This document shows positions 1 through 64,000 of a stretch of DNA of 64,000 bases, piece after piece. Both the position numbers and the translations under genes were made by a program. How positions within the stretch are numbered: the stretch's first letter is position 1; the number at the start of each line of letters is the position of its first letter. This DNA comes from Lachnospiraceae bacterium MD308 (GTDB lineage: Bacteria > Bacillota > Clostridia > Lachnospirales > Lachnospiraceae): NCBI GenBank assembly GCA_010206225.2, contig VIQU02000010.1:1-64000 (forward strand), given 5' to 3'. The notes under the pieces were generated by a model. The model was not told the origin of the DNA. It saw only the letters and a program-made list of their open reading frames with translations, and made no database searches.

Positions 1-273
1 ATGTCCTATGGAGAACTGATGGATGACCTATCATCAGCCTGGCGTAGAACAGATGCCCCGGAAGAACCGGCAACAGATGATGGATACTGGGTCCACACAC
101 TGCGGATTGTATTTGAGGAACTTGAGACCTTAGGTCTGTCAAAACCGATACCAAAGCCAGCACCCCAAAAACGTGGCCGTAAACCCAAGCCCAAAGATCC
201 GTCCGAGCAGAAGCCAAAGCGCCCACGTGGTCGCCCTAGAAAGAATTCATCCCAATCTGCCGATGCTCTATAG
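1..273 (+). CDS. C-terminal fragment of an unrecognised, AT-hook-like protein (cut by window edge)
   Basis: The reading frame is open from base 1, so the ATG there may be internal and the gene probably starts outside the window. The visible 90 residues end in a Lys/Arg/Pro-rich tail with two AT-hook-like cores (KRGRKPK near residue 58 and KRPRGRPRK near 73), which suggests contact with DNA. GC content is clearly higher than in the AT-rich genes that follow. Its stop codon lies in the loop of a 12-bp hairpin (251-287), and its 3' end overlaps the opposing gene by 38 bp. Such tails occur at the end of some transposases, so this may be the edge of an insertion element, but I do not recognise the family. 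Confidence 0.45.
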   Translation: MSYGELMDDLSSAWRRTDAPEEPATDDGYWVHTLRIVFEELETLGLSKPIPKPAPQKRGRKPKPKDPSEQKPKRPRGRPRKNSSQSADAL

Positions 274-1288
274 TCCGGCAGATTGGGAAAGTATTAATAC
301 ATTGAATAATCTTTTCAACTTTTTTATTTATTTCATTTAATCTTTTTCTTTTTTCATCATCACTTCTTTCAACCCCAGATTTTCCCATTATATATTCTGC
401 ACACGATACCATAAATCCTAGGCAAACCGGATCGCTCCTAAATAAATCTTGCCCAGATGAAAATTGCTTACCATCTATCGTTTCACTTGCATCTGCCATG
501 GCAAAATCTAATTTGCATAAATTCCTAAAAGAATTAACAAACATCTCAAAATTTGTAACATCATCTACTGCTTCCATCATATCAAATCGTTGAAATTCAT
601 CAGCTAATTCATCATTTACATCAACATTAACTTTTCGAGTATTAAATCCTAAATACATTTCTATAAGAGAAGACTTTTTAAACATTCCCGCTTTTCTACG
701 CTTAATTTCATCTATCGTCAATATATTCAATTGAATATCAAGAAAAGGATCTATATCTTTAATTTGTTCAGAAATTTTATTACTTATCCCATCAAAAATC
801 ACTTCTAACTGTCTCCGTGTATTCCAAGGTACTTGTCCTGTATTTAAAACTAACATCCTATATAATAATTTAATGCTTGCATCAGAACACCAAAATTCAA
901 CCCTAATTTCACGTTTCCTATTTTCATCATAGTTTTCAAAATAAATACTGCTTCTTTGCATTCCATCAATAATAGAGACTTCTTTTTCATTTATATTCTT
1001 TAAAATCTCATGAAAAGTTTCTTTTTTCATTATTTTCATATCGCTAGTTGAACATAATATTCCCAAAACAACTTGTGGAAATATAGCTTCTCTTTTAAAA
1101 TCATCTGTCATGCGCTTTCTAATTTTAGCTGCCGTAGAAGAACGTTTAATTACACTTCTTTGCCCATCTATGTTTCCGCTATTATTGTATGCATAAAATG
1201 CAAGCTTTTTATATTCTTCTAAATCCATGACAGTTAAAACGGATTTGCATTCACTCCTGCTATCAATCATTACATCTAAAACTTTCAT
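236..1288 (-). CDS. DGQHR / DUF262-like (ParB-fold) protein, possible defence component
   Basis: A 350-residue protein. Residues 105-112 read SIIDGMQR, the signature found in DGQHR-domain (DndB-like) and DUF262 (ParB/Srx-fold) proteins. It is followed by a LLYRMLVLNTGQ segment near 140-153 that fits the same fold. Members of these families act in phosphorothioation, restriction or other anti-invader systems, but no specific reaction can be assigned. It lies 52 bp downstream of the AlbA_2 gene on the same strand and probably shares its transcript. Base composition is very AT-rich compared with the mobilization genes, so the pair looks like separately acquired cargo. The last roughly 15 residues are encoded inside the hairpin and higher-GC DNA shared with the opposing ORF, so the original C-terminus may have been replaced by an insertion. 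Confidence 0.5.
   Translation of the reverse strand: MKVLDVMIDSRSECKSVLTVMDLEEYKKLAFYAYNNSGNIDGQRSVIKRSSTAAKIRKRMTDDFKREAIFPQVVLGILCSTSDMKIMKKETFHEILKNINEKEVSIIDGMQRSSIYFENYDENRKREIRVEFWCSDASIKLLYRMLVLNTGQVPWNTRRQLEVIFDGISNKISEQIKDIDPFLDIQLNILTIDEIKRRKAGMFKKSSLIEMYLGFNTRKVNVDVNDELADEFQRFDMMEAVDDVTNFEMFVNSFRNLCKLDFAMADASETIDGKQFSSGQDLFRSDPVCLGFMVSCAEYIMGKSGVERSDDEKRKRLNEINKKVEKIIQCINTFPICRTIEHRQIGMNSF
251..287. repeat. Perfect 12-bp inverted repeat between convergent genes
   Basis: CCCAATCTGCCG (251-262) pairs perfectly with CGGCAGATTGGG (276-287). The stop codon of the rightward fragment sits in the loop. No strong T-run follows on either side, so it may be a weak terminator or the terminal structure of an inserted element rather than a classical terminator. 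Confidence 0.5.
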
Positions 1289-1340
1289 ATTCTGATCTCC
1301 TTTATTCTATTTTTATCTTTTTGCAACAGATTTTATTTGT

Positions 1341-3014
1341 TTATTCTTGCACTAAATACCACTTCGCAAACCGATTTTTACCTTTTATCGCAATAATTTT
1401 CTCATTTTTTAATATTTGCAGTAGATTTGATACTTTTTTCGATTTCTGATTTTCGCTTAAAACCTCCGGTAATGCCTTGTCTAATACATCCATCAATTCA
1501 TGCTTACTTGCTTCACCCATAGATTCTAAAGCTTTTACTATTAACTGTTTGCAAATATCATCATCTAATCCTTTGTTCCGTATATAGTCCGCTTTTTGTC
1601 CAACAATATCTGCTACTTTAAAAGACACAAATAGATTTGGATACCTTCCCTCTATCAATCCTTGCCTTTTTAAAATCCTAAAATTTTCTTTAGATATTGT
1701 CTCTTTCTTTTGGACCTTATCTAACAGAAATACGGTTTGTATGTCTAAATCGCCATTTGAATATAAAAGCTGTGTGTAATTTTTATCTATGATTTTTCCA
1801 AATACAGTCACCTTAACCCTGTTGAGTGTTTCTAAATCATACGTCGGTAACGGAAAACACTTATCTCTTTGAATTTGATACATCATGGGTATTCCCATAG
1901 AATTAGTATCAATCATATACAAGTTTACCATTGCATTGCACAAAAAAACATTTCGATAATAAGGCGGTTTATATCCTGGCTCCAACGCTTGTTCAATAGT
2001 TTCCGGGATAAATCCTCCTTCATTTATAAAAACAAGTTTATCCTCAAACTCTTCAATATTGATTTTTCCACGTAAACGGTAATCTTGATGAGCGATGCAA
2101 TTGTTTATAATCTCCTTTATTAATTCTGGTTCATACTGTTCAACTTCATCCGGAAATAAGGTTTGCTGCCCGGCAATGTAGCGATACTTTACATTTCTAA
2201 TTCGAGAATATACTTCATCTACTGCCAAAAGTAGAGGCATGTCAAAATGCTCATATGTTTTCACTGTATTGTCTGCATTGTACAGAGTCCATGTTAATCT
2301 TGGAATAAAACCGTCAAAAAAATAACTGGATTCACTTTTCCCCAAAAGAAGCAATGCTGTCCTGGTAATTTCTCCTTTAATTGTTATTCCCGCTTTATTT
2401 AACACTTCAATGTCTGATAACTTTTTTAAAATCTCCTGCGCTTTCTTACGATCCTTTTGACGTTTTGAAAAAAGTTCACGTGCTCGTTTAATCGCTTCTT
2501 CATCCAAATCTTCTATAGATGCTTCTTTTACAATCTCCTTTGACCAATCCGCTCCTATCTGACTTCTGATTAAATCAACCTTATTCATAGGCAAAGGCGA
2601 TACAGATTCATGTTCTCTTGCATACGCCGCTCCTTGCCATGTCGTTGGTATTCCCCGTATTGCTGGAGGGATCTGAAATACAATAATACGACATTTATTC
2701 ATAGTTAGTTCATAGATTTCCATGAATGTCAGTCGTTCATTTGTTCCATTCACTATTTCCTTCTTTAAGTTATGCAATCCTCCTTGTTTCCGAAATTCCG
2801 TTCCAACAATCTCTTTCTCATCAGATATTCCAAAGACCAACCATGCTTCTTGCAATCCTCGCAAATTAGCTTCATTACTCAAAGCAGAAAAATACTTTCC
2901 AATATCATTGAAAGAATAATTGCTCCGTGCTTCTTTAAATTCAATTACTTCGTTTTCAAAAGTAACCACTAAGTTTAAGATTTTCTCTTTTAGCTGATTG
3001 TCTGCATAAATCAT
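1341..3014 (-). CDS. AlbA_2 (Schlafen-like) ATP-binding protein
   Basis: The N-terminus has the AlbA_2 / Schlafen_AlbA_2 pattern: the acidic EFKEA motif near residue 27 and AWLVFGISDE near 60-68. The middle carries a GHKL-type ATPase-like segment (ELIKEIINNCIAHQDYR, then FINEGGFIP). The C-terminus looks like a winged helix. Proteins of this architecture are annotated as putative transcriptional regulators or RecG-related, and several belong to defence islands. A GTG start 9 bp further out (3023) is possible, but AGGCGGTG sits 5 to 8 nt before the ATG at 3014, which favours this start (557 aa). Iterons just upstream suggest autoregulation. The DGQHR-like gene follows on the same strand. Confidence 0.7.
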   Translation of the reverse strand: MIYADNQLKEKILNLVVTFENEVIEFKEARSNYSFNDIGKYFSALSNEANLRGLQEAWLVFGISDEKEIVGTEFRKQGGLHNLKKEIVNGTNERLTFMEIYELTMNKCRIIVFQIPPAIRGIPTTWQGAAYAREHESVSPLPMNKVDLIRSQIGADWSKEIVKEASIEDLDEEAIKRARELFSKRQKDRKKAQEILKKLSDIEVLNKAGITIKGEITRTALLLLGKSESSYFFDGFIPRLTWTLYNADNTVKTYEHFDMPLLLAVDEVYSRIRNVKYRYIAGQQTLFPDEVEQYEPELIKEIINNCIAHQDYRLRGKINIEEFEDKLVFINEGGFIPETIEQALEPGYKPPYYRNVFLCNAMVNLYMIDTNSMGIPMMYQIQRDKCFPLPTYDLETLNRVKVTVFGKIIDKNYTQLLYSNGDLDIQTVFLLDKVQKKETISKENFRILKRQGLIEGRYPNLFVSFKVADIVGQKADYIRNKGLDDDICKQLIVKALESMGEASKHELMDVLDKALPEVLSENQKSKKVSNLLQILKNEKIIAIKGKNRFAKWYLVQE

Positions 3015-3037
3015 AGTATTCACCGCCTTTTACTATT

Positions 3038-3091
3038 CTATGACTAAATTCTATGACTAATCTATGACTTTCTAGAACTAATCTATGACTA
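3038..3091. promoter_or_regulatory. Helically phased CTATGACTA iterons upstream of the AlbA_2 gene
   Basis: Copies of CTATGACTA start at 3038, 3051 and 3083. Variants start at 3062 (CTATGACTT) and 3072 (CTAGAACTA). Start-to-start distances are 13, 11, 10 and 11 bp, about one helical turn, so a protein could bind all copies on one DNA face. They lie 24 to 77 bp upstream of the AlbA_2 start codon, where an operator is expected. The binding protein is not known; the AlbA_2 protein itself is a candidate. Confidence 0.65.
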
Positions 3092-3129
3092 TTTTATACC
3101 AGATCAAATCATTATACAACACTCCATAC

Positions 3130-3163
3130 AAAATTAATGGAGCCTTTCAACATGAAAGACTCC
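3130..3163 (-). terminator. Rho-independent terminator after the small mobile-element ORF
   Basis: On the minus strand GGAGTCTTTCA (3163-3153) pairs with TGAAAGGCTCC (3149-3139) around a 3-nt loop, with one G-U pair, and is followed by ATTAATTTT. The stop codon of the small ORF lies in the stem. It separates the rep/mob operon from the AlbA_2 pair. Confidence 0.7.
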
Positions 3164-3326
3164 GATTCTCTTCACCTTGTATCTCCATTTTTTCTGCGGT
3201 TTCTTGTAACACCTGATCAATTTTAACCTGATTGACTTCAATAAATATTTTTGCTATGTAATTAGCGGTTTCCACCGCTGAATTTGGATTATGAAAACGA
3301 AAATGAAGCTTTGTTTTTTTAGCGAT
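3147..3326 (-). CDS. Small conserved-looking ORF (59 codons) lacking a standard start codon
   Basis: The frame reads (start)-AKKTKLHFRFHNPN, continues through an amphipathic segment (IAKIFIEVNQVKIDQVLQE) and ends in TGA. A strong ribosome site (AGGAGGTGG) precedes it with normal spacing, but the codon at the expected start is ATC. In this frame no ATG, GTG or TTG lies between the upstream stop and the conserved N-terminus. Either ATC is used as a rare start or an ATG was lost and the gene is silent. Similar short LHFRxHNPN proteins occur in clostridial mobile elements as far as I recall, but I cannot name the family. It follows the dnaC-like gene and precedes a terminator. Confidence 0.5.
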   Translation of the reverse strand: MAKKTKLHFRFHNPNSAVETANYIAKIFIEVNQVKIDQVLQETAEKMEIQGEENRSLSC

Positions 3327-3463
3327 AGCGAAACCACCTCCTGCTTACTAGCTTGTCTCTTTCTCCATAACTATGAAAATTTTACCTAAAATAGTCCAAT
3401 ACTTTTCATTCATTTTTCAACATATAATTTGGCGTAAATTGATATTACCTATCTACCTATCTA

Positions 3464-4300
3464 CTATTTCAACATTTCTTTCAGATATTCCATGTTCTTT
3501 TGTGCCTGCTCCTTACGGAAATTTATCCCGGAACAGCAGACTGGCGTACACATGGCAAGCACTCTGTCATAAATTCTCTGATGCGCCCTGTCTGCCGGAT
3601 TCTGCAATTCCGATAACGTCAGGTTCGTAGTGACAATCAATGGCCTGCAGCTCCTGTAACGGCTGTCTATCACGTTGTAGACCTGTTCTAAGCCGTATTC
3701 CGTTCCCCTCTCCATCCCAAAATCATCCAGTATCAGGAGGGGGAAGCTGCATAAACGCTCTATATAAGCATTCCTTCCATTTAATGTGCCTGTCAGGTCG
3801 TTTAGAATAGCAGCGAAGTTCGTCATCCGTACCGGGATTTCCCGCTCCATCAGCGCATTTGCGATACATCCGGCAAGGTAGGTCTTTCCTGTACCCACAT
3901 TCCCCCAAAGGAGATACCCCCGGCTCTCTTCCCGCATTTCCTCCCAATGCTCCACATAGATGTGTGCAAATCTCATCTGTGGATTTCTCCCGTTGTCATT
4001 GTCAAATGTCCATCTCTTCATGCTGCCGTCTGTGAATCCGCTGTCCTTCAGCCGTTCCACCGTAGCTTCATGCTCCCTCTGCCGTTCTTCCGATTCCCGC
4101 TTTTCCCGTTCCTTTCTCCGGCATTCACATTCGGATGGGTGGCGGTCACGCCCGAAAAGCGTCTTTCCTTCCGGGAAATAGGCTTCTTTCGGCGTATGGC
4201 AGGCTCCACAGTATAAAAGCCCGTCCTCCCCTGTGTAATCGCCGTTTTCCGGCTCTGCATCCATCGGAACCATCGTTCCCCTGGTATCGTCTAAAATCAT
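3464..4300 (-). CDS. DnaC/IstB-like AAA+ ATPase (helicase loader type)
   Basis: A 278-residue protein with a Walker A motif GNVGTGKT (133-140) and Walker B LLILDDFG (188-195), matching the DnaC/IstB helper family. The N-terminal part has a cysteine cluster (C31, C34, C58, C60) that may bind zinc, as in DnaC-type loaders of mobile elements. The probable role is loading the replicative helicase at the element's replication origin, together with the RepA_N protein encoded just upstream. Start ATG overlaps the repA stop by 4 bp, so the two are translationally coupled. It is the last large gene of the rep/mob operon. Confidence 0.85.
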   Translation of the reverse strand: MILDDTRGTMVPMDAEPENGDYTGEDGLLYCGACHTPKEAYFPEGKTLFGRDRHPSECECRRKEREKRESEERQREHEATVERLKDSGFTDGSMKRWTFDNDNGRNPQMRFAHIYVEHWEEMREESRGYLLWGNVGTGKTYLAGCIANALMEREIPVRMTNFAAILNDLTGTLNGRNAYIERLCSFPLLILDDFGMERGTEYGLEQVYNVIDSRYRSCRPLIVTTNLTLSELQNPADRAHQRIYDRVLAMCTPVCCSGINFRKEQAQKNMEYLKEMLK

Positions 4301-5118
4301 AGGCTCTCACCCTCCTTATATTCGTAATCGGGGATGCCCTGTGCGGAGTTTCCCTTCCTGTCATTGTCCGCCCATATCCGTATGGCGGCGGCATAGTTGT
4401 GGTAACTCTTCCCGGTTGCGGCAAGGTAACGGCTCATTTCCTCTATAAACCTTTGCAGCCTGCCGGGGTATTCACTCTCCAGTTCCGATAATTCTTCTTC
4501 GGAGAGGAAAATATTATTGTATCTGCCGCAGACAGTGCGTCCCCCATTCACTCCCTTTGTTTGGTTCTCTATTGTTTTGTTTATATTATAGTTGTTAGAG
4601 GCCAGTTTTCCGGCCGTCATAAGTCCGGTTTTCTGGCTGTCAGTAGTCTGATTTTCCGGACTTATGAGGTACGGATTTTCGGCCTCCATAAGTCCGGAAA
4701 TCTGGACTACTGGCGGCAGCTTCACATACAGGCGGTTTGCTGTGGAGAATCCCTGCCGCCTCCGTTCCAGAAGACCTGCCCGGTCTAATTCGTTCAACGC
4801 TTCTTTTATGGTTGACGGGCTTTTATCCAATGCATCCGCTATCGCCGTTACCGGGAATATAATATATGTCCTTCCGGATTCATCCTGCCATCCGTTCTTC
4901 TGCGATAGAGTAGTGCGGTCTAAGAGCAGTGCATACAAAAGCTTTGCTGTCTGTGTGATATCCATTTTCAGCAGGAACCGGGGGTAGGGGAGATAAGGCG
5001 GTAAATGTGTATCTGCCCAGACATATCCGGTTTCCTGCCCCTCTGTTTCCACTCTATTTTTATTTTCCTGTGGTTCTCCCTGCTTTCTGAACTTCCTCCC
5101 GGAACAATTATCTGTCAT
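4297..5118 (-). CDS. RepA_N-type replication initiator
   Basis: A 273-residue protein. Residues 40-150 have the RepA_N winged-helix pattern (FLLKMDITQTAKLLYALLLDR, then DKSPSTIKEALNELDRAGLLERRR as the recognition region). The C-terminal third is predicted helical and more variable, as is usual for this family. It would initiate replication of the element after excision or transfer. An SD-like AAAGG precedes the ATG at 5118. It overlaps the upstream 173-aa ORF by 11 bp and the downstream dnaC-like gene by 4 bp, so these form one operon. Confidence 0.8.
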   Translation of the reverse strand: MTDNCSGRKFRKQGEPQENKNRVETEGQETGYVWADTHLPPYLPYPRFLLKMDITQTAKLLYALLLDRTTLSQKNGWQDESGRTYIIFPVTAIADALDKSPSTIKEALNELDRAGLLERRRQGFSTANRLYVKLPPVVQISGLMEAENPYLISPENQTTDSQKTGLMTAGKLASNNYNINKTIENQTKGVNGGRTVCGRYNNIFLSEEELSELESEYPGRLQRFIEEMSRYLAATGKSYHNYAAAIRIWADNDRKGNSAQGIPDYEYKEGESL

Positions 5119-5629
5119 GTTCAGCCTTTTTATCGGGATACAGCTTTCCGGCGGCTACTGCGGCATGGTTCCTGATTTTCATCTCCCCTCGCTTTTCACT
5201 GGCTCTTGCAATGTTATATCCTGCGTCAGAGAGGAAGAGACGGTATCTCTCCCCTTTAAACCCGACAGGGCTGTCATTGTTCAGCACATCAAAGACGATC
5301 ATGTGCCGGGTATCTTTCTGGAAGCGTTCGATCCCCGACAAGTCATGCCCCTGCAGGACGGGCTGTTTTACCCGCTCCTTGGCTTCGGCAAGCCGCCGCA
5401 GGACGGAACGTTCACTCTTTTCTATGTGATGCGCTTTATTGTCTGCTATAAAACGGCTGCATTCCGGCTCCGGCAACTTCCCCAGCTTTTCTGCGGCGTT
5501 CCTTATGATTATGTAGGTCAGTTCATCCCCGATAGCGGATAATGCTTCTTTCATAGCCTTAACCGTATCTTCTTTTGTCGTGCATGCATACTTGTAAATC
5601 ATCTCAAGTTCACTCTTGGTAAATTGCAT
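5108..5629 (-). CDS. Mobile-element protein of unknown function
   Basis: A 173-residue, highly charged, mostly helical protein lying between relaxase and repA. Starting at 5647 would put the Shine-Dalgarno (AAAGGAGGAAC) inside the coding region, so the ATG at 5629 (MQFTKSEL) is the better start. No catalytic motif or membrane segment is visible. Its position, 11 bp overlap with repA and 21 bp gap from the relaxase gene suggest an accessory role in replication or transfer. I do not recognise the family. Confidence 0.7.
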   Translation of the reverse strand: MQFTKSELEMIYKYACTTKEDTVKAMKEALSAIGDELTYIIIRNAAEKLGKLPEPECSRFIADNKAHHIEKSERSVLRRLAEAKERVKQPVLQGHDLSGIERFQKDTRHMIVFDVLNNDSPVGFKGERYRLFLSDAGYNIARASEKRGEMKIRNHAAVAAGKLYPDKKAEHDR

Positions 5630-5650
5630 AGTTCCTCCTTTTTTCATTCT

Positions 5651-7267
5651 CTATCGCTCTTGTTCCTGCCGTCTCTGCGGCTTATATTCCTGTCTCAGCA
5701 TTGCGTCCAGGTTGGTTTTCACCCGGCGAAGTTCCGCTGTTTTTGTTTTCCGCTCCAGGTATTCGCTATAAATGGCATTTTTCCGGAAAACCAGGGATTG
5801 GTTCTCTGCCTTGATTTTTGCCAGGTCAGGGAACTTCGTCATTCCCCGCTCCTGAAAATACCGTCCTGCCGCCGCAAATAAAGCAAGGTCTGCCCGGTTC
5901 TCTTCCTCGTAGCGTTCCCGCTTTCTCGCCTTTTTCAGCCCGTCATATGACGGCTTGGTCTTGCGGTAGACGGATGCCTGACGTATCAGCTCTTTATTGT
6001 CGGCAATCTTCTTTTCCATAGATTTTATTTCCTTTGAAAGCGCCCTCTGCCTGTCAGACGATTCCTGTATGGCATGGTCTACATCTTCCGGGCAGGAGAA
6101 GCCGCATTCTTCAAGATAAATCATCGTCTGCGACATCTGCTGGAGATTGAAACCTTTCGCCCACCATTCATATCCTTTGCCCTTGTCTTCGCCCATTTTT
6201 GCCGGGATATCAACCATGCGCTGTATACTGTCCTGATTCGGTGCGGTTCCAGACGTTTTCCGGCGCTTTAAGCGTTCTATTACGCTCTCCCTGTGGTTTT
6301 GTCCGGCCTGCTCCTTTTTGGCGGCTCTGGAAGCATTTTCGGCAAGGACAGAAAGTACCGCTGCCTTATCGTAATCCGTTCCCAGCTTCCGGGCAGTGAC
6401 CGGCTTAGTCCTGTCCGGGGTAAGGTAGCTTAATCTCCCCCGGCTTTCCCTGACTTCAATCCCGTAATCCTGCATGAGCCTTGCTGAAAAATCCTCAAAG
6501 GATGCTGCCGCCGAAAGCGCTGAACGTATTGACTGACGCAGTAATTCTTTCTCCGTCTCGAACTTAGGCTGTCTTGGCGTAACCCCGTCTGCAATCATTT
6601 TTTTATTCAGGATGTCTTTCTCTGCCTGTCCACGTTTCTTTGCCCAATACTCACGCTCGGTAACCTTCTCCCTGCCGCCGTTCAGCAGGTCAATCTGATG
6701 TAATCCCTCACGCTGGCACATCTCCATGACTTCACTCCGGAAATACCGCATAGCAGAAGCGGTACAGCGATGCTTTGCGCCTTCCTGTGTGTCGCATGGC
6801 CTGTCCATGTAGGCTTTCCGCTCCACTGCATGGATGCGCAGGGAATTGATGACGATGTGTACATGGATGTTGCCGGAATGGTTATGTCCGTCCGGGTGGG
6901 TGCAGACAAGGGCCTGATGTCCGGGGAAATGTTTCTTACAATACTCCATCCCCAATTTCTGTGCTTTCTCTACGGTCAGACCGTTGTCGTCGGCATCCCT
7001 GGGATCAAAACTGATAATGTAGTGATGGCTCTTTATGTCCTGCCGCTGGCTGTTCTTTTTATACTGCATATTCGCCTGCAGGCAGGAGATTGCAAAATCT
7101 TCCTCCCCGCAATTCACAGTCTCAATCTTGTAACCTTTACGGGGAACCATCCGTCCGGCTTCATCCTTTACTGGCTTCATGTTAAATTCGTCATGCTCAA
7201 AGGTCAGGTATTGTTCGGCTGCTCCGTAATCGGCATTCTTAGAGCTGATATGTTTTATCGTTGCCAT
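5651..7267 (-). CDS. Relaxase / mobilization nuclease (MobA, MOBP-like)
   Basis: A 538-residue relaxase. The N-terminus (MATIKHISSK...Y14, Y20) has candidate nicking tyrosines. Residues 124-141 carry the histidine triad of motif III (HPDGHNHSGNIHVHIVIN) that binds the metal. The C-terminal half is a long charged, coiled-coil-rich tail. It would nick the element at oriT and lead the strand into the recipient using another element's conjugation machinery, since no type IV secretion genes are visible here. It overlaps mobC by 29 bp, as is common for mobC-mobA pairs. Confidence 0.9.
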   Translation of the reverse strand: MATIKHISSKNADYGAAEQYLTFEHDEFNMKPVKDEAGRMVPRKGYKIETVNCGEEDFAISCLQANMQYKKNSQRQDIKSHHYIISFDPRDADDNGLTVEKAQKLGMEYCKKHFPGHQALVCTHPDGHNHSGNIHVHIVINSLRIHAVERKAYMDRPCDTQEGAKHRCTASAMRYFRSEVMEMCQREGLHQIDLLNGGREKVTEREYWAKKRGQAEKDILNKKMIADGVTPRQPKFETEKELLRQSIRSALSAAASFEDFSARLMQDYGIEVRESRGRLSYLTPDRTKPVTARKLGTDYDKAAVLSVLAENASRAAKKEQAGQNHRESVIERLKRRKTSGTAPNQDSIQRMVDIPAKMGEDKGKGYEWWAKGFNLQQMSQTMIYLEECGFSCPEDVDHAIQESSDRQRALSKEIKSMEKKIADNKELIRQASVYRKTKPSYDGLKKARKRERYEEENRADLALFAAAGRYFQERGMTKFPDLAKIKAENQSLVFRKNAIYSEYLERKTKTAELRRVKTNLDAMLRQEYKPQRRQEQER

Positions 7268-7637
7268 AGGCTTCCCCGATGACTTTCAGCACTTCAAATT
7301 TCAAAGCGGCAAGGTCAACGGCGCATCCTTCCAGTTCTGCGGCAAGTTCCCGGTAAGGGAAGCCGTATTCATTTAGGTGTCTGGCAATCTGGTTTAAGTT
7401 GCTGCCAATCTTCCCGTACTGCGCCACCAGATTTGAAACTGCGGTCAGCATTTCCTCATTGTTTGCCGTTACCCTGATGGTCGTGGATACCTTGCCGGAA
7501 AAGATTGCCTGCCTAAGATACTCGGACTGGCTTATGGAAAGCGTCCTGCATTTTTCCTCAAAGTCCTGCCGTTCTTCTTTGGTCAGCCTTGTCTTGACAA
7601 TGCATCCCCGGTGGGGTGTGTTGTACATTTTTTTCAT
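7239..7637 (-). CDS. MobC-like relaxosome accessory protein
   Basis: A small protein with a ribbon-helix-helix-like N-terminus (KTRLTKEERQDFEEKC, then SISQSEYLRQAIF) and the family hallmark GKIGSNLNQIARHLNEYG in its C-terminal half. MobC proteins bind oriT and help the relaxase open the strands. The start is uncertain: a GTG at 7652 overlaps the AAAGGAG ribosome site, while the ATG at 7637 is 14 nt away from it. I list the ATG. The presumed oriT lies immediately upstream. Confidence 0.82.
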   Translation of the reverse strand: MKKMYNTPHRGCIVKTRLTKEERQDFEEKCRTLSISQSEYLRQAIFSGKVSTTIRVTANNEEMLTAVSNLVAQYGKIGSNLNQIARHLNEYGFPYRELAAELEGCAVDLAALKFEVLKVIGEAYGNDKTYQL

Positions 7638-7682
7638 AGCTATCGTTGTCACTCCTTTCCAAAATTTTCTTTCCTAAAATTT

Positions 7683-7802
7683 CTCCTTTCACTAATAGCA
7701 GACTGGCGGGGCCAAAATGTAAGTAGTCAGAGAAAATTTTTTTATTTTTTCAAAAACCTCCTTTCACTAATAGCAGGCTGGTGGTACCAAAATACAAACA
7801 GT
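7683..7802. repeat. Pair of 45-bp direct repeats upstream of mobC
   Basis: Two similar 45-bp blocks lie at 7683-7727 and 7758-7802 (offset 75 bp). Both start CTCCTTTCACTAATAGCAG, then share CTGG and CCAAAAT with a few substitutions. On the minus strand each ends in a GTGAAAGGAG stretch. Placement just upstream of mobC fits binding sites of a relaxosome protein or a duplicated promoter/leader. Confidence 0.65.
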
Positions 7803-8036
7803 TTATAAAAAATTTATAATTACTTTTTATTTTGCTCTCGTAACCGGATGGGGATTTTATGCAGTGAAGGATTCAAAAATCTGTAGATTTTTTCATAAGC
7901 AGGGTTTGGGGAAGGCACTCCCCAACAAGTAGCTGTCCGGAGTGGAGGATGGCGCGGAAGCGGAATCTGGAACCTTGGACGATACTTGCTCTTACAAGTA
8001 CCGCATTGCAGTTACTCATAATTCTGCGAAAACTGA
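7803..8036. other. Non-coding mobilization region, candidate oriT
   Basis: No convincing gene is seen. It contains a short hairpin AAAAATCT-gt-AGATTTTT (7875-7892) and a second inverted repeat GTTTGGGGA / TCCCCAAC (7904-7926). Stem-loops next to a relaxase/mobC pair are typical of oriT. The nick site cannot be fixed by eye. Confidence 0.45.
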
Positions 8037-8076
8037 AAAGCGGCGAATCCTTTCTGTATCAAGGATTCGCCGCTTT
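8037..8076 (-). terminator. Strong hairpin terminator after the 134-aa gene
   Basis: AAAGCGGCGAATCCTT (8037-8052) pairs perfectly with AAGGATTCGCCGCTTT (8061-8076) around an 8-nt loop. It lies 19 bp beyond the stop codon of the leftward gene at 8095, followed on that strand by CTTTTCAG. It would insulate the mob region from that gene. Confidence 0.8.
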
Positions 8077-8094
8077 CATGTGGCAAAGATGACA

Positions 8095-8499
8095 TTATTT
8101 CTTTTTTCTTTCGTAGTATTGTGCCATGAGTTCTATCGTGTTCTCAGGCACATGGAATATTTCCGATATTTCTTTTATGGATTTTTCATCAATGCAGTAA
8201 TATTGGAGAACAAGCGCCGCCATTTCACATGCCTGTGCCACCAACGTTCCGACTAACTCCCGCATAAGGGAATGAAACTCTTCGACATAAGGGCTTGCTT
8301 CCCCGCCGGATCGCTCCATCATTCTTAGCAGTTTTTCTTTTTCACTTTTATCTGTACCAGCCTTCATTTCTTCCTGCATAAAAGCTAAAAACTTTTTCCG
8401 TTCCGGCTCTTCCATCCGGGCAAATCCCCAGACAACCTCTATGAGCTCCGGCGGCATATCGGACGGCATTGGCGGTAATTGTATATAATTCGGCTCCAT
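8095..8499 (-). CDS. Hypothetical mobile-element protein (134 aa)
   Basis: Predicted largely helical and acidic in the middle. The C-terminal part (EKSIKEISEIFHVPENTIELMAQYY) resembles a helix-turn-helix-like helical pair, but I cannot assign a family. An AAGGAG sequence lies upstream of the ATG. It follows the 277-aa membrane protein by 36 bp on the same strand and precedes a strong terminator, so the two are probably co-transcribed. Confidence 0.65.
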   Translation of the reverse strand: MEPNYIQLPPMPSDMPPELIEVVWGFARMEEPERKKFLAFMQEEMKAGTDKSEKEKLLRMMERSGGEASPYVEEFHSLMRELVGTLVAQACEMAALVLQYYCIDEKSIKEISEIFHVPENTIELMAQYYERKKK

Positions 8500-8535
8500 A
8501 TTGCTTTGTTCTCCTTCCTGTTATCAATTCCTGGA

Positions 8536-9369
8536 TCACTCGGTTTCATTGACTGACTTAACTGCTATCTCGTAATCTCCGTCTTTATATTCTGTTTCTA
8601 ATGCATAATCTCCAATCTGCGCCTTGCTTTCATCTTCCAGGGGATAAAATGTATTCTTCTTTGTATCGCATATGACAAGTTCTCCGATAAGCTGATGCTC
8701 AACCGTATCCAACATAGCTCTGATACAATCATCACAAAACAATTTTTTCATCCTGTGGATGCTGACAATCCCGTTTCCTCGTTCTATTTCTGCCAGACCT
8801 TTGTTTTCTCCCGGACTTTTGGAAATGTGGATGCCTGTCTGGCTTATTTCATCATAGCCATATGTCAACAGCGTGTTCCCCTGATATTCCTCTGGCTCTA
8901 TTCCCTGTTCAAATAAGTCCAGTGAATAGGATTCTCCGGTATTTAAGCTGACAAGAACCGCTTGCGCCGGATAAATTCCCCTGCAGGCACAACATTTCTC
9001 AGATGTGTTCGGAATATATCGGATGTATTTCTCTATATCCTTTTCATATTTGTGAAATACTAAATCGTGCCTTATGGTCTGGGCAATCTCATCATATTCA
9101 TCTTCTGTGGCAGATTCCACGTAAGATATAACCATGTTTAGAAGTTCTTCCATGGCAGCGTCATTCCGGCGGTTTATCCGAAGGTCATTCATTTTGATAA
9201 GAAATACTACAAATGCTACCGTAAGTGTACCTATCACAAAATAACCATATAAGAGGGAACGCTTATCTGACTGGCTTAGATGCTTCTTAGAATCATCGTG
9301 TTCATCTCCAATCCAAAAGGCATCCCAGTTTTTCTTTATTCTTTCCCACACTCTATTCCCACTCCCCAT
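8536..9369 (-). CDS. Single-pass membrane protein with cysteine pairs, unknown function
   Basis: A 277-residue protein with a charged N-terminal cytoplasmic part, one membrane segment at about residues 41-58 (YGYFVIGTLTVAFVVFLI) and a large, presumably extracellular domain. The domain has two cysteine clusters, CCAC near 127 and FCDDC near 215, which could bind a metal or form disulfides. It is divergently transcribed from the XRE gene at 9498 and shares an operator-filled 128-bp intergenic region with it, so the XRE protein probably controls it. I do not recognise the family. Confidence 0.65.
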   Translation of the reverse strand: MGSGNRVWERIKKNWDAFWIGDEHDDSKKHLSQSDKRSLLYGYFVIGTLTVAFVVFLIKMNDLRINRRNDAAMEELLNMVISYVESATEDEYDEIAQTIRHDLVFHKYEKDIEKYIRYIPNTSEKCCACRGIYPAQAVLVSLNTGESYSLDLFEQGIEPEEYQGNTLLTYGYDEISQTGIHISKSPGENKGLAEIERGNGIVSIHRMKKLFCDDCIRAMLDTVEHQLIGELVICDTKKNTFYPLEDESKAQIGDYALETEYKDGDYEIAVKSVNETE

Positions 9370-9380
9370 TTCTTTATTGA

Positions 9381-9486
9381 ATAACCGTATACCGTTAATC
9401 TATCACATTTTATCCACACAGTCAACCGCACACCATTAATATAGTATTCTTAAACATCCTATACTTTCATTAACCGTACAAAGTTA
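9381..9486. promoter_or_regulatory. Three operator-like repeats in the divergent XRE control region
   Basis: Related sequences occur at 9381-9398 (ATAACCGTATACCGTTAA, near-palindromic), 9423-9439 (CAACCGCACACCATTAA) and 9470-9486 (TTAACCGTACAAAGTTA). A fourth copy lies before the second XRE gene. They share a TTAACNGTAYAC-type half-site and are placed to control both divergent genes. The last copy ends at the ribosome site of the first XRE gene. Confidence 0.65.
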
Positions 9487-9497
9487 GGAGGATTTTC

Positions 9498-9740
9498 ATG
9501 ACATATTCTGACGCTGTTATCAAAAGACTAACGGCATTATGTGCCGAACGGGATATCACTGTGAACAAATTAGCCACATTATCTGGAATTACACAATCTA
9601 CGGTAGATAATTTGATGAAAGGAAAAACAAGAAATCCCAAACTAAAAACACTCCATAAACTGGCAATCGGTTTAGATATGACAGTATCTCAGCTATTGGA
9701 TTTTCCTGAGATGAATGAAATAGCGTTTGATGATGAATAA
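9498..9740 (+). CDS. XRE (Cro/C1-type) transcriptional regulator, copy 1
   Basis: An 80-residue protein that is almost entirely one HTH_3 domain. The helix-turn-helix is at about residues 21-42 (VNKLATLSGITQSTVDNLMKG), followed by KTLHKLAIGLDMTVSQLLDF. TAGGAGG is 6 nt upstream of the ATG. It is about 80% identical by eye to the next gene, a recent tandem duplication. Probable role: repressor of the mobile element's own right-end genes through the flanking operators. Confidence 0.85.
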   Translation: MTYSDAVIKRLTALCAERDITVNKLATLSGITQSTVDNLMKGKTRNPKLKTLHKLAIGLDMTVSQLLDFPEMNEIAFDDE

Positions 9741-9746
9741 TGAATC

Positions 9747-9766
9747 ATTAACGGTATACCATTAAC
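9747..9766. promoter_or_regulatory. Operator copy between the two XRE genes
   Basis: ATTAACGGTATACCATTAAC is a near-palindrome matching the operator at 9381-9398 in inverted orientation. It starts 7 bp after the first XRE stop codon and 58 bp before the second XRE start, as expected for autoregulation of copy 2. Confidence 0.65.
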
Positions 9767-9823
9767 CTTGAACAAAGATTCCCCGTATACTCTATTTAAT
9801 TCTTGAAGCAGGGAGAGGTCTTT

Positions 9824-10066
9824 ATGACTTATTCAGATGTGATTATCTTGAGACTTACCAGATTATGTAAGGAACAAAATATTACTATAAACAAGTTGGC
9901 TACTTTGTCCGGGATTACTCAATCTACGGTTGAAAATATTATGTCCGGCAAAACAAAGAATCCCAAATTGAAAACACTCCATAAACTGGCAATCGGCTTA
10001 GGCATGACCGTATCTGAGTTATTAGATTTTCCTGAAATGAATGAAACTATCTTTGAAGATGAATAA
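9824..10066 (+). CDS. XRE (Cro/C1-type) transcriptional regulator, copy 2
   Basis: An 80-residue paralogue of the preceding regulator with the same domain layout. Differences cluster in the N-terminus and the third helix (STVENIMSGK versus STVDNLMKGK), so DNA recognition may have diverged. A longer frame opens at 9803, but the GGGAGAGG ribosome site lies 5 nt before the ATG at 9824, matching the start of copy 1 (MTYSD). A clear terminator follows. Confidence 0.85.
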   Translation: MTYSDVIILRLTRLCKEQNITINKLATLSGITQSTVENIMSGKTKNPKLKTLHKLAIGLGMTVSELLDFPEMNETIFEDE

Positions 10067-10076
10067 AATACCATAT

Positions 10077-10109
10077 AAAAAGCAGATGCTCGCTTCACAT
10101 CTGCTTTTT
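10077..10109 (+). terminator. Rho-independent terminator after the XRE genes
   Basis: AAAAAGCAGATG (10077-10088) pairs perfectly with CATCTGCTTTTT (10098-10109). The T-run gives a classical rightward terminator, and the symmetric A-run could also stop leftward transcripts. Confidence 0.85.
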
Positions 10110-10195
10110 ATAATTAATTACACAGAACTATTTCAATCCTTACCTATTATAAAATTGCTATATAATCGTCCATACTTCTCTTTTTATAAACCGTT

Positions 10196-10327
10196 CTATT
10201 TTGTTGCAACCATATGTATCGTACTTTTGCTAACTCCGAATTTCTTCGCCGTCTGCCGTACCGTCGCTTTATGCTCAATAATATAATAAGCGATTTCTAC
10301 TGCCCGCTCCTCAATATAATCTTTCAT
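10196..10327 (-). pseudogene. spoIIID: Truncated spoIIID (first ~38 codons, then foreign tail)
   Basis: The 43-codon frame starts MKDYIEERAVEIAYYIIEHK and runs through the helix-turn-helix (TVRQTAKKFGVSKSTIH), matching the N-terminal half of SpoIIID, the mother-cell sporulation regulator. SpoIIID normally continues STxHKDxTERLP to about 85-93 residues. Here the sequence changes after STIH to MVATK and a stop. The C-terminal basic region needed for DNA binding is therefore missing. AGGGG precedes the ATG. The break falls at the right edge of the mobile element, so the missing half may lie beyond the left end of that element, outside the window. Confidence 0.85.
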
Positions 10328-10355
10328 ACAAAACCCCTGCACTCATTGTTTTTAC

Positions 10356-10385
10356 AATGTATGCATAGGCTTATTTTCATATTCC
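10356..10385 (-). promoter_or_regulatory. Sigma-E type promoter of spoIIID
   Basis: On the minus strand GGAATAT (-35 like) and CATACATT (-10) are separated by 15 bp, matching the B. subtilis sigma-E consensus (KMATATT, 14-15 bp, CATACANT). The -10 lies 28 bp upstream of the spoIIID start codon. spoIIID is a known sigma-E regulon member, which supports the call. Confidence 0.7.
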
Positions 10386-10534
10386 ATTTTTATAACTTCT
10401 TAATCGCATCGGTGCACTGATCTATGAAATGTCACTTTCAGACTGTTATATCATTTTTTCGCTATAGTCTGCCCTTATCTTCAAACAATCCATTGATATA
10501 TGTGTCAGATGCTGCTTTCTGTCTTCCGATTCTT

Positions 10535-11593
10535 TTACTTGCCGGAAGCATTCTGGATACATTTTTTTGTAAGTTCTTCTACTACAATGCTATTGAGGGC
10601 TGTAATCTTAAGCTCTTCCTCTTCTACCTGCTCTTTCAATGCATCTACGCTTTCATACCCATATGAGTCAACAATTTTCTGTAATTCCTTTTCATAAGCC
10701 TCATCACTAAGCGTAATCTTTTCTTTCTCGGCAATCGCATTCGTAACCATCTTTGATTTTACGGTCTGCTCCGCTGCATCCGCCGCCTGCTTATTAAAGT
10801 CGTCTTCACTCATGCCCATCTGCGTTTCAAGAAAATCCTTAAACTCCATGCCATAAGTCTTTGCAAATTCTTCATAACGCTTTTTCAAAGCTTCCTGCGT
10901 CTTTTCCCTCTCACCGTCAGGATACTTTTTCACCTCAGTATTCTCAAGAACCGCCTGCCATACTTCTGAGCCAAGCGATGCATCATAGCTTTGCTGAGCG
11001 GCCGTCTCCAATTGTTCTTTTATTTCTTCCTTATATTCTTTTACGCTCTTCGCTTTCTCTGACAACTTCGCCACCAGCTCATCCGTAAGTTCCGGAACTT
11101 TGCGTTCTGAGATACTGTTCAGCACGATACTGAATACTACATCTTTTCCAGCATATTCCGTATTGTCATAATTGTCCGGGAATTTCCCGTTCCAGTCAAA
11201 TTTGTCGCCCTTCTGATGGCCGACAATACTATCCTCAAACCCGTCGATAAAGCTATCGGAACCAATTGTCAGATCATACTTCTCGGCGGAGCCTCCGTCA
11301 AAAGCTTTGCCGTCTATCTTTCCGACAAAATCAATGTTAACGATATCGCCTTCCTTAACACCGCGATCTGTAATCTCTTTCGTCTCTGCCTGCGCATCTA
11401 GCGTTGTCTGGATATCTTTTTCCACATCCTCATCCGTAATCTCTGCAGGCTTTTGAACCTGATCTACTTCAACTCCTTTATACTGCGTAATCTTAATGTC
11501 ATCTGTCTCCAATCCCTTGCTCGCCTCACATGCAGTTAAAAATATCGCAGAAACGGCAATCCCTATTATTGACACTGCTATTTTCTTTTTCAT
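10535..11593 (-). CDS. Trigger-factor-like FKBP peptidyl-prolyl isomerase lipoprotein
   Basis: A 352-residue protein with a lipoprotein signal (MKKKIAVS..., lipobox LTAC, Cys22). A FKBP-type PPIase domain follows at about 84-170 (GDIVNIDFVGKIDGKAFDGG ... SDSFIDGFEDSIVGHQKGD). The C-terminal helical region (190-350) resembles trigger factor's chaperone arm. It lacks the ribosome-binding N-terminal domain, so it is not the cytosolic trigger factor. The likely role is folding of secreted proteins outside the membrane, analogous to PrsA. It is common in Lachnospiraceae. It is a single gene on this strand, downstream of cls. Confidence 0.85.
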   Translation of the reverse strand: MKKKIAVSIIGIAVSAIFLTACEASKGLETDDIKITQYKGVEVDQVQKPAEITDEDVEKDIQTTLDAQAETKEITDRGVKEGDIVNIDFVGKIDGKAFDGGSAEKYDLTIGSDSFIDGFEDSIVGHQKGDKFDWNGKFPDNYDNTEYAGKDVVFSIVLNSISERKVPELTDELVAKLSEKAKSVKEYKEEIKEQLETAAQQSYDASLGSEVWQAVLENTEVKKYPDGEREKTQEALKKRYEEFAKTYGMEFKDFLETQMGMSEDDFNKQAADAAEQTVKSKMVTNAIAEKEKITLSDEAYEKELQKIVDSYGYESVDALKEQVEEEELKITALNSIVVEELTKKCIQNASGK

Positions 11594-11725
11594 AGTACAC
11601 CTCTTAATCTTATAATGTTTTTAACATTGATTGAGTATATCACAATCCCTCCCGCATTAAAACCTTTTTCACAGATATTTCACCCTTTTACACTCTCGTT
11701 GACTTTTCCATGATCTGCCGGCATG

Positions 11726-13201
11726 TTACAGAACCGGGGACAGCAGACGGCAGAACTGCTCTTTCACCCTGATAAGCCAGCTTCTCTGACTATATTGTTT
11801 CCTTGTAATGATCGTACTTTTTAAAATATCGCTCTCAAACTCCTCTTCCAGTTTCTGTGCAGTCTTAGCGCTGTAAATGACCGCATTTACCTCAAAATTC
11901 AGAGCAAAGCTCCGGATATCCATATTGGCAGTTCCCACACAACTCACCAGTCCGTCTATACAGAGGCACTTGCTGTGTAAAAAACCGTTATCGTAAGTAT
12001 AACATCTGGCGCCTGCCTCAATCATCTCACCTATATAAGAATATGTTGCCCAGTATACAAATGGATGGTCCGGTTTACACGGTATCATGATCCGTACATC
12101 GATTCCGGATTTTGCCGCGATCACCAGTGCATCCTTAATATCATCATCCGGTATAAAATACGGTGTCTGAACATAGATTCTTCGCCTAGCCATATGGATC
12201 AGCCGCAGATAATTGTCACGAATCTTCGGGTATTTGGAATCCGGCCCGCTCGTAATGATCTGCACTGGATCTCGTCCGTCCCGCACATATTTTGGAATCT
12301 CAAACAAGCTGTCGTCTAAAAACAGATTCTCCTTCGCCGCGTAATTCCAGTCCAGCACAAATCTGACTGCCAGCGATGTCACGGCCGAGCCTTCAATACA
12401 TAGATGCGTGTCTCTCCAATATCCAAACTTATGGTTTCTTCCAAGGTATTCTCTTCCGATGTTGAACCCCCCGATAAAACCAAGCCGCCCGTCAATAACG
12501 ACGATTTTTCTGTGATTGCGGTAATTAACCCGCAACTGAAACTTTCCTAAAAGCGCTGGGAAAAATTCAGCCGCTTCCACACCTGCCGCCTGAAGTCTCC
12601 TCCAGTCATCCCGCCGCATTCCCCGACAGCCCATACTGTCGAACAGTACTCTGACCTTCACCCCCTCTTTGACCTTTCGAATCAGAACCGCTTCTATCTC
12701 CTGCCATAACTCATCATTTCTGATAATATAATACTGCAGATGAATATATCTTTTTGCATGTTCCATCTCATAGAGCAGATCTCTGAACTTATCTTCCCCG
12801 TCTGTATAGATCCGCACGTCATTGTTGTCTGTTAAAACAGCCTCACTTTCATTCAGATTATATAAGATCAGCCTTTTAAACCTTTCAAGCTCTGGATCTC
12901 TGAGGCGAAGCTTCCTTCGGAAAATGGATTCTTCCTGACGTCTGACTGCATATTTTAATTCCCCTTCTATCTCCTTCATCTTGAACATCCTGTCTTTATG
13001 AAAATTCTGCGCTAAGACAAGATAGAGGACGAATCCGATAACAGGGAGAAAATATAAAAGCAGCAACCATGCCCACACTGTCGTCGGATTACGTCTCTGG
13101 AAAAAAATAATCAATAAAGAGAATATAATATTTATAATAAAAAGATGTTCAAACACCCATCTGTAGCTCTCTGCAATACCGTCTCTTATTAAATCAGACA
13201 T
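11726..13201 (-). CDS. cls: Cardiolipin synthase
   Basis: A 491-residue enzyme with two N-terminal membrane segments (about 18-34 and 42-62), a PLD-nuclease N-terminal domain and two HKD motifs: HRKIVVID starting at residue 230 and HSKCLCID starting at 409. It condenses two phosphatidylglycerol molecules into cardiolipin and glycerol at the membrane. Length and order match bacterial ClsA-type enzymes. It is monocistronic as far as seen, with 132 bp to the next leftward gene. Confidence 0.93.
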   Translation of the reverse strand: MSDLIRDGIAESYRWVFEHLFIINIIFSLLIIFFQRRNPTTVWAWLLLLYFLPVIGFVLYLVLAQNFHKDRMFKMKEIEGELKYAVRRQEESIFRRKLRLRDPELERFKRLILYNLNESEAVLTDNNDVRIYTDGEDKFRDLLYEMEHAKRYIHLQYYIIRNDELWQEIEAVLIRKVKEGVKVRVLFDSMGCRGMRRDDWRRLQAAGVEAAEFFPALLGKFQLRVNYRNHRKIVVIDGRLGFIGGFNIGREYLGRNHKFGYWRDTHLCIEGSAVTSLAVRFVLDWNYAAKENLFLDDSLFEIPKYVRDGRDPVQIITSGPDSKYPKIRDNYLRLIHMARRRIYVQTPYFIPDDDIKDALVIAAKSGIDVRIMIPCKPDHPFVYWATYSYIGEMIEAGARCYTYDNGFLHSKCLCIDGLVSCVGTANMDIRSFALNFEVNAVIYSAKTAQKLEEEFESDILKSTIITRKQYSQRSWLIRVKEQFCRLLSPVL

Positions 13202-13338
13202 TCTTAATCACCTCATTCTTATATCATTATATAATCTTTCTTTATAAAAGTAACCCCTAAAACCCCAAATTGCTTGCACTCACATCGAAAGAATGATACA
13301 ATATATTTCGTGAAGATGAGATAGACAGGAGGTTCCCA

Positions 13339-13779
13339 GTGAGTAACGTAACAATCGTATTATTGGTGATTTTAATTGTATTAATTATTGGATGCGTTGT
13401 ATTATATTTTCTCGGAAAAAAAGCAGAAAAGAAGCAGGCCGACCAGCAGGCGCAATTAGAAGCAGCGGCACAGACCGTATCCATGCTGGTCATTGACAAA
13501 AAAAAGCTTAAGATTAAAGATGCGGGTTTCCCGCCTATCGTGCTTGAGAATACACCCAAGTATCTGAGACGATCCAAAGTCCCGGTTGTCAAAGCAAAGG
13601 TTGGCCCTAAAGTTATGACTCTTATGTGCGATGCCGACATTTTTCCGTTAGTTCCTGTAAAGAAGGAAGTAAAAGCGACAGTCAGCGGCATTTACATTAC
13701 GGCAGTCAGAGGGATCCGCGGTCCTCTTGAGGCTCCGCCTAAGAAGAAAGGCTTTTTTGCAAAACTTACCGGCAAGTAA
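13339..13779 (+). CDS. Conserved membrane-anchored hypothetical protein
   Basis: A 146-residue protein with one N-terminal membrane helix (VTIVLLVILIVLIIGCVVLYFL), a charged linker (KKAEKKQADQQAQ) and a globular domain ending in a lysine-rich tail. The start codon is GTG with AGGAGG 7 nt upstream. No known catalytic motif is seen. A bidirectional terminator separates it from the convergent DUF1934 gene. The function is unknown; the pattern is familiar from Lachnospiraceae genomes. Confidence 0.75.
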   Translation: MSNVTIVLLVILIVLIIGCVVLYFLGKKAEKKQADQQAQLEAAAQTVSMLVIDKKKLKIKDAGFPPIVLENTPKYLRRSKVPVVKAKVGPKVMTLMCDADIFPLVPVKKEVKATVSGIYITAVRGIRGPLEAPPKKKGFFAKLTGK

Positions 13780-13811
13780 GTTCCAAATAATTATTATTTA
13801 TCAGAGATTAC

Positions 13812-13843
13812 AAAAGGACAGGCTTTTCTTCGCCTGTCCTTTT
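13812..13843. terminator. Bidirectional terminator between convergent genes
   Basis: AAAAGGACAGGC (13812-13823) pairs with GCCTGTCCTTTT (13832-13843). It has A and T runs on both sides and lies between the stop codons of two convergent genes. Confidence 0.85.
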
Positions 13844-13850
13844 CTTATGT

Positions 13851-14309
13851 CTACCCCGGTGCATTCGCCCGGATATTCATCTTGATATCGCAGTCTGCAA
13901 CCTTCTCACTGTTAATATCCAATTCATAGTTCACACGGACATCAATATTCCTCTCAGTCACATCAATCAGCATATTTTTTGTAAAAATACCAACCATCAA
14001 CTCACCATATGGTGTCTCGTACTGGGTCATATTGATCTTGTCTTTTTCAAAAACCATCTTCGTATTCGCAAGCCCGCTCTTTTTTATCTCTAACAGATTA
14101 TTCCCGGCAATCCGGATTTTATTCTGAATGGTTCCCGGCATTCCCTCCACCATCTCATCATAGATCACATAATGCTTTCCATTTTTCAAATAATATGTGG
14201 CCGGTGTAATTACCTCTATCGGCTCATTCTCATCATATTCTTCTCCCGGGAATGTATCATAATGCAGCCCCGAGATGGTTAGCAATACCTCTTTCGTCAT
14301 ATTATCCAC
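13851..14309 (-). CDS. DUF1934 family beta-barrel protein
   Basis: 152 residues with the DUF1934 (YwiB-like) pattern: ITPATYYLKNGKHYVIYDE near 34-52, EKDKINMTQYETPYGELMVGI near 88-108 and a C-terminal beta hairpin ending in INMRA-like sequence. The structure is a calycin-type barrel of unknown role. It is 15 bp downstream of pfkA on the same strand and likely co-transcribed. Confidence 0.8.
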   Translation of the reverse strand: MDNMTKEVLLTISGLHYDTFPGEEYDENEPIEVITPATYYLKNGKHYVIYDEMVEGMPGTIQNKIRIAGNNLLEIKKSGLANTKMVFEKDKINMTQYETPYGELMVGIFTKNMLIDVTERNIDVRVNYELDINSEKVADCDIKMNIRANAPG

Positions 14310-14324
14310 CTTTACATAGAATAA

Positions 14325-15302
14325 TTAGAGGGCAAGTCTCTGTGCGATATCATACTGATATTCCGGAATCTCTTTCTTCATACTCAGCGCTTCTTCAATA
14401 TCAAAGTCCTTGAATTCTCCGTGCTGATATCCAACTACACGATTCGTCTTGCCCTCAACAAGAAGATCAACTGCCATCGCACCCATAATGGAAGCGTAAA
14501 CTCTGTCCTTACATGTCGGACTTCCGCCACGCTGCATGTGCCCGATGATTGTTGCCCTAGTCTCCATACCTGTAGCTTCTTCAATTCTCTGTGCCATATT
14601 CATAGAATCGCCGATTCCTTCTGCATTGATGATAATATAATTCTTCTTACCGCGCTTTCTGCATGCCTGAATGTCTTCTACGATCATCTGCTCATTATAA
14701 TCGTGCTCTTCCGGCATAAGGATACGTTCAGCACCGTTAGCGATACCGCACCACAATGCCAGATATCCCGCGTCTCTTCCCATTACTTCAATAATGGAGC
14801 ATCTCTCATGAGAGGTGGATGTGTCACGGACTTTATCAATTGCTTCCATAGCCGTATTAACCGCCGTATCAAAACCAATCGTATACTCTGTACACGCAAT
14901 ATCAAGGTCAATCGTTCCCGGAATACCAATCGTATTGATTCCGTAGTATGCAAGTCTCTGTGCTCCAGCAAAAGAACCGTCTCCGCCGATTACTACCAGT
15001 CCGTCAATTCCGTATTTTTTACAGATCGCCGCAGCCTTTTGCTGGCCCTCCTCTGTGCGCATAGAATGACAGCGTGCTGTCTGGAGAATCGTTCCTCCGC
15101 GCTGAATCGTATCCGATACATCTCTGGCGGACAAATCAATAATCTCTTCGTTTAAAAGTCCCTGATATCCTCTGCGGATACCTCTTACCTTAAGTCCTTT
15201 TCCCAATGCGGTTCTCACTACCGCACGGATTGCTGCATTCATTCCTGGTGCATCTCCACCGCTTGTTAAAACGCCGATCGTACGAATTACTTTGTCTCCC
15301 AT
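14325..15302 (-). CDS. pfkA: ATP-dependent 6-phosphofructokinase
   Basis: A 325-residue enzyme of normal length. It has the nucleotide motif GVLTSGGDAPGMNAAIRAVV (11-30), VVIGGDGSFAGA near 98, GIPGTIDLDI near 125 and MGRDAGYLALW near 169. Gly at position 104 of GGDGS favours ATP rather than pyrophosphate as donor. It commits fructose-6-phosphate to glycolysis. It is downstream of dnaE (69 bp) in the pair order dnaE-pfkA usual for Firmicutes. Confidence 0.95.
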   Translation of the reverse strand: MGDKVIRTIGVLTSGGDAPGMNAAIRAVVRTALGKGLKVRGIRRGYQGLLNEEIIDLSARDVSDTIQRGGTILQTARCHSMRTEEGQQKAAAICKKYGIDGLVVIGGDGSFAGAQRLAYYGINTIGIPGTIDLDIACTEYTIGFDTAVNTAMEAIDKVRDTSTSHERCSIIEVMGRDAGYLALWCGIANGAERILMPEEHDYNEQMIVEDIQACRKRGKKNYIIINAEGIGDSMNMAQRIEEATGMETRATIIGHMQRGGSPTCKDRVYASIMGAMAVDLLVEGKTNRVVGYQHGEFKDFDIEEALSMKKEIPEYQYDIAQRLAL

Positions 15303-15371
15303 GTCAATCCCTCCATTAATCTACCTTAGTAATTTATAACTTAACTCGGCAACATTGTACATGAATTATCA

Positions 15372-18300
15372 CTAATTTTCAATGGATTTTTCTATCAGTT
15401 TTACACAAGATTCACCAAGATAATTCGTCAACCTGCTCAATAGTCCAGACTCTGCGCGGACATTCCTGTTTGCGCCGAGACGCTTCATTGCGCGCTCTGC
15501 CTTACAATATATTACAACCGTATCTTCCCCTTCCGATACACTGATCATATCATAAAGTTCCTTTTCCTGCTGCCGAAAAGACTCCTTACTGTCAAACTGA
15601 AGCCAAAGCTCCCTTTTCGTTCTCTTAAAAGGAATGATTTCTTCACAGATCAGCCGGCTCGGTGCTTCGTCTTCCTCCGACACCCGGCCTCTTACAAAAA
15701 CCTTATTCTCTTCCTCCAGATACAGCCGATTCTTCTCATAATCTCTAGGAAATATAATAACCTCCACGGTTCCCATAAGATCCTCTATAGTAATGAACGC
15801 CATCGTCTGATTCTTTCTTGTATATTTGATCGTCTTAGCCGCAATGATCCCACCTATAGTCTCTTTTGCACCATCATGGACTTTTGTATGTCCGCTTTCT
15901 TCATCCAACTGGAAATCAAGCGTTGTCTTCGTTATATTTTTCTTCCATTTTTCCTCATATTCTTCCATCGGATGACCGCTCAGGTATACTCCCAGCACTT
16001 CCTTTTCAAAGGCAAGCTTCGCCTCTTTATCATATTCCCCCACATCAGGAAGCGGAATCTCAAATTCCGTTTTCTGCTCATCACTTACCATATCAAAAAG
16101 CGACATCTGACCTGTCATAGAATACTTCCGTTCCCTGTTCACCTGATCCAAAATCCCGGCATACGCCGTGATAAGCTGTTTTCTTGTGCCGGGAAGACTA
16201 TCAAATGTACCGGATTTGATAAAATTCTCTATCGTCTTTTTATTCAGCTCCTTCGGCGTCATGCGCTCAATAAAATCCTTAAGATTTTTAAATTCTCCGC
16301 CTGCTTCTCTCTCCTTTAAGATTACGTCAATGACCGGACGCCCGATGCTTTTGATCGCCGAAAGCGCATATCGGATATTTCCTGTATCCACCGAAAATGT
16401 TCCGACTCCCTTATTGATATCCGGCGGCAGGATATCAATCCCCATCTGGCGGCAGGTGTAGATGTATTCCGCAACCTTACCCGGATTGTCGATCACGGAT
16501 GTCATAAGCGCTGCCATAAATTCTACCGGATAATAGTATTTCAGCCATGCCGTCTGATAAGACACAACCGCGTATGCAGCCGCATGGGATTTATTAAACG
16601 CATATTTTGCAAAATCTATCATTTCATCATAGATCTTATTGGCAATCCTCTCCTCTATCCCATTGGCAATACAGCCTGGAACTCCCTCCTTTGGATTCCC
16701 GTAGACAAAACTCTGACGCTCCTTCTGCATGACATCGCCCTTTTTCTTTGACATGGCACGCCTTAACAGGTCGCTTCGCCCAAGGGTATATCCTGCAAGA
16801 TCACGCACGATCTGCATAACCTGCTCCTGATAAACGATACAGCCATAGGTAGGCGCCAGAATCGGCTCAAGCTGCGGACAGTCATACGTAATGGTCTCCG
16901 GATGATTCTTCCCCCTGATATACTGCGGTATAAAATCCATCGGCCCCGGACGGTACAGTGATATTCCCGCAATGATATCTTCCAGACTCTTTGGCTTCAG
17001 TTCTTTCATAAAGCTTTTCATACCGCCGCTCTCAAGCTGGAATACTCCGTCATTCCTTCCTGTTCCAATAGCTGTAAGAACCGCATGATCATTATAATCT
17101 ATCTTATTAATGTCAATCTCTTTTCCGCTGCTTTCGCCGGCAAGCTTCACCGCGTCCTGAATAACTGTCAGTGTACGAAGCCCCAGAAAATCCATTTTTA
17201 AAAGTCCTAATTCTTCCAAAGTAGTCATAGTAAACTGTGTGGTCACACAGTTGTCCGCCCCAAGAGATAATGGCACATACTCATCAACCGCATTCTGGCT
17301 GATCACCACTCCGGCAGCATGCATGGACGTGTGCCTTGGAAGTCCCTCAAGACGCATGGAGGCATCAATAAGTTCCTTTGCCTGCGGATCCTCCTCATAT
17401 GTCTTTTTAAACTCATGGCTTTCCTTAAGTGCCCGTTCCAGTGTAATATTCAGCTCCTTCGGGATCATCTTCGAGATAGAATCCACATATGCATAAGGAA
17501 GATCCATCACCCGTCCCACATCACGAATCACGCCTCTTGCCGCCATCGTACCAAAGGTAACGATCTGAACCACCCGGTCCTCCCCGTATTTCCTGACAAC
17601 ATAATCAATGACCTCCTGACGTCTCTCAAAACAAAAATCCACATCAATATCAGGCATGGACACACGTTCCGGGTTCAGAAAACGCTCAAATAGAAGCTGA
17701 TATTTGATCGGATCGATGCTCGTAATCTCAAGACAGTAGGACACAATACTTCCCGCCGCAGAGCCGCGTCCCGGCCCCACCATGATCTGATGGTCTTTCG
17801 CGTATTTAATAAAGTCCCATACGATCAGGAAATAATCCACATATCCCATAGACTTGATAACGGAAAGCTCATACTCAAGCCTCTCCTTAAGCGCACCGTC
17901 AGGATTCGGATATCTTCTTTCCAGACCTTCATAACACAGCTTGTTCAGGTACTCCCATGATGTATACCCTTCCGGCACATCATACTTCGGCAGTTTTGTA
18001 ACACCGAACTCAATCTCTACATTACATCTGTCCGCGATTTTCTGCGTATTCTCAAGAGCCTGAAGTGCATAGGGGAACAGCTCTCTCATCTCCTGCTCGG
18101 ATTTGATATAATACTGCCCTCCCTCATAACGCATCCGCTTCTCGTCAGACAGCTTCTTTCCGGTCTGTATACACAGAAGCATATCATGAGGCTTCTCATC
18201 CTCTGCATAGGTATAATGGATATCATTGGTCGCCACCAGTTCTATCCCCGTCTCCTGCGACATGCGAAGCAACGCTTGATTCACCTGACGCTGCTCGCTC

Positions 18301-18842
18301 ATCCCATGATCCTGAAGCTCCAAAAAGAAATTGCCCTTTCCAAAGATACCCTGATATCGGAAAGCCGCCTCTTTTCCTTCCTCGTACATTCCTCTTAAGA
18401 TATTTCTCTGTACCTCTCCCGCAAGACATGCGCTCAGCGCAATAAGCCCTTCGTGATACTGCTCAAGAAGTGCAAGATCTACACGGGGCTTATAGTAATA
18501 CCCTTCCGTAAAGCCTCTGGATACAATTTTCATCAGATTATGATAGCCCAGATCATTTTCAGCCAGAAGCACCAGATGATAATATCTGTCATCCCCTCCT
18601 CCCATTGCTTCCTTATCAAATCTGGAACCGGGAGCCACATATACCTCGCAGCCAAGGACAGGCTTGATCCCTGCCGCCCTCGCCGCACGGTAGAAGTCGA
18701 TGACGCCAAACATAACCCCATGATCTGTGATCGCCACGCTGTTCATCCCCAGTTCCTTAACTCTTGCGATACACTCTTTAATTTTATTAGAACCGTCCAG
18801 AAGACTGTACTCCGTATGGACGTGTAAATGCGCAAAACTCAT
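15372..18842 (-). CDS. dnaE: DNA polymerase III alpha subunit (DnaE)
   Basis: 1156 residues. The N-terminal PHP domain starts HLHVHTEYSLLDGS. The polymerase core carries GPGRGSAAGS near 357 and the catalytic PDIDVDF near 398. A helix-hairpin-helix and an OB-fold (IGGIIAAKTIKYTRKNQ, about 1000-1080) close the protein. There is no intrinsic proofreading exonuclease, so it is DnaE-type and not PolC. In Firmicutes it extends primers beside PolC. It heads the dnaE-pfkA operon. Confidence 0.95.
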   Translation of the reverse strand: MSFAHLHVHTEYSLLDGSNKIKECIARVKELGMNSVAITDHGVMFGVIDFYRAARAAGIKPVLGCEVYVAPGSRFDKEAMGGGDDRYYHLVLLAENDLGYHNLMKIVSRGFTEGYYYKPRVDLALLEQYHEGLIALSACLAGEVQRNILRGMYEEGKEAAFRYQGIFGKGNFFLELQDHGMSEQRQVNQALLRMSQETGIELVATNDIHYTYAEDEKPHDMLLCIQTGKKLSDEKRMRYEGGQYYIKSEQEMRELFPYALQALENTQKIADRCNVEIEFGVTKLPKYDVPEGYTSWEYLNKLCYEGLERRYPNPDGALKERLEYELSVIKSMGYVDYFLIVWDFIKYAKDHQIMVGPGRGSAAGSIVSYCLEITSIDPIKYQLLFERFLNPERVSMPDIDVDFCFERRQEVIDYVVRKYGEDRVVQIVTFGTMAARGVIRDVGRVMDLPYAYVDSISKMIPKELNITLERALKESHEFKKTYEEDPQAKELIDASMRLEGLPRHTSMHAAGVVISQNAVDEYVPLSLGADNCVTTQFTMTTLEELGLLKMDFLGLRTLTVIQDAVKLAGESSGKEIDINKIDYNDHAVLTAIGTGRNDGVFQLESGGMKSFMKELKPKSLEDIIAGISLYRPGPMDFIPQYIRGKNHPETITYDCPQLEPILAPTYGCIVYQEQVMQIVRDLAGYTLGRSDLLRRAMSKKKGDVMQKERQSFVYGNPKEGVPGCIANGIEERIANKIYDEMIDFAKYAFNKSHAAAYAVVSYQTAWLKYYYPVEFMAALMTSVIDNPGKVAEYIYTCRQMGIDILPPDINKGVGTFSVDTGNIRYALSAIKSIGRPVIDVILKEREAGGEFKNLKDFIERMTPKELNKKTIENFIKSGTFDSLPGTRKQLITAYAGILDQVNRERKYSMTGQMSLFDMVSDEQKTEFEIPLPDVGEYDKEAKLAFEKEVLGVYLSGHPMEEYEEKWKKNITKTTLDFQLDEESGHTKVHDGAKETIGGIIAAKTIKYTRKNQTMAFITIEDLMGTVEVIIFPRDYEKNRLYLEEENKVFVRGRVSEEDEAPSRLICEEIIPFKRTKRELWLQFDSKESFRQQEKELYDMISVSEGEDTVVIYCKAERAMKRLGANRNVRAESGLLSRLTNYLGESCVKLIEKSIEN

Positions 18843-18938
18843 CCTAAAACTCCTTTTCCTTCTGCTTCTGTCTTTATAACAATTTTACTACGAAACACCT
18901 GAAATGTCATATGAATTTTATCATGGATTTTCAGTAAA

Positions 18939-18980
18939 AAATGTAAATTGTTTTACATTTAGTTTGAGATATACTATAAT
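18939..18980 (+). promoter_or_regulatory. Promoter with a 22-bp palindromic operator over its -35 box
   Basis: TTTACA (18952-18957), 17 bp, TATAAT (18975-18980) forms a good sigma-A promoter for the downstream gene. AAATGTAAA (18939-18947), ttgt, TTTACATTT (18952-18960) is a perfect palindrome overlapping the -35, the usual place for a repressor site. The cognate regulator is unknown. Confidence 0.7.
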
Positions 18981-19010
18981 AAAAACATCATTTTGAAAGG
19001 AGTGATGAAC

Positions 19011-19199
19011 ATGGAGAAAAACAGATTCGTAGAAACCTATTCGCAGGGAGTCACCAACGTTCGCAAGATTATTGTTGACACACAGACAGGAGTTAATTAT
19101 TTGTTGATCTCATCCAATATGACAAGCGGGTGCGGAGTAGCCGTTTTGGTTGATCAAGATGGAAAACCAATCATTACAACCGTGAAGCCTGAAAACTAA
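19011..19199 (+). CDS. DUF6440-like small protein
   Basis: 62 residues, MEKNRFVETYSQG at the start, then a small beta fold (KIIVDTQTGVNYLLISS, GCGVAVLVDQDGKPII) matching the DUF6440 family. The frame opens earlier at a TTG (18993), but AAAGGAG is placed correctly for the ATG at 19011. It is preceded by a palindromic operator and followed by a terminator, so it is a separately regulated single-gene unit. The function is unknown. Confidence 0.75.
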   Translation: MEKNRFVETYSQGVTNVRKIIVDTQTGVNYLLISSNMTSGCGVAVLVDQDGKPIITTVKPEN

Positions 19200-19211
19200 T
19201 TTTCTCAAATA

Positions 19212-19253
19212 AAAATGGAGAAGATATCTGCACTTAGGAATCTTCTCCATTTT
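19212..19253. terminator. Bidirectional terminator after the DUF6440-like gene
   Basis: AAAATGGAGAAGAT (19212-19225) pairs perfectly with ATCTTCTCCATTTT (19240-19253). It lies between the convergent ends of the DUF6440-like gene and the HPr-like gene. Confidence 0.8.
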
Positions 19254-19278
19254 AGTTTTCTCTTATTAAAATTCCTGA

Positions 19279-19512
19279 TTAGCCGTTGATCATAAAGCTG
19301 ACCAGCCTGTCGATATCTTCTTTCTCATGCGCTACGATCTCAAGCTCCGGAATCTCTCCATTAGAAAAAATATTCGCAAGGGATACATACTGGGATAACT
19401 TGGACTTCAGGTTCAGTCTGTCTCCTTCCCCTGTTACGAGCTCTACTCTGCCTTTACAACTGTCTACTACGCTAAAAAACTTCTCTACATCTGTAATATT
19501 CTGTACTTTCAT
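19279..19512 (-). CDS. HPr-like small protein without the phospho-histidine
   Basis: 77 residues (MKVQNITDVEKFF...). The pattern beta-helix-beta with KSKLSQYVSLANI near 36-48 and a final helix (EKEDIDRLVSFMI) follows the HPr/Crh fold. The catalytic His15 region (GLHARPA in HPr) is replaced, and the Ser46 position is not obvious. It is therefore unlikely to carry phosphate in the PTS and may be a regulatory or orphan relative; this is inference. AAAGGAG precedes the ATG at 19512; a longer frame from 19536 lacks a ribosome site. Some genomes label similar proteins polya polymerase, which this is not. Confidence 0.6.
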   Translation of the reverse strand: MKVQNITDVEKFFSVVDSCKGRVELVTGEGDRLNLKSKLSQYVSLANIFSNGEIPELEIVAHEKEDIDRLVSFMING

Positions 19513-19563
19513 ATTACGCTCTCCTTTCAAACTCACTTTTCTTCTTACGTCATCAAGTATAGC

Positions 19564-20403
19564 CTATTTTTGCAGAATTTCAATACCCTTTTCACTGATT
19601 TGTATCTTCTGCTCTTTTAACAGCCTGCCGACGGCTCTCTTAAATGCGTTTTTACTAAGGCCAAATTCTTTTTTTATCAATTCCGCGTCAGATTTGTCAG
19701 TAAACGGCAATCTTCCCCCCGATATTTCCATCTTTTTTAATAACATCTGAGCATCTTCATCCATCTGAAGAAACGCTTTTTTTCGTACGCTTAAGTCTAA
19801 TTTTCCGTCTTCATGAACCTTCGTAACCCTCGCTGTTATCTTATCCCCCACCTTCAGACTGCCAAAATCCTCCCGTTTGGGAATCAGCGCCGAGTATCGG
19901 TCATCTACTGCCACAAATACTCCAAAATTCTTACTGACCTCATATACCGTACCCTTAACTTCATCATCCTTCTGATAGACAGAATCTGTCTTGAGATGTG
20001 GATATACCTTCATCGTAGCACAGAGTCTCCCGGACTTGTCCACATATAATGCCGCTAATACCTCATCTCCTTTCGAGACCTTCGCGGTCTGTTCTTTAAA
20101 AGGAAGCAGCAGATCCTTTGGAAGCCCCCAGTCAAGAAACGCCCCAATCCTTCCGGTGTCAGCTACCTTAAGCTCCTTAAGCTCTCCCATCATGATCTTC
20201 GGCATCTGAGTCGTCGCAATGATCCGGTCATCCGAATCTTTATATAAAAATACTTCAATCGGATCCCCAATCTCTATCCCCGCCGGAACCTGTTTTTTAG
20301 GGAGCAGTACCCGTTCTTCACTCGTTCCTAGATATACTCCGAAATCTACTTTCTTTACAACCATCAAAGTTCTCTTTTTTCCCAATTCTTCCTGTAGCTT
20401 CAT
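19564..20403 (-). CDS. CvfB-family S1 RNA-binding protein
   Basis: 279 residues with tandem S1-like domains: about 10-65 (VVKKVDFGVYLGTSEERVLLP), 75-135 and 145-210 (GTVYEVSKNFGVFVAVDDRYSALIP). They are followed by a winged helix at the C-terminus (ELIKKEFGLSKNAFKRAVGRLLKEQKI). This is the CvfB/YitL architecture, RNA-binding regulators linked to virulence factor expression in staphylococci. It lies 9 bp downstream of the thioesterase gene on the same strand. Confidence 0.87.
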   Translation of the reverse strand: MKLQEELGKKRTLMVVKKVDFGVYLGTSEERVLLPKKQVPAGIEIGDPIEVFLYKDSDDRIIATTQMPKIMMGELKELKVADTGRIGAFLDWGLPKDLLLPFKEQTAKVSKGDEVLAALYVDKSGRLCATMKVYPHLKTDSVYQKDDEVKGTVYEVSKNFGVFVAVDDRYSALIPKREDFGSLKVGDKITARVTKVHEDGKLDLSVRKKAFLQMDEDAQMLLKKMEISGGRLPFTDKSDAELIKKEFGLSKNAFKRAVGRLLKEQKIQISEKGIEILQK

Positions 20404-20412
20404 AATCTTCTC

Positions 20413-21132
20413 CTATGCTCTGAATTCTACCGTTGCGAAAGTCTGCCCTTTTACATTGCAGAGCTCTACAACCGTTCTGTTATCTTCCCTGCCGGCTCTT
20501 GGCATTATAATATCGTTGTATACTGCGGATTTTTTGTACTCTGCCCGCACCTGCCTGATCGGCTCTTCTCCTTCATACACTTCTTTCGCCATCTGTACGT
20601 ACTGGCAGTTATTGACATGTTCATTCGTGTCGATATGATATCTTCGTACCGGAAATGACTGCAGTTCTGTCATATTCTCCGGAATATCTATTTTTCTCGG
20701 TGCCCTCTCCATCCCGAGAGGCTTTGACACCCCATAAGCTTCCACCTCATCTGCCTCTGGCTTTGCTGGTCTGCCTTTTTGAAGATCCATATAAACCCAC
20801 AGAGAATTGGCACAGGCAGTTATCTCTCCCGCCTCGTCTCTCATGCAAAAATTCCGGTCGCCGCAGATTCCTTTAAATCCAGAGGCCCATGTACTAACAG
20901 TAATCTCCTCTCCCAGTTTGGGATACCGTTCGATCACGATCTGCCATGCAGAAAGCATCCACGCTTTTTTCTGCTTATTCAAATATTCCAGTCCATATCC
21001 GATCTCTTCCGACTGAAAAATACTACAGTCCTGAAAATAATTGATAATACCCGGAAGCGTCATCTTCCTCGTATGGTCTATCTCACTAAAACGTACTCTG
21101 CTTCTTATCGTATACTCATTTACTCTTGTCAT
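20413..21132 (-). CDS. Acyl-ACP thioesterase
   Basis: 239 residues with two hotdog-fold halves. The first contains VRFSEIDHTRKMTLPGIINYFQDC, the second the catalytic-type HIDTNEHVNNCQYVQMA (DxNxHVNN motif, N at about 170). This is the FatA/FatB-like bacterial acyl-ACP thioesterase family, which releases fatty acids from ACP. A TTG-initiated frame opens at 21147, but GGAGAGG is correctly placed for the ATG at 21132. It overlaps spoIIR by 17 bp. Confidence 0.87.
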   Translation of the reverse strand: MTRVNEYTIRSRVRFSEIDHTRKMTLPGIINYFQDCSIFQSEEIGYGLEYLNKQKKAWMLSAWQIVIERYPKLGEEITVSTWASGFKGICGDRNFCMRDEAGEITACANSLWVYMDLQKGRPAKPEADEVEAYGVSKPLGMERAPRKIDIPENMTELQSFPVRRYHIDTNEHVNNCQYVQMAKEVYEGEEPIRQVRAEYKKSAVYNDIIMPRAGREDNRTVVELCNVKGQTFATVEFRA

Positions 21133-21844
21133 CTGTTCCCTCTCCAAAGAAAAAACTTTTGATTTTAAAATCTGTTGTAGCTGTTATCATCTCATACTCC
21201 TCATCCGTCAGCACACTTTTGAGTTCCTCTTTTCCTTCCTCATCCACTACCGCACAAGTGGATGAAGTAAAGCAGAGATTAGGGTACAGCACACACCACC
21301 AGTTTTGTCCTTTCGCCTTCCCGAGTTTTATACGAAGCGCCTCGTAATAACCCTGCGGGAATGTGATATCCCCATACCGCTTATCAGGGAAATAGCAGAC
21401 GGACACTTCCGCCTTCGCCCGGTAAGAATACCCTTCTTCCTGAATCACCCGCTCGGCAACATCCTCAATCTCGCGCAGATGTTCCTTCGCCCACTTTTTC
21501 GTCTGGCTCGCCGATACCATATCTTCATTGCCAGGCATTGTCTGTTTCATATATTCCAGTACTTCATCCCTGACCTTTAGCTTAACCCGCTGCGCCTCAT
21601 CGCTGTCACTATCCGCCAACACATGAAAACGGAACACTTCTTTTGAAAGATTTCCCTGCATTTTGGAAATCCTCGCATCTACCTCCATAGCTCTCTGCGA
21701 GACATATACGCCCGTCAAAAGTGCTCCGATGCAGATTCCCAGTATAACACAGATTATCTTTTTTATCCTGTCTTTTTTGTCTATGTTTTTATCTTCTTCA
21801 ATATCTTCCTGAACCATATCTTTCCAGATCGTATTTTCTTCCAC
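21116..21844 (-). CDS. spoIIR: Stage II sporulation protein R
   Basis: About 242 residues: a short cytoplasmic start, one membrane anchor (KKIICVILGICIGALLTGVYVS) and the SpoIIR domain (FRFHVLADSDSDEAQRVKLKVRD and QNWWCVLYPNLCF). SpoIIR is made in the forespore under sigma-F and triggers SpoIIGA to process pro-sigma-E in the mother cell. The ATG at 21868 has no ribosome site; AAGGAGG lies 9 nt before a GTG at 21844, which I prefer. The gene looks intact, in contrast to spoIIID in this window. Confidence 0.85.
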   Translation of the reverse strand: MEENTIWKDMVQEDIEEDKNIDKKDRIKKIICVILGICIGALLTGVYVSQRAMEVDARISKMQGNLSKEVFRFHVLADSDSDEAQRVKLKVRDEVLEYMKQTMPGNEDMVSASQTKKWAKEHLREIEDVAERVIQEEGYSYRAKAEVSVCYFPDKRYGDITFPQGYYEALRIKLGKAKGQNWWCVLYPNLCFTSSTCAVVDEEGKEELKSVLTDEEYEMITATTDFKIKSFFFGEGTDDKSK

Positions 21845-21906
21845 CCTTATGTACCTCCTTATACTCATATAAGGAGTCTTGACAAAATCTGGAAATGATA
21901 TTCAGT

Positions 21907-22590
21907 TTAATTTTGTTTTGTCCGGATAACATCCATAACCGCATTTACCTGATTATCGATGTGCTCGCACACAATTCTGGCCGCTTCTTCTTTTTCACCC
22001 CTGTTGATTCTTTCAATGATCTCTTTATGTTCCTTAAGGAGCTTGGGATATACCTCCTCATCTTTCAGATATTCGATTCTGTACCGATACATCTGCTCAT
22101 GGAGATTATTCAGAAGCTGGATGAGCTTCTGGTTTTTGGTAGCCGTGTAGATGACGTCATGGAAACGCACGTCTGCTTCAGCAATTTCCGTAATATCTTT
22201 ACTTTTCATTGTCTTTCTGAAATTCTCGGCAGCCTGTTCAAGCTCTTTGATCTCCTCTTTTGTAATTCGGTCACAGGTAAGCTTCACGGACAATTCCTCC
22301 AGAGCCCTCCTTACTTCAAGGACATCCTTAAGGCTCTTTTCCGTAATGTCTGCCACTTCGGCGCCTTTCCTCGGAATCATAAGAACCAGCCCCTCAAGCT
22401 CCAGTTTACGGATCGCCTCTCGAATCGGGGTGCGGCTGACTCCCAGCTTATTGGCAAGCTGTATCTCCATCAGTCGTTCGCCGGGCTTTAATTCTCCTCT
22501 TAAGATTGCCTGACGTAGTGTATTGAATACGACGTCCCGAAGCGGCAGATACTCGTTCATTGTGACATTAAAGTTTGGTTCCACAATCAT
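21907..22590 (-). CDS. GntR-family transcriptional regulator (FadR subfamily, FCD domain)
   Basis: 227 residues. The winged helix is at about 15-75 (LRQAILRGELKPGERLMEI, GVSRTPIREAIRKLELEGLV) and the all-helical FCD ligand domain at about 85-220. The FCD domain has the metal-binding pattern D-x3-H (DVRFHDVIY) and later histidines. The ligand cannot be predicted. The start overlaps the ispE stop by 4 bp, so it is in an operon with ispE. Confidence 0.85.
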   Translation of the reverse strand: MIVEPNFNVTMNEYLPLRDVVFNTLRQAILRGELKPGERLMEIQLANKLGVSRTPIREAIRKLELEGLVLMIPRKGAEVADITEKSLKDVLEVRRALEELSVKLTCDRITKEEIKELEQAAENFRKTMKSKDITEIAEADVRFHDVIYTATKNQKLIQLLNNLHEQMYRYRIEYLKDEEVYPKLLKEHKEIIERINRGEKEEAARIVCEHIDNQVNAVMDVIRTKQN

Positions 22591-23462
22591 TTCCTCCTTG
22601 CATTGTGTACATTCACTACATACACCTGCTTAGCCAATTGTATTTCTTTTATCCTCTGGGCGGCCGTCTTAGCCAGATTCCTGTCATCAAAAATGCCAAA
22701 GACCGTAGGTCCGCTTCCGCTCATCACCGCATTTAAGGCTCCGCCTTCTTTCATGGTATTCTTAATTTCTTCAATCACCGGATACTCTTCCATGGTAACG
22801 CGTTCAAGCACATTCCCCATGCTGGAAGTGATTTTTGAAAGCTTCTCTTCTTTCAATCCTTCAATAATCCCGTCAATATCCGGATGCGCCTCTATTTCCC
22901 GGGAATCAAGCCTCTCATACACCAGCTTCGTAGAGACTGCCACCGGCGGCTTTGCGAGCAATACAAAACACCTTGGCATGGGCGCCAACGGTGTCAGTAT
23001 CTCTCCGATTCCCTCTGCAAGAACTGTCCCCCTCATAATACAGTACGGAACATCCGCCCCTAGCGTCACGCCTCTTTCCATAAGTTCTTCCATCGTAAGA
23101 CCTAGCCCGAACATACGGTTCATGCCAAAAAGAACTGCCGCCGCATTAGAACTTCCTCCTGCCATCCCAGCTGCTACAGGGATATGTTTCTCAAGCCCGA
23201 TACTGACGCCTTCTTTTATATCAAATTCATCCTTCAAAAGCTTTGCCGCCCTGTATGCGAGGTTATTCTCATTCGTCGGAAGATAGTAAAGATTTGTCTC
23301 AATCCCAATTCCGGGGTTCTTTCGCTTTTTTATCGTAATCTGGTCGTACAGGTAGACCGTCTGCATCACCATGCGCACATCATGATAGCCATTCTCCCTT
23401 CTTCCAAGTACATCAAGCCCCAGATTAATCTTTCCGAGCGCCTTAAGTTCTATTCTATCCAT
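22587..23462 (-). CDS. ispE: 4-diphosphocytidyl-2-C-methyl-D-erythritol kinase
   Basis: 291 residues, GHMP kinase fold. The N-terminal substrate loop is KINLGLDVLGRRENGYHDVR (11-30), the ATP-binding loop is PVAAGMAGGSSNAAAVL (about 94-110) and the C-terminal motif is MSGSGPTVFGIF near 255. It phosphorylates CDP-methylerythritol in the MEP isoprenoid pathway. Size is normal. It is followed by the GntR regulator with a 4-bp overlap. Confidence 0.93.
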   Translation of the reverse strand: MDRIELKALGKINLGLDVLGRRENGYHDVRMVMQTVYLYDQITIKKRKNPGIGIETNLYYLPTNENNLAYRAAKLLKDEFDIKEGVSIGLEKHIPVAAGMAGGSSNAAAVLFGMNRMFGLGLTMEELMERGVTLGADVPYCIMRGTVLAEGIGEILTPLAPMPRCFVLLAKPPVAVSTKLVYERLDSREIEAHPDIDGIIEGLKEEKLSKITSSMGNVLERVTMEEYPVIEEIKNTMKEGGALNAVMSGSGPTVFGIFDDRNLAKTAAQRIKEIQLAKQVYVVNVHNARRK

Positions 23463-23508
23463 ATTTTTTCTCCTGATATGTGTATTCTGTATCTTGTATA
23501 CAATATAC

Positions 23509-25068
23509 CTATAGTATACTCATGTTTTCTTTAAAAATCAACAGTTTTTCACCTGATTTGATATCGGAATTTGTCTTTTCATTGATCTCCATAATTCCGT
23601 CTACCGTTGTGCTGTAATGTTTCGCTAAGTTCCACAGCTCATCGCCCTCTTTTACGATATATCCGATAATCCCGGGTCGTTTTTCCAATTCTTCCAGATC
23701 AATCGGCTCTTCCTCTATCTCTTCAATATCCGCAACCGGAACCGGCTGCTTCACAAAGCAGTTAAAGGCAAGAACTGCTTTCACCTCTATCTCACCATTG
23801 CCAAGAAGACCGATACTTAACTGTTCTACTGCGCTGATGAGATCGAACACCATATCCTTAGTTGTCTCATTACTTTCCAACAGATAGGAAAACGGAACCA
23901 TACCCTGCCATACATCAAACGGGATGTTATCATCCGCCTTGACATATAAGAAAAAGACATGGAGTACGCCTTCAATCTTGATTCCTTCCGGAACCACCTC
24001 TGTGTGCTCAAGCTGGATTCTCGCATTACTATGGCATATCTGCAAAATATCGTCCTTTATCTCAGGAAGAAGAAGTCGTTCTGCAATCTTGCATTTTGAG
24101 TGATTCTGCATCAATGAACGCTCCAGAGACTTATTCGATATTCTTGGACGGCAGACATTATCCAGAGAATACACATCCAAAAGAAGCTCTACCGTCTCTT
24201 CCTCATACACGACAATACGTGCTTCCAATGTCGCTTCTATTCCAAGAAGCCGCATCTCGCCATCCTCATCCATGCGCACATCAATTGATACATCTGTAAC
24301 TGCCGTGTAGACCTGATGGAACATCCCCTCCTGCGCACCGCCAATCTCCATCCTTCCCTCATAGGGAATCGACTGTTCAAACCAGTCTGTCTTGCCTTCT
24401 AAGGATTCATAAAAGCAGAATAATAAGAGTTCTCCCTGCAAAAGAAGCTCATCCTGTGAAATCCTTGTATCCAGTTTCCTTGGTGAAACTTCTGTCCACA
24501 ATAATACTCCCACCGTCTCTTTTGTCCCTCCGATTGTGATCTCTTCTTTGATCCGGTATGTATCCTTCTTCACCGTAAATAGCTTTAGAATATCCTTTTT
24601 CACATATTTTTTGTATAGGCTTCCGTCTCCCCTTGCATCCAACGTGAGTTTTTCTTCTTGCCTTCCTTCCGAGCAAAGAGCGAACTCTGCCAGTGCTTTG
24701 ATATTCAGCTTGCGTGAATGGATCATCGTAACACTTACATCACAGTCCATTGTCTTAATAAACAGATTCTCCTCCGGTTCCTCCTCTACATAAACCATCT
24801 CCTCAAAAGGAATTCTCCCTTCTAAAAAAGCCAGACGCATCTCTCCTTCATCCGTTGCATACAGCACCTTAAAATTCATCTTCCCAGATACCCGCACATA
24901 ATTCTCTACCCGCTTGATATCGTCGATCAAAAGGCTTCCCTCTCCCAGAATCACCTGCTTCACATCATGCTTTGCATCCGGCACATTGTAATCGTCGTCG
25001 ATATAAAACTGATCGGTAATTGTCCTGCCCTGACGATAGACAAGAAATTCCTTTTTCTCATATTCCAT
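23509..25068 (-). CDS. SPOCS (DUF3794) / LysM spore protein, SipL-like
   Basis: 519 residues with repeated SPOCS/DUF3794 segments (for example VPDAKHDVKQVILGEGSL near 30-47 and repeated beta-rich blocks to about 440) and a C-terminal LysM domain (GYIVKEGDELWNLAKHYSTTVDGIMEIN). This is the layout of C. difficile SipL, which works with SpoIVA to attach the coat to the forespore and is the clostridial counterpart of SpoVID. The name sipL is likely but not certain, since other SPOCS-LysM paralogues exist. Confidence 0.8.
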   Translation of the reverse strand: MEYEKKEFLVYRQGRTITDQFYIDDDYNVPDAKHDVKQVILGEGSLLIDDIKRVENYVRVSGKMNFKVLYATDEGEMRLAFLEGRIPFEEMVYVEEEPEENLFIKTMDCDVSVTMIHSRKLNIKALAEFALCSEGRQEEKLTLDARGDGSLYKKYVKKDILKLFTVKKDTYRIKEEITIGGTKETVGVLLWTEVSPRKLDTRISQDELLLQGELLLFCFYESLEGKTDWFEQSIPYEGRMEIGGAQEGMFHQVYTAVTDVSIDVRMDEDGEMRLLGIEATLEARIVVYEEETVELLLDVYSLDNVCRPRISNKSLERSLMQNHSKCKIAERLLLPEIKDDILQICHSNARIQLEHTEVVPEGIKIEGVLHVFFLYVKADDNIPFDVWQGMVPFSYLLESNETTKDMVFDLISAVEQLSIGLLGNGEIEVKAVLAFNCFVKQPVPVADIEEIEEEPIDLEELEKRPGIIGYIVKEGDELWNLAKHYSTTVDGIMEINEKTNSDIKSGEKLLIFKENMSIL

Positions 25069-25083
25069 CCGCTGATTCCTCCT

Positions 25084-25491
25084 CTAATTAAATATTACAT
25101 TCTTGTCGCTGTATTCCATTTTAACGATCACATATGGGTATGTCTTTCCCTCTATGATCTCTTCATCCTTCGGCGGTCCCAAAAGATTTGTCTTTAGATA
25201 AATCGCATTCTTTGCCTCATAGCATTCCTTGACCTCCACACTGTATCCGCTCGTCTCCTGACTGCCATATCCCTGCGCTATGTACAGATAACCATTATCT
25301 GCATAACTAATCTCAAATGTCTTTTCTTTTTTATCATCAATCTTCTTCTGAAGCTCCTCGGGAACGTCATGAGAATCCACCACCGTAAACTCAACATCTC
25401 GAAGCTTCTCTTTATCCTCTTTTTTCACGGAACATGCACACAGAAAAAACATGCATCCAGTAAGAAGTATGTACAGACCTGTCTTTTTCAT
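25084..25491 (-). CDS. PrcB C-terminal-like lipoprotein
   Basis: 135 residues with a lipoprotein signal (MKKTGLYILLTGCMFFLCAC, lipobox LCAC, Cys20). A domain with GYGSQETSGYSVEVKECYEA near 76-95 resembles the PrcB_C (protease complex) family, whose GxxxTGGYxI pattern is typical. It is placed 15 bp upstream of the SPOCS-LysM gene on the same strand. The function is not established; extracytoplasmic anchoring is seen directly. Confidence 0.7.
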   Translation of the reverse strand: MKKTGLYILLTGCMFFLCACSVKKEDKEKLRDVEFTVVDSHDVPEELQKKIDDKKEKTFEISYADNGYLYIAQGYGSQETSGYSVEVKECYEAKNAIYLKTNLLGPPKDEEIIEGKTYPYVIVKMEYSDKNVIFN

Positions 25492-25624
25492 CTACACTCC
25501 ACAGACATATTCTCATTAATATCATACACAGGCTTTCTATGAAAAATTCCTTTTTATTATGTAAACTGAAAATTTATGTGTTATACTATTAGCATTAAAT
25601 GGCAATATAAGGAGACTATAGTAT

Positions 25625-27133
25625 ATGAACAATCGAAACAGAATGTCCGGTATCCTGTTGCATCCGACTTCCCTGCCATCCCCTTACGGGATCGGGGACC
25701 TTGGAAAAGAGGCATACGAATTCATTGATTTTTTAGAAATGTCGGGCCAACACATCTGGCAGATTCTGCCTCTCACACATACAGGCTTCGGTGATTCCCC
25801 ATATCAGAGCTTTTCCGCTTTTGCAGGACAGCCGCTGCTTATCAGCCCGGATCATCTTGCAGAGCTTGGACTTTTGGAACGCTTTGAACTTAAAAACTGT
25901 CCTGTTACTGATGAAGAGCAGATTGATTATGGTGTGATCATCCCGTGGAAGCATTTGATCTTACGGCTTGCTTACGACCGTTTTCTCACAAGAGATACTG
26001 TTGATGTAAAGCTTAAGAGAAAATTACATGATTTCTGTGAAGAGAACAATTACTGGCTTGAGGATTATTCCTTTTTTATGGCATGCAAAGATATTCATGC
26101 CGGAAAAAGCTGGCTTGAATGGGAGGACAAGTACCGTTTTCCAACGGACGAATTGAAAAATGAATTGAGGGAAACTCTCTTTGAGGATATCGGTTACTAC
26201 CAGTTCCTTCAGTTTCTGTTCTTTACCGAATGGAGCGCATTAAAACAATATGCCAATGAACACGGCGTTCAGATCATCGGAGATATCCCGATCTTTGTAT
26301 CAATGGACAGCGCTGACGTATGGGCGAACCAGAATCTTTTCCAGTTGGATGAGAAAGGATATCCGCTTACCGTCGCAGGAGTTCCGCCGGATTATTTTTC
26401 CGCTACCGGACAGCTTTGGGGTAATCCTCTGTATAACTGGCCGGTCCATGAAGCGGACGGCTTCTCATGGTGGATCAAAAGAATCAAGAGCCAGCTTAAG
26501 AACCTTGACATCTTACGGATCGACCATTTCCGCGGCTTTGAAAGTTACTGGTCCATTCCTTACGGGGAAGAGACCGCAATTAATGGAGAATGGATAAAAG
26601 CGCCCGGGAAGCAGCTATTCGAAGCGATCGAGCATGACCTTGGCAAGAATCTTCCGATCATTGCGGAAGACTTAGGCATTATCACAGAGGAAGTCACGGC
26701 TCTGCGGACAGCTTTCCATTTCCCTGGCATGAAGATTCTGCAGTTTGCATTTGAGTCTACAGGTGAAAGCGATTACCTCCCTCACCAGTTTACATCGCCC
26801 CGATGCGTATGCTATACCGGCACTCATGACAATGATACAACCTGCGGGTGGTACCGCACTCTCCATGCAGACTGCAAAAAGAAAGTGCAGCTTTATACCA
26901 ATACAGAACCCGGAAAAGACATCAGCCGCAATATGATAAGGCTCTGTCTCGGAAGCATTGCAATGTACGCAATCTTCCCTCTGCAGGATGTACTCGCACT
27001 TGGCAGCGAAGCGCGTATGAACATACCGGGTATTGCCGCAGGCAACTGGAGCTGGCGGTGTAAAAAAACCGCCCTTACTTCCACTCTTGCTAAAGAGCTG
27101 AAAGAACTTACCATCTTATATGGAAGATACTAA
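25625..27133 (+). CDS. malQ: 4-alpha-glucanotransferase (amylomaltase, GH77)
   Basis: 502 residues with the GH77 core: GILLHPTSLPSPYGIGDLG (9-27), the nucleophile region DILRIDHFRGFESYW near 294-308, the acid/base region IIAEDLGIITEEV near 345 and the stabilizing TGTHDNDTT near 398. It transfers maltooligosaccharide units in glycogen/starch metabolism. A good ribosome site (AAGGAG) precedes the ATG. The plsC-like gene follows closely. Confidence 0.95.
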   Translation: MNNRNRMSGILLHPTSLPSPYGIGDLGKEAYEFIDFLEMSGQHIWQILPLTHTGFGDSPYQSFSAFAGQPLLISPDHLAELGLLERFELKNCPVTDEEQIDYGVIIPWKHLILRLAYDRFLTRDTVDVKLKRKLHDFCEENNYWLEDYSFFMACKDIHAGKSWLEWEDKYRFPTDELKNELRETLFEDIGYYQFLQFLFFTEWSALKQYANEHGVQIIGDIPIFVSMDSADVWANQNLFQLDEKGYPLTVAGVPPDYFSATGQLWGNPLYNWPVHEADGFSWWIKRIKSQLKNLDILRIDHFRGFESYWSIPYGEETAINGEWIKAPGKQLFEAIEHDLGKNLPIIAEDLGIITEEVTALRTAFHFPGMKILQFAFESTGESDYLPHQFTSPRCVCYTGTHDNDTTCGWYRTLHADCKKKVQLYTNTEPGKDISRNMIRLCLGSIAMYAIFPLQDVLALGSEARMNIPGIAAGNWSWRCKKTALTSTLAKELKELTILYGRY

Positions 27134-27155
27134 GATTAATGAGAGGTTACTACAA

Positions 27156-27890
27156 ATGTTAAGATTTATATGTGTCGTATTATTTCTTTTTCTGTTCCTT
27201 CTTTTCGGTATCCCCGTTCTGGGAATCGAATGGATCATCGGGAAGTTTAATAAAGAAAAAGCGGATTATCAGTGTCTGCGCATCGTACAGTGGGCATTTA
27301 AAAAGATTCTGGCGATTACGGGCGTTACCGTCACGGTGATCGGCGAAGAGAACATACCTGACGAACCGGTGCTGTTTATTGCAAACCACAGAAGTTATTT
27401 TGATATTCTGCTTACCTATTCACGATGTAAGAGACTCACTGGTTATGTAGCAAAAAAAGAAATGCTGAGATATCCCGTACTGCGCATCTGGATGTTACGG
27501 CTTCACTGTCTGTTTCTGGACCGCGAGAACATGAAGGAAGGGCTTAAGACGATCATTCAGGCAATCGACTATGTAAAAAATGGTATTTCTATCTGCATTT
27601 TCCCCGAAGGAACACGAAATGACGGCGAAGAATTAAGTCTCCTCCGCTTTCACACCGGTTCCTTCAGAATCGCCGAAAAAAGCGGCTGCGCTATCGTGCC
27701 TGTCAGCATGAACAACACCGCCTCCATCTTTGAAAACCATTTTCCGATCATAAAAAAAACACACGTTATTTTGGAATATGGAAAACCGGTGTACCCCGAA
27801 GACCTTGATAAAGAAACACGCAGGCACCTTGCCTCGTACTTTCAGGATATCATACAGGAAACGATCCATAGAAATCAGGAACTCGTGTAG
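27156..27890 (+). CDS. plsC: 1-acyl-sn-glycerol-3-phosphate acyltransferase
   Basis: 244 residues from the ATG at 27156. The frame opens at 27120 inside malQ, but only the later ATG has a ribosome site (GAGAGG). An N-terminal membrane helix (FICVVLFLFLFLLFGIPVLG) is followed by the acyltransferase motifs NHRSYFD (HX4D) and FPEGTR. It makes phosphatidic acid from lysophosphatidic acid at the membrane. Confidence 0.9.
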   Translation: MLRFICVVLFLFLFLLFGIPVLGIEWIIGKFNKEKADYQCLRIVQWAFKKILAITGVTVTVIGEENIPDEPVLFIANHRSYFDILLTYSRCKRLTGYVAKKEMLRYPVLRIWMLRLHCLFLDRENMKEGLKTIIQAIDYVKNGISICIFPEGTRNDGEELSLLRFHTGSFRIAEKSGCAIVPVSMNNTASIFENHFPIIKKTHVILEYGKPVYPEDLDKETRRHLASYFQDIIQETIHRNQELV

Positions 27891-27965
27891 AGAAACAGTT
27901 AGATATTTATTATTTCATGTATCGATGATATAATAGATTAAAATCAGATAAAGGAGACAATAAAC

Positions 27966-29420
27966 ATGAACCGTCAAGATTTAACCTTGTTGACAGATCT
28001 TTATGAATTGACTATGATGCAGGGTTATTATGAACAGGGGCAGAATGAAATCGTCGTATTTGACGTGTTTTTCCGCCAAAACCCATGCAGTAACGGTTAT
28101 TCCGTATGCGCAGGCCTCGCACAGGTAATTGACTACATTAAGAATCTGAACTTTACTTATGAAGATGTCGATTATCTGCGAAGCTTAAAGATTTTCAGCG
28201 AAGATTTCCTTCAGTATTTAAGCGGCTTTCATTTTAGCGGAGATATTTATGCTATCCCGGAAGGAACTGTAGTATTTCCTAAGGAGCCTCTTCTTAAAGT
28301 AATCGCACCGATCATGGAGGCACAGCTCGTTGAAACAGCAATTTTAAATATTATAAACCATCAGTCACTGATTGCCACCAAGACTTCCCGGATTGTCTTT
28401 GCTGCAGCCGGAGACGGCATCATGGAATTCGGTTTAAGGCGCGCGCAGGGACCGGATGCAGGACTTTACGGTGCGAGAGCAGCCATGATCGGCGGATGTG
28501 TCGGCACTTCTAATGTACTGGCCGGCGAGCTGTTCGATGTACCGGTTATGGGAACCCATGCCCATAGCTGGATCATGAGTTTTGAAGACGAATATACTGC
28601 CTTTAAAACTTATGCTAATCTCTATCCTGATAACTGCACGCTTTTGGTAGACACCTATGATACGTTAAAATCCGGTGTTCCAAATGCAATACGTGTTTTT
28701 CAGGAATTTAAAGATGCCGGAACGCCCCTCAAAAAGTATGGTATCCGTCTTGACAGCGGCGACCTTGCATATCTTTCAAAAGAAGCCCGCAAGCTGCTTG
28801 ATGAAGCCGGATTGCCAGAGGCTACCATCTGTGCTTCTAATGATTTGGACGAGTATCTCCTTCATGACCTTAAGATCCAAGGCGCCGCGATCAATTCGTG
28901 GGGAGTCGGCACGAATCTGATCACTTCCAAAGACTGCCCGTCCTTTGGAGGTGTCTATAAGCTTGCAGCCATTATGGACAAGGACGGTACATTTGTTCCG
29001 AAGATAAAGATTTCCGAAAATACAGAAAAAATCACCAATCCAGGCAACAAGACAATCTATCGTATCTATGATAGAATGACAGGAAAAATGAAAGCTGATT
29101 TAATCTGTTTTGTTGGGGAAACGTATGATACTTCTGATGATCTTCTTCTTTTTGATCCGGTTGACACATGGAAAAAGACGAAGCTTCCCGGCGGCTCTTA
29201 CACTATGAGAGAGATCATGGTTCCCATCTTCCGCAAAGGAGAATGTATCTACCAGTCTCCTTCCGTTTCGGATATTGCAAAATATTGTAAAAAAGAAAAA
29301 GACACTTTATGGGAAGAGACAAAACGTCTTTTCTACCCGCACACAGTTCATGTAGATTTGTCAAGAAAGCTTTACAATGTCAAAAAAGCTTTGCTTGACC
29401 AGATGAATAAACCAGATTAA
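27966..29420 (+). CDS. pncB: Nicotinate phosphoribosyltransferase
   Basis: 484 residues, full length. It starts LLTDLYELTMMQGYYEQG and carries EFGLRRAQGPDAGL near 158, GTHAHSWIMSFEDEYTAF near 197 and GIRLDSGDLAYLSKEAR near 260, all typical of NAPRTase. It converts nicotinate and PRPP to nicotinate mononucleotide in NAD salvage. It is followed by murF 13 bp later, so the two are likely co-transcribed. Confidence 0.93.
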   Translation: MNRQDLTLLTDLYELTMMQGYYEQGQNEIVVFDVFFRQNPCSNGYSVCAGLAQVIDYIKNLNFTYEDVDYLRSLKIFSEDFLQYLSGFHFSGDIYAIPEGTVVFPKEPLLKVIAPIMEAQLVETAILNIINHQSLIATKTSRIVFAAAGDGIMEFGLRRAQGPDAGLYGARAAMIGGCVGTSNVLAGELFDVPVMGTHAHSWIMSFEDEYTAFKTYANLYPDNCTLLVDTYDTLKSGVPNAIRVFQEFKDAGTPLKKYGIRLDSGDLAYLSKEARKLLDEAGLPEATICASNDLDEYLLHDLKIQGAAINSWGVGTNLITSKDCPSFGGVYKLAAIMDKDGTFVPKIKISENTEKITNPGNKTIYRIYDRMTGKMKADLICFVGETYDTSDDLLLFDPVDTWKKTKLPGGSYTMREIMVPIFRKGECIYQSPSVSDIAKYCKKEKDTLWEETKRLFYPHTVHVDLSRKLYNVKKALLDQMNKPD

Positions 29421-29433
29421 AAGGAGAAGAAGG

Positions 29434-30804
29434 ATGAAGAATCTTACTCTGGAAAATATTACAAAAGCCTGCTGCGGAACTTATCACGGCGATCCGTCCA
29501 AGCTTGACAAAAAAGTTGCGAATGTCGTGATTGACAGCCGCAAGGTAGAAAAAGATTTTTTATTTGTAGCCATTGACGGTGAAAGAGTGAATGCCCACAA
29601 ATTCATTCCTGATACCATTGAAAAAGGCGCATTGTGCGTTGTATCCCATGAAGATCTGGGCGAGACGGATTTTCCGTATATTCTTGTAGAATCCACGGGC
29701 CAGGCATTGCTTGATATTGCTAAGCTCTACCGCGATTCTTTTGATGTAAAAGTTGTAGGCGTCACAGGAAGCGCAGGCAAGACCAGCACAAAAGAAATGA
29801 TTGCCTCCATCCTCGCGCAAAAGTACAATGTACACAAAACTCTCGGCAATTTCAATAATGAATGGGGGCTTCCGATTACAATCTTCGAAATGAACGAATC
29901 CCATGAAGCAGCTATTCTGGAGATGGGCGTCAATCACTTTGGAGAAATGCGTCGTCTGTCTTCCGTTGCAAGTCCGGACGTCTGCGTAATTACCAATATC
30001 GGAATTGCTCATCTTGAGTTTTTCAAAACAAGAGAAGGAATTCTTCAAGAGAAGTCCCAGATGATACAGGATATGAAAAACGGAGGTACTATTATCCTGA
30101 ACGGAGATGATGATCTTCTCTCTAGGATGGGACCTGTAAAGGGCATTGATCCCGTTTTCTTCGGGATTAGCGAGGATTGCGAATTCTATGCATCTGACTT
30201 AAAATCCGCGGGGCTTAGAGGAACAGAATGCACTCTTCATCTCCCTTCCGGGGAAAGCTTTCGCTGCTTAGTCCCCCTTCCGGGCATCCACATGATATCG
30301 AATGCCCTTGCCGGGGCAGCTGTCGGATACTCACTCGGTCTTACTTCAGAAGAAATAAAGCAGGGAATTGAAAATCTCCCTTCTATGCCGGGGCGGAACA
30401 ACATTATATCTACTGATAAACTCGTTATTCTGGACGACTGCTACAATGCCAATCCAATCTCTACAAAGGCATCTATTGATGTTCTAACCATGGCCATTGG
30501 CCGTAAAGTCGCAATTCTTGGGAATATGGGAGAACTTGGCGAAGGTGAAAAGCAGCTGCACTTTGAAATCGGCGCTTATGCTGCTTCACAGAAAATTGAC
30601 CTTATTTGCGGCGTCGGTGAACTGGCAAAGTATATCATTGCAGGAGCAAAAGATGATCCCGTCACAGAAACTCTTTGGTTTAAGACAAAGGAGGATTTTC
30701 TGGATACTATGAAAAATATTATCAGAGAAGGAGATAATGTACTTGTAAAGGCATCTCACGGTATGCAGTTTCCTAAGCTTGTAGACGCATTAAAAGAATT
30801 ATAA
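29434..30804 (+). CDS. murF: UDP-MurNAc-tripeptide-D-alanyl-D-alanine ligase
   Basis: 456 residues. The Mur ligase ATP loop is GVTGSAGKTSTKEM at 109-122. The central-domain motif is AILEMGVNHFGEM near 150-162, and the C-terminal domain contains ILDDCYNANPISTKASID near 332. It adds D-Ala-D-Ala to the UDP-MurNAc tripeptide in cytoplasmic peptidoglycan synthesis. It is the last gene before a strong bidirectional terminator. Confidence 0.93.
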   Translation: MKNLTLENITKACCGTYHGDPSKLDKKVANVVIDSRKVEKDFLFVAIDGERVNAHKFIPDTIEKGALCVVSHEDLGETDFPYILVESTGQALLDIAKLYRDSFDVKVVGVTGSAGKTSTKEMIASILAQKYNVHKTLGNFNNEWGLPITIFEMNESHEAAILEMGVNHFGEMRRLSSVASPDVCVITNIGIAHLEFFKTREGILQEKSQMIQDMKNGGTIILNGDDDLLSRMGPVKGIDPVFFGISEDCEFYASDLKSAGLRGTECTLHLPSGESFRCLVPLPGIHMISNALAGAAVGYSLGLTSEEIKQGIENLPSMPGRNNIISTDKLVILDDCYNANPISTKASIDVLTMAIGRKVAILGNMGELGEGEKQLHFEIGAYAASQKIDLICGVGELAKYIIAGAKDDPVTETLWFKTKEDFLDTMKNIIREGDNVLVKASHGMQFPKLVDALKEL

Positions 30805-30825
30805 TATCATGTTTTATAACTACGA

Positions 30826-30886
30826 AAAAAGTATCTATATTCTCCGCTTGATATCTAAAATAATGTCTGGAATATAGATACTTTTT
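30826..30886. terminator. Bidirectional terminator between murF and the DUF624 gene
   Basis: AAAAAGTATCTATATTC (30826-30842) pairs perfectly with GAATATAGATACTTTTT (30870-30886). The A/T runs allow termination in both directions. The second arm touches the DUF624 stop codon. Confidence 0.85.
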
Positions 30887-31487
30887 ATAAAAATGATCGA
30901 AAAATTGCATTCAACAAAAATGAAACAGCATATCCGACTAATGCTACCCCTATTACATTCCAAATGATCGCTCCGTATAAAATGGTTGCCTGATTAAGAA
31001 AAGTAACGACTATACACATAATCACGATTACCATAACCATAACTGCGGCAGGTAATTTTGATGCAGGAATCAAGACTGCGTTTTTAAACATCCGTAATGT
31101 TGTATTTTCAAATTTGGCAATTAACGGAAATATAAAGATAACTTCCATAATATAAAACAAAGATACTATAGAAATCAAAACAAAACCGACATTTCTAATA
31201 GTACCTTTTGCATTGAAAATAATTGTAATATCTATTGCAATAAACGCTCCGATAATTAACAAAATTATCCATACAATCGTACTCTGTCTGAAATTTTTCT
31301 TAAATGCGCTCAAAAATCCACGCAATATATAACCTTCTTCATTTTCCGTCATTTTCAGCAGCACTGTATATAGCGCCGTTATCGACGCACCGATTGTTAT
31401 CACCGGCAAGGAGCATACAATAAATAAGATATTTAAAAGAATAAGATCAAAAATCTTTGTAAGTATTCGTACAATAATATTATCCAT
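30885..31487 (-). CDS. DUF624 (YesL-type) membrane protein
   Basis: 200 residues with about five membrane segments. The family signature is at the N-terminus (LLNILFIVCSLPVITIGASITALY) with a conserved helix LRGFLSAFKKNFRQST in the loop. YesL-like proteins sit in many Firmicute carbohydrate ABC operons and their role is unresolved. Here it closes the Amadori-compound operon, 77 bp downstream of frlB. Confidence 0.85.
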   Translation of the reverse strand: MDNIIVRILTKIFDLILLNILFIVCSLPVITIGASITALYTVLLKMTENEEGYILRGFLSAFKKNFRQSTIVWIILLIIGAFIAIDITIIFNAKGTIRNVGFVLISIVSLFYIMEVIFIFPLIAKFENTTLRMFKNAVLIPASKLPAAVMVMVIVIMCIVVTFLNQATILYGAIIWNVIGVALVGYAVSFLLNAIFRSFL

Positions 31488-31564
31488 CTCAATATATCCC
31501 CTTTATAATTTTAACCAGTCCTAGGACAGGGTATTTTAATTATCCCTGTCCCAGATAGGATTTC

Positions 31565-32545
31565 TTAATATTCTACCTTCCACATATAACGGCGTGTTGT
31601 ATAATCTACCCCTGCAGCCTTTGAAAGACACTTCATATATACATTATTCAATATCGGCGTAAATAAAAGATGGTTAAAGTATTCTGATACGGAATCCTTC
31701 AGATTATTAAGTCCTAATTCCTTTGCGTCCAGTATATATACTTTATCTCCGGCATACTTCTTCATAAATGTAATTGCTCTTTCATCTGCTTTTCTTGTCC
31801 TTCCATCCGCAATCAGCAGGAAGAATGCTTCATTTTTATCTGTGATCTCAAACGGGCCGTGGAAGAAATCACAACTATTAAATGTAGGAGAGTGAATCTG
31901 AAGCATCTCCAGAATATTGCAAGTGGAGAAAATATGTCCTGAACCATATGCCGGACCGCTTGCCAGAACAGTAATAACCCTTTCATCTTTCATCTGATCT
32001 GCCCATTTTTCTGCCAGCGGTCTGCAATATTCTCTTGCTTTTTCATATGCCGGCTGAATTTTGGTAAATGCGTCCATTGCATCCTCATAATTATCATAGC
32101 CTTCAATGATATCTACGATTGCCATAGCGATACGAAGTGCATTGCCTGCATTAGTCTTACTCTGATCTTTATCATCTTCCCATATACTCCCATATTGTAC
32201 ATTATAATCACATACCTCTGTAAGTTCAGATTCTTCCACATATTGACTGATCGTAACTGCTCCCAGATCCTTTGCCACCTTTGCAGCTTCAATCGTCTCC
32301 TTTGTTCCTCTCATAGAGGTAACTACTACAATAGAATTCTTTCCTACTCGCTTCGGAGGAGCATATACAAACTCGCTGCTTGTTATCATCTGGGAACGGA
32401 CAACCGCAGACTCTCTGTCCATAAAATACTGTGCTGCGTAGTGGCCGTCATGTGAGCCGCCGGCCGCAACCCATACTACGTTTTTAATGCCTCCGACAGG
32501 CTCCATATCTTTAATGATTTTTTCGATAAGTTCTCTGATTTCCAT
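31565..32545 (-). CDS. frlB: SIS-domain deglycase, FrlB-like
   Basis: 326 residues with two SIS domains (VVWVAAGGSHDGHYAAQYF at about 23-41; VITVLASGPAYGSGHIFS near 194). The FrlB-like segment CDFFHGPFEI near 225 and the C-terminal YTTRRYMWKVEY match fructoselysine-6-phosphate deglycases, which split the phosphorylated Amadori compound into glucose-6-phosphate and the amine. A related glucoselysine-6-phosphate activity (GfrF-type) cannot be excluded. The neighbours (kinase, epimerase-like protein, ABC importer) support the pathway. Confidence 0.8.
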   Translation of the reverse strand: MEIRELIEKIIKDMEPVGGIKNVVWVAAGGSHDGHYAAQYFMDRESAVVRSQMITSSEFVYAPPKRVGKNSIVVVTSMRGTKETIEAAKVAKDLGAVTISQYVEESELTEVCDYNVQYGSIWEDDKDQSKTNAGNALRIAMAIVDIIEGYDNYEDAMDAFTKIQPAYEKAREYCRPLAEKWADQMKDERVITVLASGPAYGSGHIFSTCNILEMLQIHSPTFNSCDFFHGPFEITDKNEAFFLLIADGRTRKADERAITFMKKYAGDKVYILDAKELGLNNLKDSVSEYFNHLLFTPILNNVYMKCLSKAAGVDYTTRRYMWKVEY

Positions 32546-32549
32546 AGTT

Positions 32550-33389
32550 CTATATCTCCTTTTTTATATATTCTTTTAATCTGATAAATGATGTCTCCAT
32601 TGCAGCATGCGGATTTTTTACATATTTATCATTCAAAATTTCAAGACTCAGCGGACCGCTATACTCTGCCTCATCCAACCTCTTTAACATATCTGGCAGA
32701 TCAAGACACCCTTCTCCCAATATTAAATGACCATTAGGAATACCATCTGCCACATGTACATGACATAGATTCCCTTCCAGATCATCGATCGCCTGCTTCA
32801 TAGTCTCTCCGGAATATCCTAATGTAGCGGTATCGATCATTCCCTTTATGGCTGGCGAATCAGTTTCCCGAATCATACGGACAACATCTTTAGAATTATG
32901 CGTTGTGGTATATTCTCTCGGAGATGTCTCAAGTACCAGCTTTATGCCATAGCTTTCCGCAAAGCTTCCTAAGATTCCTAACGACTCCACAGATCTTCTC
33001 CATACAATCTGCTCATCCTCATCAAGGGTTCCGTACCCAGCCAAAACCACTATGTATTCAGCTCCCATTTCCGAAGCATATTGAATTGATTTTTTAAAAA
33101 TATCTATGCTTCTTTTTCTTGCATTTATATCTAAAGCTGCGATATTTACCGGATATGAACACTGTTCCGGAGTAAAGCAGACTACATTTAACTCGTTATC
33201 AGCTAATTTTTTGATAATCCTCTTTACATCCCAGTAGCTTACGTCATCCAGATGAAAATGCGGAAAACATGCATAAAATTCAATAGCAGACGCTCCCATA
33301 CGATTCAGTGATTCAAAAGCATAGTCCAGAGAATACCTGTAATACGGATAGTTTGATGCCAAGATCTGTGATTCCTTCAAATTTTTCAT
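32550..33389 (-). CDS. frlC: Xylose-isomerase-like TIM barrel, FrlC-like epimerase
   Basis: 279 residues of the AP-endonuclease-2/sugar epimerase barrel: SAIEFYACFPHFHLDDV near 35-51, IVVLAGYGT near 110, VLETSPREY near 152, KGMIDTATLG near 184 and SLEILNDKYVKNPH near 251. E. coli FrlC is the fructoselysine 3-epimerase, and position between permease and frlB fits. The substrate specificity is inferred only from context. It ends 4 bp before frlB. Confidence 0.75.
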   Translation of the reverse strand: MKNLKESQILASNYPYYRYSLDYAFESLNRMGASAIEFYACFPHFHLDDVSYWDVKRIIKKLADNELNVVCFTPEQCSYPVNIAALDINARKRSIDIFKKSIQYASEMGAEYIVVLAGYGTLDEDEQIVWRRSVESLGILGSFAESYGIKLVLETSPREYTTTHNSKDVVRMIRETDSPAIKGMIDTATLGYSGETMKQAIDDLEGNLCHVHVADGIPNGHLILGEGCLDLPDMLKRLDEAEYSGPLSLEILNDKYVKNPHAAMETSFIRLKEYIKKEI

Positions 33390-33396
33390 ATACTTA

Positions 33397-34218
33397 CTAT
33401 CCTTTCACACCTCCGGCCGTAAGTCCCCGGATAAATTGCTTCTGAAGGATCAGGAATATAATGATCAACGGTACGGAAGCGATTACCATTCCAGCCATCA
33501 GCATACACCAGTTAGTAGTTGTCGTACCCTGAAGGTTTACAAGTCCTACCGGAATAGTCTTCTTAGCTGTAGACTCCAAAAGTACATTCGCAAACATAAG
33601 CTCATTCCATACTGCTCGGAAACTTACAATAGCACATGATGCAATGATCGGTTTACTGAGCGGCATGATAATCTTCCAAAATACCTGCCTTGTTTTTGCA
33701 CCGTCAATATATGCCGATTCATCCAGACTGATACTGATATCCTTATAAAATGTCATGATCAGGAACGTAGCAAATGGTATACGAAATGCTCCTGTAATAA
33801 GCATCATTCCAATATAGGAATCATACAGACCGATAACCTTTGCCATTTTAAATAAAGAAATCACTGCCGACTGCGGCGCAAGCATCAATCCGCCAAGTAT
33901 GATAATCACCCAAAACTTCTTTGTTTTAAATTTAACCCTTGAAATCGGATATGCTGCTAAACACGCAAGCAATGTTGACAGCACTGTTGAACCCACTGTA
34001 GTAATAACGCTGTTTTTAAAAAATGTTCCGATTCCTGCATTCCATGCATCTATATAATTATGAATCTGCCAAACCTCCGGAAGCTTCCACGGTTCCAAAA
34101 ACAGTTCCTTATTTGTCTTAAATCCTGTAAGCACCATCCAGATCAGCGGAAGGAAAATAATAATCGCAAACAGGATCAAAAGAACTATGATAACCACATG
34201 TCCTATCTTTTTGCCCAT
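33397..34218 (-). CDS. Carbohydrate ABC transporter permease (MalG-type)
   Basis: 273 residues with six membrane helices and the EAA loop motif (DESAYIDGAKTRQVFWKIIMPLSKP, about 177-201). It pairs with the MalF-type permease encoded 14 bp upstream. The operon lacks its own ATPase, so a shared MsmX-type ATPase is probably used, as is common for CUT1 systems. The expected cargo is an Amadori compound such as fructoselysine. Confidence 0.88.
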   Translation of the reverse strand: MGKKIGHVVIIVLLILFAIIIFLPLIWMVLTGFKTNKELFLEPWKLPEVWQIHNYIDAWNAGIGTFFKNSVITTVGSTVLSTLLACLAAYPISRVKFKTKKFWVIIILGGLMLAPQSAVISLFKMAKVIGLYDSYIGMMLITGAFRIPFATFLIMTFYKDISISLDESAYIDGAKTRQVFWKIIMPLSKPIIASCAIVSFRAVWNELMFANVLLESTAKKTIPVGLVNLQGTTTTNWCMLMAGMVIASVPLIIIFLILQKQFIRGLTAGGVKG

Positions 34219-34232
34219 ACTTTTTTCCTCCT

Positions 34233-35117
34233 TTAATCATCCTCTCCCAGATCATATCCCTTCATCTGGAATAGTCCCAGAACAAACGTTACAACGAATA
34301 CAAAAAACGCAATGGCCGACGCATATCCCATCTGATCATTTTTAAATCCTACCTGATAAAGATAAGTTGCCAGTGTCTGTGTTGCGCGCCCCGGTCCTCC
34401 GCTCGTCATAACATATACTTCATCATAAACACGAACCGCACCAGTGATAACAATAATCATATTGATCATGACAGTATCTTTCATAAGCGGAACCGTGATC
34501 CGAAAAAATTTCTGGATCGCATTTGCTCCGTCAATCTCTGCCGCCTCATATATATCATCAGATATGCTCTGCATAGCCACGATAAACAATACCACTGTAT
34601 ATCCTATATACTGCCATTGCGATGCAGCCGCCACTCCAAAAATCGCACTTTTCGCATTTCCGAGAATATCAATATTCGATGTGTCGATTCCAATAGCCTC
34701 TAACAAAGGATTGATCAGTCCAATAGACGGGCTGTATAGCATTTTGAATGTGATACCCGTTACTGTTACCATCAATAAAGATGGTATAAAATAAATCGTG
34801 CGAAAAACCGACTGCCATCTTCTTAAAAATTTACTTTCCAACACCGCCGCAATTACCAGTGAAAGTCCAATCTGGCACGCAACGGACATAACTGCAAATA
34901 CAAGATTGTTCTTAATCGCAATCCGAATCGTCTCATCCTGAAGCAGCTCTTTATAATATTTAAATCCCACATAAGAGACATCTGTCGTCATCGCTCCCCA
35001 CTTGTACAAGCTGTTCATAAAATTCAATATGATCGGCAGATATAAAAATATCAGAATAACGATCATTGCCGGCGCCATATAAATAATTGCGGTTTTTTTG
35101 CTACCTTTTCTTCTCAT
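34233..35117 (-). CDS. Carbohydrate ABC transporter permease (MalF-type)
   Basis: 294 residues with six membrane helices and the EAA motif YEAAEIDGANAIQKFFRITVPLMKD (about 190-214). The C-terminal part has SGGPGRATQTLATYLYQ, typical of CUT1 permeases. A hairpin lies between the binding protein gene and this gene, which probably lowers permease expression relative to the binding protein. Confidence 0.88.
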   Translation of the reverse strand: MRRKGSKKTAIIYMAPAMIVILIFLYLPIILNFMNSLYKWGAMTTDVSYVGFKYYKELLQDETIRIAIKNNLVFAVMSVACQIGLSLVIAAVLESKFLRRWQSVFRTIYFIPSLLMVTVTGITFKMLYSPSIGLINPLLEAIGIDTSNIDILGNAKSAIFGVAAASQWQYIGYTVVLFIVAMQSISDDIYEAAEIDGANAIQKFFRITVPLMKDTVMINMIIVITGAVRVYDEVYVMTSGGPGRATQTLATYLYQVGFKNDQMGYASAIAFFVFVVTFVLGLFQMKGYDLGEDD

Positions 35118-35168
35118 TTCTTCACTCCTTTTTCGAGTGGATCATACACTATTTTTAGTCAAAAATGA

Positions 35169-35192
35169 CGTGCCTGCCGTCAGCATGGCACG
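35169..35192 (-). terminator. Intra-operon hairpin between binding protein and permease genes
   Basis: CGTGCCTGC (35169-35177) pairs with GCA-t-GGCACG (35183-35192) around a 5-nt loop. On the minus strand it is followed by TCATTTTTGAC. The position suggests partial termination or 3' mRNA protection for the binding protein message. Confidence 0.6.
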
Positions 35193-35220
35193 CCTCTTTT
35201 TATTATGCATATATACCAGA

Positions 35221-36537
35221 CTATTCTCCCTGCTCAGCTTTGACTTCTTCCGCTGCTTTCTGAACATCTTTCATAACATCCTCTGCAGATTTCCCATCAA
35301 GTCCTTCCTGGAGACTTGTCATATACTGATCTGCAACCTTAGCTTCAACTGCACAGTCAAGCCAGTCTGCAATGTTTGTATAAACTTCCGCCTCTTTATA
35401 AGCCTCTGCAAGTGCTTCTGTCGCATTATCTTCTGTAATTCCTCCAACCAATGCATTAGGAAGCCCTGCTTCTTTTGTCTGCTTGTCAGCCTGCTCCTTG
35501 CCTGTCATAAATTTTAAGAACTTGATCGCTTCCTCTGGATGCGCGCAATTACTGGAAACCAGCCATGCTTCTCCGCCTCCGCCTACAGTTCCGGCATCTC
35601 CTTTTGCGCCCTCCATGGACGGGATTTTGAAGAATCCCCAGTTTTCAGCTCCCATACCATCGTCATACTGTGTAAACTGCGGAGTTGCATCCAGCATCAT
35701 CGCTGCCTGTCCTGCACAGAACTCTTCACGTACTTGATAGTAGTCTTTAGAATTTACATGGTCTCCAAAATATCCTTTATCATTCAAATCTAAAAATGTC
35801 TGAACTGCCGTCACATAACTCTCATCTGTAAATTCACCTGTTTCCGGATTATAATCTTTTTCCATAATATCTGTAGGAATCATCATTGCATTCAACTGTC
35901 CGATCCACCATGATGCATACCAGGGCGAAGAATTGCCAAATGCGATCGGTGTTACATCTGTCCCTTTCAGCTTTTCACAAACTGCAAGAAATTCATCCCA
36001 TGTTGTCGGAATCTCAATATTATTCTTCTCGAACACTTCTTTGTTATACATCATATACATGATTCCGCTTCTGTATGGAATTGCGTATGTCTTCTTATCA
36101 ACAGTCGTATTATTTAAGAATGCCGGAAGAAAACTGTCCCTCCACTCCGTATCCTCATCCAGATATGGCGTCAGGTCTAATGCCTTTTCTCCACGGGCAA
36201 ATCTCTTTACTCTTTCTCCGGTCCATGACATGTAAATATCAGGCATGTCTCCGCCAGAAGCAATAACGCTCAGCTTATCTTTGATTGCTTCATCTGAAAC
36301 ATTTTCCATCTCGATATTAATATCCGGATTCTCCTCTTCAAAAGCCGCAACAGCGTCTTCAAAATACTTTGCATATGGTTCTTCCGGATATTTATTGAGG
36401 AATTTCAGAGTTACTTCTCCATCACTGCTCTCATCACTTCCACTGTCTGAGCTTCCCGCACCAGAAGTAGCACAGCCGGCTACCATTCCCATTGTCATTG
36501 CTGCCGTCAATAAAATAGCTAAAACTCTTCTTTTCAT
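35221..36537 (-). CDS. Extracellular solute-binding lipoprotein of the ABC importer
   Basis: 438 residues from the ATG at 36537 (MKRRVLAILLTAAMTMGMVAGC), preceded by AAGGAAGG; an open frame from 36606 runs into the kinase gene and is not credible. The lipobox is VAGC. The mature part has the SBP_bac_1 pattern (DIYMSWTGERVKRFA, IPYRSGIMYMMYNKEVFEKN, WLVSSNCAHPEEAIKFLKFM). It delivers the substrate to the two permeases. It is highly acidic, as is common in this family. Confidence 0.9.
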   Translation of the reverse strand: MKRRVLAILLTAAMTMGMVAGCATSGAGSSDSGSDESSDGEVTLKFLNKYPEEPYAKYFEDAVAAFEEENPDINIEMENVSDEAIKDKLSVIASGGDMPDIYMSWTGERVKRFARGEKALDLTPYLDEDTEWRDSFLPAFLNNTTVDKKTYAIPYRSGIMYMMYNKEVFEKNNIEIPTTWDEFLAVCEKLKGTDVTPIAFGNSSPWYASWWIGQLNAMMIPTDIMEKDYNPETGEFTDESYVTAVQTFLDLNDKGYFGDHVNSKDYYQVREEFCAGQAAMMLDATPQFTQYDDGMGAENWGFFKIPSMEGAKGDAGTVGGGGEAWLVSSNCAHPEEAIKFLKFMTGKEQADKQTKEAGLPNALVGGITEDNATEALAEAYKEAEVYTNIADWLDCAVEAKVADQYMTSLQEGLDGKSAEDVMKDVQKAAEEVKAEQGE

Positions 36538-36562
36538 AATTTCCTTCCTTTCTTTAAAAAAC

Positions 36563-37450
36563 TTAAAGATTAATAATTTCAGATAACTGAAACGGATCGA
36601 CGTCATATCCTATTCCTAGTGATCCTTCTTTTGCTACAACTCCTGCCGCGTATTCTGCTGCCTTTGCCATAGCATATTTTATCTTATTCTCAACATTTTC
36701 AGACTCGTCAGTCTGTGCTGATAAATAATTCGTAATAAATGCACTGATATAAGAATCTCCCGCGCCCATTGTATCTACAGGCGTTACCTTACATATTTCC
36801 TGCTCTATAAAGCTCTTGCCATCATATGCTATCGTTGGCGCTCCCCCACGAGTGCCTACCGCGATCTCACATCCATATCCTACTGTCTTTTTAAGAACAT
36901 CTTTCGTCTCCTCCTCTGTCAGATGACTACAGGAGAAAAATGCATACTTAATATATGGAGATATCGACGTAATATCCTTATCTGTGAAATTGTCATAAAA
37001 GTCATAACATATATTGATGTCATTCTTATTGAGCTTTTTTATCTTTTCTAAATTGACTCTCGCTCCCCAACTGATACATGCTACATCAAATGTTTTTATA
37101 TAATCCATTTCTTCCGTTGAAAAAGTAAATGGATAAAGGTCTGTGACACCTTGCTTATTCCAGTCGAGAAACACTCTGTCTCCATCTTTCAGATCAACAA
37201 GCGCATAGCCGCTGGAACCTGATTCATGATGGGAATGAGAAACATCAACTCCCACATTAACTAATGTCTCTTCCAATACAGCTCCAACTTTATCGTCGGC
37301 AAATATTCCCATAAATCCGGCATCCGCTCCTTGAAGCTGAGCATTATAAGCGATATTATATTCGTTGCCCCCTGGGTACATTTTTTTCTTATGGCAATAT
37401 ATATCCATCGTCGCAATACCGATTCCAATAATTCTTACTTTATCTTTCAT
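36563..37450 (-). CDS. frlD: PfkB-family kinase, FrlD-like fructoselysine 6-kinase
   Basis: 295 residues. It starts IIGIGIATMDIY and has YPGGNEYNIAYNAQLQGADAGF near 25-46 and the C-terminal catalytic motif PVDTMGAGDSYISAF near 233. It is a ribokinase-fold sugar kinase. With FrlB and FrlC homologues alongside, phosphorylation of an Amadori compound at C6 is the likely reaction. It is the first gene of the operon, directly behind a promoter and operator. Confidence 0.8.
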   Translation of the reverse strand: MKDKVRIIGIGIATMDIYCHKKKMYPGGNEYNIAYNAQLQGADAGFMGIFADDKVGAVLEETLVNVGVDVSHSHHESGSSGYALVDLKDGDRVFLDWNKQGVTDLYPFTFSTEEMDYIKTFDVACISWGARVNLEKIKKLNKNDINICYDFYDNFTDKDITSISPYIKYAFFSCSHLTEEETKDVLKKTVGYGCEIAVGTRGGAPTIAYDGKSFIEQEICKVTPVDTMGAGDSYISAFITNYLSAQTDESENVENKIKYAMAKAAEYAAGVVAKEGSLGIGYDVDPFQLSEIINL

Positions 37451-37461
37451 TTCGCTTCCAC

Positions 37462-37514
37462 CTTGTATTATCTCGTCTTATAATGAGTTTATATCATTAC
37501 CACTTTCTTGTCAA
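37462..37514 (-). promoter_or_regulatory. Promoter and operator of the frl-type operon
   Basis: Minus-strand TTGACA (37514-37509) lies 15 bp from TATAAA (37493-37488), or 17 bp from TAAACT. A CTTGTATTA motif (plus strand 37462-37470) follows downstream of the -10, close to the ribosome site. The same motif occurs at 37631 and 38402, flanking the regulator gene, so it is the likely binding site of the UTRA regulator. Confidence 0.65.
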
Positions 37515-37579
37515 TATATTTGTCCAATTATATAATTTTTTATATATTTTGTACAAATTTATACACAGCATTTTATGCA

Positions 37580-37608
37580 AAAAGACATTCCATTTGGGAA
37601 TGTCTTTT
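37580..37608 (-). terminator. Terminator of the UTRA regulator gene
   Basis: AAAAGACATTCC (37580-37591) pairs perfectly with GGAATGTCTTTT (37597-37608) around a 5-nt loop. It separates the regulator gene from the downstream operon. Confidence 0.8.
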
Positions 37609-37630
37609 ATAATCTATGCCTTTTCGCAAA

Positions 37631-37656
37631 CTTGTATTAACTCATATTAATTCATT
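37631..37656. promoter_or_regulatory. Second CTTGTATTA operator-like site
   Basis: CTTGTATTA (37631-37639) followed by ACTCATATTAATTCA, similar in layout to the sites at 37462 and 38402. It lies just past the regulator stop codon and may act as an auxiliary operator for looping. Confidence 0.45.
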
Positions 37657-38384
37657 TACACATACCATTTAAAAAATCTGTCGTTATCCCCCCTTACAAT
37701 ATCTTTCACTGTATGTACCGGCTCACCGTTCATATCAAATACGCACATTTCACTCTCTATCACAGGAGTTCCCGGAGAAAGCTCCAGATAGTCCGCGATC
37801 TCTGGTGTCGCAAATGTAATTCTTACGCTTCTTCTCCCTTTATTAGACGGCACTACTTTATATTTTGTCTGTAAGATTTCATACAAAGATTTTGAAAGAT
37901 CCTCAGAAACTAATCCTCGGTAATCTACTGACAGATGATTTTCTTCAATTACCATCGGAACACCATTTACGCTTCTTAAGCGCTTGACTACCATAATCTC
38001 GCCCTCGCCAGGAATCTTAAAAAATTCCCTGTCTATCTCGGACGGTCTGTCTTCTACACATGCTTTTAACACTTTAGATGAAATCTCAACTCCCTGTATT
38101 CTCGCATCTTCGCTGAAGCTGGTTACCCCGATCGGAAGGCGGAGCATATCTGACTGCGCCACAAAACTTCCCTTTCCCTGTACTTTAATGATATATCCCT
38201 CTGTCTCTAACTCTGCCATGGCATTGCGGATCGTGACGCGGCTCATGCTATATTCCTTTTGCATCTGTGTCTCGGAGGGCAGCTTATCACCTGGTTTCAA
38301 AATTCCTGTCCGAATATCCTTTTTTACTTTATTTTTTACCTGCAAATAAAGCGGAGTAGAATCATTTTTTAAAAATACACCCAT
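37656..38384 (-). CDS. GntR-family regulator with UTRA domain (FrlR-like)
   Basis: 242 residues from the ATG at 38384 (MGVFLKNDSTPLYLQ), preceded by AGAGG; the longer frame to 38441 lacks a ribosome site. The winged helix is at about 8-70 (GILKPGDKLPSETQMQ, EYSMSRVTIRNAMAELETEGYI) and the UTRA effector domain at about 90-235. It probably represses the adjacent Amadori operon until a phosphorylated intermediate is present, as FrlR does in other bacteria. This is inferred from context. Confidence 0.85.
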   Translation of the reverse strand: MGVFLKNDSTPLYLQVKNKVKKDIRTGILKPGDKLPSETQMQKEYSMSRVTIRNAMAELETEGYIIKVQGKGSFVAQSDMLRLPIGVTSFSEDARIQGVEISSKVLKACVEDRPSEIDREFFKIPGEGEIMVVKRLRSVNGVPMVIEENHLSVDYRGLVSEDLSKSLYEILQTKYKVVPSNKGRRSVRITFATPEIADYLELSPGTPVIESEMCVFDMNGEPVHTVKDIVRGDNDRFFKWYV

Positions 38385-38401
38385 AAACATACCTCTGTTT
38401 C

Positions 38402-38423
38402 CTTGTATTAAGACACGTATTAA
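38402..38423. promoter_or_regulatory. Operator-like site upstream of the UTRA regulator
   Basis: CTTGTATTAAGACACGTATT (38402-38421) contains two GTATTA half-sites spaced 12 bp. It starts 18 bp upstream of the regulator start codon and shares CTTGTATTA with the sites at 37462 and 37631, consistent with autoregulation. Confidence 0.55.
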
Positions 38424-38650
38424 CACATCTCTTATTATCATATATTACTTTTCATATATTTTCAAGTATTGCTTTTATATCGCTTTATAAATGCCATTGA
38501 TCTTAACTTTTATTATTATTTGTATCAGAATGTCTTAAGACGTATTTAACTTTTAAAATTGGCACAAAAATACAGTAAGGGGCTGTCTATTCTCCGACAA
38601 CCCCATTCTGTCTGTTATTTTTTGATCACACTGCTTTATTACGTATTTCC

Positions 38651-39418
38651 TTACACCCGTGCAACTACTGGTTTCGCCCCCTCGAAAAAGACAATCATAA
38701 TGGGAGTTTCTGGCTGTATATCTTCCTCGTTTGTCTTAATCTTCATCTGTTTTCCGCAAAATGTTCCTTTCCCCTTATAATTAATTACGGTATCCGCCAC
38801 TCCAATCTCCCAGAGAAGTTCTATTTCCCTTTTATTATTCAACATCTGAACATAACTTCTCAGTATTATCAGAACCGCTGCCACTGCCAAAGCTATCCAC
38901 ACACCTCTCTCCACGCTGTGCGCCATAAACGCCACTCCGACAGCTAGGATGAATCCGCTGTTATTCATAGCTCCGATTCCGCCACTCCAGTTCTTTCCAT
39001 ACACCCAGGCAATCCCCATATCATTGTGCTTCTCCCATGCGCATAAAATAAATCCATATATGAGGACTGCCCCTCCAACATAATTCAGTATGAGCTCCTT
39101 CATATCGTCTATCTCTATTTCTATTAATGCCCATCTCCCTAACAGCAAAACAATGACGCATCCCAAAAACCACAAAGCCATATGTAAATCCAGTACATCT
39201 CTATACAACTGGTTCATCGCACTTCCCGCCTCATCCGGATCTCCCATCTGCCTTACAGCCTCATCCTCAGCCTCAGCCTCAGCCTCTCTCATGCCTGATT
39301 CCATAAGCGCCTCCTTACAGTCCTCGATGTGGTCTTGGTATTCCCTCATAATATCTCTTCTTATCTTAGAATTTTCGATATGTTTCGTCAGTATCTGTAA
39401 ATATTTATCAGCCTTCAA
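38651..39418 (-). CDS. HAAS-type (permease prefix domain) membrane protein
   Basis: 255 residues. The N-terminal 70 residues resemble the HAAS signalling domain (YLQILTKHIENSKIRRDIMREYQDHIEDCKEAL, then VRQMGDPDEAGSAMNQ). Several membrane segments follow (about 82-95, 108-125, 145-165, 170-185), then a soluble C-terminal domain. HAAS proteins are nearly always coupled to a PadR gene, as here (11-bp overlap). A run of Glu-Ala dipeptides near residue 46 comes from a 6-bp repeat in the DNA. The function is unknown; an accessory membrane sensor is a reasonable guess. Confidence 0.75.
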   Translation of the reverse strand: MKADKYLQILTKHIENSKIRRDIMREYQDHIEDCKEALMESGMREAEAEAEDEAVRQMGDPDEAGSAMNQLYRDVLDLHMALWFLGCVIVLLLGRWALIEIEIDDMKELILNYVGGAVLIYGFILCAWEKHNDMGIAWVYGKNWSGGIGAMNNSGFILAVGVAFMAHSVERGVWIALAVAAVLIILRSYVQMLNNKREIELLWEIGVADTVINYKGKGTFCGKQMKIKTNEEDIQPETPIMIVFFEGAKPVVARV

Positions 39419-39746
39419 AGCTCACACCCCCTATCATCATGTTTACTACACTTGCGTAAGTGTGCCACTCTTTAATCATCCTATCAAGGTATTTCCATCC
39501 GCTCGGCGTAATCTGATAGTATTTTCGAAGTTTGCCGTTTACCTCCTTATCATACCCTTTCAGATAACCTCCCTTCACCAGACTATGGAGCAGCGGATAA
39601 AGCGTTCCTACCTTTAGTTCAAATACATTGTTAGAGCGTTTAGATAATGTATCGATCATCTCATATCCATACATATCCTTTTCTGACAACAGTTTTAAAA
39701 TCAGCATGGACGTATTGCCTGAAACAGGATTTTTGCTTACTGTCAT
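39408..39746 (-). CDS. PadR-family transcriptional regulator
   Basis: 112 residues from the ATG at 39746, preceded by GGGAGGTG; an earlier frame start at 39776 has none. The winged helix includes LILKLLSEKDMYGYEMIDTL, then the hallmark FELKVGTLYPLLHSLVKGGYLKGY, then RKYYQITPSGWKYL. It probably represses its own promoter and the HAAS gene that overlaps its end. Confidence 0.9.
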   Translation of the reverse strand: MTVSKNPVSGNTSMLILKLLSEKDMYGYEMIDTLSKRSNNVFELKVGTLYPLLHSLVKGGYLKGYDKEVNGKLRKYYQITPSGWKYLDRMIKEWHTYASVVNMMIGGVSFEG

Positions 39747-39781
39747 GTTGCTCACCTCCCTTGTGATTTGATTCAATTTTA

Positions 39782-39852
39782 ATATATTTTGTCTGTCAAT
39801 ATATATCGACTATCGTTATATTAATAGTACATTGACAATCGATATATGTCAA
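39782..39852 (-). promoter_or_regulatory. PadR promoter with ATATATCGA-type repeats
   Basis: Minus-strand TTGACA (39852-39847), 17 bp, TACTAT (39829-39824) is a good promoter. ATCGATATATG (39838-39848) and ATATATCGA (39801-39809) form an interrupted dyad around it. PadR repressors commonly bind such ATCGAT/ATAT dyads over their own promoter. Confidence 0.6.
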
Positions 39853-39974
39853 CACTTTTTTGCGCTTTTCATAAAATTTTTCAATAGGACATAAATGCAC
39901 CGCATATCTCGTCATAATTGACAACAACATATGCGGTGCATAATTCTCTGTTCCAAAACAGAAATATTATTTAA

Positions 39975-40634
39975 TTACTCTTTCTCACTATAATGATGCG
40001 CTTCTTCGAGCATCATGTCTTTTACTTTCATCAGACGAATCTGTGAACTTCTCTCGTTCTCATCCAGCTTCATCGTGATATATTTGATCGTCTCCTGAGC
40101 CTCCGGAATTGTTACATGCTCTAATGCATTTACACGGCGTCTGGTCTTTTCTATCTCAGCCGCCATAAGCTGGCACGCTTTTTCCGTCTCCGCAAGTCTT
40201 AACATATCCGGCAGGATATCCGCCAATGATTTTACAGCGCCGTCAAGGTCGCTGGACGTAAATGCAAATCCATAGGAATAGATATCATTCACATCCGCGG
40301 TTCTTGTTGTAGTATTAAAAACTGGAATATTAACACTCATGACATTCTTCTGTCCTACTTCAAGATTAACCTCCTGTTTCGGCGCCATCAATGCCGTATT
40401 CAGCGTAGCTTCATCCATTCCGGCTTTCGCTATGACAAAATTCTTATTCGCAGAGAGGATTCCGGCTTCTACTTTCTGACGGAGCGCCATATTCTCCTTA
40501 ACCAGCTCAAGGAACTGACGCATAAGCTCGTCGCGCTTATCCTTCAGGAGCTTATGTCCCCTTCTGGCTGTGACAAGCTTTTTCTTCGTCTTGGTAAGCT
40601 CCATACGGGTAGGAGTTATCTGCTTAGATGCCAT
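39975..40634 (-). CDS. ntpD: V-type ATP synthase subunit D
   Basis: 219 residues with the subunit D pattern: TPTRMELTKTKKKLVTARRGHKLLKDKRDEL at the N-terminus, a long coiled coil, and RRVNALEHVTIPEAQETIKYI near 170-190. It forms the central rotor stalk of the V1 part. It is the last gene of the ntp operon and is separated from ntpB by an unusual 200-bp repeat-rich spacer. Confidence 0.93.
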   Translation of the reverse strand: MASKQITPTRMELTKTKKKLVTARRGHKLLKDKRDELMRQFLELVKENMALRQKVEAGILSANKNFVIAKAGMDEATLNTALMAPKQEVNLEVGQKNVMSVNIPVFNTTTRTADVNDIYSYGFAFTSSDLDGAVKSLADILPDMLRLAETEKACQLMAAEIEKTRRRVNALEHVTIPEAQETIKYITMKLDENERSSQIRLMKVKDMMLEEAHHYSEKE

Positions 40635-40663
40635 TTCTTACCTCCTTCTTGTTTTCGCCTCTT

Positions 40664-40763
40664 AGCTCGATTCCGCTTCGCTTCATCTCGCTGCGGGCTG
40701 ACGCAAATTTCTCCGCCATGCCAGCTCGATTCCGCTTCGCTTCATCTCGCTGCGGGCTGACGC
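40664..40763. repeat. Perfect 41-bp direct repeat in the ntpB-ntpD spacer
   Basis: The 41-bp sequence at 40664-40704 (starts AGCTCGATTCCGCTTCGC, ends GCGGGCTGACGC) is repeated without change at 40723-40763 (period 59 bp). It is GC-rich compared with the surroundings. It is internally repetitive (CTTCG, CTCG steps) and could fold. It resembles an interspersed intergenic element rather than coding DNA. Confidence 0.75.
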
Positions 40764-40778
40764 CCTATACATCTGCAC

Positions 40779-40818
40779 AAAAGTAATCATCTGCAAGCAA
40801 GCTTGCATGATTACTTTT
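40779..40818. repeat. Large imperfect palindrome in the ntpB-ntpD spacer
   Basis: AAAAGTAATCAT (40779-40790) pairs with ATGATTACTTTT (40807-40818). Inside, GCAAGC (40793-40798) pairs with GCTTGC (40801-40806), leaving a 2-nt bulge. GCACA/TGTGC flanks extend the symmetry. It could terminate or process the ntp message 18 bp after the ntpB stop codon. Confidence 0.7.
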
Positions 40819-40835
40819 ATGCATCTGTGCATGGC

Positions 40836-42209
40836 TTACTGCTTTCCATAGTACATGTCTAAGAACTTGTCATCGATACGTTTTAACTCTGCTCTTGGCA
40901 GCATAGAAAGTAACTTCCAGCCAATGGCCAGCGTCTCTTCTATAGAGCGGTCATTGGTATAGCCCTGAGATACATATTCTTTTTCAAAAGCTTCCGCAAA
41001 CTCTGCGTACTTAAGGTCAATCTCTGTCAATGCTGCTTCTCCGAGAATTGTCATAAGCTCTTTTGCATCTTTACCGCGGGAATATGCCGCGAACAACTGG
41101 TTCATAGTATTCGCATGGTCTGCTCTTGTCTTGCCCTCACCGATACCTTTATCTTTCAAACGGGAAAGCGACGGCAGTACGTCGATCGGCGGCTGAAGAC
41201 CTTTACGATACAATTCACGGCTTAAGATTACCTGTCCCTCTGTGATATATCCTGTAAGGTCAGGAATCGGATGAGTCTTGTCATCCTCCGGCATGGTCAG
41301 GATCGGAATCATCGTGATACTGCCGTTCTTGCCTCTCTGACGTCCGGCTCTTTCATACATCGTAGCAAGGTCTGTATACATATAACCCGGATATCCACGA
41401 CGTCCCGGCACTTCCTTCTTTGCCGCCGAAATCTCACGGAGCGCGTCTGCGTAGTTCGTAATATCGGTAAGGATTACCAATACGTGCATATCCTTCTCAA
41501 ACGCAAGATACTCTGCTGCCGTAAGCGCCATACGAGGCGTAGAAATACGCTCAACAGCCGGGTCATTCGCCAGATTGATGAACAATACTGTTCTGTCGAT
41601 GGCTCCTGTCTCCTTAAAGGATTCGATAAAGTAGTTAGACTCCTCAAAAGTAATACCCATAGCAGCAAATACAACGGCAAAGTTCTCATCTGTACCGCGA
41701 ACCTTAGCCTGTCTTGCAATCTGTGCAGCAAGCTGTGAATGCGGCAGACCGGAACAGGAGAAGATTGGAAGCTTCTGTCCACGAACAAGCGTATTCAGAC
41801 CATCAATAGCAGATACACCTGTCTGGATGAACTCCTCAGGGTAAACTCTGGCTGCCGGATTCATAGGCAGACCGTTGATATCTCTTCTTTCCTCCGGCAA
41901 GATCTCCGGACCGTCGTCAATCGGACGTCCCAGTCCGTCAAAGACACGGCCAAGCATATCGCCCGATACGCCCAGTTCCATGCTTCGTCCAAGGAAACGT
42001 ACTTTACTGTTGCTTAAGTTGATGCCGGCAGCATTCTCATAGAGCTGTACGACTACATCACTGCCATCTACTTCAAGTACCTTGCAGCGACGTCTCTCGC
42101 CGCTCGCAAGTTCAATCTCTCCAAGTTCATCAAATGCGACGCCTTCTACACCCTTTACCATCATCAGCGGTCCGGCAACTTCCTGTATGGTTCTATATTC
42201 TTTTGGCAT
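40836..42209 (-). CDS. ntpB: V-type ATP synthase subunit B
   Basis: 457 residues. It begins with the beta barrel ([25 protein letters not shown]) and carries [16 protein letters not shown] near 152, a degenerate P-loop as expected for the non-catalytic subunit, and [23 protein letters not shown] near 295. It forms the V1 hexamer with NtpA. The start codon overlaps the ntpA stop by one base (TAATG-type coupling). Confidence 0.95.
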
Positions 42210-43978
42210 TAGAAGTCCTCCTTCCCGAATGTATCAGCAATCTCAACGCTTAATTCATTCATGATTTTTTCATACTCTGTCTCGATATTCTCGGTTGTCG
42301 TATATTTGTAACGACCGATTCTCTCTCTTACGTTCATAACAAGCAGTTCTTTCATGGAAGCGCCCTTATTTAACGCCTCTGTAGCCTGCTCGTAGAAAGC
42401 AAGCACCAGCTTCATCATCAGATACTGCTTTCTGAGAGGTGTATAAGTATCTACCTCATGGAAGGAGTTCTGATGCAGGAAGTCTTCGCGGATAGATCTT
42501 GCCGCTTCCATCTTCAGACGATCGCCCGGCGACAGAGCGTCCATACCTACCATCTGCACGATTTCTTCCAGAGCCGCTTCTTCTGTCAGAAGACTCATCA
42601 TCTTCTGACGATCTTCCATCCAGTCCTCCGCTACTGTGCTATTGAACCAGTCATGCATATTATCAAGATACAAGGAATAGCTCGTCAGCCAGTTGATAGC
42701 CGGGAAATGTCTCTTGTATGCCAAAGCTGCATCCAGTCCCCAGAATACCTTTACAATACGAAGTGTCGCCTGCGATACCGGCTCAGAAGTATCACCACCC
42801 GGAGGGGATACGGCGCCGATAACGGAAAGCGCTCCTTCTCTTGCATCTTTGCCAAGAGAAATCACACGTCCCGCTCTCTCGTAAAACTCTGCCAGACGAG
42901 AACCAAGGTATGCCGGATAACCTTCCTCACCGGGCATCTCCTCAAGACGTCCTGACATCTCACGGAGCGCCTCTGCCCAACGTGATGTAGAGTCCGCCAT
43001 AAGCGCTACAGAATATCCCATATCACGGAAATACTCTGCAATTGTAATACCTGTATAAATGGATGCCTCACGGGCTGCGAAAGGCATATCCGATGTGTTG
43101 GCGATCAAAACCGTTCTTTCCATAAGAGAACGTCCCGTCTTCGGATCCTTCAGTTCCGGGAACTCATTCAGAACGTCCGTCATCTCATTACCACGCTCGC
43201 CGCATCCAATATATACAACGATGTCGGCTTCCGCCCACTTTGCAAGCTGATGCTGGATCACTGTCTTACCGCTTCCGAATGGCCCAGGAACGGCTGCAAC
43301 ACCGCCCTTTGCGATCGGAAAGAAGGTATCGACAACACGCTGTCCTGTAACAAGCGGAGCATCAAGCGGCAGCTTCTTTACATAAGGTCTTCCTCTTCGT
43401 ACCGGCCACTTCTGCATCATCGTAATCTCTTTGTCGCCATCCTTTGTTGTAACTACTGCGACAGTCTCTTCAACAGTGAATTCACCGGATTTAATCTCTT
43501 TTACAGTACCTTCTACTCCATAAGGCACCATAATCTTCTGTGTAACAACGGCTGTCTCCTGAACGGTGCCAAGCACGTCGCCTGCTTCCACCTCATCGCC
43601 GGCCTTTGCCACCGGGACAAACTCCCATTTCTTATCTCTTTTCAGGGAAGCAACTTCTACGCCACGCTGTAAGTTGTTTCCGGATATCTTCATAATATCA
43701 TCAAGCGGACGCTGGATACCATCGTAAATACTTGTGATAAGGCCAGGCCCCAATTCAACAGACATCGGAGCTCCTGTAGATTCTACCGGCTCGCCAGGCC
43801 CAAGACCTGATGTCTCCTCATATACCTGAATGGATGCCTCATCTCCGTGCATCTCGATAATCTCTCCAATCAGACGCTGCTTGCTGACACGCACAACGTC
43901 AGACATATTGGCATCACGCATACCAGATGCGATAACCAATGGTCCCGCTACTTTTTTAATCGTACCTGTACTATTCAT
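42209..43978 (-). CDS. ntpA: V-type ATP synthase subunit A
   Basis: 589 residues. The catalytic P-loop is [17 protein letters not shown] near 233. The 'non-homologous region' typical of subunit A lies at about 115-185. [22 protein letters not shown] near 396 is also conserved. It hydrolyses or makes ATP in V1. It is encoded between ntpF and ntpB as in other clostridia. Confidence 0.96.
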
Positions 43979-43996
43979 TTGAGCGAATCAACCTCC

Positions 43997-44317
43997 TTAT
44001 TGGTTACTGAACAGGATATCAGAGCCGACCGCAACCTCAACTGACTTCTTAACTCCCGTTATACCTGCTCCGGTATTGCCTGAAATACCTGGAATCTGGA
44101 TAATGGCCGGTGTAAGCTGCTCCTGATATCTTGAAATTTCATGTTTAAGCTCCGCAGCCCAGGCTTCTGTAATATAGATAATTCCATATCCGCCGCCTGC
44201 AAGCTTTGCGAGCGTCTCTGTAGCTTCGTCACGGGTATTTACCGGGAATGTGTCAAGACCCAGCGTAGCGAACCCATAGATACTGTCATAATCGCCCAAT
44301 ACTGCAATCTTATACAT
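43997..44317 (-). CDS. ntpF: V-type ATP synthase subunit F
   Basis: 106 residues: IAVLGDYDSIYGFATLGLDTFPV at the start, YGIIYITEAWAAEL near 54-67 and PAIIQIPGISGNTGAGITGVKKSVEVAVG at the end, all typical of subunit F (NtpG in Enterococcus nomenclature). It binds subunit D in the rotor. It overlaps ntpC by 8 bp. Confidence 0.92.
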   Translation of the reverse strand: MYKIAVLGDYDSIYGFATLGLDTFPVNTRDEATETLAKLAGGGYGIIYITEAWAAELKHEISRYQEQLTPAIIQIPGISGNTGAGITGVKKSVEVAVGSDILFSNQ

Positions 44318-45278
44318 ACATTTCCCTTACCCTTTCCCGGATGGAATCGTCCGGCAGTTCGTTCAGCTTACCGGAAAGTATGATTCGTACCGTTTTTATT
44401 TCATTCTGTCTTGCAATTACATAGGCAATTACCGGTCCTATCGTAAATGCATTATATTTCTGCGGACTGATCGTCTGGATAATACGGTTATCGCACCACC
44501 GTTCAAACGCTGACGGAGATGTCCTAAGCGCAGCCGCTCCTTCTGCATACGCCGTACCAAGCAGATACTCACTGATCGCATCTGCTCCTGCAAGCGCTGC
44601 CTTCGATAGCTGGTCTGCACTCACACTGCTGCACTCAGCCATTGCCCGCTTCATGAATTCAATTGATTTTGCGGTTTTCTGTGATCTTACGGCAATCTTG
44701 ATATCCGCCACTGCCACCGTAGATTCGGCATAATCTCGGATAATCGCTACATCCGATGCCTTTCCTGCCTGATAAATGGCGTCAAGCGCTGCCCTGTCAA
44801 TAATCACATCGCACAACTGACCGTCCCGTGTATGAAGAAGTGTCTCATACGCTTCCTGCGCTGCATGCTGCATATGGTCCGGAAGCTTTCCAAAGTCACG
44901 CTCTCTTACGATCTCAAGCATAGCGCTGCCCGGAATCGACACATCTTCATAGAAAATATGTCTGTTCTTTTCCTCCGTACACACTTCCTTGATTGCAGCT
45001 TTCAGGTTATGATAAAGCTTCGGATAGGAAAGAACATCAAAATTCTTCATATCTATCGAAAGCTCTTTCACAACCTCCCATATCTTCTCCTCTTCTCTGG
45101 TCAGTATTGCTTCTGCATTACCTGATGTCTCGTTGTCTCCCCAGCCCTTCTCTTCCAGAAACTGAAGGCACTGCTCATAACTCTGGCATGCGATCAGCTG
45201 ATCGATCGTGCTGCCAGAAAACAAAGAAACCTCCAAAGCCCGTATGCGTGCAACCGCGTAAGTATACTGTTCACTCAT
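44310..45278 (-). CDS. ntpC: V-type ATP synthase subunit C
   Basis: 322 residues from the ATG at 45278 (MSEQYTYAVARIRALEV), which has AGGAGG 6 nt upstream; the frame extends to 45299 but without ribosome site. The all-helical subunit C (AC39-like) fold is recognised by ARIRALEVSLFSG at the start, LLGTAYAEGAAAL near 240 and GPVIAYVIARQNEIKTVRIIL near 284. It is the socket joining the rotor to the membrane ring. Confidence 0.92.
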   Translation of the reverse strand: MSEQYTYAVARIRALEVSLFSGSTIDQLIACQSYEQCLQFLEEKGWGDNETSGNAEAILTREEEKIWEVVKELSIDMKNFDVLSYPKLYHNLKAAIKEVCTEEKNRHIFYEDVSIPGSAMLEIVRERDFGKLPDHMQHAAQEAYETLLHTRDGQLCDVIIDRAALDAIYQAGKASDVAIIRDYAESTVAVADIKIAVRSQKTAKSIEFMKRAMAECSSVSADQLSKAALAGADAISEYLLGTAYAEGAAALRTSPSAFERWCDNRIIQTISPQKYNAFTIGPVIAYVIARQNEIKTVRIILSGKLNELPDDSIRERVREMYV

Positions 45279-45298
45279 GTAACTCCTCCTACTTTGCA

Positions 45299-45892
45299 CT
45301 ACGAAAATAATATACGATGAACTTTGTCAGATAACTCATCTTTTTTTGCATCAAACATTGCCCTTAATGTACAGTTTTCTTCAATACCGCCATAGGCAAG
45401 AATGAATCCATTTTCAATATTTCGGCCTTCCTTGGATATCTTAAGGCTGCCGCCATTTTTCTTTGCAGCTTCATCTATTCTGTCCGCAAATCCCTCCGGC
45501 AGTTCTTTCAGATCCGCAGGTGAAAAGAAAATCTCACCCTCTTGCGGCTCGGCATACTTTTCAAGCATCTTAATGAGCATATCAAAATATTCGCCCTTCT
45601 CCATACTCTCAAGCTGACTGTATGCTTTGTCTAAGACTCCGGCGATCATCTCCTGCTTTGCAGCAAGAAGCTTCGTTCTTCTCTGCAAATCATTAGAAGA
45701 TGCCACACGCTCTTTATAACTGGCAATCGCCATCTCAGATTTTTTGGAGATGCTTTCCGTACACTTTTCTGCCTCCGCCTTTGCTTCTGCAAGAATCTTG
45801 TCAGCCTCTGCCCTTGCCGCAGAAAGTTTGCTCTCGGCCGCAGCTCTGGCTTCATCCAATATCTGGCTTTTCATCTTTTCTAATCCAGTCAT
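45299..45892 (-). CDS. ntpE: V-type ATP synthase subunit E
   Basis: 197 residues. The N-terminal half is a long Ala/Lys/Glu coiled coil (peripheral stalk) and the C-terminal half a globular domain ending NGFILAYGGIEENCTLRAMFDAKKDELSDKVHRILF. It links V1 to the stator. It lies between ntpK and ntpC. Confidence 0.9.
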   Translation of the reverse strand: MTGLEKMKSQILDEARAAAESKLSAARAEADKILAEAKAEAEKCTESISKKSEMAIASYKERVASSNDLQRRTKLLAAKQEMIAGVLDKAYSQLESMEKGEYFDMLIKMLEKYAEPQEGEIFFSPADLKELPEGFADRIDEAAKKNGGSLKISKEGRNIENGFILAYGGIEENCTLRAMFDAKKDELSDKVHRILFS

Positions 45893-45953
45893 ATTCCTGC
45901 ACTCCTTCTATGAAATCTTTTAAGGTTCCATCAAACCTATATTCTAATATTCC

Positions 45954-48457
<2,504 letters not shown>

Positions 48458-48482
48458 AGCCGTATCCCTCCTTTACCTTATT

Positions 48483-48791
48483 CTAAATTAACTGTGCAAT
48501 CACAGAAGCTATTGCCTCTTTTTCCTTTGATCCGGCAGCCTCCTTCAAGGCACTGATCTCCGCCTCTACTTTGGCCAGCGCGTCAGAAATAGATTTCTCC
48601 TCAATCTCATTCGCTGCTTTCATATCGGCATCTGCTTTTGCTTTTGCCTCTGTCTCAGCCTGCTGTCTGATCTCTCCTGCACTTGCAGCAGCTTTTTCAA
48701 GGATCTCGGTACTTGTCTCGGCTGCTTCTTTTATAATCTTCTCAGCCTCTTTTTCCGTCTCCTTGATGGTTTTAATGGTTTCCTCTACCAT
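48483..48791 (-). CDS. V-type ATP synthase small stalk subunit (G/H type)
   Basis: 102 residues from the ATG at 48791, preceded by GGTGG; a frame start at 48815 lacks a better site. Nearly the whole chain is an Ala/Glu/Lys coiled coil (TIKTIKETEKEAEKIIKEA), as in subunit G/H of the peripheral stalk. It is the first gene of the operon. NtpH/AhaH naming differs among genomes, so no symbol is given. Confidence 0.8.
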   Translation of the reverse strand: MVEETIKTIKETEKEAEKIIKEAAETSTEILEKAAASAGEIRQQAETEAKAKADADMKAANEIEEKSISDALAKVEAEISALKEAAGSKEKEAIASVIAQLI

Positions 48792-48838
48792 TGACTCACC
48801 ACCCTTCTCTTTCACCTAAAACCTTTCCTGCATTTCTG

Positions 48839-48867
48839 ATTATAATATCATTTCTCCCGAAAGTCTA
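48839..48867 (-). promoter_or_regulatory. Promoter of the ntp (V-ATPase) operon
   Basis: Minus-strand TAGACT (48867-48862), 17 bp, TATAAT (48844-48839). The -10 lies 48 bp upstream of the first gene. No regulator site was recognised. Confidence 0.6.
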
Positions 48868-48950
48868 CCAATTTTATTGTATTTCTACACTTTTAAATAA
48901 CAAACTATATAAAAACATGCAATTTATCAGACTGCGTTCCGCTTAGATAT

Positions 48951-49442
48951 TTACCACTCCAGCCTATGAAGTTTCCCTTCCCGTTTCATCCCCTCAAAAT
49001 TGCTCTGCCTGAGCGCTTCGTAAAGTACAACTGCCACAGAATTCCCAAGGTTTAACGAGCGTATCTGCCCTGCCATTGGAATCCGGATACAATCCTCCTT
49101 ATGGTTTATCAATATCTCCTCCGGTATTCCCGCGCTCTCCTTACCGAACATAATATAGCAGTTCTGTCCATAGGCAACTTCCGTATAGAGCTTCGGCGCT
49201 TTTGTTGTTGCCATAAAAAGCTTTGCATCGGAATTTTTATCCAAGAAATCGTTATAATCAATGTATGTTGTGACATCCAATTGATCCCAATAGTCCATCC
49301 CGGCTCTCTTCAGATTTTTTTCATCCAGCCGGAATCCAAGAGGTTCTATGAGATGCAGTCTCGCTCCTGTCGCTGCACAGGTGCGCCCGATATTTCCGGT
49401 ATTTGCCGGGATTTCCGGTTCTAAAAGCACAATATTTATCAT
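48951..49442 (-). CDS. trmL: tRNA (cytidine/uridine-34-2'-O)-methyltransferase
   Basis: 163 residues with the SPOUT-fold knot: NIVLLEPEIPANTGNIGRTC (3-22), then IMFGKESAGIPEEIL near 97 and CIRIPMAGQIRSLNLGNSVAVVLYEALRQ near 117-145. TrmL methylates the wobble ribose of certain tRNA-Leu. Length and motifs are complete. Confidence 0.93.
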   Translation of the reverse strand: MINIVLLEPEIPANTGNIGRTCAATGARLHLIEPLGFRLDEKNLKRAGMDYWDQLDVTTYIDYNDFLDKNSDAKLFMATTKAPKLYTEVAYGQNCYIMFGKESAGIPEEILINHKEDCIRIPMAGQIRSLNLGNSVAVVLYEALRQSNFEGMKREGKLHRLEW

Positions 49443-49480
49443 CTTTTTCTCCTTTTTATCTGATTACCCCATTCACCTTT

Positions 49481-50401
49481 TTATTCTTCCGAAATATGCA
49501 GCTTCCATATCTCATCTGGAGCCGGACGGTCAATATAGCGCACATCTTCACCGTTCCTTATGATTTTACCCTGCCCACCCGTCGTCCTTCCGATAACCGA
49601 TGCCATAATCTTCTCTCTAAGAAGCGCTTCCTTTAGCATATCCCCCTCTTCTGTCACAAACAGAAAACTTCCTGCCGAGGCCAGCTGATAAGGATTCAGC
49701 CCAAAATATTCACACACCTCCACCGTCTCCTGAAGAATAGAAATATGCTTCATATCCAGCTCAAGCCCGACTCCTAATTCCTTTGAAAGCTCCCACAACG
49801 CAGCAAAAATACCGCCCTGAGTGATCTGACGCAGACAGGCTACCCCCATCCCTCGGGCCAGCTCAAGCTCTTTTCCTGCAGATAATTCTTTCTCATAAGA
49901 TATGATCTGCCTAATAAATGCAGGGGTAAAGCGCTTTCTAAGCATGTCCGCGCGCTCTCTCGCCGCCTGAAGCATGCCATCCATACCAACCCATTTACTC
50001 AAGACAATATCTTTTCCAGCAAAACTTTTTCGCCCTGACATGCCGCTTTTTCCGCTTTCTTCGCCTCCGCCGTCCCCCATCTCCTCCTCAGGAACGGCAG
50101 CAACGCCGTCAATCGTGACGGATGGAACAGTGAGCAGAGGATTCTCAAAAATAAAAGATTCCAAAAACTCTATCTTTCTCCTGCGGCACTCTTTTTTTAT
50201 TGCTTTTTCCATTGTGTAGATTTTGAATTTGTCCGAATGGGGCGGATAGGTAATCCTTACCCCTATTCCGATGTCAGACGCGCCTGCAGCGGTAAGAGAA
50301 TTGGCCACAGATACAAGCGCATGAAGCCCGATATGCTCTGACCATCCATAAACAACCGCCTTCTCAATCAAAACCTGCCTGTCGTCCGTTACTAATCTCA
50401 T
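49481..50401 (-). CDS. PurM/HypE-like (AIR synthase-related) protein
   Basis: 306 residues. The N-terminal half resembles a PurM N-domain (HALVSVANSLTAAGASDIGIGVRITYP). The C-terminal half resembles the AIR synthase C-domain (ARGMGVACLRQITQGGIFAALWELSKELGVGLELD, then YFGLNPYQLASAGSFLFV). The Asp-rich ATP motif of true HypE/ThiL is not evident, so the substrate is unknown. A Gly/Ser-rich linker near 108-122 joins the halves. Similar proteins are annotated as hydrogenase maturation factor or AIR synthase in Lachnospiraceae; no hydrogenase genes are visible here. Confidence 0.7.
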   Translation of the reverse strand: MRLVTDDRQVLIEKAVVYGWSEHIGLHALVSVANSLTAAGASDIGIGVRITYPPHSDKFKIYTMEKAIKKECRRRKIEFLESFIFENPLLTVPSVTIDGVAAVPEEEMGDGGGEESGKSGMSGRKSFAGKDIVLSKWVGMDGMLQAARERADMLRKRFTPAFIRQIISYEKELSAGKELELARGMGVACLRQITQGGIFAALWELSKELGVGLELDMKHISILQETVEVCEYFGLNPYQLASAGSFLFVTEEGDMLKEALLREKIMASVIGRTTGGQGKIIRNGEDVRYIDRPAPDEIWKLHISEE

Positions 50402-50465
50402 AACACTCTTTACTCCATCTCTCTCGACGGGCTAATCCACATCAAGAGAAAATACAATCGACATA

Positions 50466-50567
50466 TCATCCAAGAACCGGCAGAATCGTAGTCGCAACCA
50501 TTGCAACAACAATTACTATCACTACGATCGCTATAATTCTTCTCGTCTTTTTATCATTAAAATTCAT
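50466..50567 (-). CDS. 33-residue membrane peptide
   Basis: The frame MNFNDKKTRRIIAIVVIV... to a TGA codes a positively charged N-terminus and a single membrane helix (RIIAIVVIVIVVAMVATTIL) ending VLG. A ribosome-like AGGAAAG precedes the ATG. Codon use matches the neighbours. Similar tiny single-helix proteins with KKTR-type starts are common in Firmicutes (DUF4044-like in layout). It is a real gene by appearance, but the function is unknown. Confidence 0.6.
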   Translation of the reverse strand: MNFNDKKTRRIIAIVVIVIVVAMVATTILPVLG

Positions 50568-50647
50568 CTTTCCTACCTTCCTCCAAAAATTATATTTATC
50601 ATTCTATACTTTTTATCTGCATTTTACAACAAAGTTTTTAAGTTATG

Positions 50648-52354
50648 TCACAATTCATAGGTGTATGCTTCATAACTCAACGGGTTCCTGTGCATATAAT
50701 CAAACAACACTGTCTTTTCCAGTACCGGAAAATATTCCAGATGCGTCATCTTGCGCATCTGGTTCTTATCGTACTCCTCATATCCGCAAAGAAACTTACG
50801 GCTTACCGCCTCCTCTTCATAAAATTTCCTTACTTCCTCTTTTCCAAGCAGATACTCCCCGGCAAAAGGCGGACGAGTCTTGGCATTTTCCCTCAGATAA
50901 TAATCATAAACCAAAAGCTCTCTATAGTATTCTACCCGAGCATTATCATCTTTTTGGCCGAAGCTATGCTTTACAAAGTTCAGCATGATCTCATATCTTG
51001 CACTTCTTTTATGTTGTATACGATAGAACCCTTTCTCCTTATAATACTTCCACAATCTCTCATATATATGGTATGGCGAGTCAAACAGCTTCTCCAATGC
51101 AGACAACGTGTTCTCAAACTGCCCGCTGTTATAGTATACTTCTACCATCTCTTCAATTCCTTTAAGCTCTAATACATCCTCGTAGGAAAGCCAATTTGTA
51201 TACAATACCTCATAAGGCGGCTCACTCTTATACACCAGTCCATATTCCTCTTTTTTCCTCTCCATATAAGAACCCTTTAATACCTTCAAGAATCCCAATT
51301 GAAGCTGATGAGGCTTTAAACGGTAGACATCGTCAAAGGATTTTGAAAAGCTCTCTATATCCTCATACGGTAGTCCCGCTATCAAATCCAGATGCTGATG
51401 AACATTCCCCATATGCCGCAATGTTTCCACAGTTTGCGACAGCTTATCGAAATCCATCGTCCTTCGTATCTCTCTTATCGTCTTTTTATTCGTAGACTGC
51501 ACACCGATTTCCAATTGTATCAGCCCCGGACGCATACTTCTTATCAGCTTGAGTTCTTCATCATTCAAAAGATCCGCCGCTATCTCAAAATGAAAATTCG
51601 TAATACCATTGTCATGCTCCGTAATAAACTTCCATATTTCCATCGCATGACTATGGCTGCAATTAAAAGTCCGATCAACGAATTTAACCTGCGAAACCCT
51701 CTGTTCCAGAAAAAAACCAAGTTCTTTCTTTACAAGCGAAAGACTCCGAAACCTCAGCCTTTTATCAATAGAAGAAAGGCAATAGCTGCAGGAGAACGGA
51801 CATCCTCTGCTTGTTTCATAATAAACAATTTTATGTTCAAATTCCTGCATATCCTGATAGATGAAAGGAACCTCATCTAAGTTCATCGGCTCTTGCCATG
51901 CATTTTCGCAGATTGTCCCATCCTCTTTCCGAAAGGTGATGCCGCAAATCTTATCTAATGGACTTCCCTCACATAACTGCGCAAATGTACGCTCTCCCTC
52001 GCCCCTCATCACGCCCTTTACTTCCGGAAGCCGCAGCAGCACTTCCTCTGCGGCATAGGAAACCTCCGGTCCGCCAAGCCAGACTAAAGCCTTCGGACAT
52101 ACTTTAGCAAGCTCATGTACAAGCGACTCTATATAAGTCAGATTCCATATATAACAAGAAAAACATACCATATCTGCGGATCTCTCATAAATATCTCTTA
52201 GAATATCATCCTTTTGCTGGTTAATCGTATACTCTGCGATTTCCATCTCCAAATCTTCCCTGTACACATTTTTGCCAGCATAACTACATAATGTATGTAC
52301 AGCAAGATTAGAATGTATGAATTTGGCATTGATTGCGACAAGTAAGATCTTCAT
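50648..52354 (-). CDS. B12-binding-domain radical SAM protein (DUF4080 type)
   Basis: 568 residues. A cobalamin-binding-like domain is at the N-terminus (ILLVAINAKFIHSNLAVH, VWLGGPEVSY near 91-100). The radical SAM core follows with CPFSCSYC (Cys185, Cys189, Cys192) that binds the 4Fe-4S cluster. The C-terminal third is DUF4080. The reaction is unknown for this family; methylation or rearrangement chemistry is possible. It overlaps the upstream methylase gene by 4 bp, so the two are translationally coupled. Confidence 0.87.
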   Translation of the reverse strand: MKILLVAINAKFIHSNLAVHTLCSYAGKNVYREDLEMEIAEYTINQQKDDILRDIYERSADMVCFSCYIWNLTYIESLVHELAKVCPKALVWLGGPEVSYAAEEVLLRLPEVKGVMRGEGERTFAQLCEGSPLDKICGITFRKEDGTICENAWQEPMNLDEVPFIYQDMQEFEHKIVYYETSRGCPFSCSYCLSSIDKRLRFRSLSLVKKELGFFLEQRVSQVKFVDRTFNCSHSHAMEIWKFITEHDNGITNFHFEIAADLLNDEELKLIRSMRPGLIQLEIGVQSTNKKTIREIRRTMDFDKLSQTVETLRHMGNVHQHLDLIAGLPYEDIESFSKSFDDVYRLKPHQLQLGFLKVLKGSYMERKKEEYGLVYKSEPPYEVLYTNWLSYEDVLELKGIEEMVEVYYNSGQFENTLSALEKLFDSPYHIYERLWKYYKEKGFYRIQHKRSARYEIMLNFVKHSFGQKDDNARVEYYRELLVYDYYLRENAKTRPPFAGEYLLGKEEVRKFYEEEAVSRKFLCGYEEYDKNQMRKMTHLEYFPVLEKTVLFDYMHRNPLSYEAYTYEL

Positions 52355-53427
52355 CCGTCAACACCCTCACTTTCAATCTTTTCTTCATTATGACAAATAC
52401 ATAAAAACAACCTTTCCTGATTTGCCTTAATGTCTGATTTTCCTGTAGAAAATGCCTTATAGTCTTCCGCAAAAACCTTTACTTCACCCTTCTTATGCAA
52501 AATTCTCATAATATCTTCATCACTTATCTTTGCATTAGAACGGTCATCCCCCTTATTTGCCATATTGTTGTAAGATAATAAAATGTATTTTGCATGAATG
52601 GATTCAATTAAATTTTCAAATGTTTTAGTTGCCTTCCTCGTACAATATTTGCTCTTTAACGACGTTCTGTCCATCTTTCGCGCTATGCCAAATACTTCTG
52701 GTTTTTCCCATTTAGCTACATTCTCAAGCAAATGATACGCATCACAATACTGTCTGGAATTATATGGCGGATCAATATAGACCAAATCCGCTTCTATGTT
52801 AGGCGCAAGTTCATTTGTATCCATATTGTAGCATACATTATTGGAGTTCGGATTAGCTTTAGCTTCTGGAACTGATAACTCTAAATGTTTTTCAAATTCC
52901 ACTCCTTGCCTGTACGCATCATAATGTCCGCATGTATTAGCAATTTTATCCATTGCATATAATAAAGAGGTTATAAGCAAAGCTCTTTCACGAAAATTGA
53001 TTTTTCCGCAGTTATATCTGTCTTCTATATCCCGTCTTATAAACCCTATTCTTCTGCAATCCTCAAGAGAAAAATATGTATCCGAAAAGTTGTCACTCAT
53101 ATAATTATCTTCAAATACACGCAGTTTATTATATTTTGAAATAAGTTCAACTATTTTCTCTCCTGAATATGCCTCGCCGCTAAACCAAGCGACATGGCAT
53201 ATATAATTACTGTACATAATATCGTTAGTAATAAGTTTTTTGTCCATAAAAGCAGAAGCTACTGCACCTGTTCCTGCAAAAATATCCGCCACGATATTTA
53301 TATTGTCACATTCTTCCTCGACAACGCTGATAATAAACGATAACAGCTTATATTTATTGCCCAAATATCTACGATTATTTATCTTGATTGACTTTTGTGC
53401 GAGTTGTGCTGCCGAATAACACATAAA
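52351..53427 (-). CDS. D12-class DNA N6-adenine methyltransferase
   Basis: 358 residues from the ATG at 53427 (MCYSAAQLAQKSIKINNRRYLGNKYKLL); GGAGATG precedes it. The frame extends to 53538 but those residues look unlike the family. It has the SAM-binding motif I (VADIFAGTGAVASAF) and the catalytic DPPY (LVYIDPPYNSRQYCDAYHLLE). The C-terminal region is less typical of Dam. No restriction endonuclease is adjacent, so it is an orphan methylase or part of an unrecognised system. It is AT-rich and lies just downstream of the rpsI cassette array. Confidence 0.8.
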   Translation of the reverse strand, partial: FMCYSAAQLAQKSIKINNRRYLGNKYKLLSFIISVVEEECDNINIVADIFAGTGAVASAFMDKKLITNDIMYSNYICHVAWFSGEAYSGEKIVELISKYNKLRVFEDNYMSDNFSDTYFSLEDCRRIGFIRRDIEDRYNCGKINFRERALLITSLLYAMDKIANTCGHYDAYRQGVEFEKHLELSVPEAKANPNSNNVCYNMDTNELAPNIEADLVYIDPPYNSRQYCDAYHLLENVAKWEKPEVFGIARKMDRTSLKSKYCTRKATKTFENLIESIHAKYILLSYNNMANKGDDRSNAKISDEDIMRILHKKGEVKVFAEDYKAFSTGKSDIKANQERLFLCICHNEEKIESEGVDG

Positions 53428-53657
53428 CTCATCTCCGTTTATATTTCTTTTTCTGTGCCTCAAGCTAAACTTTTCTCGGCGCAAGCATATTTTTTCAATT
53501 GCATAGTCCCGATTATACCATTCTTTTCCGACTACCACAATTCTATTTTTTATGCGTCTTTCCGATTATCCGTCTAACCTCGGATGTTAATCTCAGCATG
53601 GAAACATCAATTAACTGCTTCTAATTTCTTTTATGTAATCTTATTGCCAAGACAAAA

Positions 53658-53682
53658 ACTCCGCAGGAAAAACCTGCGGAGT
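53658..53682. terminator. Terminator beyond the last rpsI core repeat
   Basis: ACTCCGCAGG (53658-53667) pairs with CCTGCGGAGT (53673-53682) around 5 A residues. On the minus strand it is followed by a T-rich stretch. Its stem is close in sequence to the rpsI-proximal terminator at 55441-55475. It is probably the original chromosomal rpsI terminator, displaced by the two inserted cassettes. Confidence 0.75.
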
Positions 53683-53713
53683 CTGTTTTTTGAATTTATA
53701 AATTCCCTTGTTT

Positions 53714-53727
53714 CCTATCTCTTGGAT
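53714..53727 (-). other. rpsI-end core repeat R3 (distal attachment site)
   Basis: Minus-strand ATCCAAGAGATAGG matches the last codons of rpsI (TCC AAG AGA TAG) plus one base. The 13-nt core TCCAAGAGATAGG is shared by all three copies (R1, R2, R3). It is followed on the minus strand by sequence ending in the terminator at 53658-53682, as in R1. Confidence 0.75.
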
Positions 53728-53763
53728 TGTTCCGAATTCCTAAAACACGACGTTTTCAGATAC

Positions 53764-53787
53764 TTTGTTAGTTACATGTCACTTACC
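53764..53787 (-). promoter_or_regulatory. Arm-type double repeat of cassette A
   Basis: On the minus strand GTAAGTGACAT is followed at once by GTAACTAACAA: two related 11-bp units. The block begins exactly 61 nt before the R3 core (TCCAAG). The same block with the same 61-nt spacing is present in cassette B. It resembles arm-binding sites of tyrosine recombinases. Confidence 0.65.
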
Positions 53788-53835
53788 CGTGTGATTTTAC
53801 AGCATCCCATACCATCTCATTAAATACTCTTTATA

Positions 53836-54111
53836 CTATGCAATAGCTTCCTTGATAAATGGCAATGCATATAGTGTGTCCGGATCAATATCAAGACATG
53901 TTGTATTATCCCAATTCCCACTGATATCCCACGCAAGTGTATCATTCATCACAGTACATCTGTCCATAAACATTTCAATTTCCTTTAAGCAGCAAAAAGC
54001 CTCTTTTTCAATCACCTGCGACATATCATAACGTACAATCTTTCCATCTTCAAAATATACATATACGGAATAATCTCGCATTGGCACAACCTGTACCACC
54101 TTTGGAAACAT
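53836..54111 (-). CDS. DUF2442 family protein (cassette A)
   Basis: 91 residues: KVVQVVPMRDYSVYVYFEDGKIVRYDMSQVI at the start, then a C-terminal segment with WDISGNWDNTTCLDIDPDTLY, typical of DUF2442. GGAGGTG precedes the ATG. It follows the DUF4160 gene by 13 bp on the same strand. DUF4160-DUF2442 pairs are frequent in bacterial accessory DNA and are suspected toxin-antitoxin-like modules, though activity is unproven. It is the second gene of the 791-bp cassette. Confidence 0.85.
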   Translation of the reverse strand: MFPKVVQVVPMRDYSVYVYFEDGKIVRYDMSQVIEKEAFCCLKEIEMFMDRCTVMNDTLAWDISGNWDNTTCLDIDPDTLYALPFIKEAIA

Positions 54112-54124
54112 ACCTTCACCTCCG

Positions 54125-54385
54125 TTACACTAATGGATTAATTCTGTTCAATGGTTTTCCATCCTTTGATAATTCCCAATTCTGCATTAATTCATCCTGA
54201 TGCAGAACGCACCATGCCAAAATCAATTTTAACTGCCTTGACGGTAACGCTCCCTTAATCACTCTGGCCTCATCAATTCTAATAATTGCCTTATTCCCAT
54301 TATATTCAGCGTGAAAATGCGGCGGGTTATGGTCATCATAGTACATAGTTACCCGTATTCCGTAAAACAATGAAATCTCCGGCAT
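54125..54385 (-). CDS. DUF4160 family protein (cassette A)
   Basis: 86 residues. The family signature is YGIRVTMYYDDHNPPHFHAEYNGNKAIIRI near 9-38, including the His-rich NPPHFHA motif. This is followed by a helical part (LPSRQLKLILAWCVLHQDELMQNW). GGGGGA precedes the ATG. It is the first gene of cassette A, with its own promoter upstream (TATAAT near 54411 on the minus strand). It is paired with DUF2442. Confidence 0.87.
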   Translation of the reverse strand: MPEISLFYGIRVTMYYDDHNPPHFHAEYNGNKAIIRIDEARVIKGALPSRQLKLILAWCVLHQDELMQNWELSKDGKPLNRINPLV

Positions 54386-54440
54386 TTCTTAATTCCCCCA
54401 TTTTTTAAGTTCATTATAAGTATATCACAATTCATTCCAT

Positions 54441-54473
54441 AAAAAAACCCACAAACAAAATCTGTCTGTGAGT
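54441..54473 (-). terminator. Terminator at the head of cassette A (after R2)
   Basis: On the minus strand ACTCACAGAC pairs with GTTTGTGGGT through two G-U pairs and is followed by seven T. It lies 29 bp after R2 and would stop transcription coming from cassette B, making cassette A an independent unit. Confidence 0.65.
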
Positions 54474-54501
54474 TTTCTGTCTCTTTTCTGTTCGCAAATA
54501 A

Positions 54502-54522
54502 CTGCCTATCTCTTGGATAACT
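54502..54522 (-). other. rpsI-end core repeat R2 (between the two cassettes)
   Basis: Minus-strand AGTTATCCAAGAGATAGGCAG differs from the true rpsI end at R1 by one base in 21 (AGTTCTCC there). It lies between two unrelated gene pairs and is not needed for either. This is direct evidence that the DNA on each side was added at the rpsI 3' end. Confidence 0.8.
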
Positions 54523-54554
54523 TAAAATCCCTGTTTTCCAATATTATTTGCGCA

Positions 54555-54578
54555 TTTGTAAGTTACCTGTCAGTTACC
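54555..54578 (-). promoter_or_regulatory. Arm-type double repeat of cassette B
   Basis: On the minus strand GTAACTGACAG is followed by GTAACTTACAA, matching the cassette A block in 20 of 23 aligned positions. It begins exactly 61 nt before the R2 core, the same spacing as in cassette A. Confidence 0.7.
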
Positions 54579-54626
54579 AATAAAATTTCATAAACCCCCA
54601 CTATGCTTTACCATAAAATTTTATCT

Positions 54627-55193
54627 CTACCTTATGTCTGCCACAAACCTTTCATACCACATCGGTACATTATGCGAGATTCTGATTGGCTTTCCATTCT
54701 TATAAATGGCAAACCTGTGAAATTCTATTGTATTGTCATAGAATGCTGCCAAATCACATTTTGGCAAAACAGTTTTCAAATTATGAAACGTATCAATATA
54801 TCTTTTTTCAATATCTTTTTCGTTAATACCGTGACCGCCTTGTTTTACACGTACAGCTACCCTTTTCTTAGCAATATCCATACTCTCTACGCCAATATAA
54901 TGCAGTTCAATAAAATATCCTCTTTCCTTGGCCTTCGCTATATTATTCAAAATTGATTTTCCACACAATGTAGTTTCCTGATTAAAAGTAATACCTTCAT
55001 CAAAATATCCGGCAATTTTCTTTACTGCAATTTTCCCGGCAGTTATAACATCAGTCATATTTCTCCAGTCGCCAAACTCTCTCAATATTTCATCTGTATT
55101 TACTCTTGGCATACCTTGCAGACTTTGCAATGATTGATACAGCGTCGATTTGCCCGCCCCATTAACACCTGCAATCAAAATATATTTTTTCAC
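54627..55193 (-). CDS. Zeta-toxin-like P-loop kinase (cassette B)
   Basis: 188 residues with the P-loop AGVNGAGKST (8-17), VNTDEILREFGDWRNM near 31-46 and the zeta-type FNQETTLCGKSILNNIAKAKERGY near 70-93, followed by RVAVRVKQGGHGI near 112. Zeta toxins phosphorylate UDP-N-acetylglucosamine. Smaller variants like this may have other targets. The start is GTG at 55193, overlapping the stop of the small upstream gene by one base (TAGTG), typical of antitoxin-toxin coupling. Confidence 0.82.
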   Translation of the reverse strand: MKKYILIAGVNGAGKSTLYQSLQSLQGMPRVNTDEILREFGDWRNMTDVITAGKIAVKKIAGYFDEGITFNQETTLCGKSILNNIAKAKERGYFIELHYIGVESMDIAKKRVAVRVKQGGHGINEKDIEKRYIDTFHNLKTVLPKCDLAAFYDNTIEFHRFAIYKNGKPIRISHNVPMWYERFVADIR

Positions 55194-55372
55194 TAAAAGA
55201 GATTCCTTTCCACTACCTGCCGTTGCTTCTTTTGCAGGAGAAAATCACCCACCATTTCATAAAAACTTCTTTGTTCTTCGGTTTCGGCTTCCAGTACAAG
55301 CTGTAGTGTATCTTCTGGCTGCAAAATTTTTATATCTTCATAAATTTTTTCATATTTTTTTACATCACACAT
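55193..55372 (-). CDS. Small partner (putative antitoxin) of the zeta-like protein
   Basis: 59 residues from the ATG at 55372 (MCDVKKYEKIYEDI), with GAGGTGAGC upstream; the longer frame to 55420 would include the ribosome site. It is an acidic helical protein (EDTLQLVLEAETEEQRSFYEMVGDFLLQKKQRQVVERNLF). It has no recognisable DNA-binding motif. The one-base overlap with the zeta-like gene and gene order support an antitoxin role, which is inferred. Confidence 0.65.
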   Translation of the reverse strand: MCDVKKYEKIYEDIKILQPEDTLQLVLEAETEEQRSFYEMVGDFLLQKKQRQVVERNLF

Positions 55373-55408
55373 GCGCTCACCTCTATCATTCATACTATTT
55401 TGAAATAT

Positions 55409-55437
55409 ATTATACCCCAAATCCCCTCAAATGTTAA
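55409..55437 (-). promoter_or_regulatory. Promoter of cassette B
   Basis: Minus-strand TTAACA (55437-55432), 17 bp, TATAAT (55414-55409). It directly follows the hairpin terminator and drives the antitoxin/zeta pair, so the cassette carries its own promoter. Confidence 0.7.
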
Positions 55438-55440
55438 TCT

Positions 55441-55475
55441 AAAAAACTCCGCCGGAAAAATCCGCGGAGTTTTTT
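55441..55475 (-). terminator. rpsI-proximal terminator (cassette-supplied)
   Basis: On the minus strand ACTCCGCGGA pairs with TCC-g-GCGGAGT (55470-55446) around T residues, with A and T runs outside. It ends the rplM-rpsI message. Its close similarity to the terminator at 53658 suggests that the incoming cassette restores termination after insertion. Confidence 0.8.
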
Positions 55476-55492
55476 GAAATCCGTATAATATT

Positions 55493-55513
55493 CTGCCTAT
55501 CTCTTGGAGAACT
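55493..55513 (-). other. rpsI-end core repeat R1 (native 3' end of rpsI)
   Basis: Minus-strand AGTTCTCCAAGAGATAGGCAG includes the last six codons of rpsI (QFSKR stop) and four further bases. It is the proximal copy of the repeats at 54502 and 53714. Confidence 0.8.
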
Positions 55514-55889
55514 GCGGCGCCCTACGAGCTGCTTTGAGACCGTATTTCTTACGCTCTTTCATACGCGGATCACGTGTCAGATAGCCGGCCTTTTTAAGCA
55601 CCGTTCTGTAATCTGCGTCTGCCTCAAGAAGCGCTCTGGAGATGCCATGACGGATCGCTCCTGCCTGTCCTGTGTATCCGCCGCCCTTTACATTAACCAT
55701 CACATCGAACTTTCCTTCTGTCTCTGTCAGAACCAACGGCTGACGAACAATAACCTTCAATGTCTCAAGTCCGAGATACTCGTCAATGTCTCTGCCATTT
55801 ATTGTAATGTTGCCTGTTCCCGCTGTCAAATATACTCTTGCAACTGATTTTTTTCTTCTTCCTGTTCCATAGAATTTTGCTTTAGCCAC
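55497..55889 (-). CDS. rpsI: 30S ribosomal protein S9
   Basis: 130 residues: [37 protein letters not shown] at the start, [25 protein letters not shown] in the middle, and the conserved C-terminal tail [24 protein letters not shown] that reaches the tRNA in the P site. It is complete. Its final codons serve as the apparent attachment site for the cassettes downstream. It is in an operon with rplM (26 bp gap). Confidence 0.97.
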
Positions 55890-55915
55890 TGTAATATCCT
55901 CCTTTCAACCTTTCC

Positions 55916-56344
55916 TTAAAATTTCAGTTCTACCGGCTTCTGAGCCTGCTGCTCATGATCTGGTCCGGCATATACATGAAGCTTCTTAATCATCGCTCTT
56001 CCTAAAGGTCCCTTCGGAAGCATACCTTTTACTGCAAGCTCAATCACTTTTTCAGGCTTCTTCGCCATCAATTCTGCCAATGTAGTCTCTTTCATACCGC
56101 CTACATACTCAGAATGATTGTAATAAATCTTCTGGCTCATCTTCTTGCCTGTTACTTTTACTTTCTCAGCATTTACTACGATTACATAATCACCCGTATC
56201 TACATGCGGTGTAAATTCCGGCTTATTCTTTCCTCTTAAAACCTTAGCCACTTCAGATGACAAACGTCCTAATGTGCATCCAGCAGCATCAACTACATAC
56301 CATTTCTTCTCAACCTTATCTGGATTTGCCATATAAGTTTTCAT
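55916..56344 (-). CDS. rplM: 50S ribosomal protein L13
   Basis: 142 residues: [38 protein letters not shown] at the start, [18 protein letters not shown] near 51 and [24 protein letters not shown]-like end near 111-131. It is an early-assembly 50S protein. AGGAGG precedes the ATG. It is the first gene of the rplM-rpsI operon. Confidence 0.97.
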
Positions 56345-56397
56345 TGGTTTACCTCCTAATCAATCATTCATATATTCAGAATCAGCTATATTAGAAT

Positions 56398-56482
56398 CAG
56401 TAAATCTCCGGGGCTATGGCGGTTTACTGTTTCTCCTTTTGTCATACTGATTTATTATATTATACGGGTTTCGGTGTGTCAA
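56398..56482 (-). promoter_or_regulatory. rplM-rpsI promoter and leader hairpin (candidate L13 leader)
   Basis: Minus-strand TTGACA (56482-56477), 17 bp, TATAAT (56459-56454) is a consensus promoter. The leader then forms a hairpin CAGTAAA (56429-56423) / TTTACTG (56404-56398) with a GC-rich loop, 54 nt before the rplM start. The position fits the L13 autoregulatory leader known in Firmicutes; the match to that motif was not computed. Confidence 0.65.
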
Positions 56483-56675
56483 CTGTTTTTAATCAATTTT
56501 TTGTCTGATTTTTTGCGCTGATTTTCCCTGTTTTTCGCTCTATCTGTAACATTGTACTACCACTTTGGAATTTTATAAACATGTCTTTGGAGGATGCACT
56601 AGCACAGTAGTTCATCTTTTGTTATAATAGAGGTGGCAGCGTTTGCTGCACATTATTTTAATAAGGAGTTATAAT

Positions 56676-57989
56676 ATGTGGGTATATAACAGTGTATTTT
56701 ACCAAATCTATCCGATCGGCTTTTGCGGTGCGCCTGTCAGCAATGACGGCAAGTGCGTTCCTCGAATCCGCAAACTCATGGACTGGTCTGAATATCTCGG
56801 AGATCTGGGAGTAGATTCTATCCTTCTGAACCCAATCTTCGAATCTGATAATCATGGCTATGACACCCGTGATTTTAAGAATATCGACTGCCGGCTTGGA
56901 ACCAATGAAGATTTTGCCGAAGTCTGCCGCTCCCTTCATGAGCATGGAGTCAACATCGTGCTTGACGGTGTATTCAACCATGTAGGCAGAGGCTTCTGGG
57001 CATTTAAAGATGTACAGGAGAAAAAATGGGACTCGCCCTATAAAGACTGGTTCCATATTAATTTTGACGGAGACAGCGGTTATAACGACGGTTTCTGGTA
57101 TGAGGGCTGGGAAGGGCATTTTGAACTTGTTAAACTGAACCTTCAGAATCCTGCAGTTGTAGATTACCTGCTGGACTGCGTAAGATTCTGGGTAGAGGAA
57201 TTCGATATCGACGGACTGCGGCTTGATGTCGCATACAGCTTAGACCGCGGATTCATGCAGCGGCTGCGCTCATTCGTACAGGATCTGAAACCAGATTTTG
57301 CTTTGATCGGCGAAGTATTATTCGGAGATTACAATCTGATCGTCAATGACTCCATGCTTCATAGCTGCACGAACTACGAATGCTACAAAGGACTTTACTC
57401 AAGCTTTAATTCCATGAATCTGTTTGAGATCGCGCATTCCCTGCACCGTCAGTTTGGCGCAGACCAATGGTGCATCTACCGCGGCAAGCATCTTATGACA
57501 TTTGCGGATAATCATGATGTCACCAGACTTGCAAGTATTCTGACCAACAAGAAGCATATCCCCCTCGCTTACGGTCTGCTGTTTGGCATGCCCGGCATCC
57601 CATGCCTTTATTATGGAAGCGAATGGGGGCAGACCGGCGTGAAAGCGCCGGATAACGACTATGCGCTTCGCCCCTGCTTTGAAAAACCTATGCCGAACGA
57701 ATTGACTGATTACATAAAAAAATTAATTGCCGTCCGTCAGAAAAGCGACGCTCTGTGCAATGGTGCGTATAAGAATATTGTGATTCAGAATCACCAGCTT
57801 GTATTCGAGCGTCATTCCGATAAAGAGCATATAATCGTTGCGGTCAATGCCTCTGAAAATGCATACACCGCCTGTCACCATGATTTGAACGGAGAAGCCA
57901 AAGAACTATTATCCGGCGATACCGTTATACTTGACGGAAAAGCCGAACTGCCGCCCTACAGCGTTCAGTACCTCTCTCTGCCAGTATAA
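56676..57989 (+). CDS. GH13 alpha-amylase family glycosidase
   Basis: 437 residues from the ATG at 56676 (MWVYNSVFYQIYPIGFC), with AAGGAG upstream; the frame opens earlier at 56643. The (beta/alpha)8 motifs are DGVFNHVG, GLRLDVAYS (nucleophile Asp), LIGEVLFG (acid/base Glu) and FADNHDVTR. No signal peptide is present, so it acts in the cytoplasm, probably on maltooligosaccharides. The exact specificity (neopullulanase/maltogenic type) is not decided. Confidence 0.9.
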   Translation: MWVYNSVFYQIYPIGFCGAPVSNDGKCVPRIRKLMDWSEYLGDLGVDSILLNPIFESDNHGYDTRDFKNIDCRLGTNEDFAEVCRSLHEHGVNIVLDGVFNHVGRGFWAFKDVQEKKWDSPYKDWFHINFDGDSGYNDGFWYEGWEGHFELVKLNLQNPAVVDYLLDCVRFWVEEFDIDGLRLDVAYSLDRGFMQRLRSFVQDLKPDFALIGEVLFGDYNLIVNDSMLHSCTNYECYKGLYSSFNSMNLFEIAHSLHRQFGADQWCIYRGKHLMTFADNHDVTRLASILTNKKHIPLAYGLLFGMPGIPCLYYGSEWGQTGVKAPDNDYALRPCFEKPMPNELTDYIKKLIAVRQKSDALCNGAYKNIVIQNHQLVFERHSDKEHIIVAVNASENAYTACHHDLNGEAKELLSGDTVILDGKAELPPYSVQYLSLPV

Positions 57990-58530
57990 GTCTATTACTA
58001 ACTTCATAAGGTCTGCAGGCAGTTCCCCTAACCGGGAATGCCTGCAGCAATCCGGCCAATATCTGCCGTATCCTTTCCAGAGACGTTTTACATTCCTCTG
58101 CCATCGTCATAAACGGGCCAAAATATCTTTTCTATTAATATCTCCCTGTTATTATCTTTCGCCTTAATATGCCGACATATATATAGAAGGATTCTCCGAA
58201 AATAATATGTGCTGAAACAATTTTTCTTGAATAGTATAATATAGTATTAGGAACCGATTGATACATGAAAAATCAGTCCATATATTTTGTTGAAAAAGAA
58301 TACCTTATAACATATGGAAATACCTAAAATATTTTTATCTGATAAAGGGAATTTCACTAGAAATCCTCCCTTTATTTTACATATTCTTATGGAAAAAAAT
58401 CTTGATTCCAGCTAGTAGATATCATATAATTATTATATCTATTGAAGCAAAAAGCATCCTATTAAGAGTATGCAAGATAGGATATAGAAACCAAGTATAA
58501 CTAATTAGTAAGTAAAAGAGGCGAAGAGAC
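57990..58530. other. Intergenic region before the surface-protein gene
   Basis: No gene is credible. It has an inverted repeat CTGCAGGCA-g-TTCCC (58013-58027) / GGGAATGCCTGCAG (58034-58047) 24 bp after the amylase stop, without a T-run. Beyond it the DNA is AT-rich, with promoter-like TATAAT near 58230 and a possible long 5' leader. A GAGGCGAAGAG ribosome site lies just before the ATG at 58531. Confidence 0.5.
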
Positions 58531-61500
58531 ATGAAAATGAAGAGAACACTTTTTAAACTATTTTTAATGGCTTGCTTTTTGGCAGCCTGCTGGTCCAAAG
58601 ATGCAAAGGCAGCAAACGGGCAGCCGGAATTGGATGTAAGAAACGGTGATATTTATATTGGAATGATCACGGAAACGATTGATGGGAATCCTGTCACAAG
58701 AGAAGTTGTTGGCTATGGAACTGCGGCTGATAATGTTACAGGAGGGATTACAGCAAATCATGATAAAGGTTATACCATAAAAGGGTTGACCACAAACACA
58801 CAAGGAACTACTATCACAATAGATGTATCTAACACTCCGGATAAGCCACTGAATCTTACTTTTGACGGTTTAGATATGACAAATGGTGGATACATTCATA
58901 TAATAAAAGGTGCCGTTAAGGTTTCCTTAATTGGAGACAGTATCATATCAAATATTAATAATACATCTAAAAAGAGCGCTATCCAACTGGATAACAATGC
59001 AAGACTTATTATTTCTTCTACCAATAATAGAGGAAGTTTAGCAATATCAGGTAGCCCTAATGCAATTTACGGTACGAATAACAACGATCTTGATATTAAC
59101 AGCGGTACAGTTACTTTATCGGGAACGACACCATTTAATGCAGGTACCATTTTAGTAACAGGCGGTACTTTGAATTGTTATGACCTTAATAGAAATAAGA
59201 CAAAATTTGGCAGCCAAGCTTTGATCCAAACAGGCGGAACTGTAATTGCTGACGGTCTAATCACAATTAATTATAAAGACCACCAGTTAGAAGGTTTTGA
59301 AGGTTCTAATTATGAAGCGCATTTCAGTGATGGTACTGTTGACAAAAACTTATCGATTTCAAGCGGTAACCTTTCTATCAAAGAAGATTGGTATGGTCAG
59401 ATGATTACTTTTGTAGGTTCTCAGCGTTTGGGAATCAAGATTGATGATAGAAAAGCCGGTCCCACTGTTAAGGGCAATGCAGAAAGCCATGCTAATGCAA
59501 ATGACGGCTCTATAGAGGGGTTTAATGATACTATGGAGTATCAGGGTCCTTTCGACACTGACAGTACGTCTAATATTCAGGACGATGCAGCTAGCTGGTT
59601 GACCACTGGCTTTGATGATTTACGGAATCTGAAACATGGATTCTATTTTGTCCGAACGCGGTCTACTAACAGCGCTTTTGCAAGCAAACCAACTTTGGTC
59701 GAAATAAAAAAAGGAAAACAATTAGATATTACAATGCCCGAGTTTACTGCAACCTATGGCTATGCCCCAATTTCTTCACAACCATTAAAGATTCATAATT
59801 ATGAAACCGCTCAGATTTCGATTGATGAAATAAGGTTAAGTAATGATAAATTTGAATTAAATGTGACTCCAGGCAGTCCTCTCACCGGCAATCCTAACGC
59901 AATTATACCGCCTGATGGCAACAGCACAACCATAACTATCAAACCAAAGGATGGTTTGGATGCCGGCTCTCACACCGCCACTGTTACAATATCTTACATT
60001 GATCCGGATGATAGCACAGGCAAAACCAAAGTTCCGATACCTATAGATGTGACATTTACCGTAGAGAAAGCTAATCAGGACCCTCCTACTGATACAGAAT
60101 TAAAGGTAGAGAAATTTACTCATAACAGCGCGACATTAATTCCTTTATCAGGAACTGATGAAGGCAAAACAATCGAATACGGTTATACCGATGATGACGG
60201 AAAAGAAGGGAAATGGCAAACCGGCACAAAAATTACCGGTCTGTCTCCAAGTACCAGCTATGTATTCCATGCACGTTATGCAGGTGATGCAAATCACAAT
60301 CCTTCTGACAGCGTTTCCTCATCAAAAATCACTACTGATCCGGCTGCTTACGTTGATTATAAGGAAGGAGAATTAGTTCTTCCTGCTAATAGGAAATACA
60401 CCGTTACCATAAATGATAAAAAAACCGAATATACCTCGGATGGTTATGGACGTATCAAACTTGACACTTCGCAGTTTGACAAAAAGACGCAGATAAAAAT
60501 ATTAGACCAGTCAAATGATGGGGAGCAAACCTTAACGGTTAATCCGCCGGCTAAAACTCCTACCACTCCAAAGGCAACCGATGAAACCATATCCGGCGCA
60601 AAGGACGGTAGTATTTCCGGTGTATCTACCGCAATGGAATACAGAATAAAAACCGGCAAAAATACTTGGACCACATGGGATTCCTTTAGCGGCAGAACCT
60701 TAGAAGATCAGGCTCCAGGCACTTATGAAGTTCGGGTTGCTGCTACAGACAGCGCTTTTGCAAGTAAAGCAGTTACACTTATTATCGGAAAAGGAAGGAT
60801 GCTGGATGTTACTATAACCGAGTTCGATGAGATGAAGTATGGAACTGATCCTGTTTCAAGAGCGATTACCATCGAGAATCTTGACAAAGATAATCCTGTT
60901 AATATTCAAGGCGTCACGGTTGCTTCCAACGCATTCACAATTACGGATGGCGATAAGACTATTGAAGCTCAGAAAACTTCCGATACATGGAAAGTACAGC
61001 CAAAAGCTAAACTTAACGTAGATACATATACCGCAGAACTTACCGTAACTTATAACGATATTGTTGAAGAAGAGCCTGATGATAATCCTGACGACGAAAC
61101 ACAGGAACCCGGCGGAGATACTCCTACAACTCCTGATGACGAGACAACAGAACCCGGCGGAGATACTCCTACAACTCCTGATGATGAGACAAAAGAACCC
61201 GGCGGAGATACTCCTACAACTCCTGATGATGAGACAAAAGAACCCGGCGGAGATACTCCTACAACTCCTGATGATGAAACGCAAAATTCCGGCGACAGCA
61301 AATCTAAAGTTTCCGCTCAGGCTGATGAAAATGCAGAAGAAGTTAAGACAGAGCCAAGAACTGTTACTGTCCCAGTAGAAGTTACAGTTATAAAAGCAGA
61401 TCAGGATGCTCCTCCGGTACCAGCAGAAAAAAGCAAGACTGCTACTAGCATTACATTAGAAACAATTGCTAATAATCCTGTCAGCGGCGCTAAGGCCCAG

Positions 61501-61974
61501 TATAGCAAAGACGGCGGCAGAACATGGCAGGACAGCCCCACATTTACGGGACTTTCTGCTAATAAGGACTATACATTCGTAGCGCGTTATGCTGAAACAG
61601 AAAATTACAATGCATCTGATATCAGCAACGGCGAAGTTACCATTACTACTTCCGAAAAGAATGACGATGACTCAAAATCAGACGGTGTAAAACCTCAGAC
61701 AACTGATAAGAACAATTCTAATGGTACGAACGGTAATGGTACGAACGGCACGAATGGTAATGGTTCTAATACTAATGGTACTAACGGCAGCGGAACAGGT
61801 ACTAACAACGGTTCTGGCACGAACGGCTCAGACGGTTCATCTTCAAACGGAGTTCTGTCTTCCGCCAAGACTGGTGACCTCAACAATATCCAGTTATGGG
61901 TTGCCTTGATGATCGGCTCTTATCTGTCATGTGCTATTATTATAAAGAACAGGCTAAAAAAATCTAATTCCTAA
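58531..61974 (+). CDS. Large sortase-anchored surface protein with repeats
   Basis: 1147 residues. Signal peptide at 1-28 (KRTLFKLFLMACFLAACWSKDAKA). Residues 50-260 look like a beta-helix / carbohydrate-binding (Cthe_2159-like) domain. Two fibronectin-III-like modules lie at about 518-610 and 955-1040, with a further repeat pair of 'TDSAFASK' domains. A Pro/Thr/Asp-rich stretch with four 15-residue repeats lies near 855-915, then an Asn/Gly/Thr-rich spacer. The C-terminus is SSAKTGDLNNI, a hydrophobic helix and KNRLKK, a Lachnospiraceae-type sorting signal related to LPXTG. It is probably an adhesin or cell-surface glycan binder; no enzyme domain is seen. Confidence 0.8.
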   Translation: MKMKRTLFKLFLMACFLAACWSKDAKAANGQPELDVRNGDIYIGMITETIDGNPVTREVVGYGTAADNVTGGITANHDKGYTIKGLTTNTQGTTITIDVSNTPDKPLNLTFDGLDMTNGGYIHIIKGAVKVSLIGDSIISNINNTSKKSAIQLDNNARLIISSTNNRGSLAISGSPNAIYGTNNNDLDINSGTVTLSGTTPFNAGTILVTGGTLNCYDLNRNKTKFGSQALIQTGGTVIADGLITINYKDHQLEGFEGSNYEAHFSDGTVDKNLSISSGNLSIKEDWYGQMITFVGSQRLGIKIDDRKAGPTVKGNAESHANANDGSIEGFNDTMEYQGPFDTDSTSNIQDDAASWLTTGFDDLRNLKHGFYFVRTRSTNSAFASKPTLVEIKKGKQLDITMPEFTATYGYAPISSQPLKIHNYETAQISIDEIRLSNDKFELNVTPGSPLTGNPNAIIPPDGNSTTITIKPKDGLDAGSHTATVTISYIDPDDSTGKTKVPIPIDVTFTVEKANQDPPTDTELKVEKFTHNSATLIPLSGTDEGKTIEYGYTDDDGKEGKWQTGTKITGLSPSTSYVFHARYAGDANHNPSDSVSSSKITTDPAAYVDYKEGELVLPANRKYTVTINDKKTEYTSDGYGRIKLDTSQFDKKTQIKILDQSNDGEQTLTVNPPAKTPTTPKATDETISGAKDGSISGVSTAMEYRIKTGKNTWTTWDSFSGRTLEDQAPGTYEVRVAATDSAFASKAVTLIIGKGRMLDVTITEFDEMKYGTDPVSRAITIENLDKDNPVNIQGVTVASNAFTITDGDKTIEAQKTSDTWKVQPKAKLNVDTYTAELTVTYNDIVEEEPDDNPDDETQEPGGDTPTTPDDETTEPGGDTPTTPDDETKEPGGDTPTTPDDETKEPGGDTPTTPDDETQNSGDSKSKVSAQADENAEEVKTEPRTVTVPVEVTVIKADQDAPPVPAEKSKTATSITLETIANNPVSGAKAQYSKDGGRTWQDSPTFTGLSANKDYTFVARYAETENYNASDISNGEVTITTSEKNDDDSKSDGVKPQTTDKNNSNGTNGNGTNGTNGNGSNTNGTNGSGTGTNNGSGTNGSDGSSSNGVLSSAKTGDLNNIQLWVALMIGSYLSCAIIIKNRLKKSNS
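61093..61272 (+). repeat. Four 45-bp tandem repeats in the surface-protein gene
   Basis: Units begin at 61093, 61138, 61183 and 61228. Each codes DDETxEPGGDTPTTP-type sequence. Units 3 and 4 are identical and the others differ at a few bases, a sign of recent expansion. They stay in frame, so copy-number change would alter the length of the wall-spanning stalk. Confidence 0.85.
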
Positions 61975-61998
61975 ATATTTTTTCGGATAGAAGAATGA

Positions 61999-62019
61999 GG
62001 GGACGGCAATGCCGTTCCC
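61999..62019 (+). terminator. Terminator after the surface-protein gene
   Basis: GGGGACGGC (61999-62007) pairs with GCCGTTCCC (62011-62019) with one G-U pair and is followed by TTATAATTTTA. Confidence 0.7.
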
Positions 62020-62109
62020 TTATAATTTTATTCCTATATATTCGAGATCCGATCATAACAACGATTCAAGGCAGTATTCAGCAGCCTTGATTTTTTTATA
62101 GCAATTCCG

Positions 62110-62131
62110 TTCTATTTGTGCTAGAATAAAT
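62110..62131 (+). repeat. Repeat TTCTATTTGTGCTAGAATAAAT, copy 1
   Basis: A 22-bp sequence upstream of the Rpn gene, containing an extended -10-like TGCTAGAAT. It recurs at 63933-63954 with two changes. The stretch 62020-62287 otherwise shows no gene; it is the Rpn gene's upstream region. Confidence 0.6.
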
Positions 62132-62287
62132 TCAAAGCATTATATTTCTAATATTCTTTACGGTTCACACCATTCTACTATCTACAGTTCTTTTAGAAAT
62201 CTTCAATGCTTGTAATTCCGAAAAAAAGCAGTGAGGATTCTTAAAAGCTGATATTAGAGTCCTCACATCTAAAAAGGAGGGCAAAAT

Positions 62288-63229
62288 TTGACAGTTACAG
62301 TTACCTACAAAGACAGGATATTCCGCATGATATTCAGGCAAAAGAAAAATTTCCTTGATCTTTACAATGCTATGAACAACAGTAATTACAGTAATCCAGA
62401 TGATTTAACAGTTACGACTCTTGAAAATGCTATCTATATGAACATGAAGAACGACGTATCATTTTTGCTTCATGATCAGTTGATGCTGTACGAACACCAA
62501 TCCACAAAGAATCCGAATATACCTCTCAGGAATCTGTTCTATGTATCGGATATCTATTCAAAATTAACAAAAGATAAGAATCTTTTCGGCACAAAACTTA
62601 TCAGGATACCTCAGCCTAGGTTTGTGGTGTTCTATAACGGTATCGCAAAAGTCCCGGAAAGATTTACCTTGAAATTATCGGATATGTTTGACCATTCCGA
62701 TGGACAGGCTGCTCTGGAACTGGTTACTCAGGTGTTTAACATTAACCTCGGATACAATAAAGCTTTGATGGAGAGATGCCGGACACTGCATGATTACGCC
62801 GTCTTTGTAGACTTGGTACGCAGATATCGCAAGGAAACATCCTTAGACGCAGCCGTAGAAAAAGCCATTGATGAATGCATCTCTAATGGTGTGTTGGGTG
62901 ATTTTCTCAAAGAAAACAGAGCGGAGGTATTAAAAATGGGGCTTTACGAATACAACCAAGAAGAACATATACGGATGGAGCGTGAAGATGCCAGAGAAGA
63001 AGGCAGATCTGAAGGTTTGGCAGAAGGGCGGGCAGAAGGCAGATCTGAAGGAGTTCTCTATAGTCTGACATCCATCATCCGAAAAAAACATCTAAAGGGA
63101 AAGTCATTAACAGAGATTGCAGACGAATTAGAAATGGATACAGACAATATCAAAGATATCTATGAATGGATGAATCAAGAGATGGATGATGAATGGATTG
63201 TCAATAAATTGTTGAAACAAACTCATTAA
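62288..63229 (+). CDS. Rpn-family PD-(D/E)XK nuclease / transposase-related protein
   Basis: 313 residues starting at TTG (62288), which has AAGGAGG 7 nt upstream. The nuclease core is NDVSFLLHDQLMLYEHQST near 55-73 (Asp and Glu of the PD-(D/E)XK motif, ExQ variant), followed by PRFVVFYNG near 112. The C-terminal part has a repetitive EGRSEGLAEGRAEGRSEG linker and a small helical domain. Rpn proteins are recombination-promoting nucleases often misnamed transposases. They commonly occur in multiple copies; a remnant copy lies at the window end. Confidence 0.85.
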   Translation: MTVTVTYKDRIFRMIFRQKKNFLDLYNAMNNSNYSNPDDLTVTTLENAIYMNMKNDVSFLLHDQLMLYEHQSTKNPNIPLRNLFYVSDIYSKLTKDKNLFGTKLIRIPQPRFVVFYNGIAKVPERFTLKLSDMFDHSDGQAALELVTQVFNINLGYNKALMERCRTLHDYAVFVDLVRRYRKETSLDAAVEKAIDECISNGVLGDFLKENRAEVLKMGLYEYNQEEHIRMEREDAREEGRSEGLAEGRAEGRSEGVLYSLTSIIRKKHLKGKSLTEIADELEMDTDNIKDIYEWMNQEMDDEWIVNKLLKQTH

Positions 63230-63231
63230 GC

Positions 63232-63254
63232 AGAGAGCGGCTTGGCCGCTCTCT
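63232..63254. terminator. Hairpin between convergent rpn and ferritin-like genes
   Basis: AGAGAGCGGC (63232-63241) pairs perfectly with GCCGCTCTCT (63245-63254) around a 3-nt loop. It has no long T-run, but its position between convergent stop codons fits a bidirectional terminator. Confidence 0.65.
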
Positions 63255-63270
63255 ACCTTCGCACTTTCTG

Positions 63271-63819
63271 CTATAACGCCTGCAGGATCATAATATGATA
63301 CTCCTCATCTCTGATTATTCTTTCTAATACAGCATTCACGCAGTCATCATTTATCATCTTTATATGCATTTTATACTGGTTAATAGCCTGTTTCTCAGCT
63401 TCAATATCGGCCATTACCATTTTTCTGACATTTGAGGGAATGTCAAGATACTCCGGTGTCCACATCTTCTGTCTCCCATTGTGGAATTTCGCTGTGTAAT
63501 CTACATTTCCTCCTAATAAGCAGATCAGCGCTCCGAGTTTCTGCAGATGCATCATCTCCGCCATCGCTATTCCGAGAAACGTTTTTGCCACCTGGCAGTT
63601 CTCTCCCGATATTCTGTTTTCATTATTAATATACTGCGTAATTGCAGACAGTTCAGATACAGCGCCGCAATAATCAATACTGAGCAGATTTGCATAAGCT
63701 GTATTCCTTTCCCTCACTCGAACGGGAGGATACGCAAGATCCATCATAATTGGTTTTAATCCCATAAAACTGCAGTCATTAACCAGTAATGCCGTTCTCT
63801 TTTCTTCCATAACATACAT
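63271..63819 (-). CDS. Ferritin-like (rubrerythrin-type) diiron protein
   Basis: 182 residues. The diiron ligand pattern is seen: SELSAITQYI near 55, AEMMHLQKLGALICLLGG near 86-103 (ExxH), DIEAEKQAINQYKMHI near 139 and RDEEYHIMIL near 170 (ExxH). This is a ferritin-like four-helix bundle of a type frequent in clostridia, perhaps protecting against peroxide. A second ATG at 63810 is possible; AGGAG sits close to the first. No rubredoxin domain is present. Confidence 0.8.
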   Translation of the reverse strand: MYVMEEKRTALLVNDCSFMGLKPIMMDLAYPPVRVRERNTAYANLLSIDYCGAVSELSAITQYINNENRISGENCQVAKTFLGIAMAEMMHLQKLGALICLLGGNVDYTAKFHNGRQKMWTPEYLDIPSNVRKMVMADIEAEKQAINQYKMHIKMINDDCVNAVLERIIRDEEYHIMILQAL

Positions 63820-63932
63820 TTCTCCTAATAAACGTTCTATAATAATATATTAAAACTTTACTGTAGTGTGAATGGCACATTATTGGGCATAAAATTATAT
63901 GCAGATTGATTTATATTTTTCTGGAAATTTAA

Positions 63933-63954
63933 TTCTACTTGCGCTAGAATAAAT
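63933..63954 (+). repeat. Repeat TTCTACTTGCGCTAGAATAAAT, copy 2
   Basis: It matches copy 1 at 62110-62131 in 20 of 22 positions. It directly abuts the decayed Rpn fragment that follows. Confidence 0.6.
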
Positions 63955-64000
63955 AACGGTTACAACTCTTGAGAATGGGGCACAGTTTACCGAATGCATC
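63953..64000 (+). pseudogene. Remnant of a second rpn-like gene (runs off the window)
   Basis: The frame after a TAA reads ITVTTLENGAQFTECI. TVTTLEN equals residues 41-47 of the intact Rpn-family protein, encoded by nearly the same bases (62407-62428). There is no start codon, and the first 40 codons are missing, so this copy appears to have lost about 275 bp between the upstream repeat and codon 41. It continues past base 64000 and its fate is unknown. Confidence 0.6.

Follow-up and report, generated by a model that had tools for sequence, protein, structure and literature searches.

A mobilizable element splits spoIIID in Lachnospiraceae bacterium MD308 and may be excised to rebuild the gene during sporulation

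Why the sporulation gene spoIIID breaks off after 38 codons at the edge of a mobile element is the question raised by the window, the whole 64,000-nucleotide stretch of Lachnospiraceae bacterium MD308 DNA analyzed here (contig VIQU02000010.1, positions 1 to 64,000, called C2 below). An earlier note, made from the sequence, had offered two answers: either the insertion cost the strain its sporulation or the element is excised during sporulation to rebuild the gene. Interrupted sporulation genes are known, namely, sigK, spsM, spoVFB, gerE, and yabG, and SP-beta in spsM, vfbin in spoVFB, and yin in yabG are excised to restore the gene (PMC10747680). Those three are prophage-like, however, and occupy target genes other than spoIIID. 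We found no report of an interrupted spoIIID in the open-licence literature, so novelty is unproven; passages of one paper mention spoIIID differences, unspecified, between two Anaerostipes hadrus strains (PMC12888040), and passages of another, on Schaedlerella, contain no sporulation data (PMC11352710). Excision that made a split spoIIID whole again would be an apparently undescribed but widespread case of programmed gene repair.

The truncation is as the earlier note described it. Codons 1 to 38, including the helix-turn-helix, lie on the minus strand at 10214 to 10327 by profile match and sequence reading, and they run into MVATK and a stop codon ending at 10196. The fragment matches PF12116 over profile positions 1 to 37 with an E value of 1e-18. 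A sigma-E-like promoter is seen by eye ahead of it, as the earlier note claimed (10356 to 10385, minus strand), with ATA at 10382 to 10380, a 16-base spacer, and the −10 sequence CATACATT at 10363 to 10356; a CATA-type −10 was likewise seen by eye upstream of most of 26 listed spoIIID N-halves. The left element arm (10184 to 10213, minus strand) encodes MVATK and the stop codon and contains TAGAACGGT, of which an inverted copy, ACCGTTCTA, lies in the right arm on contig C13.

The rest of the gene lies at the other end of the element. The genome is a 97% complete draft of 156 contigs, and a PF12116 search of all 156 returned two matches, the window fragment and a 3′ fragment at C13:3154-3312; two further weak matches at E<=0.1 both fell within frames longer than 300 amino acids. 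The earlier note had held that a second complete spoIIID would speak against its reading, and none was found in the 97% complete draft. It had also pointed to the missing half and a recombinase gene beside it, and the two occur together at C13:1584-3321. There, a 532-amino-acid large serine recombinase (LSR; C13:1584-3182), with the Pfam domains Resolvase, Recombinase, and Zn_ribbon_recom, is followed directly by the C-terminal half of spoIIID, which overlaps the LSR stop codon. Reading from junction to junction joins STIH to KDVTERL in frame, for 84 codons in total, and a 7-bp core, ATACATA, is present at both junctions. We rule out a chance arrangement because the 3′ half lies on C13 and the two halves are in frame across the shared core. 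The TAA stop codon of the LSR (L003:3178-3182, on C13) borrows bases of the host spoIIID at the core, as do those of most other elements examined of the class defined below, and the LSR read from a circular form would be longer.

The DNA between the halves is classed as an integrative mobilizable element, with its site-specific recombinase, relaxase, and auxiliary mobilization protein, and not as a phage. The element is about 14.6 kb and is spread over two contigs, with the middle inferred. The start of a multicopy IS transposase opens C13 and its C-terminal end opens C2 (1 to 273, plus strand), and comparison with the full IS copy on C124 shows about 1,243 bp to be missing; the length of 14.6 kb assumes that a single IS copy fills the gap. 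Thus, the IS is likely an assembly gap inside the element. The mobilization genes that the earlier note placed beside the spoIIID half were confirmed between 3.4 and 7.7 kb, where, by Pfam, the minus strand encodes an IstB-like ATPase (3464 to 4300), a RepA_N replication initiator (4297 to 5118), a DUF5720 protein with a weak TTRAP match (5108 to 5647), a MobA/VirD2-type relaxase (PF03432; 5651 to 7267), and a NikA/MobC-like mobilization protein (7239 to 7652). The same strand carries two cargo genes, one encoding a SLFN_AlbA_2 (Schlafen) and HATPase protein by Pfam (1341 to 3023) and one whose product has no Pfam or NCBIfam match (236 to 1288), as well as genes for a 134-amino-acid protein with a weak, below-cutoff match to sigma-70 region 4 (8095 to 8499) and a 277-amino-acid protein with no Pfam or NCBIfam match (8536 to 9369). 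Two HTH_26 (Cro/C1-type) regulators by Pfam are encoded on the plus strand (9498 to 9740 and 9803 to 10066), and a palindromic, terminator-like sequence recognized by eye (10076 to 10110) separates the element genes from the spoIIID 5′ half. Four element proteins have either no Pfam match or a weak one. Pfam revealed no phage structural families among the scanned element proteins, which come from the sequenced parts on either side of the IS gap.

The split recurs in other genomes. Of 397 sampled genomes of the same family, 247 had a SpoIIID match, and in 29 of these (G000 included) the best match was a half gene; the junctions of these were fetched. In 23 of the 397, here called class A, spoIIID is cut in the His38 codon by the same kind of element arms. 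Both junctions were available for 18 class A pairs, each of which gives an open frame of 83 to 93 amino acids when joined. The dinucleotide CA, inside the His38 codon at 10215 to 10216 of the window (minus strand), is the sole block common to both junctions across all 18 pairs, and we infer that it is the crossover dinucleotide. Four genomes (G076, G132, G171, and G347) form class B, in which spoIIID is cut at Asp40 and three LSR-like genes in a row precede the 3′ half in all three readable cases (G076, G132, and G171). The class B recombinase set (L075, L078, and L082) is unrelated to that of class A and inserts at codon 40, two codons from the class A site. One candidate, G115, was rejected as a split gene, as both parts stop at contig ends without att sequence (an assembly gap), and another, G353, was rejected as class A, as its 3′ half is fused to a transposase-like fragment (named by eye).

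Recurrence also speaks to the quality of the assembly. The split could be an artefact or a chimeric contig, as the MD308 genome is a draft of many contigs in which the element is broken at an IS. Both halves, however, lie on a single contig and strand in 12 genomes, including the one-contig genome G232, as they do in the named isolate Schaedlerella arabinosiphila DSM 106076 (L115). Independent genomes thus show the same arrangement, and we consider an artefact refuted, with a probability close to nil. Where both ends are on one contig and strand, element length ranges from 3.5 to 75 kb. The minimal 3.5-kb element (L046, in G055) consists of a permease, a small open reading frame (ORF), and a diverged LSR, 47% identical.

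The recombinase is, judged from where its relatives sit, dedicated to spoIIID. Among the best 80 of its 194 relatives in named genomes, 76 lie at spoIIID and are followed by the spoIIID 3′ part; 71 were labelled automatically, and for the remaining 5 the printed match was read (L142, L160, L163, L169, and L183). Of the other four, one (L181) ends at the core, and L131, L134, and L135 are close LSR relatives inserted outside spoIIID. Hosts include Blautia, Schaedlerella, Extibacter, and [Ruminococcus] torques ATCC 27756 and also Pseudoflavonifractor, Flavonifractor, Agathobaculum, and Angelakisella. One culturable commensal that carries the split gene is Blautia schinkii MSK.6.26 (L140). In six Oscillospiraceae-type hosts among 33 loci (L124, L125, L127, L128, L129, and L133), the LSR is 86 to 87% identical to that of the window element, whereas the host gene's own spoIIID 3′ part is 51 to 57% identical to its MD308 counterpart. 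Moreover, the element DNA of L111 is 98 to 99% identical to the window element over 3.8 kb, and L111 has no match longer than 250 bp to the right host flank of the MD308 element. We conclude from these identity comparisons, by which the relation of LSR to host was judged, that elements move between hosts. LSR relatives in 341 plasmid records and 447 phage records were all below 60% identity, the best phage value (57%) coming from an unannotated 6.4-kb fecal record, and the one attP pattern tried revealed no circular form in viral contigs. The window LSR also matches the structure of the SP-beta integrase YokA (9dxh; E, 4e-11); both are full-length LSRs, but the similarity is remote.

Plain inactivation, in which the insertion ended sporulation in the strain and its relatives, is one reading of the split gene, and SpoIIID is needed for sporulation and for normal sigK transcription in Clostridioides difficile (PMC5025042). 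Some loci do look damaged: G170 is split, and the 5 kb nearest its right end hold no LSR; in G003, the 5′ half stands alone, followed by a transposase-like gene (named by eye); these two and G353 may hold a dead spoIIID. Moreover, pN/pS is about twice as high in the split halves (0.20 and 0.22, from 25 and 23 sequences that include class B) as in intact genes (0.11 and 0.12; 12 genes from among the best matches), which could indicate relaxed constraint. Against inactivation, spoIVA is kept in 29 of 29 half-only genomes versus 258 of 397 overall, and every one of the 18 pairs is still in frame. Decay is found elsewhere, in several 5′-half relics that lie behind full copies (L207, L216, and L250), unlike the 5′ halves of split-only pairs. 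We therefore regard inactivation as quite improbable. In the window itself, the earlier note had called spoIIR and a SipL-like gene intact, and family matches over open frames agree (spoIIR, 21116 to 21868; SipL, 23509 to 25068).

Loci that have a full spoIIID provide a contrast. All 12 elements whose two ends lie on a single contig have an LSR of 497 to 564 amino acids at the right end (12 of 13 when G170 is counted). In seven other genomes (G373, G300, G308, G111, G221, G264, and G022), a full spoIIID is preceded on its own strand, at a distance of 2 to 7 kb, by an N-half or its relic, and the LSR is gone in all seven, save for a 25-amino-acid remnant in G022. A recheck added two loci with no LSR: G036, with a relic of codons 17 to 38 upstream on the same contig, and G162, with two upstream relics. 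Thus, the LSR is absent from nine of nine loci in which a full spoIIID lies behind an extra or relic 5′ half. The difference in retention, worked by hand, is significant by Fisher's test against the seven loci (P of ~2e-5) and against the nine (P of ~3e-6). The small-ORF profile also had no match in these full-copy loci. In four of them (L203 to L206), the duplicated 5′ part and the N-half are almost the same, and in G228 short LSR-like remnants sit just upstream of a full spoIIID (L214:8897-9081). The contrast would be weaker if a paralogue can replace SpoIIID, as G024, G345, and G183, which carry the LSR together with a class A split or the 3′ half of one, were counted as split and also have a divergent intact SpoIIID paralogue (L208:1127-1369 and L209:1204-1440, both in spoIIID-strand coordinates, and L213:1185-1433). 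The cargo between the parts in L202 to L207, L211, L216, and L250 looks, by eye, like toxin-antitoxin and defense genes.

The 43-residue stub contains a helix-turn-helix and might itself be a working DNA-binding protein, in which case excision would be unnecessary. We think this very improbable, as each of the 18 class A pairs has kept the 3′ half as an open frame, and the LSR-less loci have the whole gene rather than the 5′ part alone. Of the two outcomes offered by the earlier note, then, excision is the one favored by spoIVA, the in-frame pairs, and the LSR pattern, and loss is disfavored. The pattern across relatives suggests precise excision during spore formation.

How excision might be timed is suggested by a small ORF ahead of the cargo genes. 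The 59-amino-acid ORF (3147 to 3326, minus strand) is conserved in class A elements, and its product is a candidate recombination directionality factor. Its start codon, at 3326, reads ATC, which suggests weak, unusual initiation; the start is ATA in some relatives and ATG, GTG, or TTG in most. Relatives were found in 81 of 121 loci searched, which were unequal in length and reach, in 12 of 12 one-contig elements (four of which supplied seeds for the model), and in 9 of 9 further small named elements of 3.8 to 6.3 kb, chosen through their LSR. Pfam (at E<=0.1), NCBIfam, PHROGs, and PDB gave no useful match, and an AlphaFold model predicts two helices (mean pLDDT, 81; pTM, 0.43). Identity with TnpW (PF14202) was considered and rejected, as the window copy matched no family at E<=0.1; the PF14202 matches of the MD308 genome lie on other contigs.

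The region upstream of the small ORF is also conserved. In the window, a sigma-E-like motif, GGA-CTATTTT-N12-CATA, lies at 3372 to 3397 (minus strand), and across relatives the block takes the form GG.CTATTTT-N12-TTTTCATAG..ATGGACAAAG, followed by a ribosome-binding site. At least five of the seven CTATTTT positions are matched ahead of CATA in 63 of 71 distinct upstream regions (1 of 72 was dropped for lack of CATA), compared with 13.6% in shuffles, although the best-scoring CATA was picked among several in the real sequences and not in the shuffles, and the count overstates independence because the upstream regions are related. Of 13 TnpW control loci, 11 were located, and 1 of the 11 reached the same threshold. 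We read the block as a sigma-E-type promoter, but the sigma factor is a guess, because the −10 ahead of the small ORF, CATAG.., differs from the CATACA form. Nor is the block tied to spoIIID insertions alone, because L131 and L134, in which the LSR sits outside spoIIID, have it before the small ORF as well. The regions upstream of the LSR appear different: 32 of 75 score at least 10 of 12 as sigma-A-like (about 6% when shuffled), and the small-ORF-type block is present in 5 of 75. A TAAC[ACG]GA box occurs in 61 of 75 LSR upstream regions, and in MD308 AGATGTAACAGAATG, just upstream of the LSR (L003:1540-1560), resembles spoIIID codons 39 to 43. The box and AGATGTAACAGAATG are possible sites of self-control or a SpoIIID box, and SpoIIID-box-like sequences were seen near both the LSR and the small-ORF promoters.

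We think it likely that spoIIID is rebuilt in the mother cell when the LSR and the small ORF product excise the element, as sigK is by skin excision. An element of about 14.6 kb would have inserted site specifically at the His38 codon by means of its own LSR, and growing cells, with a split gene, would make the 43-residue stub alone. In the mother cell, active sigma-E would transcribe both the spoIIID 5′ half and, from the sigma-E-like promoter inside the element, the gene for the 59-amino-acid protein. That protein may then switch the LSR, whose own promoter looks sigma-A-like, from integration to excision. With the element gone and codons 38 and 39 rejoined, SpoIIID would be made and sporulation would proceed, while the forespore would keep the element and pass it to the spore. 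Transcription running on from the spoIIID promoter into the element was considered as a trigger and is weakened in the window by the terminator-like palindrome at 10076 to 10110; it may still operate in small elements whose main genes all share a strand.

Excision need not be programmed. The element could be an ordinary mobilizable one that is excised rarely and without regulation, with spores arising from cells that lost it by chance, a heterogeneity resembling phase variation. In favor of this reading, the element carries a mobilization gene set, insertions turn over rapidly, and near-identical element DNA is found in another host (L111). Full-length spoIIID occurs in sampled congeners of several genera, both in same-genus genomes (G057 and G367, genus g1) and in further congeners (G349, g32; G027, g28), and the class A genome G028 shares its genus with the class B genome G347. 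Insertions thus come and go. Small elements with no mobilization genes visible by eye in the ORF lists nevertheless retain the LSR and the small ORF, a full spoIIID accompanies loss of the LSR in nine of nine loci, and the sigma-E-like block is conserved before the small ORF. Rare, unregulated excision is for these reasons unlikely, and regulated excision in the mother cell remains our preferred reading.

Known systems supply parts of this scheme. Skin, which is prophage-like (PMC10747680), splits sigK in C. difficile; its large serine recombinase, CD1231, is expressed from a sigma-A promoter, and excision needs a 72-amino-acid factor, CD1234, which is expressed from a sigma-E promoter and also needs SpoIIID (PMC5025042). 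The spoIIID element is alike in splitting the gene of a mother-cell regulator, and its promoter motifs suggest a similar pairing of a sigma-A-type LSR promoter with a candidate small factor that may be driven by sigma-E. The target of skin is sigK, however, and the SpoIIID requirement of CD1234 cannot apply here before excision. The earlier note's comparison with skin holds in its logic, although the element here is a mobilizable one rather than a prophage remnant. The gin element in gerE of Bacillus cereus requires the serine recombinase GirC and GirX (PMC5595907). Like the spoIIID element, gin is not a phage and uses a serine recombinase to split a small regulator gene, but it has three serine recombinase genes and is therefore closer to class B than to the class A element of the window.

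The gene content of the element has a further parallel. Mobilizable elements of the Tn4451/TnpX type combine an LSR, mobilization genes, and a small TnpW-like ORF. The window element differs in that its target is spoIIID and its small ORF has no PF14202 match.

Taken together, the comparisons lead us to favor, with some reserve, a broader reading. A horizontally spreading family of non-phage elements may use spoIIID as a dedicated attachment site across gut Clostridia, in many genera and in several families, with the excision factor wired to the earliest mother-cell sigma factor, such that the host would sporulate only through the element. Were the recombinase lost, only hosts that regained spoIIID by duplication of the 5′ half would keep sporulating. 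Elements would thereby control one of the first switches in the mother cell, one that precedes sigK, in about a tenth of the sampled family genomes that bear spoIIID. If so, a mobile element would act above SpoIIID, the very regulator that governs skin excision in C. difficile, and many gut commensals would need the element to form spores and hence to survive outside the host and be transmitted. Loci that are split, intact, or intact with a relic would offer a natural experiment on how elements become indispensable, and the family would provide an LSR with a mapped target and a candidate directionality factor. Sporulation predictions based on annotation could miss or misread a split spoIIID.

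The split may extend beyond the family. An order-level sample of 295 genomes was searched, and 194 SpoIIID-matching genomes outside the family were counted, of which 32, by our own count, had a half-length best match. Assigned from the matches rather than from junction DNA, 18 of the 32 have both halves apart and 13 have one half; in the last, G617, the two parts are side by side, 1 base apart, and it was rejected as an insertion. The spoIIID halves of G441, a one-contig genome from a different family, lie 120 kb apart (G441:C1 2412923-2533156). Two further genomes have the halves on opposite strands (G607:C1 9319-11728 and G461:C11 41298-64735), which are possible inversions.
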